Source: Chitinophagaceae bacterium
GTDB lineage: Bacteria > Bacteroidota > Bacteroidia > Chitinophagales > UBA10324
Length of the DNA stretch: 53,615 bases
Direction of reading: 5' to 3'
NCBI GenBank assembly: GCA_947474435.1
Contig: CANJII010000024.1
Coordinates: 1 to 53,615, forward strand
The notes beneath the pieces were generated by a model that saw only the letters and a program-made list of their open reading frames with translations, was not told where the DNA came from and ran no database searches. The translations under genes were made by a program, and so were the position numbers. Numbering within the stretch: position 1 is the stretch's first letter; every line of letters starts with the position of its first letter. This document shows positions 1 to 53,615 of the stretch, in pieces.

Positions 1-1903
1 AGAAATAACTTAGTGAAAGAATTTCAACACTATCTGTATTTGCATCGTCGTGAATTTTAAAATACTCTTCATCAAATTTTTCACGCAATTCGTACAAACC
101 AAAATATTCTCCATTTAAGTAAACTGTTACTGGTCTCATCGCAGAATAATAACAATTGCTTTCTGCACACATTGCTTTTACCTGAATTGCATCTTTATAA
201 GGCAAAGCAAGGTATTGATTACTTCCATTTCTAAGGTAAAAGGTACTGTACTTTGTTCTGTTTGGGCGGTCAGGAATAACCATATAATCAATTGCTCCAT
301 CTCCCAAAACATCATCTCCCATTTTTACTTTAAAAGAATGTTGAGGATTGGATCTGCTTCCACCTGCTCCTCCATCAATCATCATTCCGGCGCGTTGAGA
401 AAAAATTATGTTTTGAAGTGAATCAAAATATTCAACATAGGCAGCTTTCTCCCAGTCTTGATTATAATTATCAAAAATACCAGCTCCGCCATAAAGGTTT
501 GCATTGTCTGTAACTACTGATAATATTGGTGTTTCATGATTCACATTCATAAAATAACTGGAAACACTAACCGGACTTCCGATTAATCCGGTAGCATAAG
601 CCAGTGCTTTTAAAACAGTTGATTGGTTAATTATTATTGGACTTCCGTTATATAAAAAGGAGCTTGAATCCGGGTCATTTCCATTCAATGTATAATAGAC
701 AGCTGTGTTAGTGCTTATATTAGGATTTGTTATACTTATTGAAATTCCATTAGTATAAAATCCTGAGGGTAATGAAAAAACTGGTGCAATAGAATAATCA
801 GTAAAAGGCACTGATAAATTATTGGTGGTTCCCGGTGTACCATTCTCGAAAAAAAAAGTATCAATTGAAGCATCAGGAAAACAACCGACACTATTATTTA
901 AATCATTACAGTGAACATACAAACTGCTCAACTGTTGCTGTGTCGGTGAAAAAAGATAAACAGACTCACCGGTTCCTGAAATTTTGAAGTTGGTATGCAA
1001 ATTCGCAGTCATAACAGATGAACCTAAAAACCAAGCGGGCGGCGGCGGATAACTATAAACAGCATTTTTTATCCCAGCTAGCACATTTACTGCAAGTGAC
1101 AGGTCCGATGATCCAGTTGAGGTATTATGTAATTCTATGGCAATAACATTGTTTCCCTGGTGCCAAAGTGTTCTTACAATTTGCATATTGGGCATAAAAA
1201 TTTCTGGAGTCATTCCCTGATACATTGAAGCTTCATGTGTTGAATTAGCAAATGCATCCCATCCTGAATCAGTAATGTTTGAACTACGCGAAATTTCTGT
1301 TCCATTCAAATAAACAATAAAAGCATCGTCATAATCAAAAAGAAAGGCAAGTAAATCAATATTTCCAGTATCAGTTAATGTCATATTATATCTTAGAAAA
1401 ACACTTTCAAAAGGCGGTGTTAGTGCTATAGTATCATCATTATCTCCGTAACCAATTGTTCCATAACCTGAGTTCCAGGAGCTGGCATTAAAAAATTCTG
1501 TATTCCATAAAGCAGAAGTAAGAATATCCGGAATTACATATTTAAATGAATCGTAAGTCGAAAGAGCAAACTCATAATGATTTACAGCAGGCTTTCTGTT
1601 TTTGCCACTGCAAAAAACTGTTCTATAGCTGCCGGGTAATATTTCTATATCCGGTAATGTCCATTTATTTGGCAGCGAAATGTCATCAGTAATAGAGTAA
1701 TTCAGCAGATTTACTGTATCGATTCCACTATTGTATAATTCAATCCAGTCTGTGTACTCTAAATCTTCATCAGCAATTGCAGAATAATTTCTATTACTTC
1801 CTTCATTAATTATAACCTGACCTTTTAAATTATTGCATATAAAAAAAATAGAAAAAAAGAATATTAGCTTTAGGTATGAAATCCTTAATGATTTACTGTT
1901 CAC
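1..1903 (-). CDS. Secreted CotH-kinase-like protein with lamin-tail-like and chitobiase-like domains (5' part, runs off the window)
   Basis: An open frame of 634 codons runs from a GTG at 1903 to the left edge, so the C-terminus is missing. The N-terminus is a signal peptide (basic start, then a run of Leu, Ile and Phe, then Gly-Gln). Residues about 30-140 (VIINEGSNRN, YTDWIELYNSG) resemble a lamin-tail domain. Residues about 385-415 (AVYYTLNGNDPDSS) resemble the chitobiase C-terminal Ig-like fold. From about 455 the sequence fits CotH (VVTDNANLYGG, FKVKMGDD, then YFGLYELREKFDEEYF). CotH-fold proteins are atypical kinases, and secreted Bacteroidota versions with this architecture usually end in a T9SS sorting domain; that end lies outside the window. 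The start is uncertain because no ATG fits the signal peptide. Confidence 0.8.
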   Translation of the reverse strand, partial: MNSKSLRISYLKLIFFFSIFFICNNLKGQVIINEGSNRNYSAIADEDLEYTDWIELYNSGIDTVNLLNYSITDDISLPNKWTLPDIEILPGSYRTVFCSGKNRKPAVNHYEFALSTYDSFKYVIPDILTSALWNTEFFNASSWNSGYGTIGYGDNDDTIALTPPFESVFLRYNMTLTDTGNIDLLAFLFDYDDAFIVYLNGTEISRSSNITDSGWDAFANSTHEASMYQGMTPEIFMPNMQIVRTLWHQGNNVIAIELHNTSTGSSDLSLAVNVLAGIKNAVYSYPPPPAWFLGSSVMTANLHTNFKISGTGESVYLFSPTQQQLSSLYVHCNDLNNSVGCFPDASIDTFFFENGTPGTTNNLSVPFTDYSIAPVFSLPSGFYTNGISISITNPNISTNTAVYYTLNGNDPDSSSFLYNGSPIIINQSTVLKALAYATGLIGSPVSVSSYFMNVNHETPILSVVTDNANLYGGAGIFDNYNQDWEKAAYVEYFDSLQNIIFSQRAGMMIDGGAGGSRSNPQHSFKVKMGDDVLGDGAIDYMVIPDRPNRTKYSTFYLRNGSNQYLALPYKDAIQVKAMCAESNCYYSAMRPVTVYLNGEYFGLYELREKFDEEYFKIHDDANTDSVEILSLSYF

Positions 1904-2360
1904 TTTAGAATAGGTTTTATTAACGGTAAACTTATGTGAATTTGACCGATAATAAAATCTCTGGGGTGTAATTATCCCCAACAAATCACTATAGTGTTCT
2001 AAGAAACAGGTGTTTTATAACTCTTTTACTTTTAATTATTTACTAAACTAAATTGCATCATATATCATTAAAGACATTGTTCAATTTTTTTAAAAGGGAA
2101 ACCATAAAATCTAAAAACCTCCTAATTCCTTAAAAAAACATGTTCGAATTAATATTCTTGGAGGTTTAAATTGAAATGCAGAGTTGTTCAAATTAATTAA
2201 TGTGAGGTTTAGATTAATATATTGAATAGTAAATTTTAATATATTGGCTATTCAGTTAATTATTTCGTGTTGTTCAACCCTAAAAACTAGTAATCAATCA
2301 ATTAATTTGTTATCAAAACGCATAGTATAAGCGTTTAAAGTATAATTACTTTTGCCACAT
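1904..2360. other. AT-rich intergenic region between divergent genes
   Basis: No reading frame with protein-like composition is seen here. It must hold the promoters of both flanking genes. An 8-base inverted repeat, AAACCTCC (about 2114-2121) and GGAGGTTT (about 2159-2166), spans about 40 bases. It is too loose and too far from a T-tract to call a terminator, but could be an operator. Confidence 0.5.
2347..2354 (+). promoter_or_regulatory. Bacteroidota -7 promoter box for the gene at 2361
   Basis: TACTTTTG matches the TAnnTTTG consensus of the Bacteroidota primary sigma factor. The G of the box is followed by only six bases before the ATG at 2361, so transcription would begin at or within a few bases of the start codon. 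No clear -33 TTG at the usual spacing was found. Confidence 0.45.
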
Positions 2361-3053
2361 ATGCATCGGTTATTATTCATATTCTTTTTATTGCCACTCT
2401 TTTCCACTGCTCAGGCTCCTGATGGCTTGCATGTTTCAGGTCGAGTAACTTTTAATGATGGTTCAGTTGGATACAAGTTTATAAAAATTTATAATCAGCG
2501 AACCGGCTCATTCATTGTTCCTTCCGTAACCGGAACATTTGAATTAAACGGATACCGCAGCGATAATTTTTTAGTTGTTTGTCAAAACTATAGTCCAATA
2601 AATATTTGCTACAAAGATTCCGCACGACAATGGCACTACGAATTAAAAATTACTTTATTCCATCTTCAAATGGATTTGGAAAATATTACTGTTACACCAG
2701 ATAAAACATTCGACGAAATTCAGGAAGATATTGATAACCTGGGCGTAGTTAATACTAATACCTACAAAGAAGTTGGTCCTCAAAGTCCAATCACTGCATT
2801 ATGGGAACTATTCTCACGACAAGAAAATGATAAGCGCAAAGTTGCTGTGCTAATGAACAATGATCAACGGCGAAATATGCTACGCGAACTGCTAAAACTT
2901 TGTATCAAATCAGATATGATTGCTCTTTCGTTTTCAGATATGGATGCGTTTATTGACTTCTGTGGTTATACCGACGAGTACCTGCAGCACTCAAGTTTTT
3001 ACGAATTGCTCAGCAGCATTAAACAGCACTATAAATATTTCAAGACGAATTAA
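2361..3053 (+). CDS. Secreted protein with carboxypeptidase-regulatory-like domain, function unknown
   Basis: A 230-residue protein from ATG 2361. The frame can be extended to a TTG at 2352, but that TTG lies inside the likely -7 box, so the ATG is preferred. MHRLLFIFFLLPLF followed by STAQ is a signal peptide. Residues about 25-110 (VSGRVTFNDGSVGYKFIKI, then ENITVTPD) look like the small beta-sandwich carboxypeptidase-regulatory-like domain common in Bacteroidota envelope proteins. The C-terminal 110 residues are predicted helical and charged and are not recognised. It stands alone, divergent from the CotH-like gene. Probably periplasmic or outer-membrane associated; the role is unknown. Confidence 0.7.
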   Translation: MHRLLFIFFLLPLFSTAQAPDGLHVSGRVTFNDGSVGYKFIKIYNQRTGSFIVPSVTGTFELNGYRSDNFLVVCQNYSPINICYKDSARQWHYELKITLFHLQMDLENITVTPDKTFDEIQEDIDNLGVVNTNTYKEVGPQSPITALWELFSRQENDKRKVAVLMNNDQRRNMLRELLKLCIKSDMIALSFSDMDAFIDFCGYTDEYLQHSSFYELLSSIKQHYKYFKTN

Positions 3054-3180
3054 TTTATTTTTCAATAGCAAAAAGAATCGTTCATTAACATTTTAATTCT
3101 AACATTCGGATTTTAATTATTAAATGATGAGAATGGTTTAGCAGTTAGTCATTATGCATTTTCGTTAGTTGTATTATACA

Positions 3181-3353
3181 ATGAATAAAAAAATAAAAAT
3201 ACCACTAAAAAAAGATTCTGAATTCGATGATTTTTCTGATGAACAATTAGGTGAATTGAAGATTTTTTTAACACTAATTGCTGATGTAACAATTGAAACA
3301 TATTTGATAATGCTGAATTAGAAGAATCGACGAAAAAAAATTATATATTCTAA
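3181..3353 (+). pseudogene. Small frameshifted reading frame (about 57 residues if repaired)
   Basis: From ATG 3181 a 46-codon frame encodes a charged peptide (MNKKIKIPLKKDSEFDDFSD, then EQLGELKIFLTLIADVTIE) ending at TAG 3319-3321. Re-reading from 3303 in the overlapping frame gives FDNAELEESTKKNYIF and a stop at 3351. This continues the acidic/helical composition well and looks like the original C-terminus, joined at a short T run. Small proteins with a D/E-Q-L-x-E-L helix are common in Bacteroidota, but I cannot name a family. It may be a decayed gene, a one-base sequencing error, or a chance frame. Confidence 0.3.
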
Positions 3354-3663
3354 AATAAGTTGAAATTGATATAATAATTATTTATGAAATTATTTTTGTA
3401 TCATCATCAAGATGTAACTGCCAAATTGATCTGAAAATAAATTAATGCTTTTATCCGAAAATATATGAAGATGCAGTCTTTTTAGTTGCATTTAAAGATA
3501 GAAGCAATTTTAAAATATTTTTTCATTTTATATTTTCAGGCTCGTATCAAATACATATTTATTGTTCGTCTCCTTCGAAAAATAAAATCCAAACAAAAAA
3601 TTAAAAGGACTAATAAATCGATGATTTGTATGCTAAATTGTAAGCTGCAATTTTAAAATCAAC
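3354..3663. other. AT-rich intergenic region
   Basis: No plausible gene, repeat or structured RNA was recognised between the small broken frame and the tRNA-Val terminator. Confidence 0.5.
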
Positions 3664-3698
3664 AAATAAAAAAGGGTTTCAGTTTGTCTGAAACCCTT
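3664..3698 (-). terminator. Intrinsic terminator downstream of tRNA-Val
   Basis: A perfect 11-base-pair hairpin (AAGGGTTTCAG at 3672-3682, loop of five, CTGAAACCCTT at 3688-3698) is followed on the minus strand by TTTTTATTT. It ends the minus-strand tRNA transcript and may also end read-through from the pnt/HAD operon, since nothing terminator-like lies between that operon and the tRNA. Confidence 0.85.
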
Positions 3699-3710
3699 GT
3701 CGTTATTGAG

Positions 3711-3785
3711 TGGGAGCTACTGGGTTCGAACCAGTGACCCTCTGCTTGTAAGGCAGATGCTCTGAACCAGCTGAGCTAAGCTCCC
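3711..3785 (-). tRNA. tRNA-Val (anticodon TAC)
   Basis: Reading the minus strand from 3785, a cloverleaf of about 75 bases is visible: acceptor GGGAGCT pairs with AGCTCCC. The D arm contains GCTCAGCTGGTTCAGAGC. The anticodon arm TCTGC-CTTACAA-GCAGA carries TAC, and the T arm contains GGTTCGAACC. The discriminator is A and the CCA end is not encoded, so CCA must be added by the nucleotidyltransferase. It lies between the pnt/HAD operon and its own terminator. Confidence 0.95.
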
Positions 3786-3865
3786 ATTAGGGAGCGCAAA
3801 TGTATATGAGTAAATGAATTTTCCAAAGATTTGACTGAAATACTTCAATCGAAATTGAATATAGG

Positions 3866-4285
3866 TTATGATTTAAATACCTGAATGATTTTTTCCACTT
3901 CAATAAAATCAGAAAACTTACCGAGAAATTTTGTGGCTTTCACATTTCGGTCATCTATCCAGTGATAATTTCCTCCCCTTGGTTTTCCGAATACAATGCT
4001 GTGGTATTTGAAACCGTTTTGCTTTAACCATTCTTCAGTATATGTGCGATGCGATTCTAATCTCGAGGTGAAAAAACAAATGAAGTGTCCTTCGTCGTAC
4101 CATTTATTGATGAACTCCAATGCTTCGGGAATCATTTTTGCCGTTCGCATTCTTTCGGGTTCTTCATTCGGAATGTCTTCGCAAATGGTTCCGTCAATGT
4201 CAATCAGAAAGTTTTTTATATGGTCAGGAAGCAGTGGACTTCCCTTGGTTCCATCAGCGTTGAATGATTCCTTAAGTTCCGACAT
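3866..4285 (-). CDS. HAD-superfamily phosphatase
   Basis: A 139-residue cytosolic protein. The HAD motif I FLIDIDGTI puts the nucleophile and acid/base aspartates at residues 29 and 31. Motif II is the Ser/Thr in FFTSRLE, and motifs III/IV fit KPRGG and HWIDDRN. The size is near a minimal HAD core without a large cap, so a small phosphorylated substrate is likely. The start lies three bases after the pntB stop, so the gene is almost certainly co-transcribed and translationally coupled with the transhydrogenase genes. This might mean a nucleotide or sugar-phosphate clean-up role linked to NADPH, but that is inference. Similar short HADs are often filed with capsule or heptose phosphatases; specificity cannot be read here. 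Confidence 0.8.
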   Translation of the reverse strand: MSELKESFNADGTKGSPLLPDHIKNFLIDIDGTICEDIPNEEPERMRTAKMIPEALEFINKWYDEGHFICFFTSRLESHRTYTEEWLKQNGFKYHSIVFGKPRGGNYHWIDDRNVKATKFLGKFSDFIEVEKIIQVFKS

Positions 4286-4288
4286 ATA

Positions 4289-5692
4289 TTAATTCGCCTT
4301 AACCTCAGTTATTAATTTTTGCAGAGTTGCCTTTGCATCACCAAATAGCATTCGGGTTTTTGGTTCATAGAATAATTCATTTTCTATTCCTGCATAACCT
4401 GCAGCCATACCGCGTTTCATAACAATTACATTTTGTGCGTTTTCAACTTCCAGTATCGGCATTCCATATATAGGACTTTGCGGATTTTTTTTCGCAGCAG
4501 GATTCACCACATCATTAGCGCCGATAACTATTACTGCATCAGTGGAATTGAATTCGTTATTAGCATCTTCCATTTCCAATAATTTGGGATACGGCACATC
4601 AGCTTCAGCCAATAGCACATTCATGTGACCGGGCATGCGACCTGCAACAGGGTGAATAGCGTATTTAACTTCCACACCTTTTTCTTCCAGTAAAGTTTCC
4701 AACTCATGACAAGCGTGTTGCGCCTGTGCAACCGCTAATCCATAACCCGGAACAATCATTACCTTTTTCGAATAACTCAACAATACCGCAGCATCAGTAA
4801 CAGAAATTTCTTTAATTGTTCCCATTGCCGCATTTCCAATTGCTGCGGTACTTGTTGCACCTCCGCCGAATGAACCAACAATTACATTGAGTAATGAACG
4901 ATTCATTGCTTTGCACATCAGTATGGTTAAAATTGTTCCTGCCGAACCTACAAGAATTCCTCCGGTTAACATTACCTGATTGTTATAAATAAATCCACCT
5001 AAAGCAGCTGCAACTCCGGTAAAGGAATTTAACAATGAAATTACAACGGGCATATCGGCACCGCCAATTGGCATTACGAAGAACACACCATAAATTAAAC
5101 ATCCAACTGTAAGAACTCCAAGCAGCATCATGTTTGGTTCAGGTAATGTGGTGAGGTATGCGCCTGTTCCAATCAATGCTGCCATCAGAATTAAGTTGAT
5201 GATTGATTGACCGGGAATTGTTTTGTCGTTGATGTTGCCATTTAATTTTCCGAAAGCAATCATGCTTCCGCTGAACGAAATACTTCCGATTAATAAACCG
5301 GCAAGGACAGTTCCCATGTAACCATATTCTCCAACAGCAAAATGATGCTGGTATTCTATTACTGAAATGATTGCGGCACATGCACCACCCATTCCGTTGA
5401 ACAGCGAAACCATTTGCGGCATTGCAGTCATCTTTACTTTTTTCGCGCCAAGCACACCGAGTACTGTTCCAATAATCAGCGCAATAAAAATTAAAATAAT
5501 ATTGGTTGAAGAAAATGATTCGCCGCTTTCATTCCGATAAAGAAATATGGTTCCGGCAATAGCGATGGTCATACCGAAAGCCGCGATTAGATTTCCGCGA
5601 CGAGCAGTATCAGGATGACTGAGTCTCTTCAATCCAATAATAAAAGTGATAGAGCCTATTAAGTAAATTATCTGTAAAATTTGATTTTCCAT
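4289..5692 (-). CDS. pntB: NAD(P) transhydrogenase subunit beta
   Basis: A 467-residue subunit of the proton-translocating transhydrogenase. It carries the second half of the membrane channel and domain III, which binds NADP(H). About nine hydrophobic segments fill residues 1-260. The C-terminal part from about 285 has the NADP-binding Rossmann core (VPGYGLAVAQAQHACHEL, then VIVIGANDVVNPAAK, then VIVMKRGMAAGYAG). The full family length is present. In this operon it works with PntA1 (NAD site) and PntA2 (membrane), moving hydride from NADH to NADP+ with inward proton flow to supply NADPH. It lies 75 bases after pntA2 and three bases before the HAD gene. Confidence 0.95.
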   Translation of the reverse strand: MENQILQIIYLIGSITFIIGLKRLSHPDTARRGNLIAAFGMTIAIAGTIFLYRNESGESFSSTNIILIFIALIIGTVLGVLGAKKVKMTAMPQMVSLFNGMGGACAAIISVIEYQHHFAVGEYGYMGTVLAGLLIGSISFSGSMIAFGKLNGNINDKTIPGQSIINLILMAALIGTGAYLTTLPEPNMMLLGVLTVGCLIYGVFFVMPIGGADMPVVISLLNSFTGVAAALGGFIYNNQVMLTGGILVGSAGTILTILMCKAMNRSLLNVIVGSFGGGATSTAAIGNAAMGTIKEISVTDAAVLLSYSKKVMIVPGYGLAVAQAQHACHELETLLEEKGVEVKYAIHPVAGRMPGHMNVLLAEADVPYPKLLEMEDANNEFNSTDAVIVIGANDVVNPAAKKNPQSPIYGMPILEVENAQNVIVMKRGMAAGYAGIENELFYEPKTRMLFGDAKATLQKLITEVKAN

Positions 5693-5699
5693 TTCTGTT

Positions 5700-5767
5700 T
5701 GTTCGAGGGTTCAGGAGTTCATTCGTTCATTCGTTCAATTGACTGTAAGCCGCATATTGCTTACTGC
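5700..5767. repeat. Short direct repeats between pntB and pntA2
   Basis: The gap contains the tandem GTTCATTCGTTCATTCGTTC followed by AAGCCGCATATTGC and CTTACTGCCTACTGC. Such simple strings recur in intergenic DNA of many Bacteroidota. No coding or regulatory role is evident. Confidence 0.45.
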
Positions 5768-6082
5768 CTACTGCTTCTTTTTTTTCTTAAATAATTCAAG
5801 CATTCGGTCGGTTACTACAAATCCTCCAACCACATTTAATGTTCCAAGAATAACAGCCAGAAATCCAAGTGTTAGTGCGAGGTAATTATCAGGTTCAGCT
5901 TGACCCATTACTATGATGGCACCAATTATAACCACACCATGAATTGCATTTGCCCCTGACATAAGTGGAGTATGCAGCACCGATGGTACATGAGATATCA
6001 CTTCAATGCCGAGAAAAACTGAGAGAATGAGAATGTAAATCATTCCCATGTTCGTGCTTAAAAAATTTATGAGTTGTTCCAT
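5768..6082 (-). CDS. pntA2: NAD(P) transhydrogenase subunit alpha, membrane part (alpha2)
   Basis: A 104-residue membrane protein with three hydrophobic segments (about 8-28, 38-60 and 66-90) and a Lys-rich end (LFKKKKKQ). It matches the membrane domain fused to the C-terminus of PntA in E. coli but encoded separately in Rhodospirillum-type transhydrogenases. PHVPSVLHTPLMSGANAIHG is typical of this subunit (here ISHVPSVLHTPLMSG, then ANAIHGVVIIGA). It sits between pntA1 and pntB in the expected order. Confidence 0.93.
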   Translation of the reverse strand: MEQLINFLSTNMGMIYILILSVFLGIEVISHVPSVLHTPLMSGANAIHGVVIIGAIIVMGQAEPDNYLALTLGFLAVILGTLNVVGGFVVTDRMLELFKKKKKQ

Positions 6083-6140
6083 TTGATAAATTAAAAGTTC
6101 CTTGGTTTTTAGTTTATTAGATCATTAGTTGTATCTGAAA

Positions 6141-6172
6141 ATTATCAGTTATTCATTGTCAATTATCAATTG
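6141..6172. repeat. Copy of the ATTATCAATTATCAATTG dispersed repeat
   Basis: The gap between pntA2 and pntA1 holds a TCA/ATT-rich string (ATTATCAGTTATTCATTGTC, then AATTATCAATTG). It matches strings at 23184-23217, 49481-49506 and 51579-51612. The end reaches the pntA1 stop region. Confidence 0.5.
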
Positions 6173-7302
6173 CTAACAACTAACTGAGATTCTTTTACTT
6201 TCGTATGAATGATTTCTTTATTGTGAGTGATGCAACTTCCTTTCACAATATCATCTTCGAAATTCAGGTTCAGGTTTCCTTCCTTGTTTATAATGAGTTT
6301 CAAAAAGTTCAAAACATTTTTCCCAAACATTTTACTTGAATCAGCAGGAATGGTGGATGGGAGATAAGAGTTTCCGATTATCGTTACTCCTTTGTGAATG
6401 ATGGTTTCGTTGCTCTTAGTCAGTTCGCAATTACCACCTGTTGAAGCAGCCAAATCCACAATCACACTTCCGGCTTTCATACATTCAATAGTTTGTGTAG
6501 TGATTAACACCGGAGCTTTTCTTCCGGGAATTTGGGCGGTAGTAATTATCACATCGCTCTTCGATGCACTCTCGTGAATCTTTTGTTTTTGTCGGTCTAA
6601 AAATTCTTTTGATTGTTCAACCGCATATCCACCTGCAGCTGATGAATCAGCCGCGCCTTCTACTTCAATAAATTTTGCACCTAATGATTTTACTTCTTCT
6701 TTCACAGCAGCGCGGGTATCAAAAACTTCAACCACTCCACCTAATCTTTTTGCTGTTGCTATTGCCTGCAAACCAGCAACACCTGCACCAATGATTAAAA
6801 CTTTTGCAGGAACAATACTTCCGGCAGCAGTCATGAACATCGGGAAAAATTTGGGAAGATTAGTGGCTGCTACCAACACCGCTTTATATCCTGCTGCAGT
6901 AGCTTGTGATGAAAGAATATCCATTGCCTGCGCACGGGTAGTTCGCGGAATCATATCCATGCTGAAACTAGTGACATTCTTATTCAACAATTCCATCACA
7001 ATTTCTTTATTGAACAATGGTTGAAAGACATTCAGCAAAACGGTTCCTTCCGGCATTCGTGAAATATCTTCGTTGCTGACTGCGTTTATTCTTGTTACCA
7101 AATTGGTTGAAGTCAGCACATCTTCTTTCGTAGTGATGGAAGCTCCGGCGGTCTTGTATTCATCATCACTGATCATGGCTCCGTTGCCGGCGCCTGATTC
7201 CACTTTTACCTGCACATTCATTTTAACTAACTGACCAACTATTTCGGGGAGCATGACCACTCTTCGGTCTTCCTGTGGTTCGCGTAAAATTCCTATTGTC
7301 AT
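6166..7302 (-). CDS. pntA: NAD(P) transhydrogenase subunit alpha, NAD-binding part (alpha1)
   Basis: A 378-residue soluble subunit (domain I) that binds NAD(H). The N-terminus MTIGILREPQEDRRVVMLP is typical of the alanine-dehydrogenase/PntA family. The Rossmann motif VLIIGAGVAGLQAIATAKRL lies at about residues 169-188, followed by VEVFDTRAAVKEEVKSLGA. The family region AGGYAVEQSKEF and the dimer/hydride-transfer loop TTAQIPGRKAPVLIT are present. It is first in the operon pntA1-pntA2-pntB-HAD, with a likely promoter about 25 bases upstream. The last 50 residues are more divergent than the core. Confidence 0.94.
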   Translation of the reverse strand: MTIGILREPQEDRRVVMLPEIVGQLVKMNVQVKVESGAGNGAMISDDEYKTAGASITTKEDVLTSTNLVTRINAVSNEDISRMPEGTVLLNVFQPLFNKEIVMELLNKNVTSFSMDMIPRTTRAQAMDILSSQATAAGYKAVLVAATNLPKFFPMFMTAAGSIVPAKVLIIGAGVAGLQAIATAKRLGGVVEVFDTRAAVKEEVKSLGAKFIEVEGAADSSAAGGYAVEQSKEFLDRQKQKIHESASKSDVIITTAQIPGRKAPVLITTQTIECMKAGSVIVDLAASTGGNCELTKSNETIIHKGVTIIGNSYLPSTIPADSSKMFGKNVLNFLKLIINKEGNLNLNFEDDIVKGSCITHNKEIIHTKVKESQLVVSN

Positions 7303-7328
7303 TTATAACTTTTTTCTTTAAGGCGCGC

Positions 7329-7336
7329 CAAAAGTA
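7329..7336 (-). promoter_or_regulatory. Predicted -7 box of the pnt operon
   Basis: The minus strand reads TACTTTTG here, a full match to TAnnTTTG, 26 bases before the pntA1 ATG. That gives a leader of about 15-20 bases. No convincing -33 element was found. Confidence 0.45.
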
Positions 7337-7465
7337 ACTTTTGAGGTTGATAAATTGAAAATGACATTTATTAGTTATTTCTAACAAAGATTAACATTGA
7401 ATTTGTTAGTATAAAAACATCTTTTCAATACTTGATGAAAATTGCGGCAATATGAATTTTACTTT

Positions 7466-7473
7466 TACATTTA
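7466..7473 (+). promoter_or_regulatory. Possible -7 box of the TonB-domain gene
   Basis: TACATTTA (one mismatch to TAnnTTTG) lies 21 bases after a TTG at 7442-7444, 19 bases before the ATG at 7493. The same spacing and mismatch occur before the gene at 39983. Confidence 0.3.
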
Positions 7474-7492
7474 ATTTTTCAAAATCCCCAAA

Positions 7493-8281
7493 ATGAAAAT
7501 ATCATACTTCATGCATTCATTAAAATCAATATTAAATATTGTTGTTTTTTGTCTTTGTTATTCAAATTGTTTCTCTCAAAAAACGGTTAACACCGATTCA
7601 CTTATTAATTCAATGGTGAATGAAAGTATAGTTAACAGCCCATCTGATGCCGGAGTTACACTAATGAAAAGTTCAAGTTTTTCCGACGCTACTAAATTTT
7701 ACAGTGCAGAGATAAATAAGAATGAAGGCAATGCAGCCGCTTATTTCAATCGTGGTATTTCGCAATGGCAAACCAATGAACCATCAAAAGCGTGTCAGGA
7801 TTGGAGCGCTGTACTTGCGCTCGGCGATACCGCAACTTTTAAATTATTGGATGGCAATTGTCATGGTGCAATGGTAATTGACGGAGATACCTTGCATAAG
7901 GAACAATACCATAAAATGTTTGCAGTAGCCAAGACCGACGCTAAATCATCTTCGAACAGTTCAAACGCAATGACTGTGGTAGAGCAAATGCCCGAATACA
8001 AAGGAGGTGATTTGGCCATGATGAAATTTCTGAACATGAATATGAGGTATCCGGAAGTTGCGCGCAAAAAAAATATTCAGGGAACTGTAATTGTAAATAT
8101 CATCATCAGTACAAAAGGAAATGTAATGTTTCCCTATGTGAAAAAGGGAATTGGCGGTGGATTCGATGAAGAAGCGTTGCGTGTTATCCGAAGCATGCCG
8201 GCCTGGAATCCGGGAAAGCAAAACGGTAAACCTGTTTTAGTTCGCTATAATATTCCGGTGAAATTTTCAGCGGGCAATTAA
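7493..8281 (+). CDS. Exported TonB C-terminal-domain protein with a TPR-like middle
   Basis: A 262-residue protein with an N-terminal export signal (residues 1-30, ending CFSQ). Residues about 60-125 look like a TPR pair (FYSAEINKNEGNAAAYFNRG, then EPSKACQDWSAVLALG). The last 95 residues form a TonB C-terminal domain: YPEVARKKNIQGTVIVNIII, then GGGFDEEALRVIRSMPAWNP, then GKPVLVRYNIPVKF. TonB domains normally pass force from ExbBD to outer-membrane receptors. This one has no Pro-rich linker and, if the signal is cleaved, no membrane anchor. It may instead be a periplasmic partner or scaffold. No exbB or exbD is nearby. Confidence 0.85.
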   Translation: MKISYFMHSLKSILNIVVFCLCYSNCFSQKTVNTDSLINSMVNESIVNSPSDAGVTLMKSSSFSDATKFYSAEINKNEGNAAAYFNRGISQWQTNEPSKACQDWSAVLALGDTATFKLLDGNCHGAMVIDGDTLHKEQYHKMFAVAKTDAKSSSNSSNAMTVVEQMPEYKGGDLAMMKFLNMNMRYPEVARKKNIQGTVIVNIIISTKGNVMFPYVKKGIGGGFDEEALRVIRSMPAWNPGKQNGKPVLVRYNIPVKFSAGN

Positions 8282-8345
8282 TAAATTATCGAAAAGTTTT
8301 GTTCTCAGAGAACTTCGTGATTCCTTGAGAAATATTTTATCGCCC
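8282..8345. repeat. Simple intergenic repeat-like string before trpS
   Basis: The string TCTCAGAGAACTTCGTGATT followed by CCTTGAGA resembles the dispersed CTC/GAGA elements seen elsewhere here, for example around 38037-38139. It is given only as a possible relic. Confidence 0.3.
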
Positions 8346-8372
8346 CATTAGTTTTTTATTTTCTTTGCCGGA

Positions 8373-9368
8373 ATGGAAACAGTTGTTAGTGGAATTAGAC
8401 CAACAGGAAATCTTCATCTCGGAAATTATTTCGGAGCGGTGAAGAATTTTTTAAAGATGCAGCATGATGCGAATTGCTATTTTTTTGTAGCTGATTATCA
8501 TTCGCTCACCACACACCCACATCCCGATAATTTAAATGCTTCAGTTAAACAGGTTCTTGCTGAAAATCTGGCTTGTGGCCTTAACCCGGAAATTTGCACC
8601 TTGTATGTTCAGAGTGATTTGCCTGAGGTTGCTGAGTTGTACTTGCTGCTTAATATGCTTGCTTACACAGGTGAGTTAGAGCGAAGCGTTACCTTCAAAG
8701 AAAAAATTCGTAAGGATCCGAATAATGTTAATGCAGGCTTGCTTACTTATCCGGTGTTAATGGCTGCTGATATTTTAATTCATAAAGCCGCAAAAGTTCC
8801 TGTTGGAAAAGATCAGGAGCAACACCTGGAATTCACTCGGAATTTTGCTGTTCGTTTTAATCATTTATATGGAGTGGAATTTTTTCCGCAACCGGTTGCG
8901 TACAATTTTGGTGTTCAGTTGGTAAAAGTCCCCGGGTTGGATGGAAGTGGAAAAATGGGCAAAAGCGAAGCTGAAGGAAATGCAGTTTTTTTAATTGATG
9001 AACATGATACAATTAAGAAAAAAGTTATGCGTGCCGTTACTGATTCAGGACCAACCGAACCCAATCAACCGAAACCTGAAGCAATTACAAATATTTTTAC
9101 ATTGATGAAACTGGTTTCATCAAATGATACGGTTCAGCATTTTGAAGATGCTTATAACAACTGCACCATTCGTTATGGTGATATGAAAAAACAACTGGCA
9201 GAGGATATGAATATTTTTATTGCACCGATTCGTGAAAAGATAAAAGAAATTTCATCTGATGAAAAATATATAAGTAAAGTGGTAAGAGAAGGAGCGGAGA
9301 AAGCGCATGAAAGCGCGCGAAAAACAGTTCAGGAGGTTAGGAATATTATTGGCATGCGATCTTTTTAA
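8373..9368 (+). CDS. trpS: Tryptophan--tRNA ligase
   Basis: A 331-residue class I aminoacyl-tRNA synthetase that charges tRNA-Trp. The HIGH-like motif is PTGNLHLGNYFGA at residues about 9-21 and the KMSKS-like motif is KMGKS. Between them are the expected DYHSLT and MAADILIHKA (tryptophan pocket) and the GKDQEQHLE segment. The length is normal for bacterial TrpRS. The sequence before the ATG ends TTTCTTTGCCGGA, close to a -7 box and only five bases from the ATG, so the mRNA may have almost no leader. The flanking genes are functionally unrelated. Confidence 0.97.
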   Translation: METVVSGIRPTGNLHLGNYFGAVKNFLKMQHDANCYFFVADYHSLTTHPHPDNLNASVKQVLAENLACGLNPEICTLYVQSDLPEVAELYLLLNMLAYTGELERSVTFKEKIRKDPNNVNAGLLTYPVLMAADILIHKAAKVPVGKDQEQHLEFTRNFAVRFNHLYGVEFFPQPVAYNFGVQLVKVPGLDGSGKMGKSEAEGNAVFLIDEHDTIKKKVMRAVTDSGPTEPNQPKPEAITNIFTLMKLVSSNDTVQHFEDAYNNCTIRYGDMKKQLAEDMNIFIAPIREKIKEISSDEKYISKVVREGAEKAHESARKTVQEVRNIIGMRSF

Positions 9369-9510
9369 TTTTCGAGCAAAGAAAATCCGGTCTCAATTAT
9401 TTCACCATTCACAATTGACCAATCCCCAATTTGTTCCTAACTTATTTTAAAATTTAATTTTTCTCTTTAATTAATTTTTTACTTTGACCCCTTGATATTC
9501 CAACCAAACC

Positions 9511-10395
9511 ATGGCAACGAAAAAATCCAAATCAAAACCGAAAGCGAAACCTGCTGCTAAAGCAAAACCGAAATCTGCTGCTAAACCAAAAGCAAAAGCA
9601 GTGACTAAATCAAAACCAAAAGCGAAAACAAAACCTGTCGCAAAGCCAAAAGCAAAAGCTGTGGTGAAAACAAAAGCTAAGGTTGTGGTAAAAGCAAAAG
9701 CCGTTGTAAAATCGAAGCCGAAAACAAAGGCTGTACAAGTAAAAGCAAAAGGTAAATCTTCATCGCCTGTAAAAGTTAAATACAAACACATTGCCATTGC
9801 AGGAAACATTGGAGCTGGAAAATCAACACTCACAAAATTGCTTGCGCAACATTTTGGATGGGAACCGCAATATGAAGATGTAGAGAACAATCCGTACCTC
9901 ATGGATTTTTATGAAGACATGCCTCGTTGGAGTTTCCCTTTACAGGTTTTCTTTTTAAACAGTCGCTTCAATCAACTCATAGATATTCAGCGCGGAGATA
10001 AAGTGGTGATACAGGACAGAACCATTTATGAAGATGCTCAGATTTTTGCACCCAATCTTCACTCTATGAGTTTAATGAGCAAACGGGATTTTGATAACTA
10101 CACCAATCTTTTTAAAACCATTAACAAGTTAATTGATCCACCCGATTTATTAATTTACCTGCGTGGTTCCATTTCAACTTTGGTTGGGCAAATTCAAAAG
10201 CGCGGAAGAGAATATGAAGAAAATCTCCGGCTCGATTATCTCCGTCGTCTCAATGAATATTACGAAGCATGGATCACAAATTACAAAGCAGGTAAGTTGT
10301 TAATCATTGATGTTGACAAGCTGAACTTTGCTGATAAGAAAGATCATCTGGCGCAGGTTGTTCAAAAAGTTTCTGCTGAGTTGAACGGACTTTAA
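9511..10395 (+). CDS. Deoxynucleoside kinase with a long histone-H1-like basic N-terminal tail
   Basis: A 294-residue protein in two parts. Residues 1 to about 90 are almost only Lys, Ala, Pro, Val, Ser and Thr in irregular KPKAK / KAKAV repeats, like bacterial histone H1-like tails. From about residue 90 there is a deoxynucleoside kinase of normal length: P-loop IAIAGNIGAGKST, then the family WSFPLQVFFLNSRF, the DRT catalytic segment VIQDRTIYEDAQIFA, and the lid region QKRGREYEENL. It should phosphorylate deoxynucleosides (dA, dC or dG) for salvage. The tail and kinase share one frame with no internal start suited to the kinase alone. The tail may bind DNA or RNA and hold the enzyme on the nucleoid; this is inference. 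The next gene follows closely. Confidence 0.9.
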   Translation: MATKKSKSKPKAKPAAKAKPKSAAKPKAKAVTKSKPKAKTKPVAKPKAKAVVKTKAKVVVKAKAVVKSKPKTKAVQVKAKGKSSSPVKVKYKHIAIAGNIGAGKSTLTKLLAQHFGWEPQYEDVENNPYLMDFYEDMPRWSFPLQVFFLNSRFNQLIDIQRGDKVVIQDRTIYEDAQIFAPNLHSMSLMSKRDFDNYTNLFKTINKLIDPPDLLIYLRGSISTLVGQIQKRGREYEENLRLDYLRRLNEYYEAWITNYKAGKLLIIDVDKLNFADKKDHLAQVVQKVSAELNGL

Positions 10396-10468
10396 AAAGA
10401 GGTGCATTGTGATAAGAAATTTGTTTTCAGGAATTTTAAGCGAAATTTTAATGAATCAATTTTATAAA

Positions 10469-11302
10469 ATGAAAACAAATTTTTTAAAGGCACTTCTGTC
10501 AATTCTTTTTTCGTTTCTCATTTTTTATTCAGCAAGTGCACAATCGTACCTTCCTACTTCTGATGCGCGCTCAATTGCCTTAGGTGGTTCACAACAATTA
10601 ATTGGCGATGCGTACGGAGTTTTTAATAACGCCGCCTCATTGGCGTGGATTGAGAAACCAACATTTGTAATCTCATCATCCAATCGTTTTTTCTTAAAAG
10701 AATTAGCCGGAGCAGGAGCTGGTTTCGCACTTCCATCAAAGTACGGTGTGTTTGGCTTGAATATAAATTATTCAGGGTTCAATAATTTCAATAGGAAACT
10801 GGTAGGTCTTTCTTACACTCAAAAAATAAACAACAACATTGCACTTGCAGTGAAAGCTGATTACCTGCAAACTTCAATTGCCGAATATGGAAATCACAAT
10901 ACACTCACTGCTGATGTTGGTGTTTGTATAAAAGTGATTAAAGAACTATCGGTTGGAGTGAATGTGTTCAATCCTTTTATGGTGAGTGGCGGATACTATG
11001 CTGATGAAAAAATTCCAACTGAATTTTCGTTGGGAATGAATTATCAGTTAAGCGATAGAGTATTAATGATAGCCGAAGAAAGTAAGGAAATGAATACTCC
11101 ATCACGATTTCACGGCGGGATAGAATACAAACCCGGAAATAAAATCTTTATTCGTGGAGGAATCAGTACTCAACCATTTGAATATGCATTCGGTGCAGGA
11201 TTTATTCTGAAAAGTTTTAGTGTTGATATCGCATCTGCTTATCATTCGCAGTTAGGTTATTCACCTTCACTTTCTTTGAAGTATGTGCTTAGTAAAAAGT
11301 AG
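10469..11302 (+). CDS. PorV/PorQ-like outer-membrane beta-barrel protein
   Basis: A 277-residue exported protein. The frame can be extended upstream to GTG 10409 or ATG 10451, but only ATG 10469 gives a clean signal peptide (MKTNFLKALLSILFSFLIFY, then SASAQ). The mature N-terminus SDARSIALGGSQQLIGDAYG, then VFNNAASLA, is the hallmark of PorV/PorQ-type barrels, where small residues and NPA-like turns precede FadL-like strands. PorV and PorQ are T9SS components, which fits the T9SS cargo genes in the window, but which paralogue this is cannot be decided. The next gene begins inside its last codons (20-base overlap), so the two are translationally coupled. Confidence 0.75.
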   Translation: MKTNFLKALLSILFSFLIFYSASAQSYLPTSDARSIALGGSQQLIGDAYGVFNNAASLAWIEKPTFVISSSNRFFLKELAGAGAGFALPSKYGVFGLNINYSGFNNFNRKLVGLSYTQKINNNIALAVKADYLQTSIAEYGNHNTLTADVGVCIKVIKELSVGVNVFNPFMVSGGYYADEKIPTEFSLGMNYQLSDRVLMIAEESKEMNTPSRFHGGIEYKPGNKIFIRGGISTQPFEYAFGAGFILKSFSVDIASAYHSQLGYSPSLSLKYVLSKK

Positions 11303-13385
11303 TTTTCAATTTTATTTCATTTCAGTATTGTTGATGATTTCTATTCATCAATATTCTTTTGCGCAGATTATAAAAGACAATGAGCATCAACAAAATGTTT
11401 TGGAGCAGCAATCACAGAATACTGATGCCACAGGTGAGAGTTATGAAGATGTGGATGAACTCGCTAACACCATTTTATTGCATCCGATAAATTTAGATCG
11501 TGCCAATGAAGATGAATTAAAGCAACTGGTTGAAATTGGTGTGTTAAGCGATTTGCAGTTGCAATCATTGCTTTCATACCGCAGAACTTTCGGAACATTT
11601 ATCAGTGTATATGAATTGCAGGCCATTCCGTATTTCGATTTAACAACTATTTCTCTTATGCTTTCATACATAAAAGTGTCGGGCGATTTGTATGCTGTGA
11701 ATGCTTCAACCAAGGAGCTTTTCCTGCAGGGCGATTACATGTTTTTAATTCGTGCGCAACAAAATTTAGAAACTGCAAAAGGATTTTCAGCAATTGATAC
11801 TGCTGCAAATGATACCAATCGTTACCTCGGCAGTGCACAAAAAATATATGCACGGTTTCGTTACAACTATGGAACAAAAATCAGTTATGGAATCACTGCC
11901 AAGAAAGATGCAGGCGAACAATTATTCAAAGGCACACAACCAAATGGATTTGATTTTTATTCCACACATTTTTACATAAAGGGAAATAAATTTCTGAAAG
12001 CATTTGCCATCGGAGATTACACTTTAAACTTCGGACAGGGATTAATTATGTGGGGAGGTTTTGGTGTTGGAAAAAGTCCGTTGGTCATGACTGTGCAAAA
12101 AGGTGGCAGAACAATAAAGCCCTACACATCTTCTAACGAAATAAATTTTTTCAGAGGAGTTGCGCTCACCATAGGAACAAAACAACTTGCATTCTCGCCA
12201 TTCTTCAGTTATAAAAAACTGGATGCGAACATTGCGTTCATCGATACGGTTTCTGATTTAATAATTATTACATCATTTGGTGGCGATGGTTATCACCGCA
12301 CTTATTCCGAGCTCACACACAAGGGCGCAACGAAGCAAACAACTTTTGGCGGCAACCTGAATTTTCACAAGCAAAATTTCAGTGCAGGGGTCAGTGCAGT
12401 ACAAAATATATTAGATGTACAGGATGTGTTGCAACGCGCATATCCATACAACCAGTTCAGTTTGAACAGTGTGAACATGAGCAATGCCTCAATCAATTAC
12501 AACTGGCGATTAAACAATATGCAGTTGTTTGGCGAAGCTGCTGTATCAAATAACGGAGGCAAAGCATTGTTGCAGGGATTGCAAATGAGTTTAACGCCCA
12601 AAGCAGATTTCTCATTGGTGTATCGGAATTATAACAAAGAATATTTAGCGCCATTCGCTCAGGCATTCGGCGAAAGCAGTACACCGAATAATGAAACCGG
12701 ATTATATGCAGGACTCACCGTTCGCCCATCAAAAGTTTTAACATTCGATGCGTACTCTGATTTCTTCAACAAGAAATGGCTCGACTTTCAGGTGGATGCA
12801 CCTTCGTACGGAACCGATTTTTTTGCGCAGTTAACTTACAAACCCACGCGATACATTTCAATGTATGTGCGTTTCCGCGATAAGAGCAAGCAGGTGAATC
12901 ACGGCGGCACCGAAACACATCTTGATTATTTAATCTGGCAACGAAAACAAAATCTCCGCTTCAATTTTAATTACAAAGTCAATCAATTGATTTCATTTCA
13001 GAGCAGGGTAGAAGCGGTGCGTTTTAAAAGCGGAACTGAAGATTACTCAAAGGGAATTTTGTTTTTGCAGGATATTAATTTCAAAAAATCGGGAGTGCCG
13101 CTGGCTGTTACTTTGCGTTATTGCAATTTCGATACTGATGATTACGATACAAGAATTTATGCATTTGAAAGCGATGTACTTTATAGTTACAGCATTCCAT
13201 CTTTTCAGGGAAGAGGAATGCGGTGGTACTTGTTGTTTCGTTATACAATGAACAAGCACATTGATATCTGGGCTAGGTTGGCTCAAACATCTTATCTGAA
13301 TCAAACTGTTATCAGCAGCGGGTTGGATGAAATAAATTCAAATCATAAAACCGAATTGAAACTGGAACTGAGGTTGAGGTTTTAA
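11283..13385 (+). CDS. Helix-hairpin-helix plus outer-membrane barrel protein
   Basis: A 700-residue exported protein. The start at ATG 11283 overlaps the upstream gene by 20 bases and gives a signal peptide ending HQYSFAQ. Residues about 55-140 contain helix-hairpin-helix repeats (INLDRANEDELKQLVEIGVL, then LLSYRRTFGTFISVYELQAI), as in ComEA-like proteins. The remaining 550 residues are beta-rich with alternating aromatics and end in LELRLRF, typical of outer-membrane barrels with a C-terminal Phe. This HhH-barrel arrangement recurs in Bacteroidota without an assigned function. Overlap with the PorV-like gene suggests a joint role at the outer membrane, possibly in DNA uptake or protein secretion. 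Confidence 0.7.
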   Translation: MCLVKSSFQFYFISVLLMISIHQYSFAQIIKDNEHQQNVLEQQSQNTDATGESYEDVDELANTILLHPINLDRANEDELKQLVEIGVLSDLQLQSLLSYRRTFGTFISVYELQAIPYFDLTTISLMLSYIKVSGDLYAVNASTKELFLQGDYMFLIRAQQNLETAKGFSAIDTAANDTNRYLGSAQKIYARFRYNYGTKISYGITAKKDAGEQLFKGTQPNGFDFYSTHFYIKGNKFLKAFAIGDYTLNFGQGLIMWGGFGVGKSPLVMTVQKGGRTIKPYTSSNEINFFRGVALTIGTKQLAFSPFFSYKKLDANIAFIDTVSDLIIITSFGGDGYHRTYSELTHKGATKQTTFGGNLNFHKQNFSAGVSAVQNILDVQDVLQRAYPYNQFSLNSVNMSNASINYNWRLNNMQLFGEAAVSNNGGKALLQGLQMSLTPKADFSLVYRNYNKEYLAPFAQAFGESSTPNNETGLYAGLTVRPSKVLTFDAYSDFFNKKWLDFQVDAPSYGTDFFAQLTYKPTRYISMYVRFRDKSKQVNHGGTETHLDYLIWQRKQNLRFNFNYKVNQLISFQSRVEAVRFKSGTEDYSKGILFLQDINFKKSGVPLAVTLRYCNFDTDDYDTRIYAFESDVLYSYSIPSFQGRGMRWYLLFRYTMNKHIDIWARLAQTSYLNQTVISSGLDEINSNHKTELKLELRLRF

Positions 13386-13388
13386 TTT

Positions 13389-15140
13389 TCACTTTTTAAT
13401 TTCCCTTCCTGTTTTATCAATCAGCTTTTCTTTTTGTAACACAATTTTATTTTTCTTGGTTGGCTTGGTTAATACATAAACAACAGCTTCGCCATTTTTA
13501 AATCGTGATGCCATTTCAAACTGTGGAGTAATAACCCATTCACCTGCGTGATTAATGTAACCCCACTTTCCATTTACATCTTTTACAGCAGCAAGAGAAT
13601 CAGAAAATGAAAAAGCACATTTAAATACTTTTTTGATTGCCATTGATCCGTCATGATGGATGAAAGTCCACGATGAATCTAATTGAACAGGTGCAACCCC
13701 TTCGCTGAAATCATTTGCGTCGGTAAAAGCAAAAGGTAAAACTGTATCTCCATTCTCATTTTAAAATCCATATAGACCAACACTGTTTTGTAGAAGTGTA
13801 ACACTTTCGCTGAAAGTGTCTGCATCTTCAAAACTCATCGGAATAACAAAGTCCTCAAAAGGATTGATGAAGCCATACTTCATTTCCCCTGAAGAATCTT
13901 TAGCACCCACAAGAGCTAACCCGTTTTTGAATGAATATGCATCATCATAATTGAATGAAATAACAGGTTGTCCGAAAGAATTTATAAAACCAAACACATC
14001 CTGGTCTTCCAGTCCAAGAGCAACAGCTGCATAACCTTCTGCAAAATCATTCACAATATCATAAACAGGATAGATTGCAGTATCACCTTTATCATTTGTG
14101 AAACCATAAAATCCATTGTGCTCAATAGGATGCAAGTGAATTGAAAGCATGTTCAATAAACTATCGAAGTAATTATGATACGGATGATTCGGATACAAAG
14201 CATGAAACCAATTAATATTAATCGAATCAATTTTGGAAAGCTTCAGGTGTAACAATGTCTTCCATAAATCGGGTTCAATATCTTTTCCATTGTAGTAGGT
14301 AGTTAAATCGGGAAGCACTGATAATAAAAAATCTCTGTCCTCTGTTTTCAATTTATTCCATGCATCAGTGTAATACGGATTTTCAGTATGATCTATTAAA
14401 AAACGATAATAAGAAAACACCGATTGATCTTTTGTTTCTTCTTCAAAAAACAATCGTTCGTATTTTTCCTTTGCTTCTTTAAAATATGGACTGCTTGGAT
14501 TGTTGTTTAAGAATTGCTGATAATCTGCTGCCGTTTTTCCAACTGTGCTTTCCATATAATTAAGTTGATCATATAATTTTTCTGCATCTGCAATCTGAAA
14601 GGCATCTGGGTAAAGTTTGATGAAATCATTAATTGCCCCTGCATTGCTTGCTGATTGTGCAAAGGTCCATGCGAGCGCATTCCGTTCCTGCGTTGCAATT
14701 TTCAGAAACGGAGAAGTAGTATAAGTTGCAAGGTAAAATCCAAATTCAGTAACGGTTTTTTTATTCCGGCAACTGTCTAAAGCCTGCCGGCAGATTTCAT
14801 CATGCAGTATTTTCATATTACTGTAACTGAAACCATACTGGTATGCATATTTTTTCTTTTTCTTTTTTGAGAAAGTATTATTTGATGAATCAGGATAAAT
14901 GAAACGAAGAGAGGAATAAGCGAATGCTAAATCTCGGTCAGAATTATTTACTCTGGAGAGCAATTGTGCAAAAAAATAATAAGCTAAAGGGTGAGATTTT
15001 TTTTTGATTATTTTATATAATCCATTACTTGCAGTAATATATTCACCTGCATTTATTTGCCGGTAACAGCGATTAAGATTTTGTGAATGGGTGTTTGCAG
15101 ATATAAAAAGTATCGTAAGAGCGAACAGATATTTTCTCAT
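13389..15140 (-). pseudogene. WG-repeat protein gene interrupted by an in-frame stop codon
   Basis: One frame of 584 codons (including the final stop) runs from ATG 15140 to the stop at 13389, broken only by TAA at 13761-13763. Before the stop lie 459 residues: a signal peptide (ending ANTHSQ), an alpha-helical TPR-like region (about 20-330), then WG-type repeats such as HNGFYGFTNDKGDTAIYPVY and FGFINSFGQPVI. After the stop the same repeat pattern continues (NENGDTVLPFAF, then KWGYINHAGEWVITPQF) to IDKTGREIKK. The upstream part reads as an intact gene, so the break is a single nonsense change (or an error), giving a truncated protein or read-through. WG repeats are thought to be binding beta-repeats. 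It is convergent with the gene ending at 13385. Confidence 0.8.
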
Positions 15141-15279
15141 TCATCAAAAATCAAAACAATCAGCGAAACTTGTATGTAGTTCAATTTTATACAATCATCA
15201 TTCTGTTTGTGAAGAAGTAAATGTGCTTGACCTGGAATGATTAATTACCCGATTTTATTTTTCAGAAAAATTATTTTCA

Positions 15280-15822
15280 ATGGCAGATATGAATCTTGGT
15301 GTTGGTTCTCGCATTCAACACCCTAAACACGGGCAGGGAGTAATTATCGGTGTTCGGTTTGATACTTACTTAATCACTTTTATTGATCATGGCACAAAAG
15401 AATTAGAGAAGGATGATGACCTGATTGAAACCATGCATGCTGAAAATGTAACGGCAGAAATTGAGACCACATCAGAAGTGGAAAAATCATTGCTCGGTAT
15501 TTTGCGCCAATGGAACGGAATAGGAGAGATCGTTCCGCTTGGAGATCGTTGGAAAAACGGCACTCTGATTTTAAAACCATTAGACAAAACAATTCAGCCA
15601 AAAGAATTTCCGATTGATACTTTCTTTCATAAAATAGTTATGCTGCGCGATCGGCTTCGGGTGCTGGAGCAACAGATCAATGCAAATAAAAAATTGAGTG
15701 ATGAAGAGAAAGTGGATTTACAGCAATACATCACCAGATGCTATGGTTCCATGACTACCTTTAATGTGCTGTTCAGAAATAAAGAACAACAATTTGTTGG
15801 CGAAAAATCCAAGGAAGATTAA
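15280..15822 (+). CDS. Conserved protein with Tudor-like N-terminal domain
   Basis: A 180-residue cytosolic protein. Residues about 6-46 (GVGSRIQHPKHGQGVIIGV, then YLITFIDHGTKEL) resemble the small Tudor/SH3-like barrel at the C-terminus of PcrA/UvrD helicases and in CarD-like proteins, where it contacts RNA polymerase. The middle (ILRQWNGIGEIVPLGDRWKN, then GTLILKP) and the helical C-terminus (FFHKIVMLRDRLRVLEQQIN) are not recognised but look like a well-kept family. The domain hints at a transcription or repair link; that is inference. It stands alone after the divergent WG-repeat gene. Confidence 0.6.
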   Translation: MADMNLGVGSRIQHPKHGQGVIIGVRFDTYLITFIDHGTKELEKDDDLIETMHAENVTAEIETTSEVEKSLLGILRQWNGIGEIVPLGDRWKNGTLILKPLDKTIQPKEFPIDTFFHKIVMLRDRLRVLEQQINANKKLSDEEKVDLQQYITRCYGSMTTFNVLFRNKEQQFVGEKSKED

Positions 15823-15832
15823 CAAAGGGATT

Positions 15833-15858
15833 TGAAAATTTGATGATTTGAAAATTTC
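15833..15858. repeat. TTTGAAAATTTGATGATTTG-type dispersed repeat
   Basis: Directly after the Tudor-like gene lies TTTGAAAATTTGATGATTTG followed by AAAATT. Related strings occur at 25483-25507 and 25543-25560 (ATTTGATAATTTGATGATTT). It is a simple AT-rich intergenic element. Confidence 0.45.
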
Positions 15859-15924
15859 CTGTCTGTGGCAAACAGGGATAATGAAATGAAAAGCCTTCAC
15901 GAACTCTTTTAAGAAAAACAGATC

Positions 15925-16680
15925 ATGAGTAAAAACAAAAACATATTTAAGAAAGCTTTTGCAGTTACTTTCTTATTGGCTGCAACATTAAATTGTAATG
16001 CGCAATTTTTTTTCAGGGCCGGATATAACCTGGCATTAACCAATCCGCATGAAATTAATAGAGTCATATACATTCACAATCAAATCAACAGCACTTATTA
16101 TGCAAGTGGTAATGATTTGAATGAAATAAAAAATCTTGGTGGAATTCATATTGCAATGGGTTCTGAGTTTGATAAAAATCAGGGATGGGAAATGAGTTGG
16201 AGCAATCGCCATCATGTTTCAAAATCAGAATTTCAATTTCAAGGGCAGAAGGTAAATCGGTATTTAAAAGTCCGCACCAATAATTTCAGCTTTGGATTTT
16301 ATGGCGGAGGTGATGATATTTCATTCGGTGGTTCACTTGACTTTGGTAATGTAAAAGGTTTTTATAAACGAACAGATGACACCAGTAAGAATGCAAAATT
16401 TGTTTCGGTGTTTCAAAATCAATTGGTTTTTGGTGGCACATCAGATGAAGAAGATCATAATTTGTTAAGAACCATGCAAATGGGTTTTACTCCTTTCATT
16501 CAGTTGAAAGAAGGCCCTATCGGAATCAGATTGTTTTATCAGATGCAATTCATGAATCTTGGAATTGATAATCTGGATAATAAATTATTAGGTGGCGATA
16601 TTGAACCCGATAATCAATTGAAAGATCGGCTGAGCAATTTTGGTTTATTACTTTACATACAACTCGGTGGTTACAACTAA
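15925..16680 (+). CDS. Exported beta-rich envelope protein, function unknown
   Basis: A 251-residue protein with a signal peptide (KKAFAVTFLLAATLNCNAQ) and a beta-rich mature part: GMNF-like aromatic alternation, EMSWSNRHHVSKSEFQF, then NFSFGFYGGGDDISFGGSLD, then IRLFYQMQFM. Composition and turns fit a small outer-membrane barrel. It shares layout with the next gene (signal peptide, FFRAGYN / ISIGETF start, a GGDDISFG- / GVGGDNFHI-type strand), so the two look like diverged tandem paralogues. The genes from 15925 to 18010 run head to tail with short gaps and probably form an operon. Its function is not known to me. Confidence 0.7.
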   Translation: MSKNKNIFKKAFAVTFLLAATLNCNAQFFFRAGYNLALTNPHEINRVIYIHNQINSTYYASGNDLNEIKNLGGIHIAMGSEFDKNQGWEMSWSNRHHVSKSEFQFQGQKVNRYLKVRTNNFSFGFYGGGDDISFGGSLDFGNVKGFYKRTDDTSKNAKFVSVFQNQLVFGGTSDEEDHNLLRTMQMGFTPFIQLKEGPIGIRLFYQMQFMNLGIDNLDNKLLGGDIEPDNQLKDRLSNFGLLLYIQLGGYN

Positions 16681-16690
16681 ATTCTTCGCA

Positions 16691-17521
16691 ATGAAAAAAA
16701 TAATTTCACTCAGCATTTTATTTTGTGTGTTTTGTATAAATGCAAATGCCCAAATAAATATTTCAATAGGAGAAACATTTTATCCGCTTAATGCACCTGG
16801 CTTTCAAACTTTCTTTCAAACCTATAATGAAGAAAATGCAACCGGATTAAAAACTCCTTTCAAATCTGATTTTCCTGCAGCAAAAGGATGGAGCATAAGA
16901 GGGGGATTCATCATCAGAAATCATGATAATGATGCCGGTGTCTATTACAATACTTCAATAGGTGTAAATCATCTGAATACAAAAAACGAAGCTGTATTTC
17001 AGAATAATGAAAAGAGAAAAACAGATTTGCAGATTCGTGAACTGGCAACTGATGTATCGCTCGGAGTTGGTGGTGATAATTTTCACATCGCCATCAACGG
17101 AACATTTTTAGCACGCTACAATAAATTGCTTTGCAGTTATGAGTTTAGTGATGGTTCGCAAAGTTTCGGATTAGATCATTACATCAATGGAGTATTTACT
17201 GCCTCACGATTATGTGCGGGTTATGGTGCTGAAGTGGGTTTCGGAATTAAATACCTGCAAGTGGTTTTTAAAGCAGCTAAAATTTACAAACCATTTCTGG
17301 AAGATGGCAGTGTTTATCTGAATTATTACGAAGACTTAGCCATGTTAAAACAAAGTTACAATGGTGCCTCAAGTTATCCGGCTGAATACTTACCTGCAGA
17401 TTATCATCAGTTTGTGGCTGACCAACTGACATCTGAAAGTAATAACAATTTTGTTTACATCAACGATCGCGGATGGCAGTTCGGTTTAAGTTTAATGTTT
17501 TTGATTCCAACCAATAATTAA
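16691..17521 (+). CDS. Exported beta-rich envelope protein, paralogue of the preceding gene
   Basis: A 276-residue protein from ATG 16691. The frame is open to 16640, inside the previous gene, but only this ATG places the signal peptide MKKIISLSILFCVFCINANA at the N-terminus. The mature part is beta-rich with strands such as AKGWSIRGGFIIRN, DVSLGVGGDNFHIAING and GWQFGLSLMFLIPTNN. The C-terminal strand ends without an aromatic residue. It is similar in plan to the protein at 15925 and probably an outer-membrane or periplasmic beta protein. It is followed by a lipoprotein gene after three bases. Confidence 0.7.
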   Translation: MKKIISLSILFCVFCINANAQINISIGETFYPLNAPGFQTFFQTYNEENATGLKTPFKSDFPAAKGWSIRGGFIIRNHDNDAGVYYNTSIGVNHLNTKNEAVFQNNEKRKTDLQIRELATDVSLGVGGDNFHIAINGTFLARYNKLLCSYEFSDGSQSFGLDHYINGVFTASRLCAGYGAEVGFGIKYLQVVFKAAKIYKPFLEDGSVYLNYYEDLAMLKQSYNGASSYPAEYLPADYHQFVADQLTSESNNNFVYINDRGWQFGLSLMFLIPTNN

Positions 17522-17524
17522 TTT

Positions 17525-18010
17525 ATGAAACAAAATAGTTACGCTGTTTTAATTATTCTTTTTGCTGTAGTTATTTCAAGTTGCAATAAAGAAGATAAGA
17601 ATTCAAAAAAATTATATCGTCACGAAGGTCGCTGGACCATTGATAAAGTAACCATTGAGACTTTTGATACACTCGGGAAAATTATGATTGACTCTTCAAT
17701 AGTCTCACCCGGAGAATTAGTGATGATGCGTACAAAATCTTTTAATGCATTGTATGGTTATCATCAGGCGGTTTTTATTTATTCCGATACACTTGGAACA
17801 CATGGAGCTCCTTTTGAATATTTATTCGATGGCGAAAGAATAGATATACGAGATTGCAAAGCACCTTTTGCTATAAATGGAGCTTACACTTCGGTGGTTG
17901 ATAAAGGCAATGAACAACAATGGGAAATTTATACTCCTTATACTGACAATTCAATACCTACATCATTATATGCAAAATTCAGTATGCATCTTTCAAAGTC
18001 GAAGAATTAA
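17525..18010 (+). CDS. Lipocalin-like lipoprotein, function unknown
   Basis: A 161-residue protein with a lipoprotein signal: hydrophobic LIILFAVVI followed by SSCNKED, where the Cys should be lipidated. The mature part starts with a charged linker, then HEGRWTIDKVTIETFDTLGK, which resembles the G-x-W start of lipocalin-like small barrels found in many Bacteroidota lipoproteins. It lies three bases after the paralogous envelope pair and probably acts with them at the envelope. The ligand is unknown. Confidence 0.7.
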   Translation: MKQNSYAVLIILFAVVISSCNKEDKNSKKLYRHEGRWTIDKVTIETFDTLGKIMIDSSIVSPGELVMMRTKSFNALYGYHQAVFIYSDTLGTHGAPFEYLFDGERIDIRDCKAPFAINGAYTSVVDKGNEQQWEIYTPYTDNSIPTSLYAKFSMHLSKSKN

Positions 18011-18151
18011 TTGATTCAGGAATTTATCTTATTTTTTTAAACAGGGGATAATGAATTTCAAAATTATTTTTTGTTTTGAAAAGAATTTGTTCTGTATTTT
18101 ATTAATTCACTTTATTTGAACCGTAATTTTTACATTCAAGAAAAATTAACA

Positions 18152-19564
18152 ATGAAAAAAATTCTGTTTTTGTTTTTATTCCTCAACATTCTTTCTTCAA
18201 AAATAATTTTTGCACAGAATGTCGATTCACTTCAGATTGCAAAAATATTTTCAACTGCACTGAAAGACAACGAAGGGTATCATGCCTTGTATGATTTGTG
18301 CAAGCATGCAGGTAAAAGAATAAGCGGTTCGCCATTAGCTGATACAGCTGTAAACCGCATGTCGGTTTGGTTAAAAAAATGGGGAGCCGATACGGTGTGG
18401 TTACAGGAATGCATGGTTCCGCACTGGGTTCGTGGAGAAAAGGAGCAGGCGAAAATTATTTCATCAGTTTTAAAAATGAATGAATCGGTTCCGGTGTGCG
18501 CGCTTGGTATGAGCATTGGAACTCCGGCTGATGGAATAAAAGCTGGAGTGATTGAAGTGCATGGAATGGGCGAATTAAAAAATTTAAATCCTGCTGATAT
18601 AAAAGGCAAAATTGTTTTTTACAACGGACCAATGCCGCCTGAAACAATTTTTACTTTCAATGCTTATGGCCACACTGTTGGTCAGCGGTGGGCGAGTGCA
18701 ATGGAAGCGTCACGATATGGTGCGGTAGGAGTAGTGGTGCGAAGTGTTGCCTCACACATTGATTCACATCCGCACACCGGCTCAATGGGATATAACGACA
18801 CCATTGCAAAAATTCCTTCTGTAGCAATAAGTACTGAAGCAGCTGAAAAATTAAGTGCTGCTTTGAAGAAGGATAAAAATTTACAGTTCTGGTTTAAAAC
18901 TTCGTGTCAGACCTTGCCCGATGTTTTGTCGCACAATGTGATAGCAGAAATTAAAGGATCAAAATATCCGAACGAAGTAATTGTGGTTGGCGGACACTTA
19001 GATGCATGGGACATGGCAGAAGGAGCGCATGATGATGGGGCAGGAGTGGTGCATTCAATGGAAGTTATCCGGCTATTTAAAGTGCTTGGAATTAAACCGC
19101 AACGAACCATTCGTGTGGTGTTATTTATGAATGAAGAAAACGGAACAAGAGGAGCCAAGGCGTATGCTGAATGGGCGAAAACATCAGGAGAAAAACACAT
19201 TGCCGCCATAGAAAGTGATGCCGGTGGATTTACTCCAAGGGGTTTTACTTTGGATTGTTCCGATGCTCAGAAATTTTATGTACGGAGTAAATTTTCTCCC
19301 GTCCTTTCATATTTCGGTGCTGGGGATTTCAGTCGCGATGGAGGTGGTGCCGATGTTGGATACCTTCGTGATATTTGTCCGCTCATTTCTGATTTAGCAC
19401 CTGACTCACAACGATATTTTGATCATCATCATGCAGAAACAGATGTATTTGAAGAAGTAAATGATCGCGAGCTGGAAATGGGCGCTGCTGCTGTTGCATC
19501 ATTTGTTTATTTATTGGATAAGTATGGTAACGGAATGGAACGAAACGGCGGTGGTGATGAATAA
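18152..19564 (+). CDS. Exported M28-family zinc aminopeptidase with PA domain
   Basis: A 470-residue peptidase from ATG 18152 (a TTG 36 bases upstream would add residues before the signal peptide MKKILFLFLFLNILSS). A protease-associated (PA) insert lies at about residues 120-260 (IKGKIVFYNGP, then YGAVGVVVRSV). The M28 catalytic core carries all five zinc ligands and the base: GGHLDAWD, GAHDDGAG, NEENG, ESDAGG and the final HHHAETD. It should release N-terminal amino acids (or dipeptides) from peptides in the periplasm or outside. The stop codon overlaps the start of the next gene (ATGAATAA), so the two are coupled. Confidence 0.93.
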   Translation: MKKILFLFLFLNILSSKIIFAQNVDSLQIAKIFSTALKDNEGYHALYDLCKHAGKRISGSPLADTAVNRMSVWLKKWGADTVWLQECMVPHWVRGEKEQAKIISSVLKMNESVPVCALGMSIGTPADGIKAGVIEVHGMGELKNLNPADIKGKIVFYNGPMPPETIFTFNAYGHTVGQRWASAMEASRYGAVGVVVRSVASHIDSHPHTGSMGYNDTIAKIPSVAISTEAAEKLSAALKKDKNLQFWFKTSCQTLPDVLSHNVIAEIKGSKYPNEVIVVGGHLDAWDMAEGAHDDGAGVVHSMEVIRLFKVLGIKPQRTIRVVLFMNEENGTRGAKAYAEWAKTSGEKHIAAIESDAGGFTPRGFTLDCSDAQKFYVRSKFSPVLSYFGAGDFSRDGGGADVGYLRDICPLISDLAPDSQRYFDHHHAETDVFEEVNDRELEMGAAAVASFVYLLDKYGNGMERNGGGDE

Positions 19565-20285
19565 ATTTTTCTGTAATGTGAGAGCGAAGGAATCCTTAAT
19601 TATTATTTTTCTTTTTTCCTTTTTTAATTATTGCAATGCACAGATAACTGATGTGACAACAACCAGCTGGAATATTTTTTTTGCAAGCACCGGCAATTAT
19701 GTTTCGTTCAATACAAATGGTTATGACCCGAATCTGATTGAGCTGAAATTATCTGATGGTGTGGTTCAGAAATATTATACCGTCAATTCATTAAAACATC
19801 AATTGGATACTTCCCGAATTCCAAATCATGTTAAACTTGAACAGACTGTAAACTTTCAACCGGGGAGCATTAATAGGAGAATTAACATGAGCATTCATTA
19901 TAAACTTAACAATATGGATACAGTGCTTTGGCAGAAAATGTATTATGTACTTCAGTTGCCAGACCCAACTGTTTACATTGGTGATACATTGACTGAAGCA
20001 ACAATGACAAGAGATGAAATGTTGAAGCAATACAATCTGGGAGTTTGCATGCCCGATTTTAAAACTTACACTTCCTGGTTCGTTACTACTTATGATTGTC
20101 AGTACCTGCCGCCTGATGGAAACAGTAAAACCTATCATGTAGAAAAAAATATTTTTACAAAAGAACTGCATCAGCAAATTGAAGCATGTAAAACGGGCGA
20201 TACTTTTATTTTTAATAATGTGAGAGTTGATGGATTGGATAGTTATACCAGGTATGTAAATTCAGTAAAAGTTTTAATTAAATAA
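19557..20285 (+). CDS. Exported protein with a GldM-C-terminal-like end
   Basis: A 242-residue protein from ATG 19557, which overlaps the M28 stop. An upstream extension to 19461 lies inside the peptidase gene and is disfavoured. The signal peptide ends FFNYCNAQ. The middle is beta-rich (TGNYVSFNTNGYDPNLIELK). The C-terminal 100 residues (PTVYIGDTLTEATMTRDEM, then GDTFIFNNVRVDGLDSYTRY, then VNSVKVLIK) resemble the repeated domain at the end of the T9SS motor protein GldM (TF..I.VKGPDG.TR...S..F.I). It is too short to be GldM. It may be a free-standing periplasmic domain. The similarity is by eye only. Confidence 0.5.
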   Translation: MNKFFCNVRAKESLIIIFLFSFFNYCNAQITDVTTTSWNIFFASTGNYVSFNTNGYDPNLIELKLSDGVVQKYYTVNSLKHQLDTSRIPNHVKLEQTVNFQPGSINRRINMSIHYKLNNMDTVLWQKMYYVLQLPDPTVYIGDTLTEATMTRDEMLKQYNLGVCMPDFKTYTSWFVTTYDCQYLPPDGNSKTYHVEKNIFTKELHQQIEACKTGDTFIFNNVRVDGLDSYTRYVNSVKVLIK

Positions 20286-20294
20286 AAACTCAGA

Positions 20295-21476
20295 TTGAAA
20301 AATCCGGATTCAAAAGAAAATAAAAAAAGGGTTGTAGCAATCTTAGGTTCTACTGGTTCCATCGGAACTCAAGCACTTGATGTAATTGCTGCGCATAAAG
20401 ATTTTTTTGAACTCGAACTCATCACTGCCAATTCAAATGCAGAATTATTAATTCAACAAGCTAAAAAATATTTACCTGCTACAATTGTAATTGGCGATAA
20501 GGAAAAATACAAAGAAGTAAAAGTGGCACTGAGCTCTTTGCCAATAAAAGTTTTTGCCGGTAACGACGCCATTCTTCAATGTGTACAGAATGAAAATATT
20601 GAAATTGTATTAACAGCGATGGTTGGGTATGCAGGTCTGGCACCAACTATTGCAGCTATAAAAGCAGGCAAGCACATTGCGCTTGCAAATAAGGAAACAC
20701 TGGTTGTTGCCGGAGAAATTATTACCCGTCTCGCAAAGGAAAATGCAGTAAATATTTATCCGGTTGATTCAGAACACAGTGCTATCTTTCAATGCTTACT
20801 TGGTGAATGGAAAAATAAAATTGAAAAAATTATTCTCACCGCATCTGGCGGACCCTTTCGTGGAAAAACATTTGATGAATTAAAACACATTACAAAAGCG
20901 CAGGCACTCAAGCATCCGAACTGGAACATGGGTGCAAAAATCACCATCGATTCTGCAACATTGATGAACAAAGGTTTGGAAGTGATTGAAGCAAAGTGGC
21001 TGTTTAATTTATCTCCTGAACAAATTGATGTGATTGTGCATCCACAAAGTATTATTCATTCCATTGTGCAGTTTGAAGATGGAAGCATGAAAGCACAAAT
21101 GGGTTTACCCGATATGAAATTGCCAATTCAATTTGCACTCGGTTATCCTGATAGATTGAAATCAGATTTTCCGAGATTTAATTTCACGCAGTATCCGACT
21201 TTAACTTTTGAACAACCTGATAAAAAAACTTTCCGGAGTCTTGCCCTTGCTTTTGATGCACTGCATAAAGGTGGAAACATGCCTTGCGTTTTGAATGCAG
21301 CAAACGAAATTGCAGTGGCAGGATTTCTTGAAGATAAAATTTCATTCTTAAATATGACAGATATAGTTGAAACTTGCATGCTCAAATTACCGTTCATTCA
21401 TTCGCCTTCATTGGAAGATTATATACATACCGATGAGGAAACACGAAGAATTGCCAGTGATTTAATTAAATCCTGA
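20295..21476 (+). CDS. dxr: 1-deoxy-D-xylulose-5-phosphate reductoisomerase
   Basis: A 393-residue enzyme for the first committed step of the MEP isoprenoid pathway: DXP plus NADPH gives MEP. The NADPH Rossmann motif AILGSTGSIGTQALDVI begins at about residue 15. The metal/substrate motifs ALANKETLVVAGE, YPVDSEHSAIFQ, ILTASGGPFR and SATLMNKGLEVIEAKWLF are all present. The length is normal. No ATG fits the N-terminus; the frame starts with TTG at 20295, ten bases after the upstream stop. The gene is followed after about 34 bases by rseP, an order seen in other genomes. Confidence 0.97.
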   Translation: MKNPDSKENKKRVVAILGSTGSIGTQALDVIAAHKDFFELELITANSNAELLIQQAKKYLPATIVIGDKEKYKEVKVALSSLPIKVFAGNDAILQCVQNENIEIVLTAMVGYAGLAPTIAAIKAGKHIALANKETLVVAGEIITRLAKENAVNIYPVDSEHSAIFQCLLGEWKNKIEKIILTASGGPFRGKTFDELKHITKAQALKHPNWNMGAKITIDSATLMNKGLEVIEAKWLFNLSPEQIDVIVHPQSIIHSIVQFEDGSMKAQMGLPDMKLPIQFALGYPDRLKSDFPRFNFTQYPTLTFEQPDKKTFRSLALAFDALHKGGNMPCVLNAANEIAVAGFLEDKISFLNMTDIVETCMLKLPFIHSPSLEDYIHTDEETRRIASDLIKS

Positions 21477-21510
21477 TTTCAGACTTTTACAAACTCAACA
21501 AATTTCATTA

Positions 21511-22833
21511 ATGATCATTTTAATAAAAGCGCTTCAACTCATTCTCAGCTTATCAATTTTGGTAATAGTTCATGAGTTCGGACATTTCATTGCAGCCCGG
21601 ATTTTTAAAACCAAGGTCGAAAAATTTTATCTCTTTTTCGATTGGGGATTTTCATTATTGAAATTTAAAAAAGGAGAAACGGAATACGGAATCGGATGGC
21701 TGCCATTGGGTGGTTATGTGAAAATTGCCGGCATGGTGGACGAAAGCATGGACAAGGAGCAAATGAAACTCCCTGCACAACCATGGGAATTCAGAAGTAA
21801 ACCCGCCTGGCAACGATTGATAATTATGATGGGCGGAATAATTATGAATGTGATACTCGGGATTTTTATTTACTCAATGATATTGTTTGCCTGGGGCGAA
21901 GAATACATTCCGGTAGCAAATATGAAAAACGGAATTTCTGTTGACAGCACAGCTATGAGAATGGGATTGCTGAATGGAGATAAAATTATTTCTGTTGATG
22001 GAAATAATGTTGAGAAATTGAATGATGTATTTGCAAGAATAGTTTTTGATGATGCAAAAATTATTCAGGTAGAAAGGGGAGGAGAGAATATTGATATCAC
22101 CATTGCCAAAGGTTCATTGAAAGAAATAATTGCTACTGCAAAGGGAGATTTAATTAATCCCCGTATTCCATTTTATGTTGATAGCCTTGAACCCGGAAGT
22201 GGCGCAGCAAAAGCTTTGTTAAAAAAGGATGATCAGATCATTGCAATTGATGGAAATAATTTAGCCTACTTTGATTTAGCCAAGCCATACATTATTGCCC
22301 ACAAAGGTCAAACGGTTTCGGTAACTTATCTCAGAGGTGGTGATACTTTAAACACTCCCGTAACTATTTCTGCAGAAGGCGCAATTGGTGTTTATCCGAC
22401 TTCGCCATCAAAACTATATGGGACCAAGAAATTTGAATACGGATTTTGGGCTTCATTTCCTGCCGGTTACAATAAAACATGGACCACACTCGGCAACTAT
22501 GTAAAACAGTTCAAGTTAATTTTTTCACCTGAAGTTCAGGGGTACAAACAAATCGGCGGCTTTATCACCATGGGCAAGGTTATGTCACCAACATGGGACT
22601 GGCAATCTTTCTGGAGTTTCAGTGCTTTCTTATCCATTGCTTTGGCATTCATGAATTTTCTTCCCATTCCTGCACTTGATGGAGGGCATGTTCTTTTTAC
22701 ATTGTACGAAATGGTAACCAGAAGAAAACCAAGTGATAAGTTTTTAGAGTATGCGCAAGTGGTTGGAATGGTGTTTCTGTTAGCACTCATGGTTTTCGCC
22801 AATGGAAATGACATTATAAAACTGTTTCGATAG
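21511..22833 (+). CDS. rseP: RIP metalloprotease (site-2 protease family)
   Basis: A 440-residue inner-membrane zinc protease. The HExxH motif is VHEFGHF in the first transmembrane segment (residues about 20-26). Two PDZ-type domains follow: MRMGLLNGDKIISVDGNNVE and AKALLKKDDQIIAIDGNNL. The third zinc ligand lies in ALDGGH near residue 393, with further hydrophobic segments at the end. It cuts membrane-embedded anti-sigma factors or signal-peptide remnants after a first cut by another protease. The target cannot be read from the window. It is probably co-transcribed with dxr. Confidence 0.95.
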   Translation: MIILIKALQLILSLSILVIVHEFGHFIAARIFKTKVEKFYLFFDWGFSLLKFKKGETEYGIGWLPLGGYVKIAGMVDESMDKEQMKLPAQPWEFRSKPAWQRLIIMMGGIIMNVILGIFIYSMILFAWGEEYIPVANMKNGISVDSTAMRMGLLNGDKIISVDGNNVEKLNDVFARIVFDDAKIIQVERGGENIDITIAKGSLKEIIATAKGDLINPRIPFYVDSLEPGSGAAKALLKKDDQIIAIDGNNLAYFDLAKPYIIAHKGQTVSVTYLRGGDTLNTPVTISAEGAIGVYPTSPSKLYGTKKFEYGFWASFPAGYNKTWTTLGNYVKQFKLIFSPEVQGYKQIGGFITMGKVMSPTWDWQSFWSFSAFLSIALAFMNFLPIPALDGGHVLFTLYEMVTRRKPSDKFLEYAQVVGMVFLLALMVFANGNDIIKLFR

Positions 22834-22903
22834 AAATTATTTTTCGATTTTCATTTTTCGTTTTTAACTATCAACTTACCAACTATTTTAGCGCCCCCAA
22901 TTA

Positions 22904-22987
22904 GCCCGGGTGGCGGAATTGGTAGACGCGCTAGACTCAAAATCTGGTTATGGCAACATAGTGGGGGTTCGATTCCCTTCCCGGGTA
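22904..22987 (+). tRNA. tRNA-Leu (anticodon CAA)
   Basis: An 84-base type II tRNA. Acceptor GCCCGGG pairs with CCCGGGT (G-T closing wobble), and the D arm contains TGGCGGAATTGGTAGACGCG. The anticodon arm TAGA-CTCAAAA-TCTG has anticodon CAA. There is a long variable arm (GTTATGGCAACATAGT) and a T arm with GGTTCGATTCC. CCA is not encoded. Confidence 0.95.
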
Positions 22988-23019
22988 CAGTTATTAATAT
23001 GATCAGTTGAGATTTATGC

Positions 23020-24366
23020 TTACTCCTTTATAAACTTAGCTATCTGAATATTCCCATTCTTACTCTCAACTCTTAATAAATAAACTCCTTTGCTTAATGC
23101 AGCTATATCAATGGTAGTGATTGTATCTGCAGGTTTTATAGTAATCAGTTCTCTCCCCAGTACATCTGCAATTTCAATTTCACTCATTGTCAATTGTCCA
23201 TTATCAATTATCAATTGCTCACTCGCCGGGTTAGGATAAATCTTAATTCCAATTGCATTACCTATTTCATTTACCCCATTCCCTATATCCATCAATCTTG
23301 CTATACGAAATATAGGTGTATTACCTGAATGGTCAAATCCACCTCCTGAATAAAAAATATTTTGAAAAACTTCCAAATCATTGCTTCCTCCGGCTTCAAA
23401 GCCAGAATCTACTGCCATTGCCTGTATTCCATTCCAATAAAAATGATGATTTGGGAAAGTTGTTCCACCATAACTTTCCACTATCAAAGTATCTTCATTA
23501 GCTGATATTGATTTTCCTTGAAAATACGGATAACTCGTTCCATGCCAGGTAGTATCATCCCAGTAAGCAAGGTAGCAATCAATGTTACACACTTTTTCAA
23601 ATTGACCAGTGATGTAGAGATTGTTGTTGAATACCTCCATATCTAATATCTCTGCTGCAAAGTGGTTACCATCTAATCGGTCGGTTCCATAGCTTCCTCC
23701 ACTCGAACATAAGTTATTCCAATTGCTTCCATTCCATTCTGCAATGTTCCATGCATCAATGCTGTCGGCGTAATCAAATGCTCCGCCTGCATATAATTTC
23801 CCGTTATAAATCTCCAAATCTTTTATGATGTGAGAACTACCATCAATACCATCGCCAAGTGCATACCATTGCGTTCCATCCCACCTTGCTATGCTGTTGG
23901 CAAGCACCCCATCAATTTCCCAGAATCCTCCTCCTGCAATCAAATCTCCATTGTAAATTCCAAGGCAAAGAATAGGTGCAGATGCTGTGCCAATTGAATT
24001 CCAATTTCCGTTTGAAAAATCAAACTGTTCTACCCCATCTGTTTTTCCAATTATTAATTTCCCATTGTACATTATTGCACAGAAAGTATTTGAATACCGG
24101 TTTGAACCATAAACTCCGGGAAAAGGAAGCCAATTATTTCCATCAAAACCAACGGCAATCGGGCTTGCAATCCCTCCCCCTCCATCAAATCTTCCAAGCA
24201 TCCATAAAGTATGGTGAACAGTATCAGGAACAAATAATCCTATGTTACAAGTATTGTAGCTTGAATCCATGCAGGCCAACCCTGGTATAATCGGTCGCCA
24301 TTCATAGTTCTGTGCAATGCTGTAAAATGAAACAAAAAGAAAAAAAACAATTACTATTCTTTTCAT
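23020..24366 (-). CDS. Secreted kelch-like repeat protein with T9SS C-terminal sorting domain
   Basis: A 448-residue protein with signal peptide (MKRIVIVFFLFVSFYSIAQ). The body (about 20-365) is built from repeated segments of the type IYNGKLYAGGAFDYAD, MYNGKLIIGKTDG and VFNNNLYITGQFEK, each with a W-x-x-[LI] turn. This indicates a beta-propeller like kelch or delta-60 repeats. The last 75 residues are a type A sorting domain: IKIYPNPASEQ, then DVLGRELITI, then LSKGVYLLRVES and IAKFIKE. It should be exported by T9SS and anchored at the surface or released. The segment QLIIDNGQLTMSEIEI inside the sorting domain coincides with a dispersed DNA repeat. Confidence 0.85.
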   Translation of the reverse strand: MKRIVIVFFLFVSFYSIAQNYEWRPIIPGLACMDSSYNTCNIGLFVPDTVHHTLWMLGRFDGGGGIASPIAVGFDGNNWLPFPGVYGSNRYSNTFCAIMYNGKLIIGKTDGVEQFDFSNGNWNSIGTASAPILCLGIYNGDLIAGGGFWEIDGVLANSIARWDGTQWYALGDGIDGSSHIIKDLEIYNGKLYAGGAFDYADSIDAWNIAEWNGSNWNNLCSSGGSYGTDRLDGNHFAAEILDMEVFNNNLYITGQFEKVCNIDCYLAYWDDTTWHGTSYPYFQGKSISANEDTLIVESYGGTTFPNHHFYWNGIQAMAVDSGFEAGGSNDLEVFQNIFYSGGGFDHSGNTPIFRIARLMDIGNGVNEIGNAIGIKIYPNPASEQLIIDNGQLTMSEIEIADVLGRELITIKPADTITTIDIAALSKGVYLLRVESKNGNIQIAKFIKE

Positions 24367-24369
24367 ACT

Positions 24370-24507
24370 TTATTCATTAATTGAAACTACAGTTGAATGA
24401 AAATCTTTTTCTGTGGTCCGTAAATTTACAATATACATTCCGGGAGAAGGCAAGTTAACTCCCTTTTTCTATACACTGTACTATTGAATCCGCCTAAAGT
24501 TGGATTT
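24370..24507 (-). pseudogene. Decayed fragment of a T9SS sorting domain
   Basis: Reading the minus strand from 24507, NPTLGGFNSTVYRK is followed after a frame change near a run of A (about 24450) by KGVNLPSPGMYIVNLRTTEK, then DFHSTVVSINE and a stop at 24370. Both halves fit the start (YPNPT) and end (LPSPGMYIVNLRT) of a T9SS type A sorting domain, but the middle is missing and in-frame stops precede each half. It lies directly after nuoK, where nuoL would be expected. Confidence 0.5.
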
Positions 24508-24528
24508 TATAAAAGCGAAAAAAATAAT

Positions 24529-24849
24529 TCATCCTTTAAGTTTATTCAATTCATCAATATCAATGGTGTGAATGTTACGGTAAATCATAACTATGATTGC
24601 CAATCCTACTGCAACTTCTGCGGCTGCAACTGCCATAATAAAGAACACAAAAATTTGCCCGGCTGCATCGTTGTGATAAACTGAGAAAGCAGCGAGTAAA
24701 AGATTCACTGAGTTCAACATGATTTCAACTGACATAAAAATGATTATGGCATTGCGGCGGGTAAGCACACCAATTACTCCAATGGAAAATAATATTGCTG
24801 AAAGAAGTATGTAGTGGGTAATTGGTACTGTTTGTAAAATGCTGTTCAT
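24529..24849 (-). CDS. nuoK: NADH-quinone oxidoreductase subunit K
   Basis: A 106-residue membrane subunit of complex I with three transmembrane helices. [20 protein letters not shown], then [16 protein letters not shown] carries the conserved membrane Glu (in MSVEIMLN) of the proton path. A second acidic residue sits in [14 protein letters not shown]. The length is typical. It is the last recognisable nuo gene of the run; nuoL, nuoM and nuoN do not follow. Confidence 0.96.
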
Positions 24850-24936
24850 TGTTAAAGAAGCCTCACCCTTAATCCCTCTCCCAAGGAGAGGGAAACAGTC
24901 GCGGATGATTTGTCGGGTCTGTTATTCATTGTTAAA
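24845..24936. repeat. Palindromic repeat element flanked by a 12-base direct repeat
   Basis: TTCATTGTTAAA occurs at 24845-24856 and again at 24925-24936. Between the copies are 68 bases that include CCTCACCCTTAATCCCTCTC and the palindrome TCCCTCTCC-CAA-GGAGAGGGA (24873-24893). The duplicated 12-mer includes the nuoK start codon, so a second ATG precedes the real one. The CCTCACCC...CCCTCTCC...GGAGAGGG pattern is a widespread intergenic element in Bacteroidota. Here it seems to have inserted with a target duplication between nuoJ and nuoK. Confidence 0.6.
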
Positions 24937-24970
24937 TTTTAATTCAAAAAGTAATCTAAATTCTTTAGGC

Positions 24971-25477
24971 TTAAATTGAAGTTTTAGGTTCTTTCTTCGC
25001 AAGTATCACTGCTCCAATCATGGCAATTAAAAAAAGAATGGAAGCAATTTCAAAAGGTAAATTGTATTCGGAGTAAAGCACTTTGCCCAGATTTTTTATT
25101 AAACCTATTTGTGTGTTTGCTTCATGCGCTGGTTGCATTGAATTAGTTTTTGATAACACTGCAATCAAGACCAGCATCAAGCAACCACCCGCTATTGCTC
25201 CTGCAAATCTCATCATGTTTGATTTTACAGGTTCGGTTGCTGCATTCAAATTCAGCAGCATAATCACAAACAGAAATAAAACCATAATGGCACCCGCATA
25301 AACTACAATGTGTACCAATGCCAAAAACTGCGCATTCAATAAAAGGTAGTGACCGGCAATGCTGAAGAAAGTTAGAATCAGGTACAGCACGCTGTGAATC
25401 GGATTCTTTGCAAACACAACCATTGCAGCTAAAAAGATTGAAACGAAAGCGAGGAAGTAAAAGAGAGAGGCTATCAT
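24971..25477 (-). CDS. nuoJ: NADH-quinone oxidoreductase subunit J
   Basis: A 168-residue membrane subunit of complex I with five predicted helices. The family motif region LVHIVVYAGAIMVLFLFVIM (about 54-73), containing the pi-bulge Tyr-Ala-Gly-Ala, is clear. NPIHSVLYLILTFFSIAG is also characteristic. It ends with a charged tail (AKKEPKTSI). It lies between nuoI and nuoK, but the gaps on both sides contain repeat DNA (25478-25584 and 24850-24970). Confidence 0.95.
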   Translation of the reverse strand: MIASLFYFLAFVSIFLAAMVVFAKNPIHSVLYLILTFFSIAGHYLLLNAQFLALVHIVVYAGAIMVLFLFVIMLLNLNAATEPVKSNMMRFAGAIAGGCLMLVLIAVLSKTNSMQPAHEANTQIGLIKNLGKVLYSEYNLPFEIASILFLIAMIGAVILAKKEPKTSI

Positions 25478-25584
25478 TTGATTTGATAATTTGATGATTT
25501 ACTCATTTGAATAATTTTTTTTAAAAGGAATTCGTGAACTTGCATTTGATAATTTGATTATGGAGTTTCATTTGTCCAAGAGCT
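25478..25584. repeat. ATTTGATAATTTGATGATTT repeats between nuoI and nuoJ
   Basis: The gap holds ATTTGATTTGATAATTTGAT at about 25486 and TTTGATAATTTGATTATGG at about 25544. It is the same AT-rich element type as at 15833-15858. No gene is present. Confidence 0.5.
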
Positions 25585-26133
25585 TTAATTCAGTTCGCGT
25601 TCGCGACCAACTTTTACAAGATCAAAAGCCTTTGTCCCTTGTTTTGGTTTTTCAACCAGTTTATCTTTTCCGTAAATGAAAGTATCGCGTGAGTAATTGG
25701 CTACAGCAAAATCTTCTTCTAAAAATATGGCTGCCTTCGGACAAGCTTCTTCGCAGAAACCACAGAAGATGCAGCGCAACATATTTATCTCGTACTTACT
25801 TGCGTATTTTTCTTCGCGGTATAAATTTTCTTCGCCGGGTTTCCGTTCAGCAGCTTCCATTGTAATTGCTTCAGCCGGACAAGCGAGTGCACACAATCCG
25901 CAGGCGGTGCAGCGCTCCGCACCAATTTCATCACGCTTAAGAATATGCAATCCGCGATACGCTTCACTAACTGTTCTTTTCTGTTCTGGGTATCGAATGG
26001 TTGCAGGCTTGCGAAAAAAATGTCTGATTGTAATTGACATTCCTTTCACAATAGCAGGTAAGTACATCCGTTCCCAAATGTTCATCTCCTTTTGTTCGAG
26101 CACCTGTTTTCTATTGGTGAATGATGTTTGCAT
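25585..26133 (-). CDS. nuoI: NADH-quinone oxidoreductase subunit I
   Basis: A 182-residue peripheral complex I subunit holding two [4Fe-4S] clusters (N6a and N6b). The ligand motifs are CTACGLCALACP (about residues 76-87) and CIFCGFCEEACP (about 121-132), each with the usual extra Cys-Pro. The N-terminal helix region (YLPAIVKGMSITIRHFFRK) packs on the membrane arm. It carries electrons toward NuoB. It is placed normally between nuoH and nuoJ. Confidence 0.96.
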   Translation of the reverse strand: MQTSFTNRKQVLEQKEMNIWERMYLPAIVKGMSITIRHFFRKPATIRYPEQKRTVSEAYRGLHILKRDEIGAERCTACGLCALACPAEAITMEAAERKPGEENLYREEKYASKYEINMLRCIFCGFCEEACPKAAIFLEEDFAVANYSRDTFIYGKDKLVEKPKQGTKAFDLVKVGRERELN

Positions 26134-26185
26134 TCTATGAAAAGTTATTTATTGTAATCAGTTATTTGTAAATACAATGGTTATT

Positions 26186-27247
26186 TTAAAATCCGAAAGT
26201 GTGCAAGTGTTTAAGCATTTCAATTACTGCCATTGCTGCAAGGTTAATTAATGCTAATGGAATTAATCCTTTCCACCCCAAATTCATTAACTGATCGTAA
26301 CGGAATCTTGGAATGGTCCAGCGAACCCACATGAAGAAAAAAATGAAGAAGAAAATTTTCAGAAAGTAAGCTCCGACACCAACGAGTGTCACAATGTTTT
26401 GCGATTGAGTGGTTTCAAGTAGCCAATCCATTCCGGGAAAATTAAATCCGCCAAAAAATAATGCGGAGATAACTGCTGATGAAATAAACATGTTGATGTA
26501 CTCAGAGAAAAGATAGAAGCCAAGTTTCATTGATGAATATTCGGTATGAAAGCCACCAACCAATTCGGTTTCGCATTCGGGTAAATCAAAAGGAGAGCGG
26601 TTGCATTCAGCAAAAGCACAAATTAAAAAGATGAGGAAACTTAGTGGTTGCATTAAAAAATTCCAATGCAAAATTCCACCGTGTTGTTGATTTACAATAT
26701 CCCGAAAGCTTAATGAACCGGTCATTAACACCAATGCAACAATTGATAATCCCATTGATAATTCGTAACTGATAATTTGTGATGAACCACGAATGGCACC
26801 CATCAACGACCATTTATTATTTGATGCCCAACCACCAATCATGATTCCGTAAACAGAAACTGACACTACTGCGAAAACATAAAGCACTCCGATGTTCAAA
26901 TCAACAGCCTGTAGATAAAATGTTCGTCCGAATAATGTCAGTTCACTTCCCCATGGTAAAACAACACCTGTCATCAGGCAACAGATCATTGCGATGCTTG
27001 GGCCGAGTATGAACAAAAATTTATTGGAAGCAACTGGAATGATTTCTTCCTTGGTAAACATTTTCACTCCATCAGCAAATGGTTGTAACAATCCCCACGG
27101 ACCTGCGCGATTGGGCCCAATTCGGTCTTGCAGAAATGCAGCAACTTTTCGTTCGCCATAAGTTGAATACAATGCAATCAGTAATGTCACCACGAACATG
27201 ATGACGATGATGATTATTGAAGGAAGAAAATTTATGATGGTTTCCAT
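26186..27247 (-). CDS. nuoH: NADH-quinone oxidoreductase subunit H
   Basis: A 353-residue membrane subunit that forms the quinone tunnel with NuoB and NuoD. Hydrophobic segments cover the length. Conserved loops are present: YGERKVAAFLQDRIGPNRAG near residue 30, RGSSQIISYELSMGL, CNRSPFDLPECETELVGGFH and WVRWTIPRFRYDQLMNLGWK. The size is as in other Bacteroidota. It lies between the short nuoG and nuoI. Confidence 0.97.
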   Translation of the reverse strand: METIINFLPSIIIIVIMFVVTLLIALYSTYGERKVAAFLQDRIGPNRAGPWGLLQPFADGVKMFTKEEIIPVASNKFLFILGPSIAMICCLMTGVVLPWGSELTLFGRTFYLQAVDLNIGVLYVFAVVSVSVYGIMIGGWASNNKWSLMGAIRGSSQIISYELSMGLSIVALVLMTGSLSFRDIVNQQHGGILHWNFLMQPLSFLIFLICAFAECNRSPFDLPECETELVGGFHTEYSSMKLGFYLFSEYINMFISSAVISALFFGGFNFPGMDWLLETTQSQNIVTLVGVGAYFLKIFFFIFFFMWVRWTIPRFRYDQLMNLGWKGLIPLALINLAAMAVIEMLKHLHTFGF

Positions 27248-27262
27248 TTCGTTAATTTCAGT

Positions 27263-28237
27263 TTAAAAATTATCCCACTTTTCATTATTCAATTTCGAAA
27301 AAAGTTCTTTTGGCAATGCTTTCGTTCCTTCTTCGTAGTGATTCGCATTTATCACACTTTCATTTTCAATTTCACGCGGTCCTTCAACTAGCCAATTCTT
27401 TGAATCATAATTTTCAAATCGACAATCGTTGCAAATGAATTCTTTTAATTCATTGTATTGATCTTTCCTTCCAGTCACGCGATAAATTTCTTCGCCGCGC
27501 ATCCACAACACAACTTTACCACTGCACTTCGGACAATCACGATGTGCATTCATCGGATTCAAAAACCAAACACGATTACGGAAACGAAAATGTTTATCAG
27601 TAAGCGCACCAACAGGACACACATCAATCATGTTCCCACTGAAATCATTCTCGACTGCTTTTTGTATGTAAGTACTGATTTCTGATTTATCGCCACGCCA
27701 TAAGATACCATGCTCGCGTCCGTCAGTTAATTGATCTGCAACCATTGTACAGCGATAACAAAGTATGCAGCGGGTCATGTGCAACTTAATGTCTTCGCCA
27801 ATATTTATGACATCAAAGGTTCGACGCTCAAAATCATATCGTGTTTGCTGACGCCCATGGTCGAAAGCAAAATTCTGCAAATCACATTCGCCTGCCTGGT
27901 CGCATATGGGGCAATCCAGCGGATGATTGATAAGAAGAAATTCAACAATTCCTTTTCGGGTTTCCAAAACTTCAGGTGAAGTAATATTTTTCACAACCAT
28001 TCCTTCCTGCACGGTGGTGCAACAACTTGCAACAAGTTTAGGCATTGGCCTTGGGTCAGCCGTGGAGCCCTGTGAAACTTTTACCAAACACGCTCTGCAT
28101 TTACCACCACTACCTTTTAAAGAAGTGTAGTAGCACATTGCAGGTGGAACAATTTCGCCACCGACTTTGCGTGCGGCATTCATTATTGTGGTTCCTGTCT
28201 CAACTTCTATTTCTATATTGTCAATTGTTACTTTCAT
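27263..28237 (-). CDS. nuoG: NADH-quinone oxidoreductase subunit G, short form
   Basis: A 324-residue protein that corresponds only to the N-terminal third of NuoG. A [2Fe-2S] domain has Cys residues in MCYYTSLKGSGGKCRACLVK and SCCTTV. The NuoG-type His/Cys cluster region is LINHPLDCPICDQAGECDLQ, then FDHGRQQTRYDF. A two-cluster ferredoxin part includes HMTRCILCYRCTM and GNMIDVCPVGALT. The C-terminal zinc-like cysteines are DCPKCSG and ICNDCRFE. The molybdopterin-oxidoreductase domain is absent, as is common for this phylum. It passes electrons from NuoF to NuoI. Its start lies nine bases after the HEPN gene. Confidence 0.92.
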   Translation of the reverse strand: MKVTIDNIEIEVETGTTIMNAARKVGGEIVPPAMCYYTSLKGSGGKCRACLVKVSQGSTADPRPMPKLVASCCTTVQEGMVVKNITSPEVLETRKGIVEFLLINHPLDCPICDQAGECDLQNFAFDHGRQQTRYDFERRTFDVINIGEDIKLHMTRCILCYRCTMVADQLTDGREHGILWRGDKSEISTYIQKAVENDFSGNMIDVCPVGALTDKHFRFRNRVWFLNPMNAHRDCPKCSGKVVLWMRGEEIYRVTGRKDQYNELKEFICNDCRFENYDSKNWLVEGPREIENESVINANHYEEGTKALPKELFSKLNNEKWDNF

Positions 28238-28246
28238 CTTTCTGAA

Positions 28247-28645
28247 TCACTTCAAATTTAATTGTGATATAATTTCTTTTCTGAATTCATCAGCAATGGA
28301 AACTAATTTTTCCATTTCCGTTTTATGAAATTGAAATCTACCAAGCGGATAACGAACATCAACTGCGAATGAAGTAAGTAAATCAGCTTTGTCTTTCAAT
28401 ACAATTTTTATTCTTTCCACTTTCTCATTCAACATATAAATTAGAAATTGTAGGTCATGAGTTTTTGCAAATTCAATTTCATTATAAGTAAGAAGTGCTT
28501 TCAAATATTTTTCAACTGACTGCTGACAATGAAATCCTATTATCTCTTTGTATTCAGGAACCCGTTCTAAAATAATTTTTGCAGTTCCCAAATCATGGTC
28601 GGCAAGTTCAATCCACTCCTTAATTAAATCTTCACGGCTTGTCAT
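28247..28645 (-). CDS. HEPN-domain protein (partner of the adjacent nucleotidyltransferase)
   Basis: A 132-residue all-helical protein of the PF05168-like HEPN type: WIELADHDLGTAKIILERV, then IIGFHCQQSVEKYLKALLTY, then FAKTHDLQFLIYML. The C-terminal motif region is AVDVRYPLGRFQFHKTEME. The clear Arg-x4-6-His RNase motif of toxic HEPN proteins is not obvious; the nearest is the Arg and His in this segment. HEPN proteins paired with minimal nucleotidyltransferases form toxin-antitoxin modules or nucleotide-binding two-protein systems. The gene overlaps the nucleotidyltransferase by 14 bases. The pair is inserted between nuoF and nuoG on the same strand. Confidence 0.88.
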   Translation of the reverse strand: MTSREDLIKEWIELADHDLGTAKIILERVPEYKEIIGFHCQQSVEKYLKALLTYNEIEFAKTHDLQFLIYMLNEKVERIKIVLKDKADLLTSFAVDVRYPLGRFQFHKTEMEKLVSIADEFRKEIISQLNLK

Positions 28646-28961
28646 AAAGGAGTTTAGATTTTTTTAATGCCTGACCAAGAAAAGTGAATTTGTTCTCTTT
28701 TTCTTCTTCAAAATATTTTGGTGTGCAAACCAAAATATCCATTGGATGAATCCATTTAGTTAATGATGCGCGAATGTTACCCATCAATGATAAACGAGGC
28801 ATTCCATTTTCAACTTCTTTCACTACTAACAAATCCAAATCACTATCTGTTGTTGGATTGCCAGCAGCATAAGAGCCAAAAAGAATTACTTTATCGGGTT
28901 GATACTCTGCAACAATTTTTTGCACCATTTCATTGATTGTATTTTCCGAAAGGATTTTCAT
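28632..28961 (-). CDS. Minimal nucleotidyltransferase (MNT-type)
   Basis: A 109-residue member of the polymerase-beta-like nucleotidyltransferases. The fold signature FGSYAAG followed by SDLDLLVV (residues about 27-46) gives the Gly-Ser and paired Asp metal ligands. PMDILV near residue 73 supplies the third Asp. Family members next to HEPN genes act as antitoxins that can AMPylate the partner. Here the HEPN gene overlaps its last codons. The gene starts 43 bases after the nuoF stop and would be transcribed with complex I. Confidence 0.9.
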   Translation of the reverse strand: MKILSENTINEMVQKIVAEYQPDKVILFGSYAAGNPTTDSDLDLLVVKEVENGMPRLSLMGNIRASLTKWIHPMDILVCTPKYFEEEKENKFTFLGQALKKSKLLYDKP

Positions 28962-29004
28962 GTTGCTGATTTATGATTTCAACTTAACCATTTTTTATTT
29001 CATC

Positions 29005-30363
29005 TCACACTGCCAGCGCAGAAAAATATTCCTTCGTTGATTTTAGTAATCCGTAATTTCGTTTCTGTGCATCATGAGCATGTACAACATGCCACTCGAA
29101 CTCTTCTCTGAAATGTCTGATAGCACTTGCAACCGGCCAAGCTGCTGCATCACCCAATGGACAAATCGTATTACCATCAATCTTTTTCTGAATGTCCCAG
29201 AGCAAATCAACATCGCTCAATTTGCCGTGACCGTTTTCTAAATTGTGTAATACTTTTTCCATCCACCCGGTTCCTTCACGACACGGGCTACATTGACCGC
29301 AACTTTCGTGATGATAGAAGCGGGTGAAGTTCCATGTGTTGCGAACAATGCACTGGTCTTCGTCGTAGACAATGAAACCACCGGAGCCGAGCATGGTGCC
29401 ACTTTCGAAACCGCCATCACTAAGTGATTCGTAGCTCATTAATCGGGGGTCACCTTTTTTTGTTTTGAAAAATAATTCGGCAGGAAGAATTGGAACGGAT
29501 GAACCGCCCGCCACAACTGCCTTGAGCATTTTTCCATCGTGAACTCCGCCACAATATTCATTTGAGTTTAAAAATTCATCGACCGGTAATCCTAATTCAA
29601 TTTCATACACACCGGGCTTATTAATATTTCCGCAGGCGGAAATGAGTTTCGTTCCGGTGCTGCGACCGATTCCTATTTTTGCGTAAGCATCACCGCCATT
29701 ATTTATTATCCACGGAACAGCCGCGATAGTTTCAACATTATTTACCACTGTTGGGTTTCCATACAATCCTTTCACTGCAGGGAACGGAGGCTTGATGCGC
29801 GGATTGCCGCGCTTGCCTTCGAGCGATTCGAGCAATGCTGTTTCTTCGCCGCAGATGTAAGCCCCTGCGCCAGGATGCACGACTAATTCCAAGCTATATC
29901 CTGTTCCGAGAATATTATGACCGAGCCAACCTGCTGCGCGTGCTTCTTTAATTGCTTCTTCGAGAATTGTTTTGATCCATTTGTATTCGCCACGGATATA
30001 AATGAACCCGAGATTGCTTTCAAGTGCAATGCTTGATGTTATCATTCCTTCAATCAGAAGATGCGGAATGAACTCCATCAGGTATCTATCCTTGAAAGTT
30101 CCAGGTTCGCTTTCGTCGGCATTGCAAACGAGGTAGCGCGGATTGCCTGATTTTTTGTCGATGAAACTCCACTTCATTCCAGTTGGAAATCCTGCACCAC
30201 CACGACCACGCAATCCGCTCTTCTTTACTTCTTCAACAATATCAGCGGGCTTCATTTCGCGCAATGCTTTCTCAACAGAATTATATCCGCCGTGTTGACG
30301 ATATATTTCGTAGGATTTTATTCCGGGTTTATCAATGTGTTCGAGTAATATTTTTTTTCCCAT
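29005..30363 (-). CDS. nuoF: NADH-quinone oxidoreductase subunit F
   Basis: A 452-residue catalytic subunit that binds NADH and FMN and one [4Fe-4S] cluster. The FMN/NADH glycine-rich segment is GLRGRGGAGFPTGMKW (about 50-65). YLVCNADESEPGTFKDR, GAGAYICGEETALLESLEG and the cluster motif SCGQCSPCREGTGW are all present, with the final Cys in NTICPLGDAA. The length is normal. It is first in this nuo run. No nuoE lies upstream: 256 bases away is clpB on the other strand. Confidence 0.97.
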   Translation of the reverse strand: MGKKILLEHIDKPGIKSYEIYRQHGGYNSVEKALREMKPADIVEEVKKSGLRGRGGAGFPTGMKWSFIDKKSGNPRYLVCNADESEPGTFKDRYLMEFIPHLLIEGMITSSIALESNLGFIYIRGEYKWIKTILEEAIKEARAAGWLGHNILGTGYSLELVVHPGAGAYICGEETALLESLEGKRGNPRIKPPFPAVKGLYGNPTVVNNVETIAAVPWIINNGGDAYAKIGIGRSTGTKLISACGNINKPGVYEIELGLPVDEFLNSNEYCGGVHDGKMLKAVVAGGSSVPILPAELFFKTKKGDPRLMSYESLSDGGFESGTMLGSGGFIVYDEDQCIVRNTWNFTRFYHHESCGQCSPCREGTGWMEKVLHNLENGHGKLSDVDLLWDIQKKIDGNTICPLGDAAAWPVASAIRHFREEFEWHVVHAHDAQKRNYGLLKSTKEYFSALAV

Positions 30364-30414
30364 CTGGAGCGGTTCTCGTTATTACTTTATTCTTTGCCTC
30401 TTATTTGAAAGCGA

Positions 30415-30422
30415 CAAAAATA
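30415..30422 (-). promoter_or_regulatory. Predicted -7 box for the nuoF operon
   Basis: The minus strand reads TATTTTTG, matching TAnnTTTG, 51 bases before the nuoF ATG. It supports the idea that this operon truly begins at nuoF and is not simply cut off from nuoE. No well-spaced TTG was seen. Confidence 0.4.
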
Positions 30423-30584
30423 ATTTGGTTTGTCAATAGTAGTTAGTGATTAATGTTAGGTTTTGAAATTGATTTTTCCAACACATTTTGTCAAGATATT
30501 TTTGAAATGCAAGTCAGGAAGTCGGCTTTGCTTGCTGATTCAAGTCATAATTTCTGAAATAAAATTTCATCACCTTCATGGACT

Positions 30585-30592
30585 TACATTTG
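30585..30592 (+). promoter_or_regulatory. Predicted -7 box of clpB
   Basis: TACATTTG, a full consensus match, lies 27 bases before the ATG at 30620. No CIRCE-type inverted repeat was found upstream, so heat-shock control by HrcA is not supported by the sequence. Confidence 0.5.
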
Positions 30593-30619
30593 AGACGCAG
30601 CAGTAAAAAATAAAGTAGT

Positions 30620-33235
30620 ATGAACTTAAATCAATTCACCATTAAATCTCAGGAAGCCATTCAGAAGGCGCAGGAAATTGCAACAGGATTTCAGCAACAG
30701 CAATTGGATACTGCACATATTCTGAAAGGAATAATTGAAGTGGATGAAAATGTTACACCGTTTCTGTTGAAGAAATTAGGTGTGAATGTTTCGCTGCTCG
30801 AACAAAAAGCAGATGCAATTATTCAGAAGCAACCTAAAGTTTCGGGTGGTCAAATTTATTTATCGAATGAAGCCAATTCAGCAATTGCAAAAGCACAATC
30901 ACTCTTAAAAGAATTCGGCGATGAATTTGTTTCCATTGAACATTTATTGTTGGGAATACTTTCCGGAAAAGATGAAACAGCACGACTGCTGAAAGAAAGC
31001 GGAGTGAATGAAAAAGATTTGAAAACTGCCATTAGGGAATTGCGCAAAGGAAGCACTGTGAAAGATCAGAATGTGGAATCAACTTATAACGCGCTGAACA
31101 AGTATGCAAAAAATTTAAACGACCTGGCACAAAGTGGAAAACTCGATCCAGTGATTGGTCGCGATGAAGAAATCCGCAGAGTGTTACACATCCTTTCGCG
31201 CCGCACAAAAAATAACCCTGTTTTGGTTGGAGAACCCGGAGTTGGTAAAACAGCAATCGCTGAAGGCATCGCGCACAGAATTGTAAATGGTGATGTTCCT
31301 GAAAATTTAAAATCTAAAATCATTTACTCACTCGATATGGGTGCATTGATGGCCGGCGCAAAATATCGTGGTGAGTTCGAAGAAAGATTAAAAGCCGTGG
31401 TGCGCGAAGTGACTGAAAGCAATGGGGAAATTATTTTATTCATTGATGAAATTCACACTCTTATTGGCGCAGGCGCAGCTGAAGGCGCAATGGATGCGGC
31501 GAACATTTTAAAACCTGCATTGGCGCGTGGTGAGTTAAGAACAGTTGGTGCAACCACATTAAATGAGTACCAGAAATATTTTGAAAAAGATAAAGCACTC
31601 GAGCGCCGGTTTCAGAAGGTAATAATTGACGAACCGAATGAAGAAGATGCAATTTCCATTTTGCGCGGATTGAAGGAGCGTTACGAAACACATCATAAAG
31701 TTCGCATAAAAGATGAAGCGATTATTTCTGCGGTTGAATTATCAAACCGTTACATCAGCGATCGTTTTCTTCCTGATAAAGCCATTGATTTAATTGATGA
31801 AGCGGCTGCGAAGTTGCGTTTGGAAATGGATTCACTCCCCGAAGAATTAGATGAAATAGAAAGAAGAATTCGTCAGTTGGAAATTGAGCGAGAGGCCATC
31901 AAGCGTGAAAAAGATGCGAAGAAGGTGAAAGAGTTGAGTGAAGAAATAGCCAACCTTTCAGAAGAAAGAAATAATCTGAAAGCAAAATGGCAGGCAGAAA
32001 AAGATGTTGCGAATGCTGTTCAGGAAAAAAAATCTTCGATTGAAAATTACAAACTCGAAGCAGAGCAGGCAGAGCGTGCCGGTGATTATGGAAAAGTTGC
32101 AGAAATCCGTTACGGAAAAATCCGCGATGCAGAATTGAAATTGAAAAAAGCGGAAGATGAAATTAAGAAAATGAATCAGGGCACCCGCATGTTGAAGGAA
32201 GAAGTGGATGCTGAAGACATTGCCTCCATCGTTTCGAAATGGACCGGAATTCCGGTGACCAAAATGCTGCAAAGCGAAAAAGAAAAACTGTTACACCTCG
32301 AAGATGATTTGCATAAAAGAGTAGTGGGACAGGAGGAAGCAATCACCGCAGTGAGCGATGCCATTCGCAGAAGCCGTGCAGGTTTGCAGGATCCGCGCAA
32401 ACCAATCGGCTCATTTATTTTTCTGGGAACAACCGGAGTTGGTAAAACAGAATTGGCAAAAGCACTCGCTGAATTTTTATTCAACGATGAAAGCGCTATG
32501 ACGCGGATTGATATGAGCGAATACCAGGAGCGCCATGCAGTGTCGCGATTGATTGGTGCGCCTCCGGGATATGTGGGTTATGACGAAGGCGGTCAGTTAA
32601 CAGAAGCAGTTCGTCGTAAACCATACTCTGTTGTATTGCTCGATGAAATTGAAAAAGCGCATCCAGATGTGTTCAACATACTGTTACAGGTGCTGGATGA
32701 CGGACGATTGACTGATAATAAAGGAAGAACCGTCAACTTCAAGAACACCATCATCATCATGACAAGCAACATGGGATCGCATGTGATACAGGAAAATTTT
32801 GCGAAGATTAACGAGAAGAACAAGTACGGAGTTTTAGAAACCACAAAAGTGGAAGTGATGGATTTGCTGCGTAAAACCATACGCCCCGAATTTTTAAACC
32901 GCATTGACGACATCATCATGTTCACTCCATTGATGAAGAATGAAATTGTCGGTATCGTGGAAATACAAGTAAAGCAATTGCAGGCAATGCTGATGAAGAA
33001 CAATATCAAACTGAATATTTCTGATAAAGCAAAAAAGACACTTGGTGATTTGGGTTATGATCCCACTTTAGGTGCACGACCATTGAAGCGGGTAATTCAA
33101 AAGGAATTAGTGAATGAGTTGTCGAAAAAAATTCTTTCCGGCGAAGTGCAATCCGAATCTGTGATTTGGGTGGATACCAACAAGGAAGGCGAATTGGTTT
33201 TCAGTAATGAAGCGAGCGTGATTTCGATGAATTAA
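30620..33235 (+). CDS. clpB: ATP-dependent chaperone ClpB
   Basis: An 871-residue disaggregase of the Hsp100 family that works with DnaK to pull proteins out of aggregates. The N-domain covers residues 1-150. NBD1 has Walker A GEPGVGKT (about 205) and Walker [12 protein letters not shown]. The coiled-coil M domain (about 405-530) is rich in Glu and Lys. NBD2 has [16 protein letters not shown] and [13 protein letters not shown], the pore loop GYVGYDEGG, and the sensor [14 protein letters not shown]. The M domain separates it from ClpA and ClpC. The gene is single and divergent from nuoF. Confidence 0.98.
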
Positions 33236-33355
33236 AATTTTTTCAGGAAATTATTATCAAATATTTGTGTAATAGAATTTTGAACTGCAAAATTGAATTC
33301 ATTTTTATAGGCGATAAATGGCAAATCATGCAGCTATAAAATATTAAAAAGAGGT

Positions 33356-33387
33356 TTTGAGCTAACACATTTTTCTATTTACATTTG
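33356..33387 (+). promoter_or_regulatory. Complete Bacteroidota promoter (TTTG-N20-TACATTTG)
   Basis: TTTG at 33356-33359, 20 bases, then TACATTTG at 33380-33387. Both elements and the spacing match the phylum consensus. Transcription should begin near 33394, giving a leader of about 30 bases before ATG 33423. Confidence 0.75.
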
Positions 33388-33422
33388 GGCACTTTAAAAA
33401 AATAAAAAACAGAGATAAAGCG

Positions 33423-34664
33423 ATGGATTTATTTGAAAAATTACTTCAGAACCGTGGTCCGCTTGGTAAACTATCGAGTGTGGCACATGGATATTATACT
33501 TTCCCGAAGCTGGAAGGTGAAATTGGAAGCCGCATGATTTTTCGCGGGAAGGAACGGATTATCTGGAGTTTGAATAATTATCTGGGATTGGCTAATCACC
33601 CTGAAGTGCGCAAGGCTGATGCTGAAGCTGCTGAGCAATATGGTTTGGCTATGCCGATGGGCGCGCGAATGATGAGTGGTAATTCTGACATTCATGAGAA
33701 ATTAGAAAAACAACTTTCGGAATTTGTAGGGAAGCAGGATACTGTTTTGCTCAACTACGGTTATCAAGGTATGGTATCGGCCATTGATGCATTGGTTGAC
33801 CGCCGTGATGTGATTGTGTATGATGCCGAAAGTCATGCATGTATTATTGATGGTGTGCGTTTACACATTGGTAAGCGCTTGGTATTCGGGCATAACGACA
33901 TTGAGAGTTTTGATAAACAAATGAAACGAGCCAGTGATACGGTTGCAGAATCAGGTGGTGCGATATTGGTTATTACTGAAGGTGTTTTTGGAATGGGTGG
34001 TGACCAAGGAATATTGAAAGAGATAGTTGCAATGAAGCAGAAATATTCTTTCCGATTATTAGTGGACGATGCACATGGATTTGGTACCATGGGAAAAACA
34101 GGTGCAGGAACAGGAGAGGAGCAAGGAGTGCAAGACCAGATAGATATTTATTTCAGCACATTCGCAAAATCCATGGCGAGTATTGGTGCGTTTATCAGTA
34201 GCGACGAACAGGTTGCTGACTATCTTCGTTACAATATGCGCTCACAGATTTTTGCTAAGTCATTGCCAATGCCATTGGTAATTGGTAATTTGAAAAGACT
34301 GGAACTGTTGCGTTCAAAACCTGAACTGAAAGCGAAGTTGTGGAGCAATGTAATGAAGTTGCAAAAGGGTTTACGCGATCGTGGATTTGATATTGGTAAA
34401 ACAAATTCGCCGGTTACTCCTGTTTATTTAAATGGTAACCCGAATGAAGCTGCGAATATGATTATGGATATTCGTGAGTACTATGGTGTGTTTTTATCGG
34501 TAGTGGTTTATCCGGTAGTACCAAAAGGCGTGATGATGTTGCGCCTGATTCCGACTGCTGTACATACCGATGCGGATATTGATGCCACATTAAATTGTTT
34601 CAGTGAAGTTTCTGAAAAACTGAAATCGGGTTTTTATCTGAAACAGAAATTAGTCACTGTTTAA
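33423..34664 (+). CDS. Alpha-oxoamine synthase family aminotransferase (serine palmitoyltransferase-like)
   Basis: A 413-residue PLP enzyme of the family that condenses an amino acid with an acyl-CoA. NNYLGLANHPEVRKA near residue 58, GARMMSGNSDIHEKLE, the PLP-stacking HACIIDG, the Asp in LLVDDAHGFGTMG, and the Schiff-base Lys in FSTFAKSMASIGAF are all present. Relatives are KBL (2-amino-3-ketobutyrate ligase), BioF and the soluble serine palmitoyltransferase that starts sphingolipid synthesis in Bacteroidota. The DIHEKLE, YGHND-like and RSQIFAKSLPM regions look more SPT-like, but the substrate cannot be fixed by eye. It is a single gene ended by a strong terminator. Confidence 0.85.
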   Translation: MDLFEKLLQNRGPLGKLSSVAHGYYTFPKLEGEIGSRMIFRGKERIIWSLNNYLGLANHPEVRKADAEAAEQYGLAMPMGARMMSGNSDIHEKLEKQLSEFVGKQDTVLLNYGYQGMVSAIDALVDRRDVIVYDAESHACIIDGVRLHIGKRLVFGHNDIESFDKQMKRASDTVAESGGAILVITEGVFGMGGDQGILKEIVAMKQKYSFRLLVDDAHGFGTMGKTGAGTGEEQGVQDQIDIYFSTFAKSMASIGAFISSDEQVADYLRYNMRSQIFAKSLPMPLVIGNLKRLELLRSKPELKAKLWSNVMKLQKGLRDRGFDIGKTNSPVTPVYLNGNPNEAANMIMDIREYYGVFLSVVVYPVVPKGVMMLRLIPTAVHTDADIDATLNCFSEVSEKLKSGFYLKQKLVTV

Positions 34665-34727
34665 AAAAAAGTTTCGGTTTGTGGTGACATGAACCGAGGC
34701 TGTATATTAAAATTTGCAAGCATTATA

Positions 34728-34760
34728 AAGGCGGAGATTATTTTCTCCGCCTTTTTTTTA
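34728..34760 (+). terminator. Intrinsic terminator after the SPT-like gene
   Basis: A perfect 10-base-pair hairpin AAGGCGGAGA / TCTCCGCCTT (34728-34737 and 34744-34753) with a six-base loop is followed by a run of eight T. Confidence 0.9.
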
Positions 34761-34832
34761 ATTTTTTTATCGTTTGAAATTCTGCGGTCAATTAGAAAAA
34801 TAAAAACCAATCGTATTACAGAAATCTGATTT

Positions 34833-34840
34833 TACATTTG
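34833..34840 (+). promoter_or_regulatory. -7 box directly before the GH3 start
   Basis: TACATTTG is followed by only seven bases before ATG 34848, so the predicted transcript begins at or next to the start codon. Confidence 0.5.
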
Positions 34841-34847
34841 CCAGATC

Positions 34848-36362
34848 ATGAGTATTAAATCATTCTTTGCCCGTCCTTATGCAAGTGTGGTAAAGCGAAA
34901 TATAAGCAAGTGGAGCATGGAAGCTCCAAGAGCACAGGAGTTTCTGTTTCATAAATTAATTAACCAGGCAAAAAAAACAGTGTTCGGAATTGAACATGGT
35001 TTTAGTGAAATAACATCGCACGAAGAATTTGTTAAGCGAGTGCCCATTCGTGATTACGAAAAACTGATTCCATATATTGAAAGGATAAAGGCAGGCGAGA
35101 AGAATGTATTGTGGCCCGGAAAGCCGGTGTATTTTGCAAAATCATCAGGCACTACTTCCGGAGTAAAATATATACCACTCACAAAAGATTCAATTCCGAA
35201 TCACATTAACTCAGCACGAAATGCTTTACTGCTTTATATTTCTGAAAATAAATATTCTGAATTTGTTAATGGTAAAATGATTTTTTTATCGGGAAGCCCT
35301 GTTCTTGAAAATGTCAATGGCATATTAACCGGGCGTTTATCAGGTATCGTGAATCATCACATTCCAAAGTATTTAAAAGGAAATCAGTTGCCGTCTTATT
35401 CAACCAATTGCATTGAAGATTGGGAGCAGAAGGTTGATGCGATAGTTGAAGAAACTTACAATCAGAACATGACGCTGATAAGTGGCATTCCACCTTGGGT
35501 TCAAATGTATTTTGAGAAACTGTTGAAGAAAACAGGTAAAAAAACCATTAAGGAAATTTTCCCGAATTTTAATTTGCTCATTTATGGTGGTGTAAATTTT
35601 GAACCATACCGTTCGCAATTATTCAAAACAATAGGTGAAGAAATTAACAGTATTGAAACCTATCCTGCATCGGAGGGATTCATTGCTTACCAGGATTTGC
35701 AAAAGGAAAAGGCCTGCCTGCCGGGCAGGCAGGGACTACTGTTAAATGTTGATTCAGGTATTTTCTTTGAGTTCATTCCTCCTGCTGAGGTATTTAATAA
35801 TAACCCGACACGACTTACAATTAAAGATATTGAATTGGATGTTAATTATGCGCTGGTAATAAATTCCAATGCTGGTTTATGGGGATACCTGATTGGAGAT
35901 ACTGTTAAGTTTGTTTCAAAAAATCCATATCGGATTGTAGTTACCGGACGGATAAAACATTTTATCAGCGCATTTGGTGAACATGTTATAGCCGAAGAAG
36001 TGGAAGGCGCATTAATGGAATTATGTAACCAGGTAAATATTCAAGTAACAGAATTTACAGTTGCACCTCAGGTTAATCCGAAACAAGGTTTGCCGTATCA
36101 CGAATGGCTGATTGAATTTGCTGAAACTCCGGCTGATACTTTATCATTCAGTAAAAAACTGGACGAACTTATGCAGGTGAAAAATATTTATTACAAAGAT
36201 TTAATTGCAGGAAAAATTTTAGAGCCGTTACATCTTTCAATTCTTCCTAAGGAATCGTTCCGGAATTATATGAAATCAGTTGGAAAATTAGGCGGACAAA
36301 ATAAAGTACCAAGACTGACTAATGATAGAATTCTGGCAGATTCATTATTGAATGCAATTTGA
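34848..36362 (+). CDS. GH3-family acyl-adenylate/amide synthetase
   Basis: A 504-residue member of the GH3 family, which in plants joins amino acids to auxin or jasmonate by an acyl-adenylate. The ATP motifs are visible: AKSSGTTSGVKYIPLT near residue 100, YPASEGFIAYQ near 275, and GDTVKFVSKNPYRIVVTGR near 350. KHFISAFGEHVIAEEVEGAL marks the C-terminal domain. Bacterial GH3 proteins are common in Bacteroidota and their substrate is mostly unknown. About residue 290, the peptide ACLPGRQG is encoded by a perfect palindromic DNA repeat and looks like an insertion in a loop. Confidence 0.9.
   Translation: MSIKSFFARPYASVVKRNISKWSMEAPRAQEFLFHKLINQAKKTVFGIEHGFSEITSHEEFVKRVPIRDYEKLIPYIERIKAGEKNVLWPGKPVYFAKSSGTTSGVKYIPLTKDSIPNHINSARNALLLYISENKYSEFVNGKMIFLSGSPVLENVNGILTGRLSGIVNHHIPKYLKGNQLPSYSTNCIEDWEQKVDAIVEETYNQNMTLISGIPPWVQMYFEKLLKKTGKKTIKEIFPNFNLLIYGGVNFEPYRSQLFKTIGEEINSIETYPASEGFIAYQDLQKEKACLPGRQGLLLNVDSGIFFEFIPPAEVFNNNPTRLTIKDIELDVNYALVINSNAGLWGYLIGDTVKFVSKNPYRIVVTGRIKHFISAFGEHVIAEEVEGALMELCNQVNIQVTEFTVAPQVNPKQGLPYHEWLIEFAETPADTLSFSKKLDELMQVKNIYYKDLIAGKILEPLHLSILPKESFRNYMKSVGKLGGQNKVPRLTNDRILADSLLNAI
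35713..35733. repeat. Perfect palindrome CCTGCCTGCC-G-GGCAGGCAGG inside the GH3 gene
   Basis: Ten-base arms with a one-base centre (35713-35722, 35723, 35724-35733) are much richer in G and C than their surroundings. They are read in frame as CLPGRQG. It is placed between two conserved GH3 motifs. Strings of this kind are found dispersed in Bacteroidota and some other bacterial genomes, where they give CLPAGRQ-like peptides in unrelated proteins. Confidence 0.8.
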
Positions 36363-36410
36363 AAAGTTATAAAAATTTCTTTTCAAAAAATAAAGTGAAT
36401 AATTTTTTTT

Positions 36411-37979
36411 CTATTCTATTACCCTCTGAAGATCTAAATCCTGAAAATCAAAACTGAAATCAATATTGGGAGAAATGCCTTTCATCTTTATGCTTTGTGC
36501 TTTTCCATTTTCATCTAAAGAAAACAGTGCAAAAGCATCGCAATTCATGTCTTGATAATTCCATTTAATTGCAAATGTATTTGCGTTATAAAAAAATAAT
36601 TGCCCGGTAAGTTTAGGTGAACGGTATGATTTTATCCAAAGCTGATTTTCCTTTTCAAACACTTCCATTTTTCCAAACCAATTGTCCTGATAAATTCCAA
36701 CGAAATCATTTTTATTAAAAGAAATAGCAGTGAATTTTTTTACTTTTTCCCAAACCATTTTTGCAGTGCTGTCACCTTCACTTTTTATTGATTGGAAATA
36801 GGAAAAATATTTATCAGTCCAACCAAAATCAGAAAGCCCAAGATAACTATCAAGTATGGTTTGACTGACAGCGGAGAAAACACCTGCACCACCATTTTCC
36901 GTATTTGTTAAAATCACCATGCCAAGATTTATGTCGGGTATCATTGTTACAATTGATAGCATTCCCGGTAATCCTCCGGTATGAGATACACTAAGGTTTC
37001 CTTTTACATCTGCTAATTCCCAGCCCAATCCATAACCCCTGAAATGAAAGTTGTATCTTGGATTTGGATAGGCATCTTCAACTGTATGTATCTTCCACAT
37101 TTCATGTTGACTTTCTTCTGAGAAAAGTTGTGATTTTAAATCGGCACCATACTTTCCGTTGTTCAATTGAACAAGCATCCATTTCGACATATCATGAACA
37201 TTGGAATAGATACCACCCGCTGCGCTGTTTATCTGGTCGCCAAAAGAATTCATGCTTTTGATGGTACCCGAAGTTGTTGAATGAGGTATGGCGAGATTGG
37301 TTTTGTTCTTCATTCTGCTTAAAGAACTGTAGGAGTTCTCCATCTGAAGGGGCATTAAAATTTTATTTTGAATAAAATTTTCATAGCTCGTTTTGCTGAT
37401 TCTTGCAATTACTTCACCTGCTACTAAATACAGTTGGTTATCATAATCAAATTGAGTTCTGAATGCTGAAACCGGTTTAAAGAATTGAAAATTTTTAACA
37501 ACATCGTTTATTGTGAAATCAGAACCATCTGGAAACAACATTAAATCTCCAACTCCTAAACCAAGTCCGCTCCGATGAGTCAGTAAATCCTGAATGCTGA
37601 AATTTTCAGTTACATAATCGTTATACATTTTAAATTCAGGAATGTAATCTCTCACCTTGTCAGTCCATTTTAATTTACCTTCTTCCACTAAAATTGAAAG
37701 TGCTGCACAAGTAAATGCCTTGCTGTTTGAGGCGATTGCAAAATTTGTGGTTACATCAATAGGTTGTTTTGTTTCAATTGATTTCACACCAAAACCTTTT
37801 TCATAAATGATTATTCCGTCTTTAACAATTCCAACTGCAACTCCAGCCACTTCAAATTTTTTCATTGCATCCTGAACCAGACTATCAATTGACCGAGAAG
37901 AAAGTTGAGCAAAAGTTGAATTGTTGAATGAGAAAATAATCAATATTGAAAAATAGAGAATGGATATAGTTTTTTTCAT
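36411..37979 (-). CDS. Exported serine hydrolase, class C beta-lactamase / penicillin-binding-like
   Basis: A 522-residue protein with a signal peptide (ending NNSTFAQ). The catalytic SxxK is SNSK in FAIASNSKAFTCAA (about residue 82-92), the Tyr-x-Asn is YDN in TQFDYDNQLYLVAGE, and the third motif is HTGG in LSVSHTGGLPGM. The last 120 residues form a small extra domain (FVGIYQDNWFGKMEVFE, then YNANTFAIKWNYQDM) similar to the C-terminal domain often found in these peptidases. It probably acts in the periplasm on peptides, esters or peptidoglycan; it is not evidence of drug resistance. It stands alone between GH3 and accC. Confidence 0.9.
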   Translation of the reverse strand: MKKTISILYFSILIIFSFNNSTFAQLSSRSIDSLVQDAMKKFEVAGVAVGIVKDGIIIYEKGFGVKSIETKQPIDVTTNFAIASNSKAFTCAALSILVEEGKLKWTDKVRDYIPEFKMYNDYVTENFSIQDLLTHRSGLGLGVGDLMLFPDGSDFTINDVVKNFQFFKPVSAFRTQFDYDNQLYLVAGEVIARISKTSYENFIQNKILMPLQMENSYSSLSRMKNKTNLAIPHSTTSGTIKSMNSFGDQINSAAGGIYSNVHDMSKWMLVQLNNGKYGADLKSQLFSEESQHEMWKIHTVEDAYPNPRYNFHFRGYGLGWELADVKGNLSVSHTGGLPGMLSIVTMIPDINLGMVILTNTENGGAGVFSAVSQTILDSYLGLSDFGWTDKYFSYFQSIKSEGDSTAKMVWEKVKKFTAISFNKNDFVGIYQDNWFGKMEVFEKENQLWIKSYRSPKLTGQLFFYNANTFAIKWNYQDMNCDAFALFSLDENGKAQSIKMKGISPNIDFSFDFQDLDLQRVIE

Positions 37980-38036
37980 GGATATTAATTTTTATAAAAT
38001 GATTTTTCTGAATGAATTAAAATGTTCTTTGTAAAA

Positions 38037-38139
38037 ATTCTCTGCGCTTCTCCGTGAAATTATCTCTTGTATTTCTCCGTGCGAAATTTATTAATAACAA
38101 AATAATATCTCTGCGACTCTGCGTCTCTGCGGTAAATTA
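38037..38139. repeat. CTCTGCG / CTCCGTG dispersed repeat region
   Basis: The gap contains TCTCTGCGCTTCTCCGTGAAA, TTTCTCCGTGCGAAA and three units TCTCTGCG-ACTCTGCG-TCTCTGCG before GGTAAATT. The reverse reads ACCGCAGAGACGCAGAGTCG, a string type seen between genes in many bacteria. It lies directly after the accC stop on the minus strand. Confidence 0.6.
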
Positions 38140-38140
38140 T

Positions 38141-39640
38141 TTACTCGCTTCTGTTCTTCTTCCAGTTCGAAAAATTATTTGATGAGCGCTGCTGCAAGGA
38201 AGATTTTTCTGGCGATTTTTTTTTATTTCCAAATGAAGCAGCAATCAAAGCAGCAATTATTTTTTCATACTTGTCCATTACATCGAGTTCAATTTCAGCA
38301 GTGAAATTTTTTGCAATGAAAGAAGTATCAAATTTGCCACTCACAAAATCAGGATGATTAATTACCCACTTGCCAAACGAAAGGGTAGTGGCAACCCCGG
38401 AGATTTTATATTCATCAATGGCGCGTGTTAATCTTTCAATTGCCTCGGTTCTGTCTTTACCATAAGAAATCAGTTTCGCAATCATAGGGTCGTAGTAAAT
38501 CGGAATCTCCTGGCCTTCTTCCATTCCATCATCCACACGCACACCGGCTCCTTGCGGTCGAACATATCTTTCCAATTTTCCAATGTCGGGTAAAAAATTA
38601 TTCATCGGGTCTTCGGCACATACACGCAACTCAATAGCATGACCATGAATTTTCAAATCGCTTTGTGTGAACGAAAGTTTTTCTCCTTGCGCAATTTTTA
38701 TCTGCTCCTTCACTAAATCAATTCCTGAAATTAATTCTGTTACAGGATGCTCCACCTGCAAACGCGTATTCATTTCCAGAAAATAATAATTCAGATTTTC
38801 ATCCACCAGAAATTCAACCGTACCTGCATTGTAATAGCCGCATGCTTTCGCTGCATCCACTGCGCTCTTTCCCATTTGCTCGCGCAACTCAGGAGTGAGA
38901 ACAGAACTTGGTGCTTCTTCAACTAACTTCTGATGACGGCGCTGCACTGAACATTCGCGCTCAAAAAGATAAACCACATTTCCATGCTGATCGCCGAGCA
39001 CTTGTATTTCTATGTGTCGCGGAGCAGCAACATATTTTTCAATGAACACAGCACCATCGCCAAACGAACTTACTGCTTCGCCAATCGCCATTTTCATTTG
39101 CTCTTCCAGTTCCGATTCTTTATTCACCACCCGCATTCCTTTTCCGCCACCACCGGCACTTGCTTTTATCAGAATGGGGAAACCTATTTTTTTTGCAATT
39201 GCGATGGCTTCCTTCGCATCGCTGATTGCACCTTCCGTTCCCGGCACCATTGGAATATTATACTTCTTCGCTGTTTCCTTCGCAGCTAATTTGCTTCCCA
39301 TCATGCGCATGGAATCAGCAGACGGACCAATGAAAATCAATCCCGCATTTTTTACTTCATCAGCAAAAGCTGCATTCTCACTCAGAAAACCATACCCCGG
39401 ATGAATGGCTTGCGCACCTGTTTGTTTTGCCGCGGCAATAATTTTTTCTACCCGTAAATAAGATTGATTGGAAGGAGATGCTCCAATGTGAACGGCTTCA
39501 TCCGCATATCGAACATGCAAGGCAGTTCTGTCTGCATCAGAATAAACGGCTACTGTTTTTATTCCCATTTCTTTTGCGCTGCGCATAATTCGCAATGCAA
39601 TTTCACCTCGGTTCGCAATCAGAATTTTAGTTATATTCAT
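38141..39640 (-). CDS. accC: Biotin carboxylase (acetyl/propionyl-CoA carboxylase subunit)
   Basis: A 499-residue ATP-grasp enzyme that carboxylates biotin. The N-terminus ILIANRGEIALRIMRSAKEM is typical. The Gly-rich ATP loop is KASAGGGGKGMRVV, and EKYVAAPRHIEIQVLGDQHG, ECSVQRRHQKLVEEAPS, FLEMNTRLQVEHPVTE and the Lys/Glu/Arg of the active site follow. The last 30 residues are a Ser/Lys/Asn-rich tail beyond the usual 450-residue core. No accB lies next to it. The gene could serve acetyl-CoA or propionyl-CoA carboxylase; the context does not decide. The minus strand reads TACATTCG just eight bases before the ATG, a near -7 box. Confidence 0.93.
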   Translation of the reverse strand: MNITKILIANRGEIALRIMRSAKEMGIKTVAVYSDADRTALHVRYADEAVHIGASPSNQSYLRVEKIIAAAKQTGAQAIHPGYGFLSENAAFADEVKNAGLIFIGPSADSMRMMGSKLAAKETAKKYNIPMVPGTEGAISDAKEAIAIAKKIGFPILIKASAGGGGKGMRVVNKESELEEQMKMAIGEAVSSFGDGAVFIEKYVAAPRHIEIQVLGDQHGNVVYLFERECSVQRRHQKLVEEAPSSVLTPELREQMGKSAVDAAKACGYYNAGTVEFLVDENLNYYFLEMNTRLQVEHPVTELISGIDLVKEQIKIAQGEKLSFTQSDLKIHGHAIELRVCAEDPMNNFLPDIGKLERYVRPQGAGVRVDDGMEEGQEIPIYYDPMIAKLISYGKDRTEAIERLTRAIDEYKISGVATTLSFGKWVINHPDFVSGKFDTSFIAKNFTAEIELDVMDKYEKIIAALIAASFGNKKKSPEKSSLQQRSSNNFSNWKKNRSE

Positions 39641-39982
39641 TGTAGTGGCGAATGTAATTGTGAAATTTATAAATCAAATTAGGTTTTGAAAATAGCCTTA
39701 AAGCAAATCAAAAGATAATTTGATGGTGTAATAATTGAAACTGCTCATAAATAAGTAAAAGCACTTATTGCAGTTAAATCATGTGGAATATTTTGTTCTG
39801 ACAGGTATAGAAATTACCAATATACGAAATCATTCATACAAACAGTTGGGTAATTTAATTTACTGTTCAACTTAGTTATTAAATAATGACGATGTAAGAT
39901 AATCGATATTCGAATTTGCTAATCGCAATCTTGGTTCATTACATTTACCCCAAAATAAATATTCACCACAAAACATTAAACC
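39641..39982. other. Intergenic region between divergent accC and the large PKD gene
   Basis: No gene seen. For the plus strand, TTTG at 39915-39918, 21 bases, then TACATTTA at 39940-39947 (one mismatch) form a probable promoter 36 bases before ATG 39983. Confidence 0.5.
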
Positions 39983-42900
39983 ATGGGAAACAAAATTAAA
40001 ACTATAGCAAGGTTGTTCGCAACAGGATTGTTGTTCGTCTTGATTTCATTTTCAAATGAATCAAAAGCACAGTGCACCGCCACCATGACTTATACAAACC
40101 CGCAAGCCGGTGAATTTGTATTCACAGGATACCTTACACCCAACAGCTCGTGGATGTATTACTATTGGGATTTTGCTGATGGTAACACAGCACAAGGTTC
40201 AAGTGCAACTGTAACCCATCAGTTTTCTTTTCCAGGTATTTACAATGTGTGTGTAACAGCAGTTGATTCTACAAATGGATGTTATAATTATTACTGCCAA
40301 TACATAACTGTTAACTCAACCATTTGCGATATTACTCCGGCCTTTACTTCAATGAATATGGGTAATGGCACTGTGATGTTTACCGATGCCACAGTAGATA
40401 ACGGCGGTTCAACCATTACAGGTTGGTCATGGTCATTTGGCGATGGCGGAACATCAACACTGCAAAACCCTACGCACACTTATACTACCAATGGCACTTA
40501 CGGTGTAATGCTTACTGTATACAATTCTGCAGGATGTACAGATACCATCTATGATTATGTGGTTGTTAATAATGCTTGCTTTATCAACCCTTTTTATCAA
40601 CCAACTACAACAAGTGCTTATGTTGGCAGCCAGATTTTTTTTACCGATTTATCTCAACCGGTAATTGTTTCCTGGCTTTGGGATTTCAATGATGGAACAA
40701 CATCAACAATTGCGAACCCTAGCCATATATTTACTCAGCCAGGTGTTTATAATGTATGCCTGACGGTAACTTCAAATACAGGTTGCGTTGGGACTTATTG
40801 CCAGCAGATTTCAATAACAAATATTTGCAATCTAACACTTAATGGTTCAGTTACTAGTACATCTTGCGGAAGCTGCAATGGATCCATTGATTTAATTGCA
40901 AACAGTTTGAATAACATAACAAGTTACCAATGGAGTAATGGTGCGACAACTGAAGATATAAGTGTTTTATGTGCAGGGAATTACATGGTAACTGTTACCG
41001 ATTCGTTAGGATGTATGGCGGCTACCCAGTTTTTCATAAACAGTATTGGCGGATTAACTGGCACCATTACAATTGATACTACAAATGCTTCAAGCGGTAT
41101 TGTAGTATTAAATGGTTATGCTACAAACGGAACAGCACCATATAATTACTACTGGTACATTCCGGGTGGAAATCCATCCAATTCAAATACACAAATCACA
41201 ACTGTTCAATATCCTTATCCAAGCACCAATCTTATTTGTCTCACAGTTTCTGATGCCAATGGTTGCTACGATTCTCTTTGCACTACCTTCAGCATTGGTG
41301 GTGGTTCTGTAAACTGTTCAGGACTATTTTCGAATGTAACAGCAAGTCAAACTTCTGCTAACACTTGGAATGTTTATGCATTTCCATCCGGCGGAACAGC
41401 TCCTTACACTTATCAATGGACTTTACCCGGCGGAACTTCAACTTGCGGATACAATCAAAACATTGCTTGTGCAGTATATCCTTCTGCGGGTACTTATATT
41501 GCCTGTTGTTTAATTACTGATGCGCTTGGTTGCACAATTAATAATTGTTTCACCATGGTTGTACAGCCGTCACCATGTAATGCTAACTTCTATTTATATT
41601 CTAATTCCGATTCGGTTGATATTTATAACAATTCGCAAGCCGGTGTAAATGCAACTTACTACTGGGATTTTGGCGATGGAACAAATTCAACCAATGGAAA
41701 TTTGCAATCATTCTTCAGCCATCATTATGCTGTTGCCGGAAGTTATACCATTTGCCTATACATCAGTGATCCTGCAAATAATTGTTACGATACACTTTGT
41801 CAAACCATTACTATCTGCGCGTTAAGTGCTGATGTAACTTATACCATAAACGGAAACATTGTTTCATTGCAAGGCACCATCACAGGCAACTATACTTCAT
41901 TCGGTTGGTATTTGTCTTCCGGAATGAATACTACTTCATTAACTGTAAACGATACACTCGCCACATCGGGGTTATATTATTATACTTTCTGGGCTACTGA
42001 TAGTGCAACAGGATGTTATGACAGTTCATGGTTTCAGATTCCGGTAAATTTCATTACAAATAATTTTATCTCCGGAATTGTATTTAACGATGCCAATGGA
42101 AATGGTATTCAGGATGCAGGCGAACCCGGGCTTGGCGGCATTTATGTGAATGTAGCAGGGCAGTGGATTCAAACTGACCCCAACGGACTTTATGGTATTT
42201 ATGTAGCGGATGGTACATGGAATGTTGATGTATATGTAACTTCAACATGGACACAAACTTTCCCTGTTAGTCCGACCTCTTACACTGTTAATGTTTCCGG
42301 TGGAACCACTCTTTCAAATCTGAACTTTGGTTTACAATCCAATCAAACCACTATAACCGGTATTGTATTCAACGATGCTAACAGCAATGGTGTACAGGAT
42401 GCAAGCGAAAATGGAATCGCCAATATCTGGGTTGAAGTTGGTTGGTACTGGGCAATGACTGATGCCAATGGAGTTTATACCGTTACTGTTCCGGTTGGAA
42501 CTTACAATGTTGAATTATGGACCATACCTGCAAGCGCAACTTTAACCGTTCCTGCTTCCGGAAATTATACTGTGAATGCAACTACCATCGGACAGATTTA
42601 TGGTGGAAATGATTTCGGATTAAATTATCCTCCGGGTGTGCAGAACATGGTTATCTCTCTTTCTACCTGCACCACTGTAACTCCATGCTTCCCTGCATGG
42701 TACAATATCTCTTACTACAATGCCGGAACTGTTCCTGTGAATGCAACGGTTTCTATGAATTACGATCCGCAATTGTATTTCGATTATTCATCACCACTAT
42801 ACACAACAATTGATACTATCGCGCATATTATTACCTGGAATGTAGGCATAGTACAGCCCGGCGCATCCGGTTGGATATGGGTTGACTTCACAACAGCTTG

Positions 42901-43702
42901 TACAGTTGTGGCAGGCGATGCAGCATTTAATGCTGTGTTTGTAAATCCAATTGCAGGCGATGCAGTTCCTTCAAACAACATTGATACACTACATCAGATA
43001 GCTACTTCAAGCTGGGATCCGAATGACAAGCAGGTGTCTCCATCAGGTGTTGGTGCTCCCGGATTCATACATGCTGACCAGCGTTTAGATTATACCATCC
43101 ATTTCCAAAACACAGGTAATGCACCTGCGATGAATGTAGTGTTGATTGATTCATTGAGCAGTGAATTGGATTGGACAAGCATTAACATTCTTTCTTATAG
43201 CCACCCGATGGTGAGTGAGTTGGATACTGTTACCGGCATCATTACATTCTTCTTCAATAACATCATGTTGCCAGATAGCGGTGCTGATTACATTGGAAGC
43301 ATGGGTTTTGTGAAGTACACCATTTCACCAAAATCAACCATTGCCGACGGAGCAGTGATAAACAATTTCGCTGATATTTATTTTGATATGAACGCACCTG
43401 TTCGCACCGGAACTACGCTGAATACCATTGATTATAACTTAGGTATTACTCCGCTGTTCGGTGCTAATGAAGTTCACATTTATCCGAACCCAACAAGCGA
43501 AAGCGTTACTGTTGAACTTGCACAGCCATGCGAAACCTGCCGCATAGAAATTTCAAACACACTCGGGCAGAAAATATTTACTGAAGCACAAAATCTAACT
43601 TCTAAAAGCTATAACCTGAAAGCTTTAACAAAGGGAATTTACTTCATCAGCATCATTAGCAACAACGAAACGCTATCAGTTCAGAAACTGATTGTACAAT
43701 AG
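39983..43702 (+). CDS. Giant secreted PKD / SprB-like / SdrD-B-like protein with T9SS sorting domain
   Basis: A 1239-residue protein with signal peptide (ending NESKAQ). In order: PKD-type domains (YYYWDFADGNTAQGSS, GWSWSFGDGGTSTLQNPTHT, WLWDFNDGTTSTIANPSH), a SprB-like repeat (SCGSCNGSIDLIAN, then YQWSNGATTEDISVL), further PKD-like blocks (TYYWDFGDGTNSTNGN), two SdrD B-like repeats (GIVFNDANGNGIQDAGEPGL at about 695 and GIVFNDANSNGVQDASENGI at about 790), a DUF11-like region (LDYTIHFQNTGNAPAMNVVL at about 1035), and the sorting domain (VHIYPNPTSESVTVE to IVQ). It should be a surface adhesin or matrix protein carried by T9SS. Many Cys residues lie in pairs within the PKD blocks. Confidence 0.9.
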   Translation: MGNKIKTIARLFATGLLFVLISFSNESKAQCTATMTYTNPQAGEFVFTGYLTPNSSWMYYYWDFADGNTAQGSSATVTHQFSFPGIYNVCVTAVDSTNGCYNYYCQYITVNSTICDITPAFTSMNMGNGTVMFTDATVDNGGSTITGWSWSFGDGGTSTLQNPTHTYTTNGTYGVMLTVYNSAGCTDTIYDYVVVNNACFINPFYQPTTTSAYVGSQIFFTDLSQPVIVSWLWDFNDGTTSTIANPSHIFTQPGVYNVCLTVTSNTGCVGTYCQQISITNICNLTLNGSVTSTSCGSCNGSIDLIANSLNNITSYQWSNGATTEDISVLCAGNYMVTVTDSLGCMAATQFFINSIGGLTGTITIDTTNASSGIVVLNGYATNGTAPYNYYWYIPGGNPSNSNTQITTVQYPYPSTNLICLTVSDANGCYDSLCTTFSIGGGSVNCSGLFSNVTASQTSANTWNVYAFPSGGTAPYTYQWTLPGGTSTCGYNQNIACAVYPSAGTYIACCLITDALGCTINNCFTMVVQPSPCNANFYLYSNSDSVDIYNNSQAGVNATYYWDFGDGTNSTNGNLQSFFSHHYAVAGSYTICLYISDPANNCYDTLCQTITICALSADVTYTINGNIVSLQGTITGNYTSFGWYLSSGMNTTSLTVNDTLATSGLYYYTFWATDSATGCYDSSWFQIPVNFITNNFISGIVFNDANGNGIQDAGEPGLGGIYVNVAGQWIQTDPNGLYGIYVADGTWNVDVYVTSTWTQTFPVSPTSYTVNVSGGTTLSNLNFGLQSNQTTITGIVFNDANSNGVQDASENGIANIWVEVGWYWAMTDANGVYTVTVPVGTYNVELWTIPASATLTVPASGNYTVNATTIGQIYGGNDFGLNYPPGVQNMVISLSTCTTVTPCFPAWYNISYYNAGTVPVNATVSMNYDPQLYFDYSSPLYTTIDTIAHIITWNVGIVQPGASGWIWVDFTTACTVVAGDAAFNAVFVNPIAGDAVPSNNIDTLHQIATSSWDPNDKQVSPSGVGAPGFIHADQRLDYTIHFQNTGNAPAMNVVLIDSLSSELDWTSINILSYSHPMVSELDTVTGIITFFFNNIMLPDSGADYIGSMGFVKYTISPKSTIADGAVINNFADIYFDMNAPVRTGTTLNTIDYNLGITPLFGANEVHIYPNPTSESVTVELAQPCETCRIEISNTLGQKIFTEAQNLTSKSYNLKALTKGIYFISIISNNETLSVQKLIVQ

Positions 43703-43722
43703 TTAATAATTGGTTTGATTAA

Positions 43723-43767
43723 AAGAAACCCTGCTGACTTAATTGTTGGCGGGGTTTCTTGTTTTTT
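43723..43767 (+). terminator. Terminator after the PKD gene, copy 1 of a repeated terminator
   Basis: AAGAAACCCTGC (43723-43734) pairs with GCGGGGTTTCTT (43749-43760), with one T-G wobble, and is followed by GTTTTTT. The left arm and loop CCCTGCTGACTTAATTGTT recur at 48784 in the terminator that ends the next operon. Confidence 0.85.
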
Positions 43768-43957
43768 GGAAAAGGATAACATTCAATAAACTGATTATTT
43801 ATAGTAGATGATTTTTTTTTATAAAAATTATTTTGAAAATTCATAACCTTTAAAAAATTAATTTATAAATTATCAGAACTGTTTTATAACTGAAAACTAA
43901 GTTTAGCTTCACAGCCTTGTTTAATAAAATCTCTCCATCTTTTTAACGTTAATAATT

Positions 43958-45762
43958 ATGAATTTGAAAAATAAAACACTTCTTTTTTCTTCACTGTTAT
44001 TGCTGATTTTAAATTCGAATGTGTTTTCTCAGACTTCTGATGAGCAAAGTGGTGTAAGCACATCTTATGATCGACTTTCTATTTCAACTTTTTTTATTGA
44101 ACCATTAGATAGTATTTCAGAAAAAACTGTCAATAGGATGAAGAACCTTACTATTTCAAATAAGTTTGACAACCATAATATTGACATTTCATTATTTAAA
44201 ATTAGTTTGAATCACAGAAACGATAATAGTGAATCTGAAAATATTACCTTATTAAATAATTCTTTATCGGAAGTTTCAAAAGATGTTATTGCCAAGTGGT
44301 TTAATCGGTCAGAAAATGGTGATTTTAATATGGAGTTAATTCAGCAAAAAGGATTAAATAATGCGACTGATAATAGTATGGTAGTAGCAGGCGGATCACA
44401 ATTAGGTGACAATGTTGTAAAAGATGCAGGTGAGAAATTAATAAATAAAACTTATGCAATCATCTACGACATTAATGTAAAAAACATGAAGCAGGTTTAT
44501 GATGAACAAGATGCGAAGTCAAAGCAAACAGATCCTAATGCTGCTCCTGTCGAAAGATTGAATGAAGGATATCAGGCAACCTATACTGCTTATCTTTTAA
44601 AATTGATTTTAATGATTCAGTATCAAATACTTTTTATAATGAGTATTGGACTGATGCTTCAAACCACAATGAAGCAAAAGTTGAAAAATTTAAATCAGCT
44701 TCGTTTCCATATAAATATGTAACTCGTTATTCGTCTTCCGTTTCTTCCAGTCAGGTTAAAAAGCCAACCACTGATTTAGAAAAAGCTTACAGAAGAAGTA
44801 TGCCCCAATTACTTGATGGGATAGCAAATAAAATTAACAAAGAAGCGATCGAAAAATTAACTGGAAACAATGAGTCGTTTCAAGTAAAGGCAGGTATTTT
44901 TCAGGAAAAGCCTTTGTTAATTAAAATTGGAACGAAGGAAGGAATACATAGAGATCAACGGTTTTATGCTTATGAAAAAGTGCAAAAGAAAGACGGTACA
45001 CAGGTGAAAAGAAAGCGTGGAATAGTGAGAGTTTACAAACCGGAAAACAATAGTGGTGTTGCTTCTGGAAGTACTACGCCATCAAAATTCTACCAGGTAG
45101 GGGGTACAAAATTGTATCAGGGAATGTTTGTGGAAGAGAAAAAAGACAAAGGAATTTCATTCGGAATGGGATATGTAGCTGGTGGTTATAAACCATTGAG
45201 CGGTTTGGCTATGGCTGCCGAAATAAATCTTTCACTATTGCTTGGAATGGGAAATGGAATTCACTTTGGCGTTGTACTCACCGGACACGGAGGTTCTAAT
45301 GTTGAAGCCGGAAATATTTTCAGTGGATCCAAGCAATTAACTTCTGATACATCATTGTACAAAAAAGTTGGATCAGGTTCAACTGTGTTAGTTCTCTACC
45401 GCGATTGTTATTTCGGAACCGGTAATATTTATCTGTCGCCGTTAATTGGATATGGTTGGGTTGGAATTACAATTGACTCAAGCAGTGTTGTTAAGTATGA
45501 CAACAATTATTCGAAAGAAGCATACGATTGGAACTCGAAAGTTTTTCAGTTCGGATTGGGTATTGGGTTCAATGTTTTTCCACGGGTTTCAATGGTGTTT
45601 AAACCATCATTGTCATTTGTTCCTGCATATAAAGATGGAAATAAAATATTGTTGAATCAAAAAAAGACTTCATCATTTGCTGATTCCGGTTTCGGGTTCG
45701 ATAAAATAGATGCCGGAGCCATGCGACCATCCATGTATATGGGATTGCGAATCAGAATTTAA
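43958..45762 (+). CDS. Exported envelope protein with C-terminal barrel; reading frame joined by a -1 shift at 44602
   Basis: Two overlapping frames encode one protein. Frame 1 (ATG 43958) has a signal peptide (ending SNVFSQ) and runs to YQATYTAYLLK, then becomes unlike protein and stops at 44722. Stepping back one base at T_TTA_AAA (44596-44602) gives IDFNDSVSNTFYNEYW and continues to 45762, for about 601 residues. An ATG at 44800 lies well inside the conserved-looking frame and is not a likely start. Residues about 330-400 (KPLLIKIGTKEGIHRDQRFY, then GIVRVYKP, then GTKLYQGMFVEE) resemble the small barrel of FlgT-like proteins. The C-terminal 200 residues are an outer-membrane-type barrel. 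First of five genes. Confidence 0.7.
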
Positions 45763-45794
45763 TTAAATCACTAACCAACCAAATAAATAAATCA

Positions 45795-46319
45795 ATGAAA
45801 ACAATGGGACTAAAAATTAATTTATTGCTGATTCTGTTAACCGGAATTTATTCAAGTGCTTTTTCGCAGGCACAAAAAAAAGCTGATAACGACACTGAAA
45901 ACTGGCGCTACGAAATTGAATGCGTGGGCACAGGCAACGAAGGAACTTACTTAATTAAAGTATGGAGCTATTCTAAAAAACCATTGGTGGCTATTGAGCA
46001 AGCGAAAAAAAATGCAATACACGGAATTATTTTCCAGGGTTTTCAGGGCGGAAAGAACGGTTGCAATGGTCAAAAACCTTTAACAAGCAATCCATCACTT
46101 GAACAAGAGAAAGCAGATTTCTTCAAAGACTTTTTTGCTGATGGTGGCAAGTACATGAAGTTTGTAAATGTTACAAACGATGGTTCCATTGCGCCTGAAG
46201 ACAGATTGAAAGTTGGTAAGGAATATAAAATAGGAGTGGTGGTTTCAATATCAAAAGATGCTTTACGCAAAGACCTTGAAGCTGCTGGTGTTATTAAAGG
46301 ATTGAGTTCAGGATTTTAA
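45795..46319 (+). CDS. Exported small protein, paralogue A of a tandem pair
   Basis: A 174-residue protein with signal peptide (ending SSAFSQ). The core ECVGTGNEGTYLIKVWSYSK, then PLVAIEQAKKNAIHGIIFQG resembles the QA-rich helix of FlgT/LPP20-type envelope domains. It is followed by KADFFKDFFADGGKYMKFV and YKIGVVVSISKDALRKDLE. The next gene has the same order: ECVSTEMDGSETVK, NQAKKNAVNDILFKG, EDYFNAFFADKGEYEKYI, YGLIIQVLRPALKKK. The two are clear tandem duplicates of a family I cannot name. It lies 32 bases after the frameshifted barrel gene. Probably periplasmic. Confidence 0.75.
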   Translation: MKTMGLKINLLLILLTGIYSSAFSQAQKKADNDTENWRYEIECVGTGNEGTYLIKVWSYSKKPLVAIEQAKKNAIHGIIFQGFQGGKNGCNGQKPLTSNPSLEQEKADFFKDFFADGGKYMKFVNVTNDGSIAPEDRLKVGKEYKIGVVVSISKDALRKDLEAAGVIKGLSSGF

Positions 46320-46335
46320 AAAAAATAAATTTCAC

Positions 46336-46851
46336 ATGAAAAAAAATCAAATCATAGATCAATCAATTCTGTTTTTTACAGCAGCATTGTTTTTTTCTTT
46401 TTCAGTTTCAGCACAAAAACAACAAAAGAAAACAGCCGGAAATTATACCTATCCAACAGAGTGTGTGAGCACTGAAATGGATGGCTCTGAAACTGTAAAA
46501 GCATACGGAACCGGAAAGGGCAGAATAGATGCGACTAATCAGGCGAAAAAAAATGCGGTGAACGATATTTTGTTCAAAGGAATTCTGGATGGCAAAGGAG
46601 GTTGCTCAGTAAAGCCGCTTTTGAATGAAGCCAATGTGCGGGAAAAGCATGAAGATTATTTCAATGCTTTTTTTGCCGATAAAGGTGAATATGAAAAATA
46701 CATTGTTCTGAATGATGCATCTGCCGAGCAACGATATTTTAAGGATGTAAAATATTCGGATAAGGAAGTAACCTATGGTTTAATCATTCAGGTATTACGG
46801 CCTGCGTTAAAGAAGAAAATGATTGAAGATAAAATTTTAACCCCTCAATAA
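46336..46851 (+). CDS. Exported small protein, paralogue B of a tandem pair
   Basis: A 171-residue protein with signal peptide (ending SFSVSAQ). It aligns by eye with the preceding 174-residue protein along its length, including the paired Cys (ECVST early and GGCSVKPLL in the middle, as ECVGT and GCNGQKPLT in A), which could form a disulphide. The two proteins have clearly diverged, so the duplication is old and both copies are probably kept for different roles. It starts 16 bases after A and ends five bases before the next gene. Confidence 0.75.
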   Translation: MKKNQIIDQSILFFTAALFFSFSVSAQKQQKKTAGNYTYPTECVSTEMDGSETVKAYGTGKGRIDATNQAKKNAVNDILFKGILDGKGGCSVKPLLNEANVREKHEDYFNAFFADKGEYEKYIVLNDASAEQRYFKDVKYSDKEVTYGLIIQVLRPALKKKMIEDKILTPQ

Positions 46852-46856
46852 AAAAG

Positions 46857-47807
46857 ATGAAAAAAATAACTACTTGTTTTATTATACTGATTGCTTTTTC
46901 AATTTCAGTAATCGGTCAGGCAAAAAAACCAACATTAATGGTATTACCAAGTGATGTTTGGTGCAATCAAAATGGTTACATGAGCGAATTTGATAATCAG
47001 GGAACCAAACTGAAATTCCCTAATTATAAAATGGCGTTCCAGTCAAATTCAGATTTATTATTGGTGATTGGAAAAATAAATTCTTTGATGGCTGAGCGTG
47101 GCTTCCCGTTGAAGAATGCAGAGTCAGTATTAAAAAGTTTAGAAGGCGAATCTGCTGAAGATGCCATGTTGCAAAGCAAAAGCGGAAGCGATGTAAGCGA
47201 AACTGCAATTGACAAATTAAAAAAGACTGCAAAAGCCGATATCATCATTCAATTGACCTGGACAATAAATACTGTCGGTCCTAAAAAATCAATCACTTTT
47301 AATTTACAAGGTTTGGATTCTTATACTGACAAGCAAATTGCTGGTGAACAAGGCACAGGCGCACCTTCTTTTTCAGCTGAACTTCCTGTGTTGTTGGAAG
47401 AAGCTGTGCTCTCGCATTTGGATAATTTCAATACACAATTGCAAGCGCACTTTGATGATATGTTTGCCAATGGTCGTGAGATAACTGTACGGGTAAAAAA
47501 TTTTGGTGATGACTGGGGCGGCGATTTGGAAAAAGAATACGATGGCAAAGAACTTGGAACCATCATTGAAGATTGGATGCGCGATAATACCGTAGCACAC
47601 AGATTCAGTACCACTGATGCAACTGAAAACATGATGTTGTTTGAGCAGGTTCGCATTCCACTTTACGATGCCAATGGAAATGCAATGGATGCACGCGGAT
47701 TTCTGAAACCATTGCAGAAGTACTTAGCGGCACCACCATATTCCATTCCTTGTAAATTAATGACGAAGGGTTTAGGGCAATCATCATTAGTTCTCGGAGG
47801 TAAATAA
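46857..47807 (+). CDS. Exported protein, DUF6175/CsgG-like, function unknown
   Basis: A 316-residue protein with signal peptide (ending FSISVIGQ). It opens with KPTLMVLPSDVWCNQNGYM, then has SDLLLVIGKINSLMAERGFP, LKNAESVLKSLEGESAEDAM and AKADIIIQLTWTINTVGPKK. This is the layout of CsgG/TolB-like periplasmic domains, where a helix with an instance of LMAERGF precedes strands describing an aDIIIql core. I associate the N-terminus with the Bacteroidota family DUF6175, from memory only. The C-terminal half (MMLFEQVRIPLYDANGNAMD, then RGFLKPLQKYL) is unlike anything I recognise. It lies five bases after paralogue B. Confidence 0.65.
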   Translation: MKKITTCFIILIAFSISVIGQAKKPTLMVLPSDVWCNQNGYMSEFDNQGTKLKFPNYKMAFQSNSDLLLVIGKINSLMAERGFPLKNAESVLKSLEGESAEDAMLQSKSGSDVSETAIDKLKKTAKADIIIQLTWTINTVGPKKSITFNLQGLDSYTDKQIAGEQGTGAPSFSAELPVLLEEAVLSHLDNFNTQLQAHFDDMFANGREITVRVKNFGDDWGGDLEKEYDGKELGTIIEDWMRDNTVAHRFSTTDATENMMLFEQVRIPLYDANGNAMDARGFLKPLQKYLAAPPYSIPCKLMTKGLGQSSLVLGGK

Positions 47808-47818
47808 AAAACACAACT

Positions 47819-48757
47819 ATGAAAAAAATAAAAACACCATTCATTTTAATTACGCTTTTACTTTTAAGTATCAGTGAAAAAAATATGGCTCAAAACTCTT
47901 CCGGTGATTTGGCTGCCATCAACATCAAAACTTTTCTGCCCGATCAGCCCGAAAATATACCGGCTGAAGCAATTGATCTTTTAACAAATAAGTTGAATCA
48001 GATTACATCACAGAGTTCGTTAGGTGGCAGTCAAATGAGTCAGCGTTTTATTATCACTGCGCATACTAATATTCTTTCTAAAGATATTATTGCCGGACCG
48101 CCAACCATGCAGGCAATAAGCATTGAAGTTTCATTTTACATTGGTGATGGTATTGATGGAAAAAAATTCTCCAATAAATCGATTACGCTGAAAGGAGTCG
48201 GAACAAACGAGCTCAAAGCATTTATTGATGCAATGAAAAACAGCAAACCAAATGATCCGGCCATTCAGGCATTTGTAACTGATGGAAAAAATAAAATTGT
48301 GGATTATTATAATTCACAGTGCGAGTTCATAATTAATCAGGCATTGACTTTCGAAAACTTAGGAAAGTATGAAGAAGCCATTTACCTGCTTACCTCTATT
48401 CCTGAAGTATGTAAAGCATGTTACGAAGAGGCGATGCATACTGTAGTTCCGATTTATAGAATTTACATGGAAAAGCAATGTGTTGTTTTACTGGCTGAGG
48501 CTCGCAACATCTGGAACTCTACACAGGATGCTAACGGCGCTGCTGCTGCTGCAAAAATTTTATCTAAAATAAATCCGGAAGCCATGTGCTATCCTGATGC
48601 TTCAAAATTAAGCGAGGAAATTGGCGCAAAATTCAAACTGATTTATGAAGACAATTTAACCATGGAAAAATTAAAGCTGAATGCCTACAAAGCAATAGGA
48701 GTTGCGACCGGCGAAAATCAACCCAACACGGTTTACAATGTGAAAGGCTGGTGGTAA
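47819..48757 (+). CDS. Exported CsgG-related-looking protein with TPR-like C-terminus, function unknown
   Basis: A 312-residue protein with signal peptide (ending EKNMAQ). Residues about 25-150: AEAIDLLTNKLNQITSQSSL, SQRFIITAHTNILSKDIIAG, ISIEVSFYIGDGIDGKKFSN and SITLKGVGTNELKAFIDAM. They form an alpha/beta domain that looks like the N-domain of CsgG/LpoB-type proteins. Residues about 180-300 look like TPR helices (ALTFENLGKYEEAIYLLTSI) with Cys pairs (VCKACYEE). The last residues NVKGWW are aromatic. It is the last gene of the cluster, 11 bases after the previous one, and ends at the repeated terminator. Confidence 0.65.
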   Translation: MKKIKTPFILITLLLLSISEKNMAQNSSGDLAAINIKTFLPDQPENIPAEAIDLLTNKLNQITSQSSLGGSQMSQRFIITAHTNILSKDIIAGPPTMQAISIEVSFYIGDGIDGKKFSNKSITLKGVGTNELKAFIDAMKNSKPNDPAIQAFVTDGKNKIVDYYNSQCEFIINQALTFENLGKYEEAIYLLTSIPEVCKACYEEAMHTVVPIYRIYMEKQCVVLLAEARNIWNSTQDANGAAAAAKILSKINPEAMCYPDASKLSEEIGAKFKLIYEDNLTMEKLKLNAYKAIGVATGENQPNTVYNVKGWW

Positions 48758-48780
48758 TTTATTAATGTATTGATTTTGAT

Positions 48781-48822
48781 AAACCCTGCTGACTTAATTG
48801 TTTGCGGGGTTTTATTTTTTTT
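48781..48822 (+). terminator. Terminator after the five-gene cluster, copy 2 of a repeated terminator
   Basis: AAACCCTGC (48781-48789) pairs with GCGGGGTTT (48804-48812), followed by TATTTTTTTT. Left arm and loop match copy 1 at 43728-43746 almost base for base. Confidence 0.85.
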
Positions 48823-49302
48823 AAGAATGTGAATGGCTAAAATTTATCGTTATGAATAATTCTAAAATAAAAAATCGTTAATCGGTATTGGGTATTTTCA
48901 GAATTAAAGTTTTAGGAAGTGAAAACTTTGGATTGAATCAGCCGAAGTAATCGTGTTTAATTTTTCATCTCTAAATTTTGATTCCACTTAATTCACAAGC
49001 ACTAATTTCTTCAACATCTTTGCATCGCGTTATAACTCTCCCACGCCCACTAAACAAATAAGTAAACTATTCCCACCCTCCCTTAATTTGGAGTTATTGC
49101 ATATTGAATCGTTGAGATAAAAATGAAGGGAGGGAGAAAAATAAAATTCGGAGTGAACGGTTAACTCATTTGTTTAAATCAACTCCCTCTCTGCTTTCCG
49201 ATTTAACGCTGAATGAATATCAGACTCCGAAAGGAGAGAGGGTGGAATGTATAAACGCTGAAAGTTGGTTGTGCGTGGGTGAGTCTGCACGAAAGAGTTT
49301 GC
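48823..49302. other. Gene-free stretch with two long inverted repeats
   Basis: The plus-strand frame at 49170-49361 looks spurious. Two imperfect inverted repeats stand out: CCCTCCCTT (49076-49084) with AAGGGAGGG (49126-49134), and a 17-base pair, left arm at 49185-49201 and right arm at 49226-49242 (TCCGAAAGGAGAGAGGG), with one or two mismatches. Both belong to the CCCTCTCC/GGAGAGGG type also seen at 24861-24893. No T-run follows, so they are more likely relic repeats than terminators. Confidence 0.5.
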
Positions 49303-51549
49303 CTAATGCACAACCACAAATTTTTTCAACACTGTTACACCAATCGATGAAGTCAGTTTAATAAAATATATTCCTTCAGAAAAATCAGAAACATTAATGG
49401 CGGCAGGACTTTGAACTTTAAACTCAGAACTTTGAACTAATCTCCCCAAAACATCAGTAATCTGAATTTCACTAATTAGCCATTGTCCATTATCAATTAT
49501 CAATTGCCCGTTCGCGGGGTTCGGATAGATTTCGAAATTAGTATCTCCAACAATAGGTGAAACCGCATCAATACTTAAAGTTGCTAAAGCCGTGCAGTTA
49601 TTAATATCGCTCACAGTTACAGTATAAGTTCCGTTGGTAGCGTTGGTAATAAATTCAGTAGTTGCACCTGTGCTCCAGAGATAATGATAGGAGGGAGTGC
49701 CGCCAATAACACTACAGAAAACAGTATCAGCAGTAGTAGTAAGGGAAGCAATCACCTGATTGGGTGCTGTAATAACAACCGTATCACCTGCCGTGCAGCC
49801 ACCGGCATCGCTCACTGTTACACTATATGTTCCGGCGGTTAAGTTGTTCAGGTCTTCTGTGGTTGCGCCGTTGCTCCATTCATAATTGTTTGGCGAGAGG
49901 CCGTTTGAAACTGTTACATTAATAAAGCCGTTTGTATCGTCGTGGCATTTAATATTTATTAAGGAAGAATCACTTAGTTGTAAATCATTTATTTGAATAA
50001 TAGAAAATGATATTGGAGAATTTAAAACATTACATCCGATACTATCAGTAACTGTTAGAGAATATGTTCCTGCGGATAAATTGTTTAGGTCTTGAGTGGT
50101 TGCGCCGTTGCTCCACAAATAACTATAAGGTGAGGTACCTCCATTTATATCAATATCAATATTACCAGTGCCATTAAGTGAACAATGGATGGAATCAGTT
50201 TGGGAAACGATAGAAAAAGTAAGGGGTGGAATAGAAGAAATTGTGACCGTACCTGAATTGTTGCAGCCAGAACTATCTGTTACTTGATAAGAATAACTTC
50301 CAGGAGTTAAATTAAATAAGTCTTCAACTGTAGCGCCATTACTCCATATATAAGAAAACGGAGGGATGCCACTATTAGTATCTACGATTAAATTAATACT
50401 TCCATTATTGATTGAACATGAATCAACATTTTCATATTCAAAGGAAGTACTTAGTTGACAGAAATTTTGAAAATAACTATCAATGAAATTGGGTAATCCA
50501 AGGCGTGAAGCATATCCGGGAAATAAGGTCAAAGCTGAATCTACATAATTACAAGCAGCACCGGTTAGATTTGGATTATTGATTACGCCAAGGGAATTTC
50601 GTAGAAACCTCGCACAATAAATTTTACCATCAGGTGCGAGTTGCAAAGAACCTTTGTAAACGCTATTGTTTTGAAGAATTGTGTAAGGAAGATTTTGAAA
50701 GTTCGGAATGGTCAAATCGAATTGCTGAATGCCACCTCCTAAATTAAAAGAAACATAAAGCTTAGAATTATCTGGTGAAAATGAAATTCCATATGAATAA
50801 CCTGGGCATGGAATAGCAACATAATTGCTTAGAACTCCGGTGAAAGCATTAAAATCAAAAAGTTCAATTGGGTCAAATGGCACATGCCATCTCGCTGCCG
50901 CTATTTTTTGACCATCCGGTGAACTTTTTAAACAACCAATAGTATTTTGAGTAGTACTTATTGGCAAACCAATAAAGGTTATTATAGGAACACCGACACC
51001 TGAGGAAGTAATCGGGTATGCATAAAAAGCGTTAGAAGGATAGGAATGAACAATAACCCAAAAGTCTGTTCCGTTTGGGTTACGGACTGCGGTTATTTTT
51101 TCACAAGCGGGTGTTACAAGTTGATTATTAATACTTACTAGACCTCCCATTCCTCCATTCAAAGTCATGTCAACTACTGAATAACAAATACCGTGAGATT
51201 GCGCTTGATAATCAGCAGTGAATATATAGTATTTATGGCTATCATTAGGAAAAGGAATGATAATCGCAGACTGCGTTGTGGTATAACTTCCAAATAAACC
51301 AGTGCCCATTATAGCGCCACTAGTATTATAAACTGTAACTCCGTCTGTCGAGAATAAAAGATTACCAGATGAATCACAAATTGAAGCACAGCCTTCACCT
51401 GTATTGATAGGACTAAAAATAGCAACCGGACTTCCTGAATTAAAATCAATGCCCGCATTCCAGCCAAAATGCCAAATATTCCTTTCTCCCTGCCCCCAGC
51501 AAAAAACTGGCGACACAAATAACAAAACAACAAAAAACAGTTTGCGCAA
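49303..51549 (-). CDS. Secreted SprB-repeat protein with T9SS sorting domain
   Basis: A 748-residue protein. The start codon is TTG at 51549 (no ATG is suited), and the signal peptide ends VFCWGQ. Residues about 20-370 are a WD/propeller-like part (ERNIWHFGWNAGIDFNSG, then GNLLFSTDGVTVYNTSGAIM, then FSPDNSKLYVSF), often seen with SprB proteins. Then come four SprB repeats in a row, each with YxWSNGATTEDLxNL and TxSxxVTDxxGC. The C-terminal sorting domain begins EIYPNPANGQ and ends VLKKFVVVH. It contains QLIIDNGQWLISEIQI and SSEFKVQS, which are products of dispersed repeats. It is likely surface exposed or an adhesin. Confidence 0.85.
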   Translation of the reverse strand: MRKLFFVVLLFVSPVFCWGQGERNIWHFGWNAGIDFNSGSPVAIFSPINTGEGCASICDSSGNLLFSTDGVTVYNTSGAIMGTGLFGSYTTTQSAIIIPFPNDSHKYYIFTADYQAQSHGICYSVVDMTLNGGMGGLVSINNQLVTPACEKITAVRNPNGTDFWVIVHSYPSNAFYAYPITSSGVGVPIITFIGLPISTTQNTIGCLKSSPDGQKIAAARWHVPFDPIELFDFNAFTGVLSNYVAIPCPGYSYGISFSPDNSKLYVSFNLGGGIQQFDLTIPNFQNLPYTILQNNSVYKGSLQLAPDGKIYCARFLRNSLGVINNPNLTGAACNYVDSALTLFPGYASRLGLPNFIDSYFQNFCQLSTSFEYENVDSCSINNGSINLIVDTNSGIPPFSYIWSNGATVEDLFNLTPGSYSYQVTDSSGCNNSGTVTISSIPPLTFSIVSQTDSIHCSLNGTGNIDIDINGGTSPYSYLWSNGATTQDLNNLSAGTYSLTVTDSIGCNVLNSPISFSIIQINDLQLSDSSLINIKCHDDTNGFINVTVSNGLSPNNYEWSNGATTEDLNNLTAGTYSVTVSDAGGCTAGDTVVITAPNQVIASLTTTADTVFCSVIGGTPSYHYLWSTGATTEFITNATNGTYTVTVSDINNCTALATLSIDAVSPIVGDTNFEIYPNPANGQLIIDNGQWLISEIQITDVLGRLVQSSEFKVQSPAAINVSDFSEGIYFIKLTSSIGVTVLKKFVVVH

Positions 51550-51578
51550 AGCGTGAGTGGTTGTGAGAGCGAATTTAG

Positions 51579-51612
51579 CAATTGATAATTGATAATGAAT
51601 AATTGATAATTA
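51579..51612. repeat. AATTGATAATTGATAATG repeat upstream of the SprB-repeat gene
   Basis: CAATTGATAATTGATAATGA followed by ATAATTGATAATT is the reverse strand of the elements at 6141, 23184 and 49481. It sits in the upstream region of the 51549 gene. Confidence 0.6.
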
Positions 51613-51775
51613 AAAATTTGCTTATGAATTAATTTTATTATTCTGAATAACATAATTTTCATTTCATTTTCAATTCAGATTACTTACTATTGCGCACGCA
51701 ATTTTGGCTTCCACTGAATTGTATAAGAATCTGAAAGAAATTTCTCTGCACAGTTGTTGATGTGAGAAATAATTC

Positions 51776-51783
51776 TATTTTTG
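51776..51783 (+). promoter_or_regulatory. Predicted promoter of the rplA operon
   Basis: TATTTTTG (TAnnTTTG) lies 19 bases after a TTG (51754-51756), a good match to the phylum consensus. The leader to GTG 51825 is about 35 bases. It explains how rplA can be transcribed without rplK upstream. Confidence 0.6.
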
Positions 51784-51824
51784 CGTTCCCAAATTTTAAC
51801 CCTACTAATAAATCGTCTTAATCC

Positions 51825-52520
51825 GTGCAAATTACCAAGAAAAGAAAGGCCGTTAATGCCAAAGCGAAAGACGGTGTTCAATATACTTTAGAACAAGCAT
51901 CTTCATTGATAAAAGAAGTATCAACTCCAAAGTTTGATGCGTCAATTGATTTACACATTCGCCTCGGAATTGATCCGCGTAAAGCCGACCAGAGTATTCG
52001 CGGCACTGTTGCCTTGCCTCACGGTACAGGAAAAACAAAAAGAGTATTAGTGCTGTGCAATCCTGATAAAGAAGCCGAAGCAATTGGAGCCGGTGCTGAT
52101 TATGCGGGGTTAGCAGAGTATGTTGAGAAAGTTGAAAAAGGGTGGACTGATATTGATGTGATAATTGCAACACCATCAGTAATGCCTAAAATTGCGAAGC
52201 TTGGAAAAATTCTTGGCCCTCGTAACTTAATGCCGAATCCAAAGTCAGGAACAGTAACTGAAAATGTTGCTGATGCTGTTAAAGAAGTAAAAGGCGGAAA
52301 AATTTCTTTCCGTGTCGACAAGCAGGGAATCATTCACGCCTCTATTGGTCGTGTATCATTCACCAAAGAAAAAATAAACGAAAACGCTCACGAGTTAATA
52401 AACATAGTGATTAAAATGAAACCATCTTCAGCTAAAGGACAATACCTGAAGTCGGTTACATTGGCAAGCACCATGAGTCCTGGCCTTGCAGTGGATGTTA
52501 AAACTCTAAGCTCTAACTAA
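51825..52520 (+). CDS. rplA: 50S ribosomal protein L1
   Basis: A 231-residue protein of the L1 stalk. [15 protein letters not shown] is the Bacteroidota-type N-terminus, and [49 protein letters not shown] and the C-terminal [20 protein letters not shown] are diagnostic. The start is GTG at 51825. L1 normally follows rplK in nearly all bacteria, but here the gene upstream is the divergent SprB-repeat gene. L1 can repress its own operon by binding its mRNA leader in other bacteria; no such site was recognised here. Confidence 0.97.
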
Positions 52521-52525
52521 TTGAT

Positions 52526-53047
52526 ATGACAAAAGAAGAAAAGAATGTAACGCTTGCCGAGTTAAAAGAAGAGTTTTCAACCAAGACTACCTTTTATCTT
52601 GCCGATACATCCAACTTAAGTGTTGCAAATATTAATAAACTCCGTCGCCTTTGCTTTAAAGCAGGTGTGCAAATCAGAGTAGCTAAAAACACTTTGATTC
52701 GCAAAGCGCTTGAAGCCAATAATGTTACAGATGCTGAATTGCTCAATGCACTTCATGGTCCAACATCTATCTGGTTCTCGGAAGTTGCCAATGCTCCTGC
52801 AAAAGTTATAAAGGAGTTTCGCAAAACAAACGAAAAACCCATTCTGAAAGCCGCCTACATTGAAACGGCTATATTCATTGGCGATACGCAGATTGACTCG
52901 CTCGCTTCACTCAAGTCGAAAAATGAACTCATTGGTGAAATTATCGGCTTGTTACAGTCACCTGCTAAGAATGTGGTTTCTGCCCTCAAATCCAGTGGAG
53001 GCAAATTGGCCGGCATACTTAAAACATTGGAAAACCGAACTAACTAA
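52526..53047 (+). CDS. rplJ: 50S ribosomal protein L10
   Basis: A 173-residue protein that anchors L7/L12 dimers on the ribosome. TKEEKNVTLAELKEEFSTKT near the start, FKAGVQIRVAKNTLIRKALE and LLQSPAKNVVSALKSSGGKL at the C-terminal L12-binding helix are typical. It lies five bases after rplA and 32 before rplL. Confidence 0.97.
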   Translation: MTKEEKNVTLAELKEEFSTKTTFYLADTSNLSVANINKLRRLCFKAGVQIRVAKNTLIRKALEANNVTDAELLNALHGPTSIWFSEVANAPAKVIKEFRKTNEKPILKAAYIETAIFIGDTQIDSLASLKSKNELIGEIIGLLQSPAKNVVSALKSSGGKLAGILKTLENRTN

Positions 53048-53079
53048 TTTTTAAAACAACAAATTAAATTAAATTTAAA

Positions 53080-53457
53080 ATGGCAGACTTAAAAGCATTT
53101 GCTGAGCAACTTGTAAGCTTAACAGTTAAAGAAGTTAACGACCTTGCAAAAATATTGAAAGACGAATATGGCATCGAACCAGCAGCAGCAGCTCCTGTTA
53201 TGATGGCCGGTGGTGCAGGCGGTGGCGCTGCAGCAGCTGAAGAAAAAACATCTTTTGATGTTATTTTGAAAAGCGGCGGAGCACAAAAATTAACAGTTGT
53301 TAAAATTGTTAAAGAATTAACCGGATTAGGGTTGAAAGAAGCTAAAGACTTAGTTGATGGCGCTCCGAAACCAGTTAAAGAAGGTGTATCTAAAGAAGAT
53401 GCTGAATCTTTGAAAGCTAAATTAACAGAAGCGGGAGCTGAAGTTGAAATTAAGTAA
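53080..53457 (+). CDS. rplL: 50S ribosomal protein L7/L12
   Basis: A 125-residue stalk protein that recruits translation factors. The N-terminal dimer helix ([20 protein letters not shown]), the Ala/Gly-rich hinge (residues about 36-53) and the C-terminal domain [40 protein letters not shown] are present. The length is normal. It is followed by a hairpin before rpoB. Confidence 0.98.
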
Positions 53458-53461
53458 TTTC

Positions 53462-53512
53462 TACTATTGAAATAGTACAGTAGGTATGGCTTTTTGCCAT
53501 GCCTACTTTTTT
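53462..53512 (+). terminator. Attenuator-like hairpins between rplL and rpoB
   Basis: A small hairpin TACTAT-TGAA-ATAGTA (53462-53477) precedes a strong one: GTAGGTATGGC (53480-53490), loop TTTTT, GCCATGCCTAC (53496-53506) with one T-G wobble, then TTTTTT. This is an intrinsic terminator. With rpoB starting 30 bases later it probably acts as a partial terminator that gives more L7/L12 than RNA polymerase, as at this site in other bacteria. Confidence 0.85.
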
Positions 53513-53541
53513 CATTTTTAATAAAAGCACTTTTCCAATTC

Positions 53542-53615
53542 ATGGCATCAACTAAAGAAAGAGTAAATTTCGGCAAGCTGCAATTCGGAATAGATTATCC
53601 TGATTTTTTAGATAT
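53542..53615 (+). CDS. rpoB: RNA polymerase beta subunit, first 24 codons
   Basis: ATG 53542 begins MASTKERVNFGKL, then QFGIDYPDFLD, the N-terminus typical of Bacteroidota RpoB. The gene runs off the right edge. Confidence 0.93.
   Translation, partial: MASTKERVNFGKLQFGIDYPDFLD

Follow-up and report, generated by a model that had tools for sequence, protein, structure and literature searches.

What is built by five consecutive genes for apparently exported proteins, when only one of them belongs to a named family? We addressed this question for g1 to g5, which occupy positions 43958-48757 of the window (the whole 53,615-nucleotide stretch of DNA analysed; Table 1). The genes lie in tandem on the plus strand with intergenic gaps of 32, 16, 5 and 11 bases, and the N-termini of all five products resemble signal peptides by eye. 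The original prediction had described five head-to-tail genes with gaps of 5-32 bases and a signal peptide on each, and its coordinates and gaps were reproduced. g2, g3, g4 and g5 are uninterrupted frames in the window. The g4 family is the only one with a Pfam or NCBIfam name (DUF6175); the g1, g2/g3 and g5 families have none. An NCBIfam search of the cluster families gave no match above the cut-off, and PDB profile searches with the four families returned nothing credible (best E 0.98, 0.59, 0.027 and 0.33).

Table 1. Features of the cluster and its flanks, in window coordinates.
Feature	Position	Strand	Description	Basis
Direct repeat, upstream copy	43726..43747	+	22 nt, inside terminator-like hairpin 43723-43760	Repeat and terminator scan
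g1	43958..45762	+	FlgT-like (predicted) with C-terminal 8-strand barrel; frameshifted	ORF scan, models, L013 comparison
g1, FlgT-like region	44039..45153	+	FlgT middle and C-terminal domains (predicted)	Mapped from L013 residues 7-378
g1, C-terminal barrel	45145..45759	+	8 strands, OmpX/OmpA/OprF-like (predicted); optional in family	Model against 4rlc
g2	45795..46319	+	Exported, 174 aa; co-varying Cys pair C43, C90	Family alignment
g3	46336..46851	+	Paralogue of g2	Pairwise comparison, family alignment
g4	46857..47807	+	DUF6175 (PF19672); best conserved of the cluster families	Pfam match
g4 residues 23-206	46923..47474	+	CsgG/PelC/FlgT-M/TolB-N type domain (predicted)	AlphaFold model, structure search
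g4 residues 207-316	47475..47804	+	Second domain (predicted)	AlphaFold model
g5	47819..48757	+	C-terminal half TPR/ARM-like in part of family; conserved Cys	Pfam on family
Direct repeat, downstream copy	48781..48802	+	22 nt, 5055 bases on	Repeat scan

Conservation and flanks of the cluster

The original prediction had proposed comparing gene neighbourhoods. We did so, and found the genes co-conserved in order across Bacteroidota. In 80 loci fetched through g4 (80 of 114 relatives kept), g2 was present in all 80, once as a g2-g4 fusion, g5 in all 80 and g1 in 79, the single locus without g1 being a contig edge. The order g1-g2(-g3)-g4-g5 was seen in 76 of these loci, every locus kept to one strand throughout, and the median intergenic gap was 14 bases in the 73 that were plainly ordered. 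Among 395 genomes of the class, g4 was found in 34, g2 in 33 (all within the g4 set) and g5 in 33 of the 34, with g2 in none and g5 in 2 of the 361 genomes lacking g4, although the g2 and g5 searches scored at most 5 or 9 candidates per genome and may have missed some. G056, for example, had no g5 in the class search, yet g5 is matched in its stretch L011 (3e-41). Fisher p-values for co-occurrence with g4 were 2e-47 and 1e-44, uncorrected for relatedness; the three class searches were treated as covering the same 395 genomes on the basis of recurring genome handles. In 33 of 33 genomes g4 and g5 shared a contig and were at most 524 bases apart. It is confirmed that gene order and co-occurrence exceed chance.

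Distances within the four families correlate with one another (r 0.72-0.86, 76 loci; L054, L090 and L039 were excluded by hand and L018 has no g1). The family alignments comprised 72 of 80 frames for g1 (excluding L074, L090 and six frames over 620 aa), 68 of 106 locus rows and two window rows for g2/g3, 79 of 80 plus the window for g4, and 54 of 81 plus the window for g5. The g2-g4 fusion, in L090, is 473 aa long, and in four genomes of one other genus the g4 and g2 matches fall in open frames of equal size (472-476 aa). We did not treat a g1-g2 join in L039 as a fusion, since the signal peptide of g2 is retained within it. Named strains that carry the cluster belong to Flavobacterium, Pedobacter, Mucilaginibacter and Aquimarina.

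The cluster is flanked on both sides by exact copies of a 22-nt direct repeat, which has just these two occurrences in the genome even at up to 2 mismatches. Near-identical terminators had been described at these positions; the repeat is there, but the terminator scan called the upstream copy and not the downstream one, and its total of 2 calls was not above shuffled sequence (mean 3.5). The flanking repeat, together with the patchy presence of the cluster (34 of 395 genomes), would suit an accessory mobile or defence cassette, an origin that we consider highly improbable given what else was found. Defence models produced one weak match (E 0.009), there was no plasmid match, the phage evidence was one unannotated 'phage' record, and a pattern scan of IMG/VR found no relative. 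The g4 tree, moreover, largely tracks host order (9 changes against a shuffled mean of 28.8). In the same tree, loci labelled 'Chlorobiota' (L035) and 'Cellvibrionales' (L042) nest among Bacteroidota rows, so both are probably misbinned.

Predicted folds of the products

g4 is a full-length member of DUF6175 (E 4e-123, 410.6 bits against a cut-off of 23, profile positions 1-293 of 293), a family of unknown function for which the operon context is new here. Its AlphaFold model predicts a CsgG/PelC-type domain, matching CsgG (6lqh: Z 10.6, 140 aligned, rmsd 6.3; 4q79: Z 10.3, 132 aligned, rmsd 3.7) and PelC (5t11: Z 9.9, 106 aligned, rmsd 2.7), in keeping with the CsgG-like alpha/beta fold of the original prediction. 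CsgG and PelC are export proteins. GNA1162 (4hrv, E 1.9e-4) and the PqiC relative XCC0632 (2iqi, E 6.8e-4) were among the top Foldseek neighbours; they are smaller than g4, and GNA1162 and PqiC are lipoproteins. LptE and TolB also have folds of this type, and Z values of 7.5-8.1 against g4 were reached by ribosome hibernation factors, so CsgG and PelC stand about 2 Z units above unrelated rows. Unlike CsgG, g4 carries an additional domain of about 110 residues at its C-terminus and has no clear lipobox (a lipobox-like motif appears in 3 of 80 family rows, the window's g4 not among them). Neither g4 nor its genome gave a sequence match to CsgG (PF03783), a search in which 4 of 14 controls scored above the cut-off, and no long inserted hairpins of the CsgG membrane type were seen in the secondary-structure string of the predicted model.

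g5 had been paired with g4 as a second alpha/beta protein. The model of g4 fits that description, but the C-terminal half of g5 looks helical, as judged from family Pfam matches at E <= 1 to ARM_TT21 (20 of 55) and TPR_19 (7 of 55); the window's own g5 had no Pfam match. hhalign gave 13% for g5 against g4 and 26% for g1 against g4. Lipobox-like motifs were found in 1 of 55 g5 rows and 4 of 72 g1 rows.

The FlgT-like fold that had been anticipated is predicted in g1, the supposed barrel gene. The AlphaFold model of g1, made for the same-genus copy of the cluster (L013, genome G005) only, matched FlgT 3w1e (Foldseek E 2.7e-4; Z 9.1, 232 aligned, rmsd 10.7) and 8z5n (Z 8.8, 222 aligned, rmsd 10.6), values little above the best Z of 7 to 8 that is typical of this tool for models with no clear match. 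In the model, the FlgT middle domain, which is TolB-N-like, and the C-terminal domain appear in that order. At the sequence level, FlgT_N (PF16548) gave no match at E <= 1 in the genome, a weak control since 0 of 14 controls exceeded the cut-off, and was not among the best 25 of 39 Pfam families listed for the 72 g1 rows. The barrel (against 4rlc: Z 14.5, 132 aligned, rmsd 2.9) makes up the C-terminal third of the modelled protein, the remainder being alpha/beta, and was found in 6 of 79 loci, which marks it as an add-on to the family.

g2 and g3 are tandem paralogues with a matching cysteine pair, as had been read from the window. They share 34% identity (E 7e-23), and of 70 family sequences 51 have both cysteines, 19 neither and none a single one. 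A lipobox-like motif occurs in 15 of 70 rows, in some relatives on the second copy. No significant resemblance of g2/g3 to LPP20 was seen: LPP20 (PF02169) was not among the best 25 of 38 Pfam families listed for the 70 members, it had no match at E <= 1 in the genome (no control exceeded the cut-off), and hhalign of g2 against LPP20-like neighbour genes of relatives gave 30% over 20 columns and, in a second comparison, 3%, neither significant. Those neighbours were seen in 9 loci, no more than 4 kb downstream of g4 (on the opposite strand in L050), and the titles of these loci all name Bacteroidales; two gene groups near g5 matched LPP20 at E <= 1 in 6 of 7 (best 6e-4) and 2 of 9 members (best 0.0023), and the two scores listed, 18.2 and 18.8, are below the cut-off of 25.9. 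Matches of 27 of the 70 g2/g3 sequences to HTH_CodY (best E 1.5e-4; residues 145-173 of the window's g2) were set aside because they are implausible for exported proteins.

A candidate outer-membrane assembly

We put about even weight on the cluster encoding one conserved periplasmic assembly associated with the outer membrane. Its CsgG/FlgT-type subunits would probably form a ring or scaffold, acting as scaffold or adaptor. By analogy with CsgG, PelC and PqiC, g4 subunits would form oligomers at the outer membrane, on its periplasmic side. g2 and g3 would bind g4 and, where lipidated, anchor it to the membrane; g1 would cap or brace the assembly, pinned into the membrane in some lineages by its 8-strand barrel. 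g5 might dock through its helical half, much as the PelB TPRs do in the PelC ring. The assembly would surround something that crosses the outer membrane instead of being the pore, because the modelled g1 and g4 have neither a large barrel nor obvious CsgG-type hairpins. A multi-protein outer-membrane assembly was also the original prediction; co-conservation and the predicted CsgG/FlgT folds argue for it, whereas its ring, cargo and function are what we infer, and g1 is broken in this assembly of the genome.

According to PMC12141448, PelC forms a ring of 12 on PelB, with the TPRs inside the ring. g4 is predicted to share the PelC fold, and TPR-like repeats resembling those of PelB occur in part of the g5 family, so the cluster could instead encode a dedicated curli- or Pel-like export channel, with g4 as pore or sub-pore ring and a peptide or polysaccharide as the secreted product. 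We regard this as unlikely. Long inserted hairpins were not seen in the secondary-structure string of g4 and lipobox-like motifs are rare in its family, the g1 barrel is 8-stranded and missing in most relatives, the gene content otherwise differs from that of Pel, and the 25 commonest flanking families, each judged by the opening residues of a single example, showed neither a large barrel nor an obvious gene for a substrate.

Less likely again is a role like that of PqiC or LptE, in which the assembly would receive lipids or lipoproteins at the outer membrane and dock an inner-membrane partner encoded elsewhere. XCC0632 and LptE rows among the structural neighbours of g4 speak for it, and PqiC is an octamer that forms a toroid at the outer membrane (PMC10897342). 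However, none of the 25 commonest flanking families, transporters included, was seen at a phylum-wide fixed place: an ABC ATPase family is scattered over positions in 18 loci, and a permease (siderophore-type by eye), which recurs in 5 loci at about 3.7 kb upstream, seems confined to a few genera.

The flagellar H-ring consists of FlgO, FlgP and FlgT, according to PMC7990780. A further reading, which we hold to be rather improbable, makes the cluster a flagellum-independent Bacteroidota counterpart of this structure, a ring of CsgG/FlgT folds bracing the outer membrane around another machine. g1 shares the predicted FlgT middle and C-terminal fold with the Vibrio H-ring, the proteins are exported, some relatives have lipobox-like motifs, and the site would likewise be under the outer membrane. 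In contrast, g1 may bear a barrel, g2/g3 are at most candidate LPP20/FlgP proteins, and the genome has no FlgT_N match and no Flg_bb_rod match, the latter being the one flagellar rod family searched (4 of 14 controls above the cut-off). The earlier observation that the window has no flagellar or curli genes agrees with the genome's want of a Flg_bb_rod or CsgG family match.

Four protein families, three of which lack a name in Pfam and NCBIfam, are kept together as a module across a major phylum, with predicted folds that also serve in curli export, in Pel export and in the flagellar H-ring. If the module forms a ring, bacteria that have neither flagella nor curli build outer-membrane assemblies from these folds. 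This would bear on the origin of H-ring parts and provide a gene set for comparison with envelope particles that are unassigned. Being short and present in named strains, the operon can be deleted.

State of g1 in this genus

The original prediction took g1 to be a barrel protein of about 601 residues. A barrel is predicted, in the C-terminal third, but the window has no single open frame for such a protein; a one-base frameshift near 44595, placed by reference to L013, divides g1 into ORFs at 43958-44722 and 44800-45762. The L013 copy has an in-frame stop inside the signal peptide, so g1 is impaired in both full cluster carriers of the genus. Another genome of the genus (G004) has a truncated and frameshifted g1, with g4 absent genome-wide and the other cluster genes absent from the fetched stretch, and three more (G001, G002 and G003) lack g4. 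This damage suggests that the locus may be decaying here, g1 being a true pseudogene and the complex no longer made, which we judge possible though doubtful. All the assemblies are drafts, so single-base lesions may be errors, and g2-g5 are open in both the window and L013. Between these two copies, dN/dS was 0.086 for g1 (the part after the frameshift), 0.039 for g2, 0.108 for g3, 0.041 for g4 and 0.007 for g5.

Layout of the cluster and the break in g1

The cluster is a real, conserved envelope module on known folds, with no described function in the searches made. Its five genes (g1 to g5) are separated by 32, 16, 5 and 11 bases, and each product has a signal peptide-like N-terminus, as judged by eye. 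The paralogues g2 and g3 (174 and 171 aa) and the genes g4 and g5 (316 and 312 aa) all have open frames. The original prediction of an intact 601-residue barrel gene was wrong: a one-base frameshift near 44595, seen against the same-genus copy L013 (~90% DNA identity over the cluster), breaks the 601-codon span of g1 into two ORFs. DUF6175 (PF19672; E = 4 × 10−123), assigned to g4, was the sole name given to any cluster gene by Pfam, NCBIfam named none, and a full-text search of a library of PMC papers found none naming DUF6175 or PF19672. We know of no phenotype for the cluster.

Two Por_Secre_tail genes (Pfam), predicted type IX secretion cargo, flank the cluster. An exact 22-nt direct repeat also lies on either side; only these two copies occur genome-wide, and the 68 nt around them agree at 79%. 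Downstream of the L013 cluster there is a near copy of this repeat; the upstream site of L013 aligns, but a search of it did not turn up the exact core. The repeat may be the mark of an old insertion or a means of loss by recombination.

Coordinates of the cluster and of associated features (positions in the window unless a locus is named)
Feature	Position	Strand	Remarks
Cluster g1–g5	43958-48757	+	Five genes head to tail
g1, first ORF	43958-44722	+	
g1, second ORF	44800-45762	+	
Upstream Por_Secre_tail gene	39983-43702		
Downstream Por_Secre_tail gene	49303-51549		
22-nt repeat, upstream copy	43726-43747		
22-nt repeat, downstream copy	48781-48802		
Two small genes resembling a HEPN/nucleotidyltransferase toxin–antitoxin pair	28247-28961	-	Between NADH dehydrogenase genes
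g1 remnant of same-genus genome G004	L114 (G004:C32), frames 8194-8811 and 8802-9170	-	Frameshifted, truncated
Second short DUF6175-like protein	L012:12095-12577 (G000:C8, near contig end)		160 aa; lipoprotein-like start; profile matched over first 108 positions only

Conservation as a unit

A contig scan with g4 returned 114 relatives, from which 80 loci were kept and searched with iterated profiles. All 80 loci contained g4, g5 and g2 (the last once as a fusion with g4), and 79 contained g1, the lone exception (L018) being a stretch that begins at a contig edge. The genes lay on a single strand in 80/80 loci and in the order g1-g2(-g3)-g4-g5 in 76/80, with g1 behind g5 in three (L077, L080 and L091); the median intergenic gap was 14 bases (73 plainly ordered loci). 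A second, separate g2-type gene was present in 27/80 loci. Pairwise distances of the four families were correlated (r = 0.72–0.86, 76 loci).

Class-wide, g4 was found in 34 of 395 genomes, g5 in 35 and g2 in 33. Among the 34 genomes with g4, 33 had g5 and 33 had g2, while the 361 without g4 had no g2 and two g5 (one cut by a contig edge, G297, and one partial, G291). Fisher tests of co-occurrence gave P = 1 × 10−44 and 2 × 10−47, relatedness being ignored in both values. In 33/33 genomes g4 and g5 were on the same contig, at most 524 bases apart. One locus (L090) encodes g2 and g4 as a single 473-aa frame from which the g4 signal peptide is absent. Four genomes from a different genus have their g2 and g4 matches in frames of the same length (472–476 aa). 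Such an arrangement suggests contact between the two proteins.

In a 9-kb UNVERIFIED 'Bacteriophage sp.' record (L008, MT836698.1), g1, g4 and g5 occur together with two g2-type genes; we take this record to be a bacterial contig. LPP20-like proteins were encoded within 4 kb downstream of g4 in nine loci, all Bacteroidales by title. They form a 430-aa family (nine loci) and a 192-aa family (seven), on the opposite strand in L050; the two listed Pfam LPP20 scores were both under cut-off, and no relationship to g2 was detectable. The window's genome had no LPP20 or FlgT_N match at E ≤ 1, and no control genome reached cut-off for either; it also had no match to CsgG or to the flagellar rod family, for each of which 4/14 controls were positive.

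Predicted folds and a possible mode of working

Profile methods gave no link between the cluster families and the known ones, and the structural matches rest on predicted AlphaFold monomers of g4 and g1. The g4 model (mean pLDDT 83) has a CsgG/PelC/TolB-N domain at residues 23–206, to which the assignment refers, the C-terminal 110 residues being barely probed. Its best Foldseek entries were GNA1162, 8z5n, CsgG, XCC0632 and FlgT (E = 1.9 × 10−4 to 9.8 × 10−4). VIA-align scored CsgG at Z 10.6, PelC at 9.9 and FlgT at 8.8, with unrelated ribosome hibernation factors also scoring 7.5–8.1. This is the most conserved family of the cluster (65% mean column identity), with an invariant Trp-Cys at 35–36.

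The g1 model (L013 frame, 580 aa, mean pLDDT 79, pTM 0.74) is alpha/beta to approximately residue 375, followed by eight strands of at least nine residues with low-confidence loops. Foldseek placed OmpX first and FlgT (3w1e) second (E = 2.7 × 10−4). By VIA-align the model matched FlgT at Z 9.1 (232 residues, with a high rmsd of 10.7 over two domains) and TolB at Z 8.5. In the 'LPHT ring' entry 8z5n it matched, at Z 8.8, a chain of 352 residues, unnamed in the search output, which we take to be FlgT. The FlgT match of the predicted g1 fold exceeds the best Z (7 to 8) typically obtained when there is no clear match, though not by far. At the level of monomer fold predictions, the kind of system and the CsgG/FlgT resemblance had thus been called rightly, but the resemblance to FlgT had been placed in the two alpha/beta proteins, and it belongs to g1, the supposed barrel gene. 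Residues 376–580 matched OmpA/OprF-type barrels at up to Z 14.5 (VIA-align, L013 model). The barrel is not a trait of the g1 family, because its part of the profile was matched in only 6/79 g1-bearing loci (L013, L026, L027, L037, L050 and L090). Six loci (L044, L057, L068, L069, L072 and L089) have a long N-terminal extension in place of the barrel, of 350–550 residues, in Flavobacteriaceae, with three UVR-type motifs in L044.

The g2/g3 Cys pair co-varied perfectly across 70 sequences (both in 51, neither in 19, one only in 0), and so behaves as a disulfide would. Lipobox-like motifs occurred in 15/70 g2/g3 sequences compared with 3/80 g4 and 1/55 g5; nine of the 12 lipobox-like g2/g3 listed were second g2-type copies. 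Among 55 g5 members, 20 matched ARM_TT21 (best E = 9 × 10−12) and seven TPR_19 (best 2 × 10−8) at Pfam E ≤ 1; the window's own g5 had no Pfam match, these two included. The g5 alignment has five Cys columns, each occupied in more than half of rows.

Several proteins with the fold predicted for g4 assemble into rings on the periplasmic side of the outer membrane. PelC is described as a dodecamer that sits on the PelB barrel and encloses the TPRs of PelB (PMC12141448), and PqiC as an octamer (PMC10897342). The H-ring of FlgT, FlgO and FlgP is described as helping the flagellum to cross the outer membrane and as anchoring it (PMC7990780). By analogy, g4 subunits would oligomerise, g2/g3 would bind g4, with a lipid tether in some lineages, g1 would brace the assembly, and g5 would dock via its helical half. 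An eight-stranded barrel is too narrow for protein export, and no CsgG-type hairpins were seen on inspection of the predicted g4 structure; on these models we favour a scaffold or adaptor rather than a pore.

History in the genus and phylum

Only one of the five other same-genus genomes has g4 (G005, the source of L013). The 3' end of the upstream type IX cargo gene is present in all six genus genomes, and the terminator region past it aligns in all except G001. In G004, which is without g4, this gene is followed by the g1 remnant and then by unrelated genes. G001, G002 and G003 have no g4 genome-wide and no cluster match in the fetched stretches (~1 kb past the gene in G002). The G005 copy has a stop within the g1 signal peptide; the g1 lesion therefore differs in each of the three known genus holders (the window, G004 and G005), the lesions being possibly errors of draft assemblies. 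Between the window and L013, dN/dS was 0.007–0.108 for g2–g5 and 0.086 for the later part of g1, so any loss of g1 would be recent. In this genus g1 may be undergoing loss, with g2–g5 still under purifying selection.

Across the phylum, the g4 tree largely tracks host order (9 order changes compared with a shuffled mean of 28.8). Sphingobacteriales form one group, and the exceptions include Arachidicoccus inside Flavobacteriales. Judged from this tree, the module looks old, patchily retained and now and then transferred.
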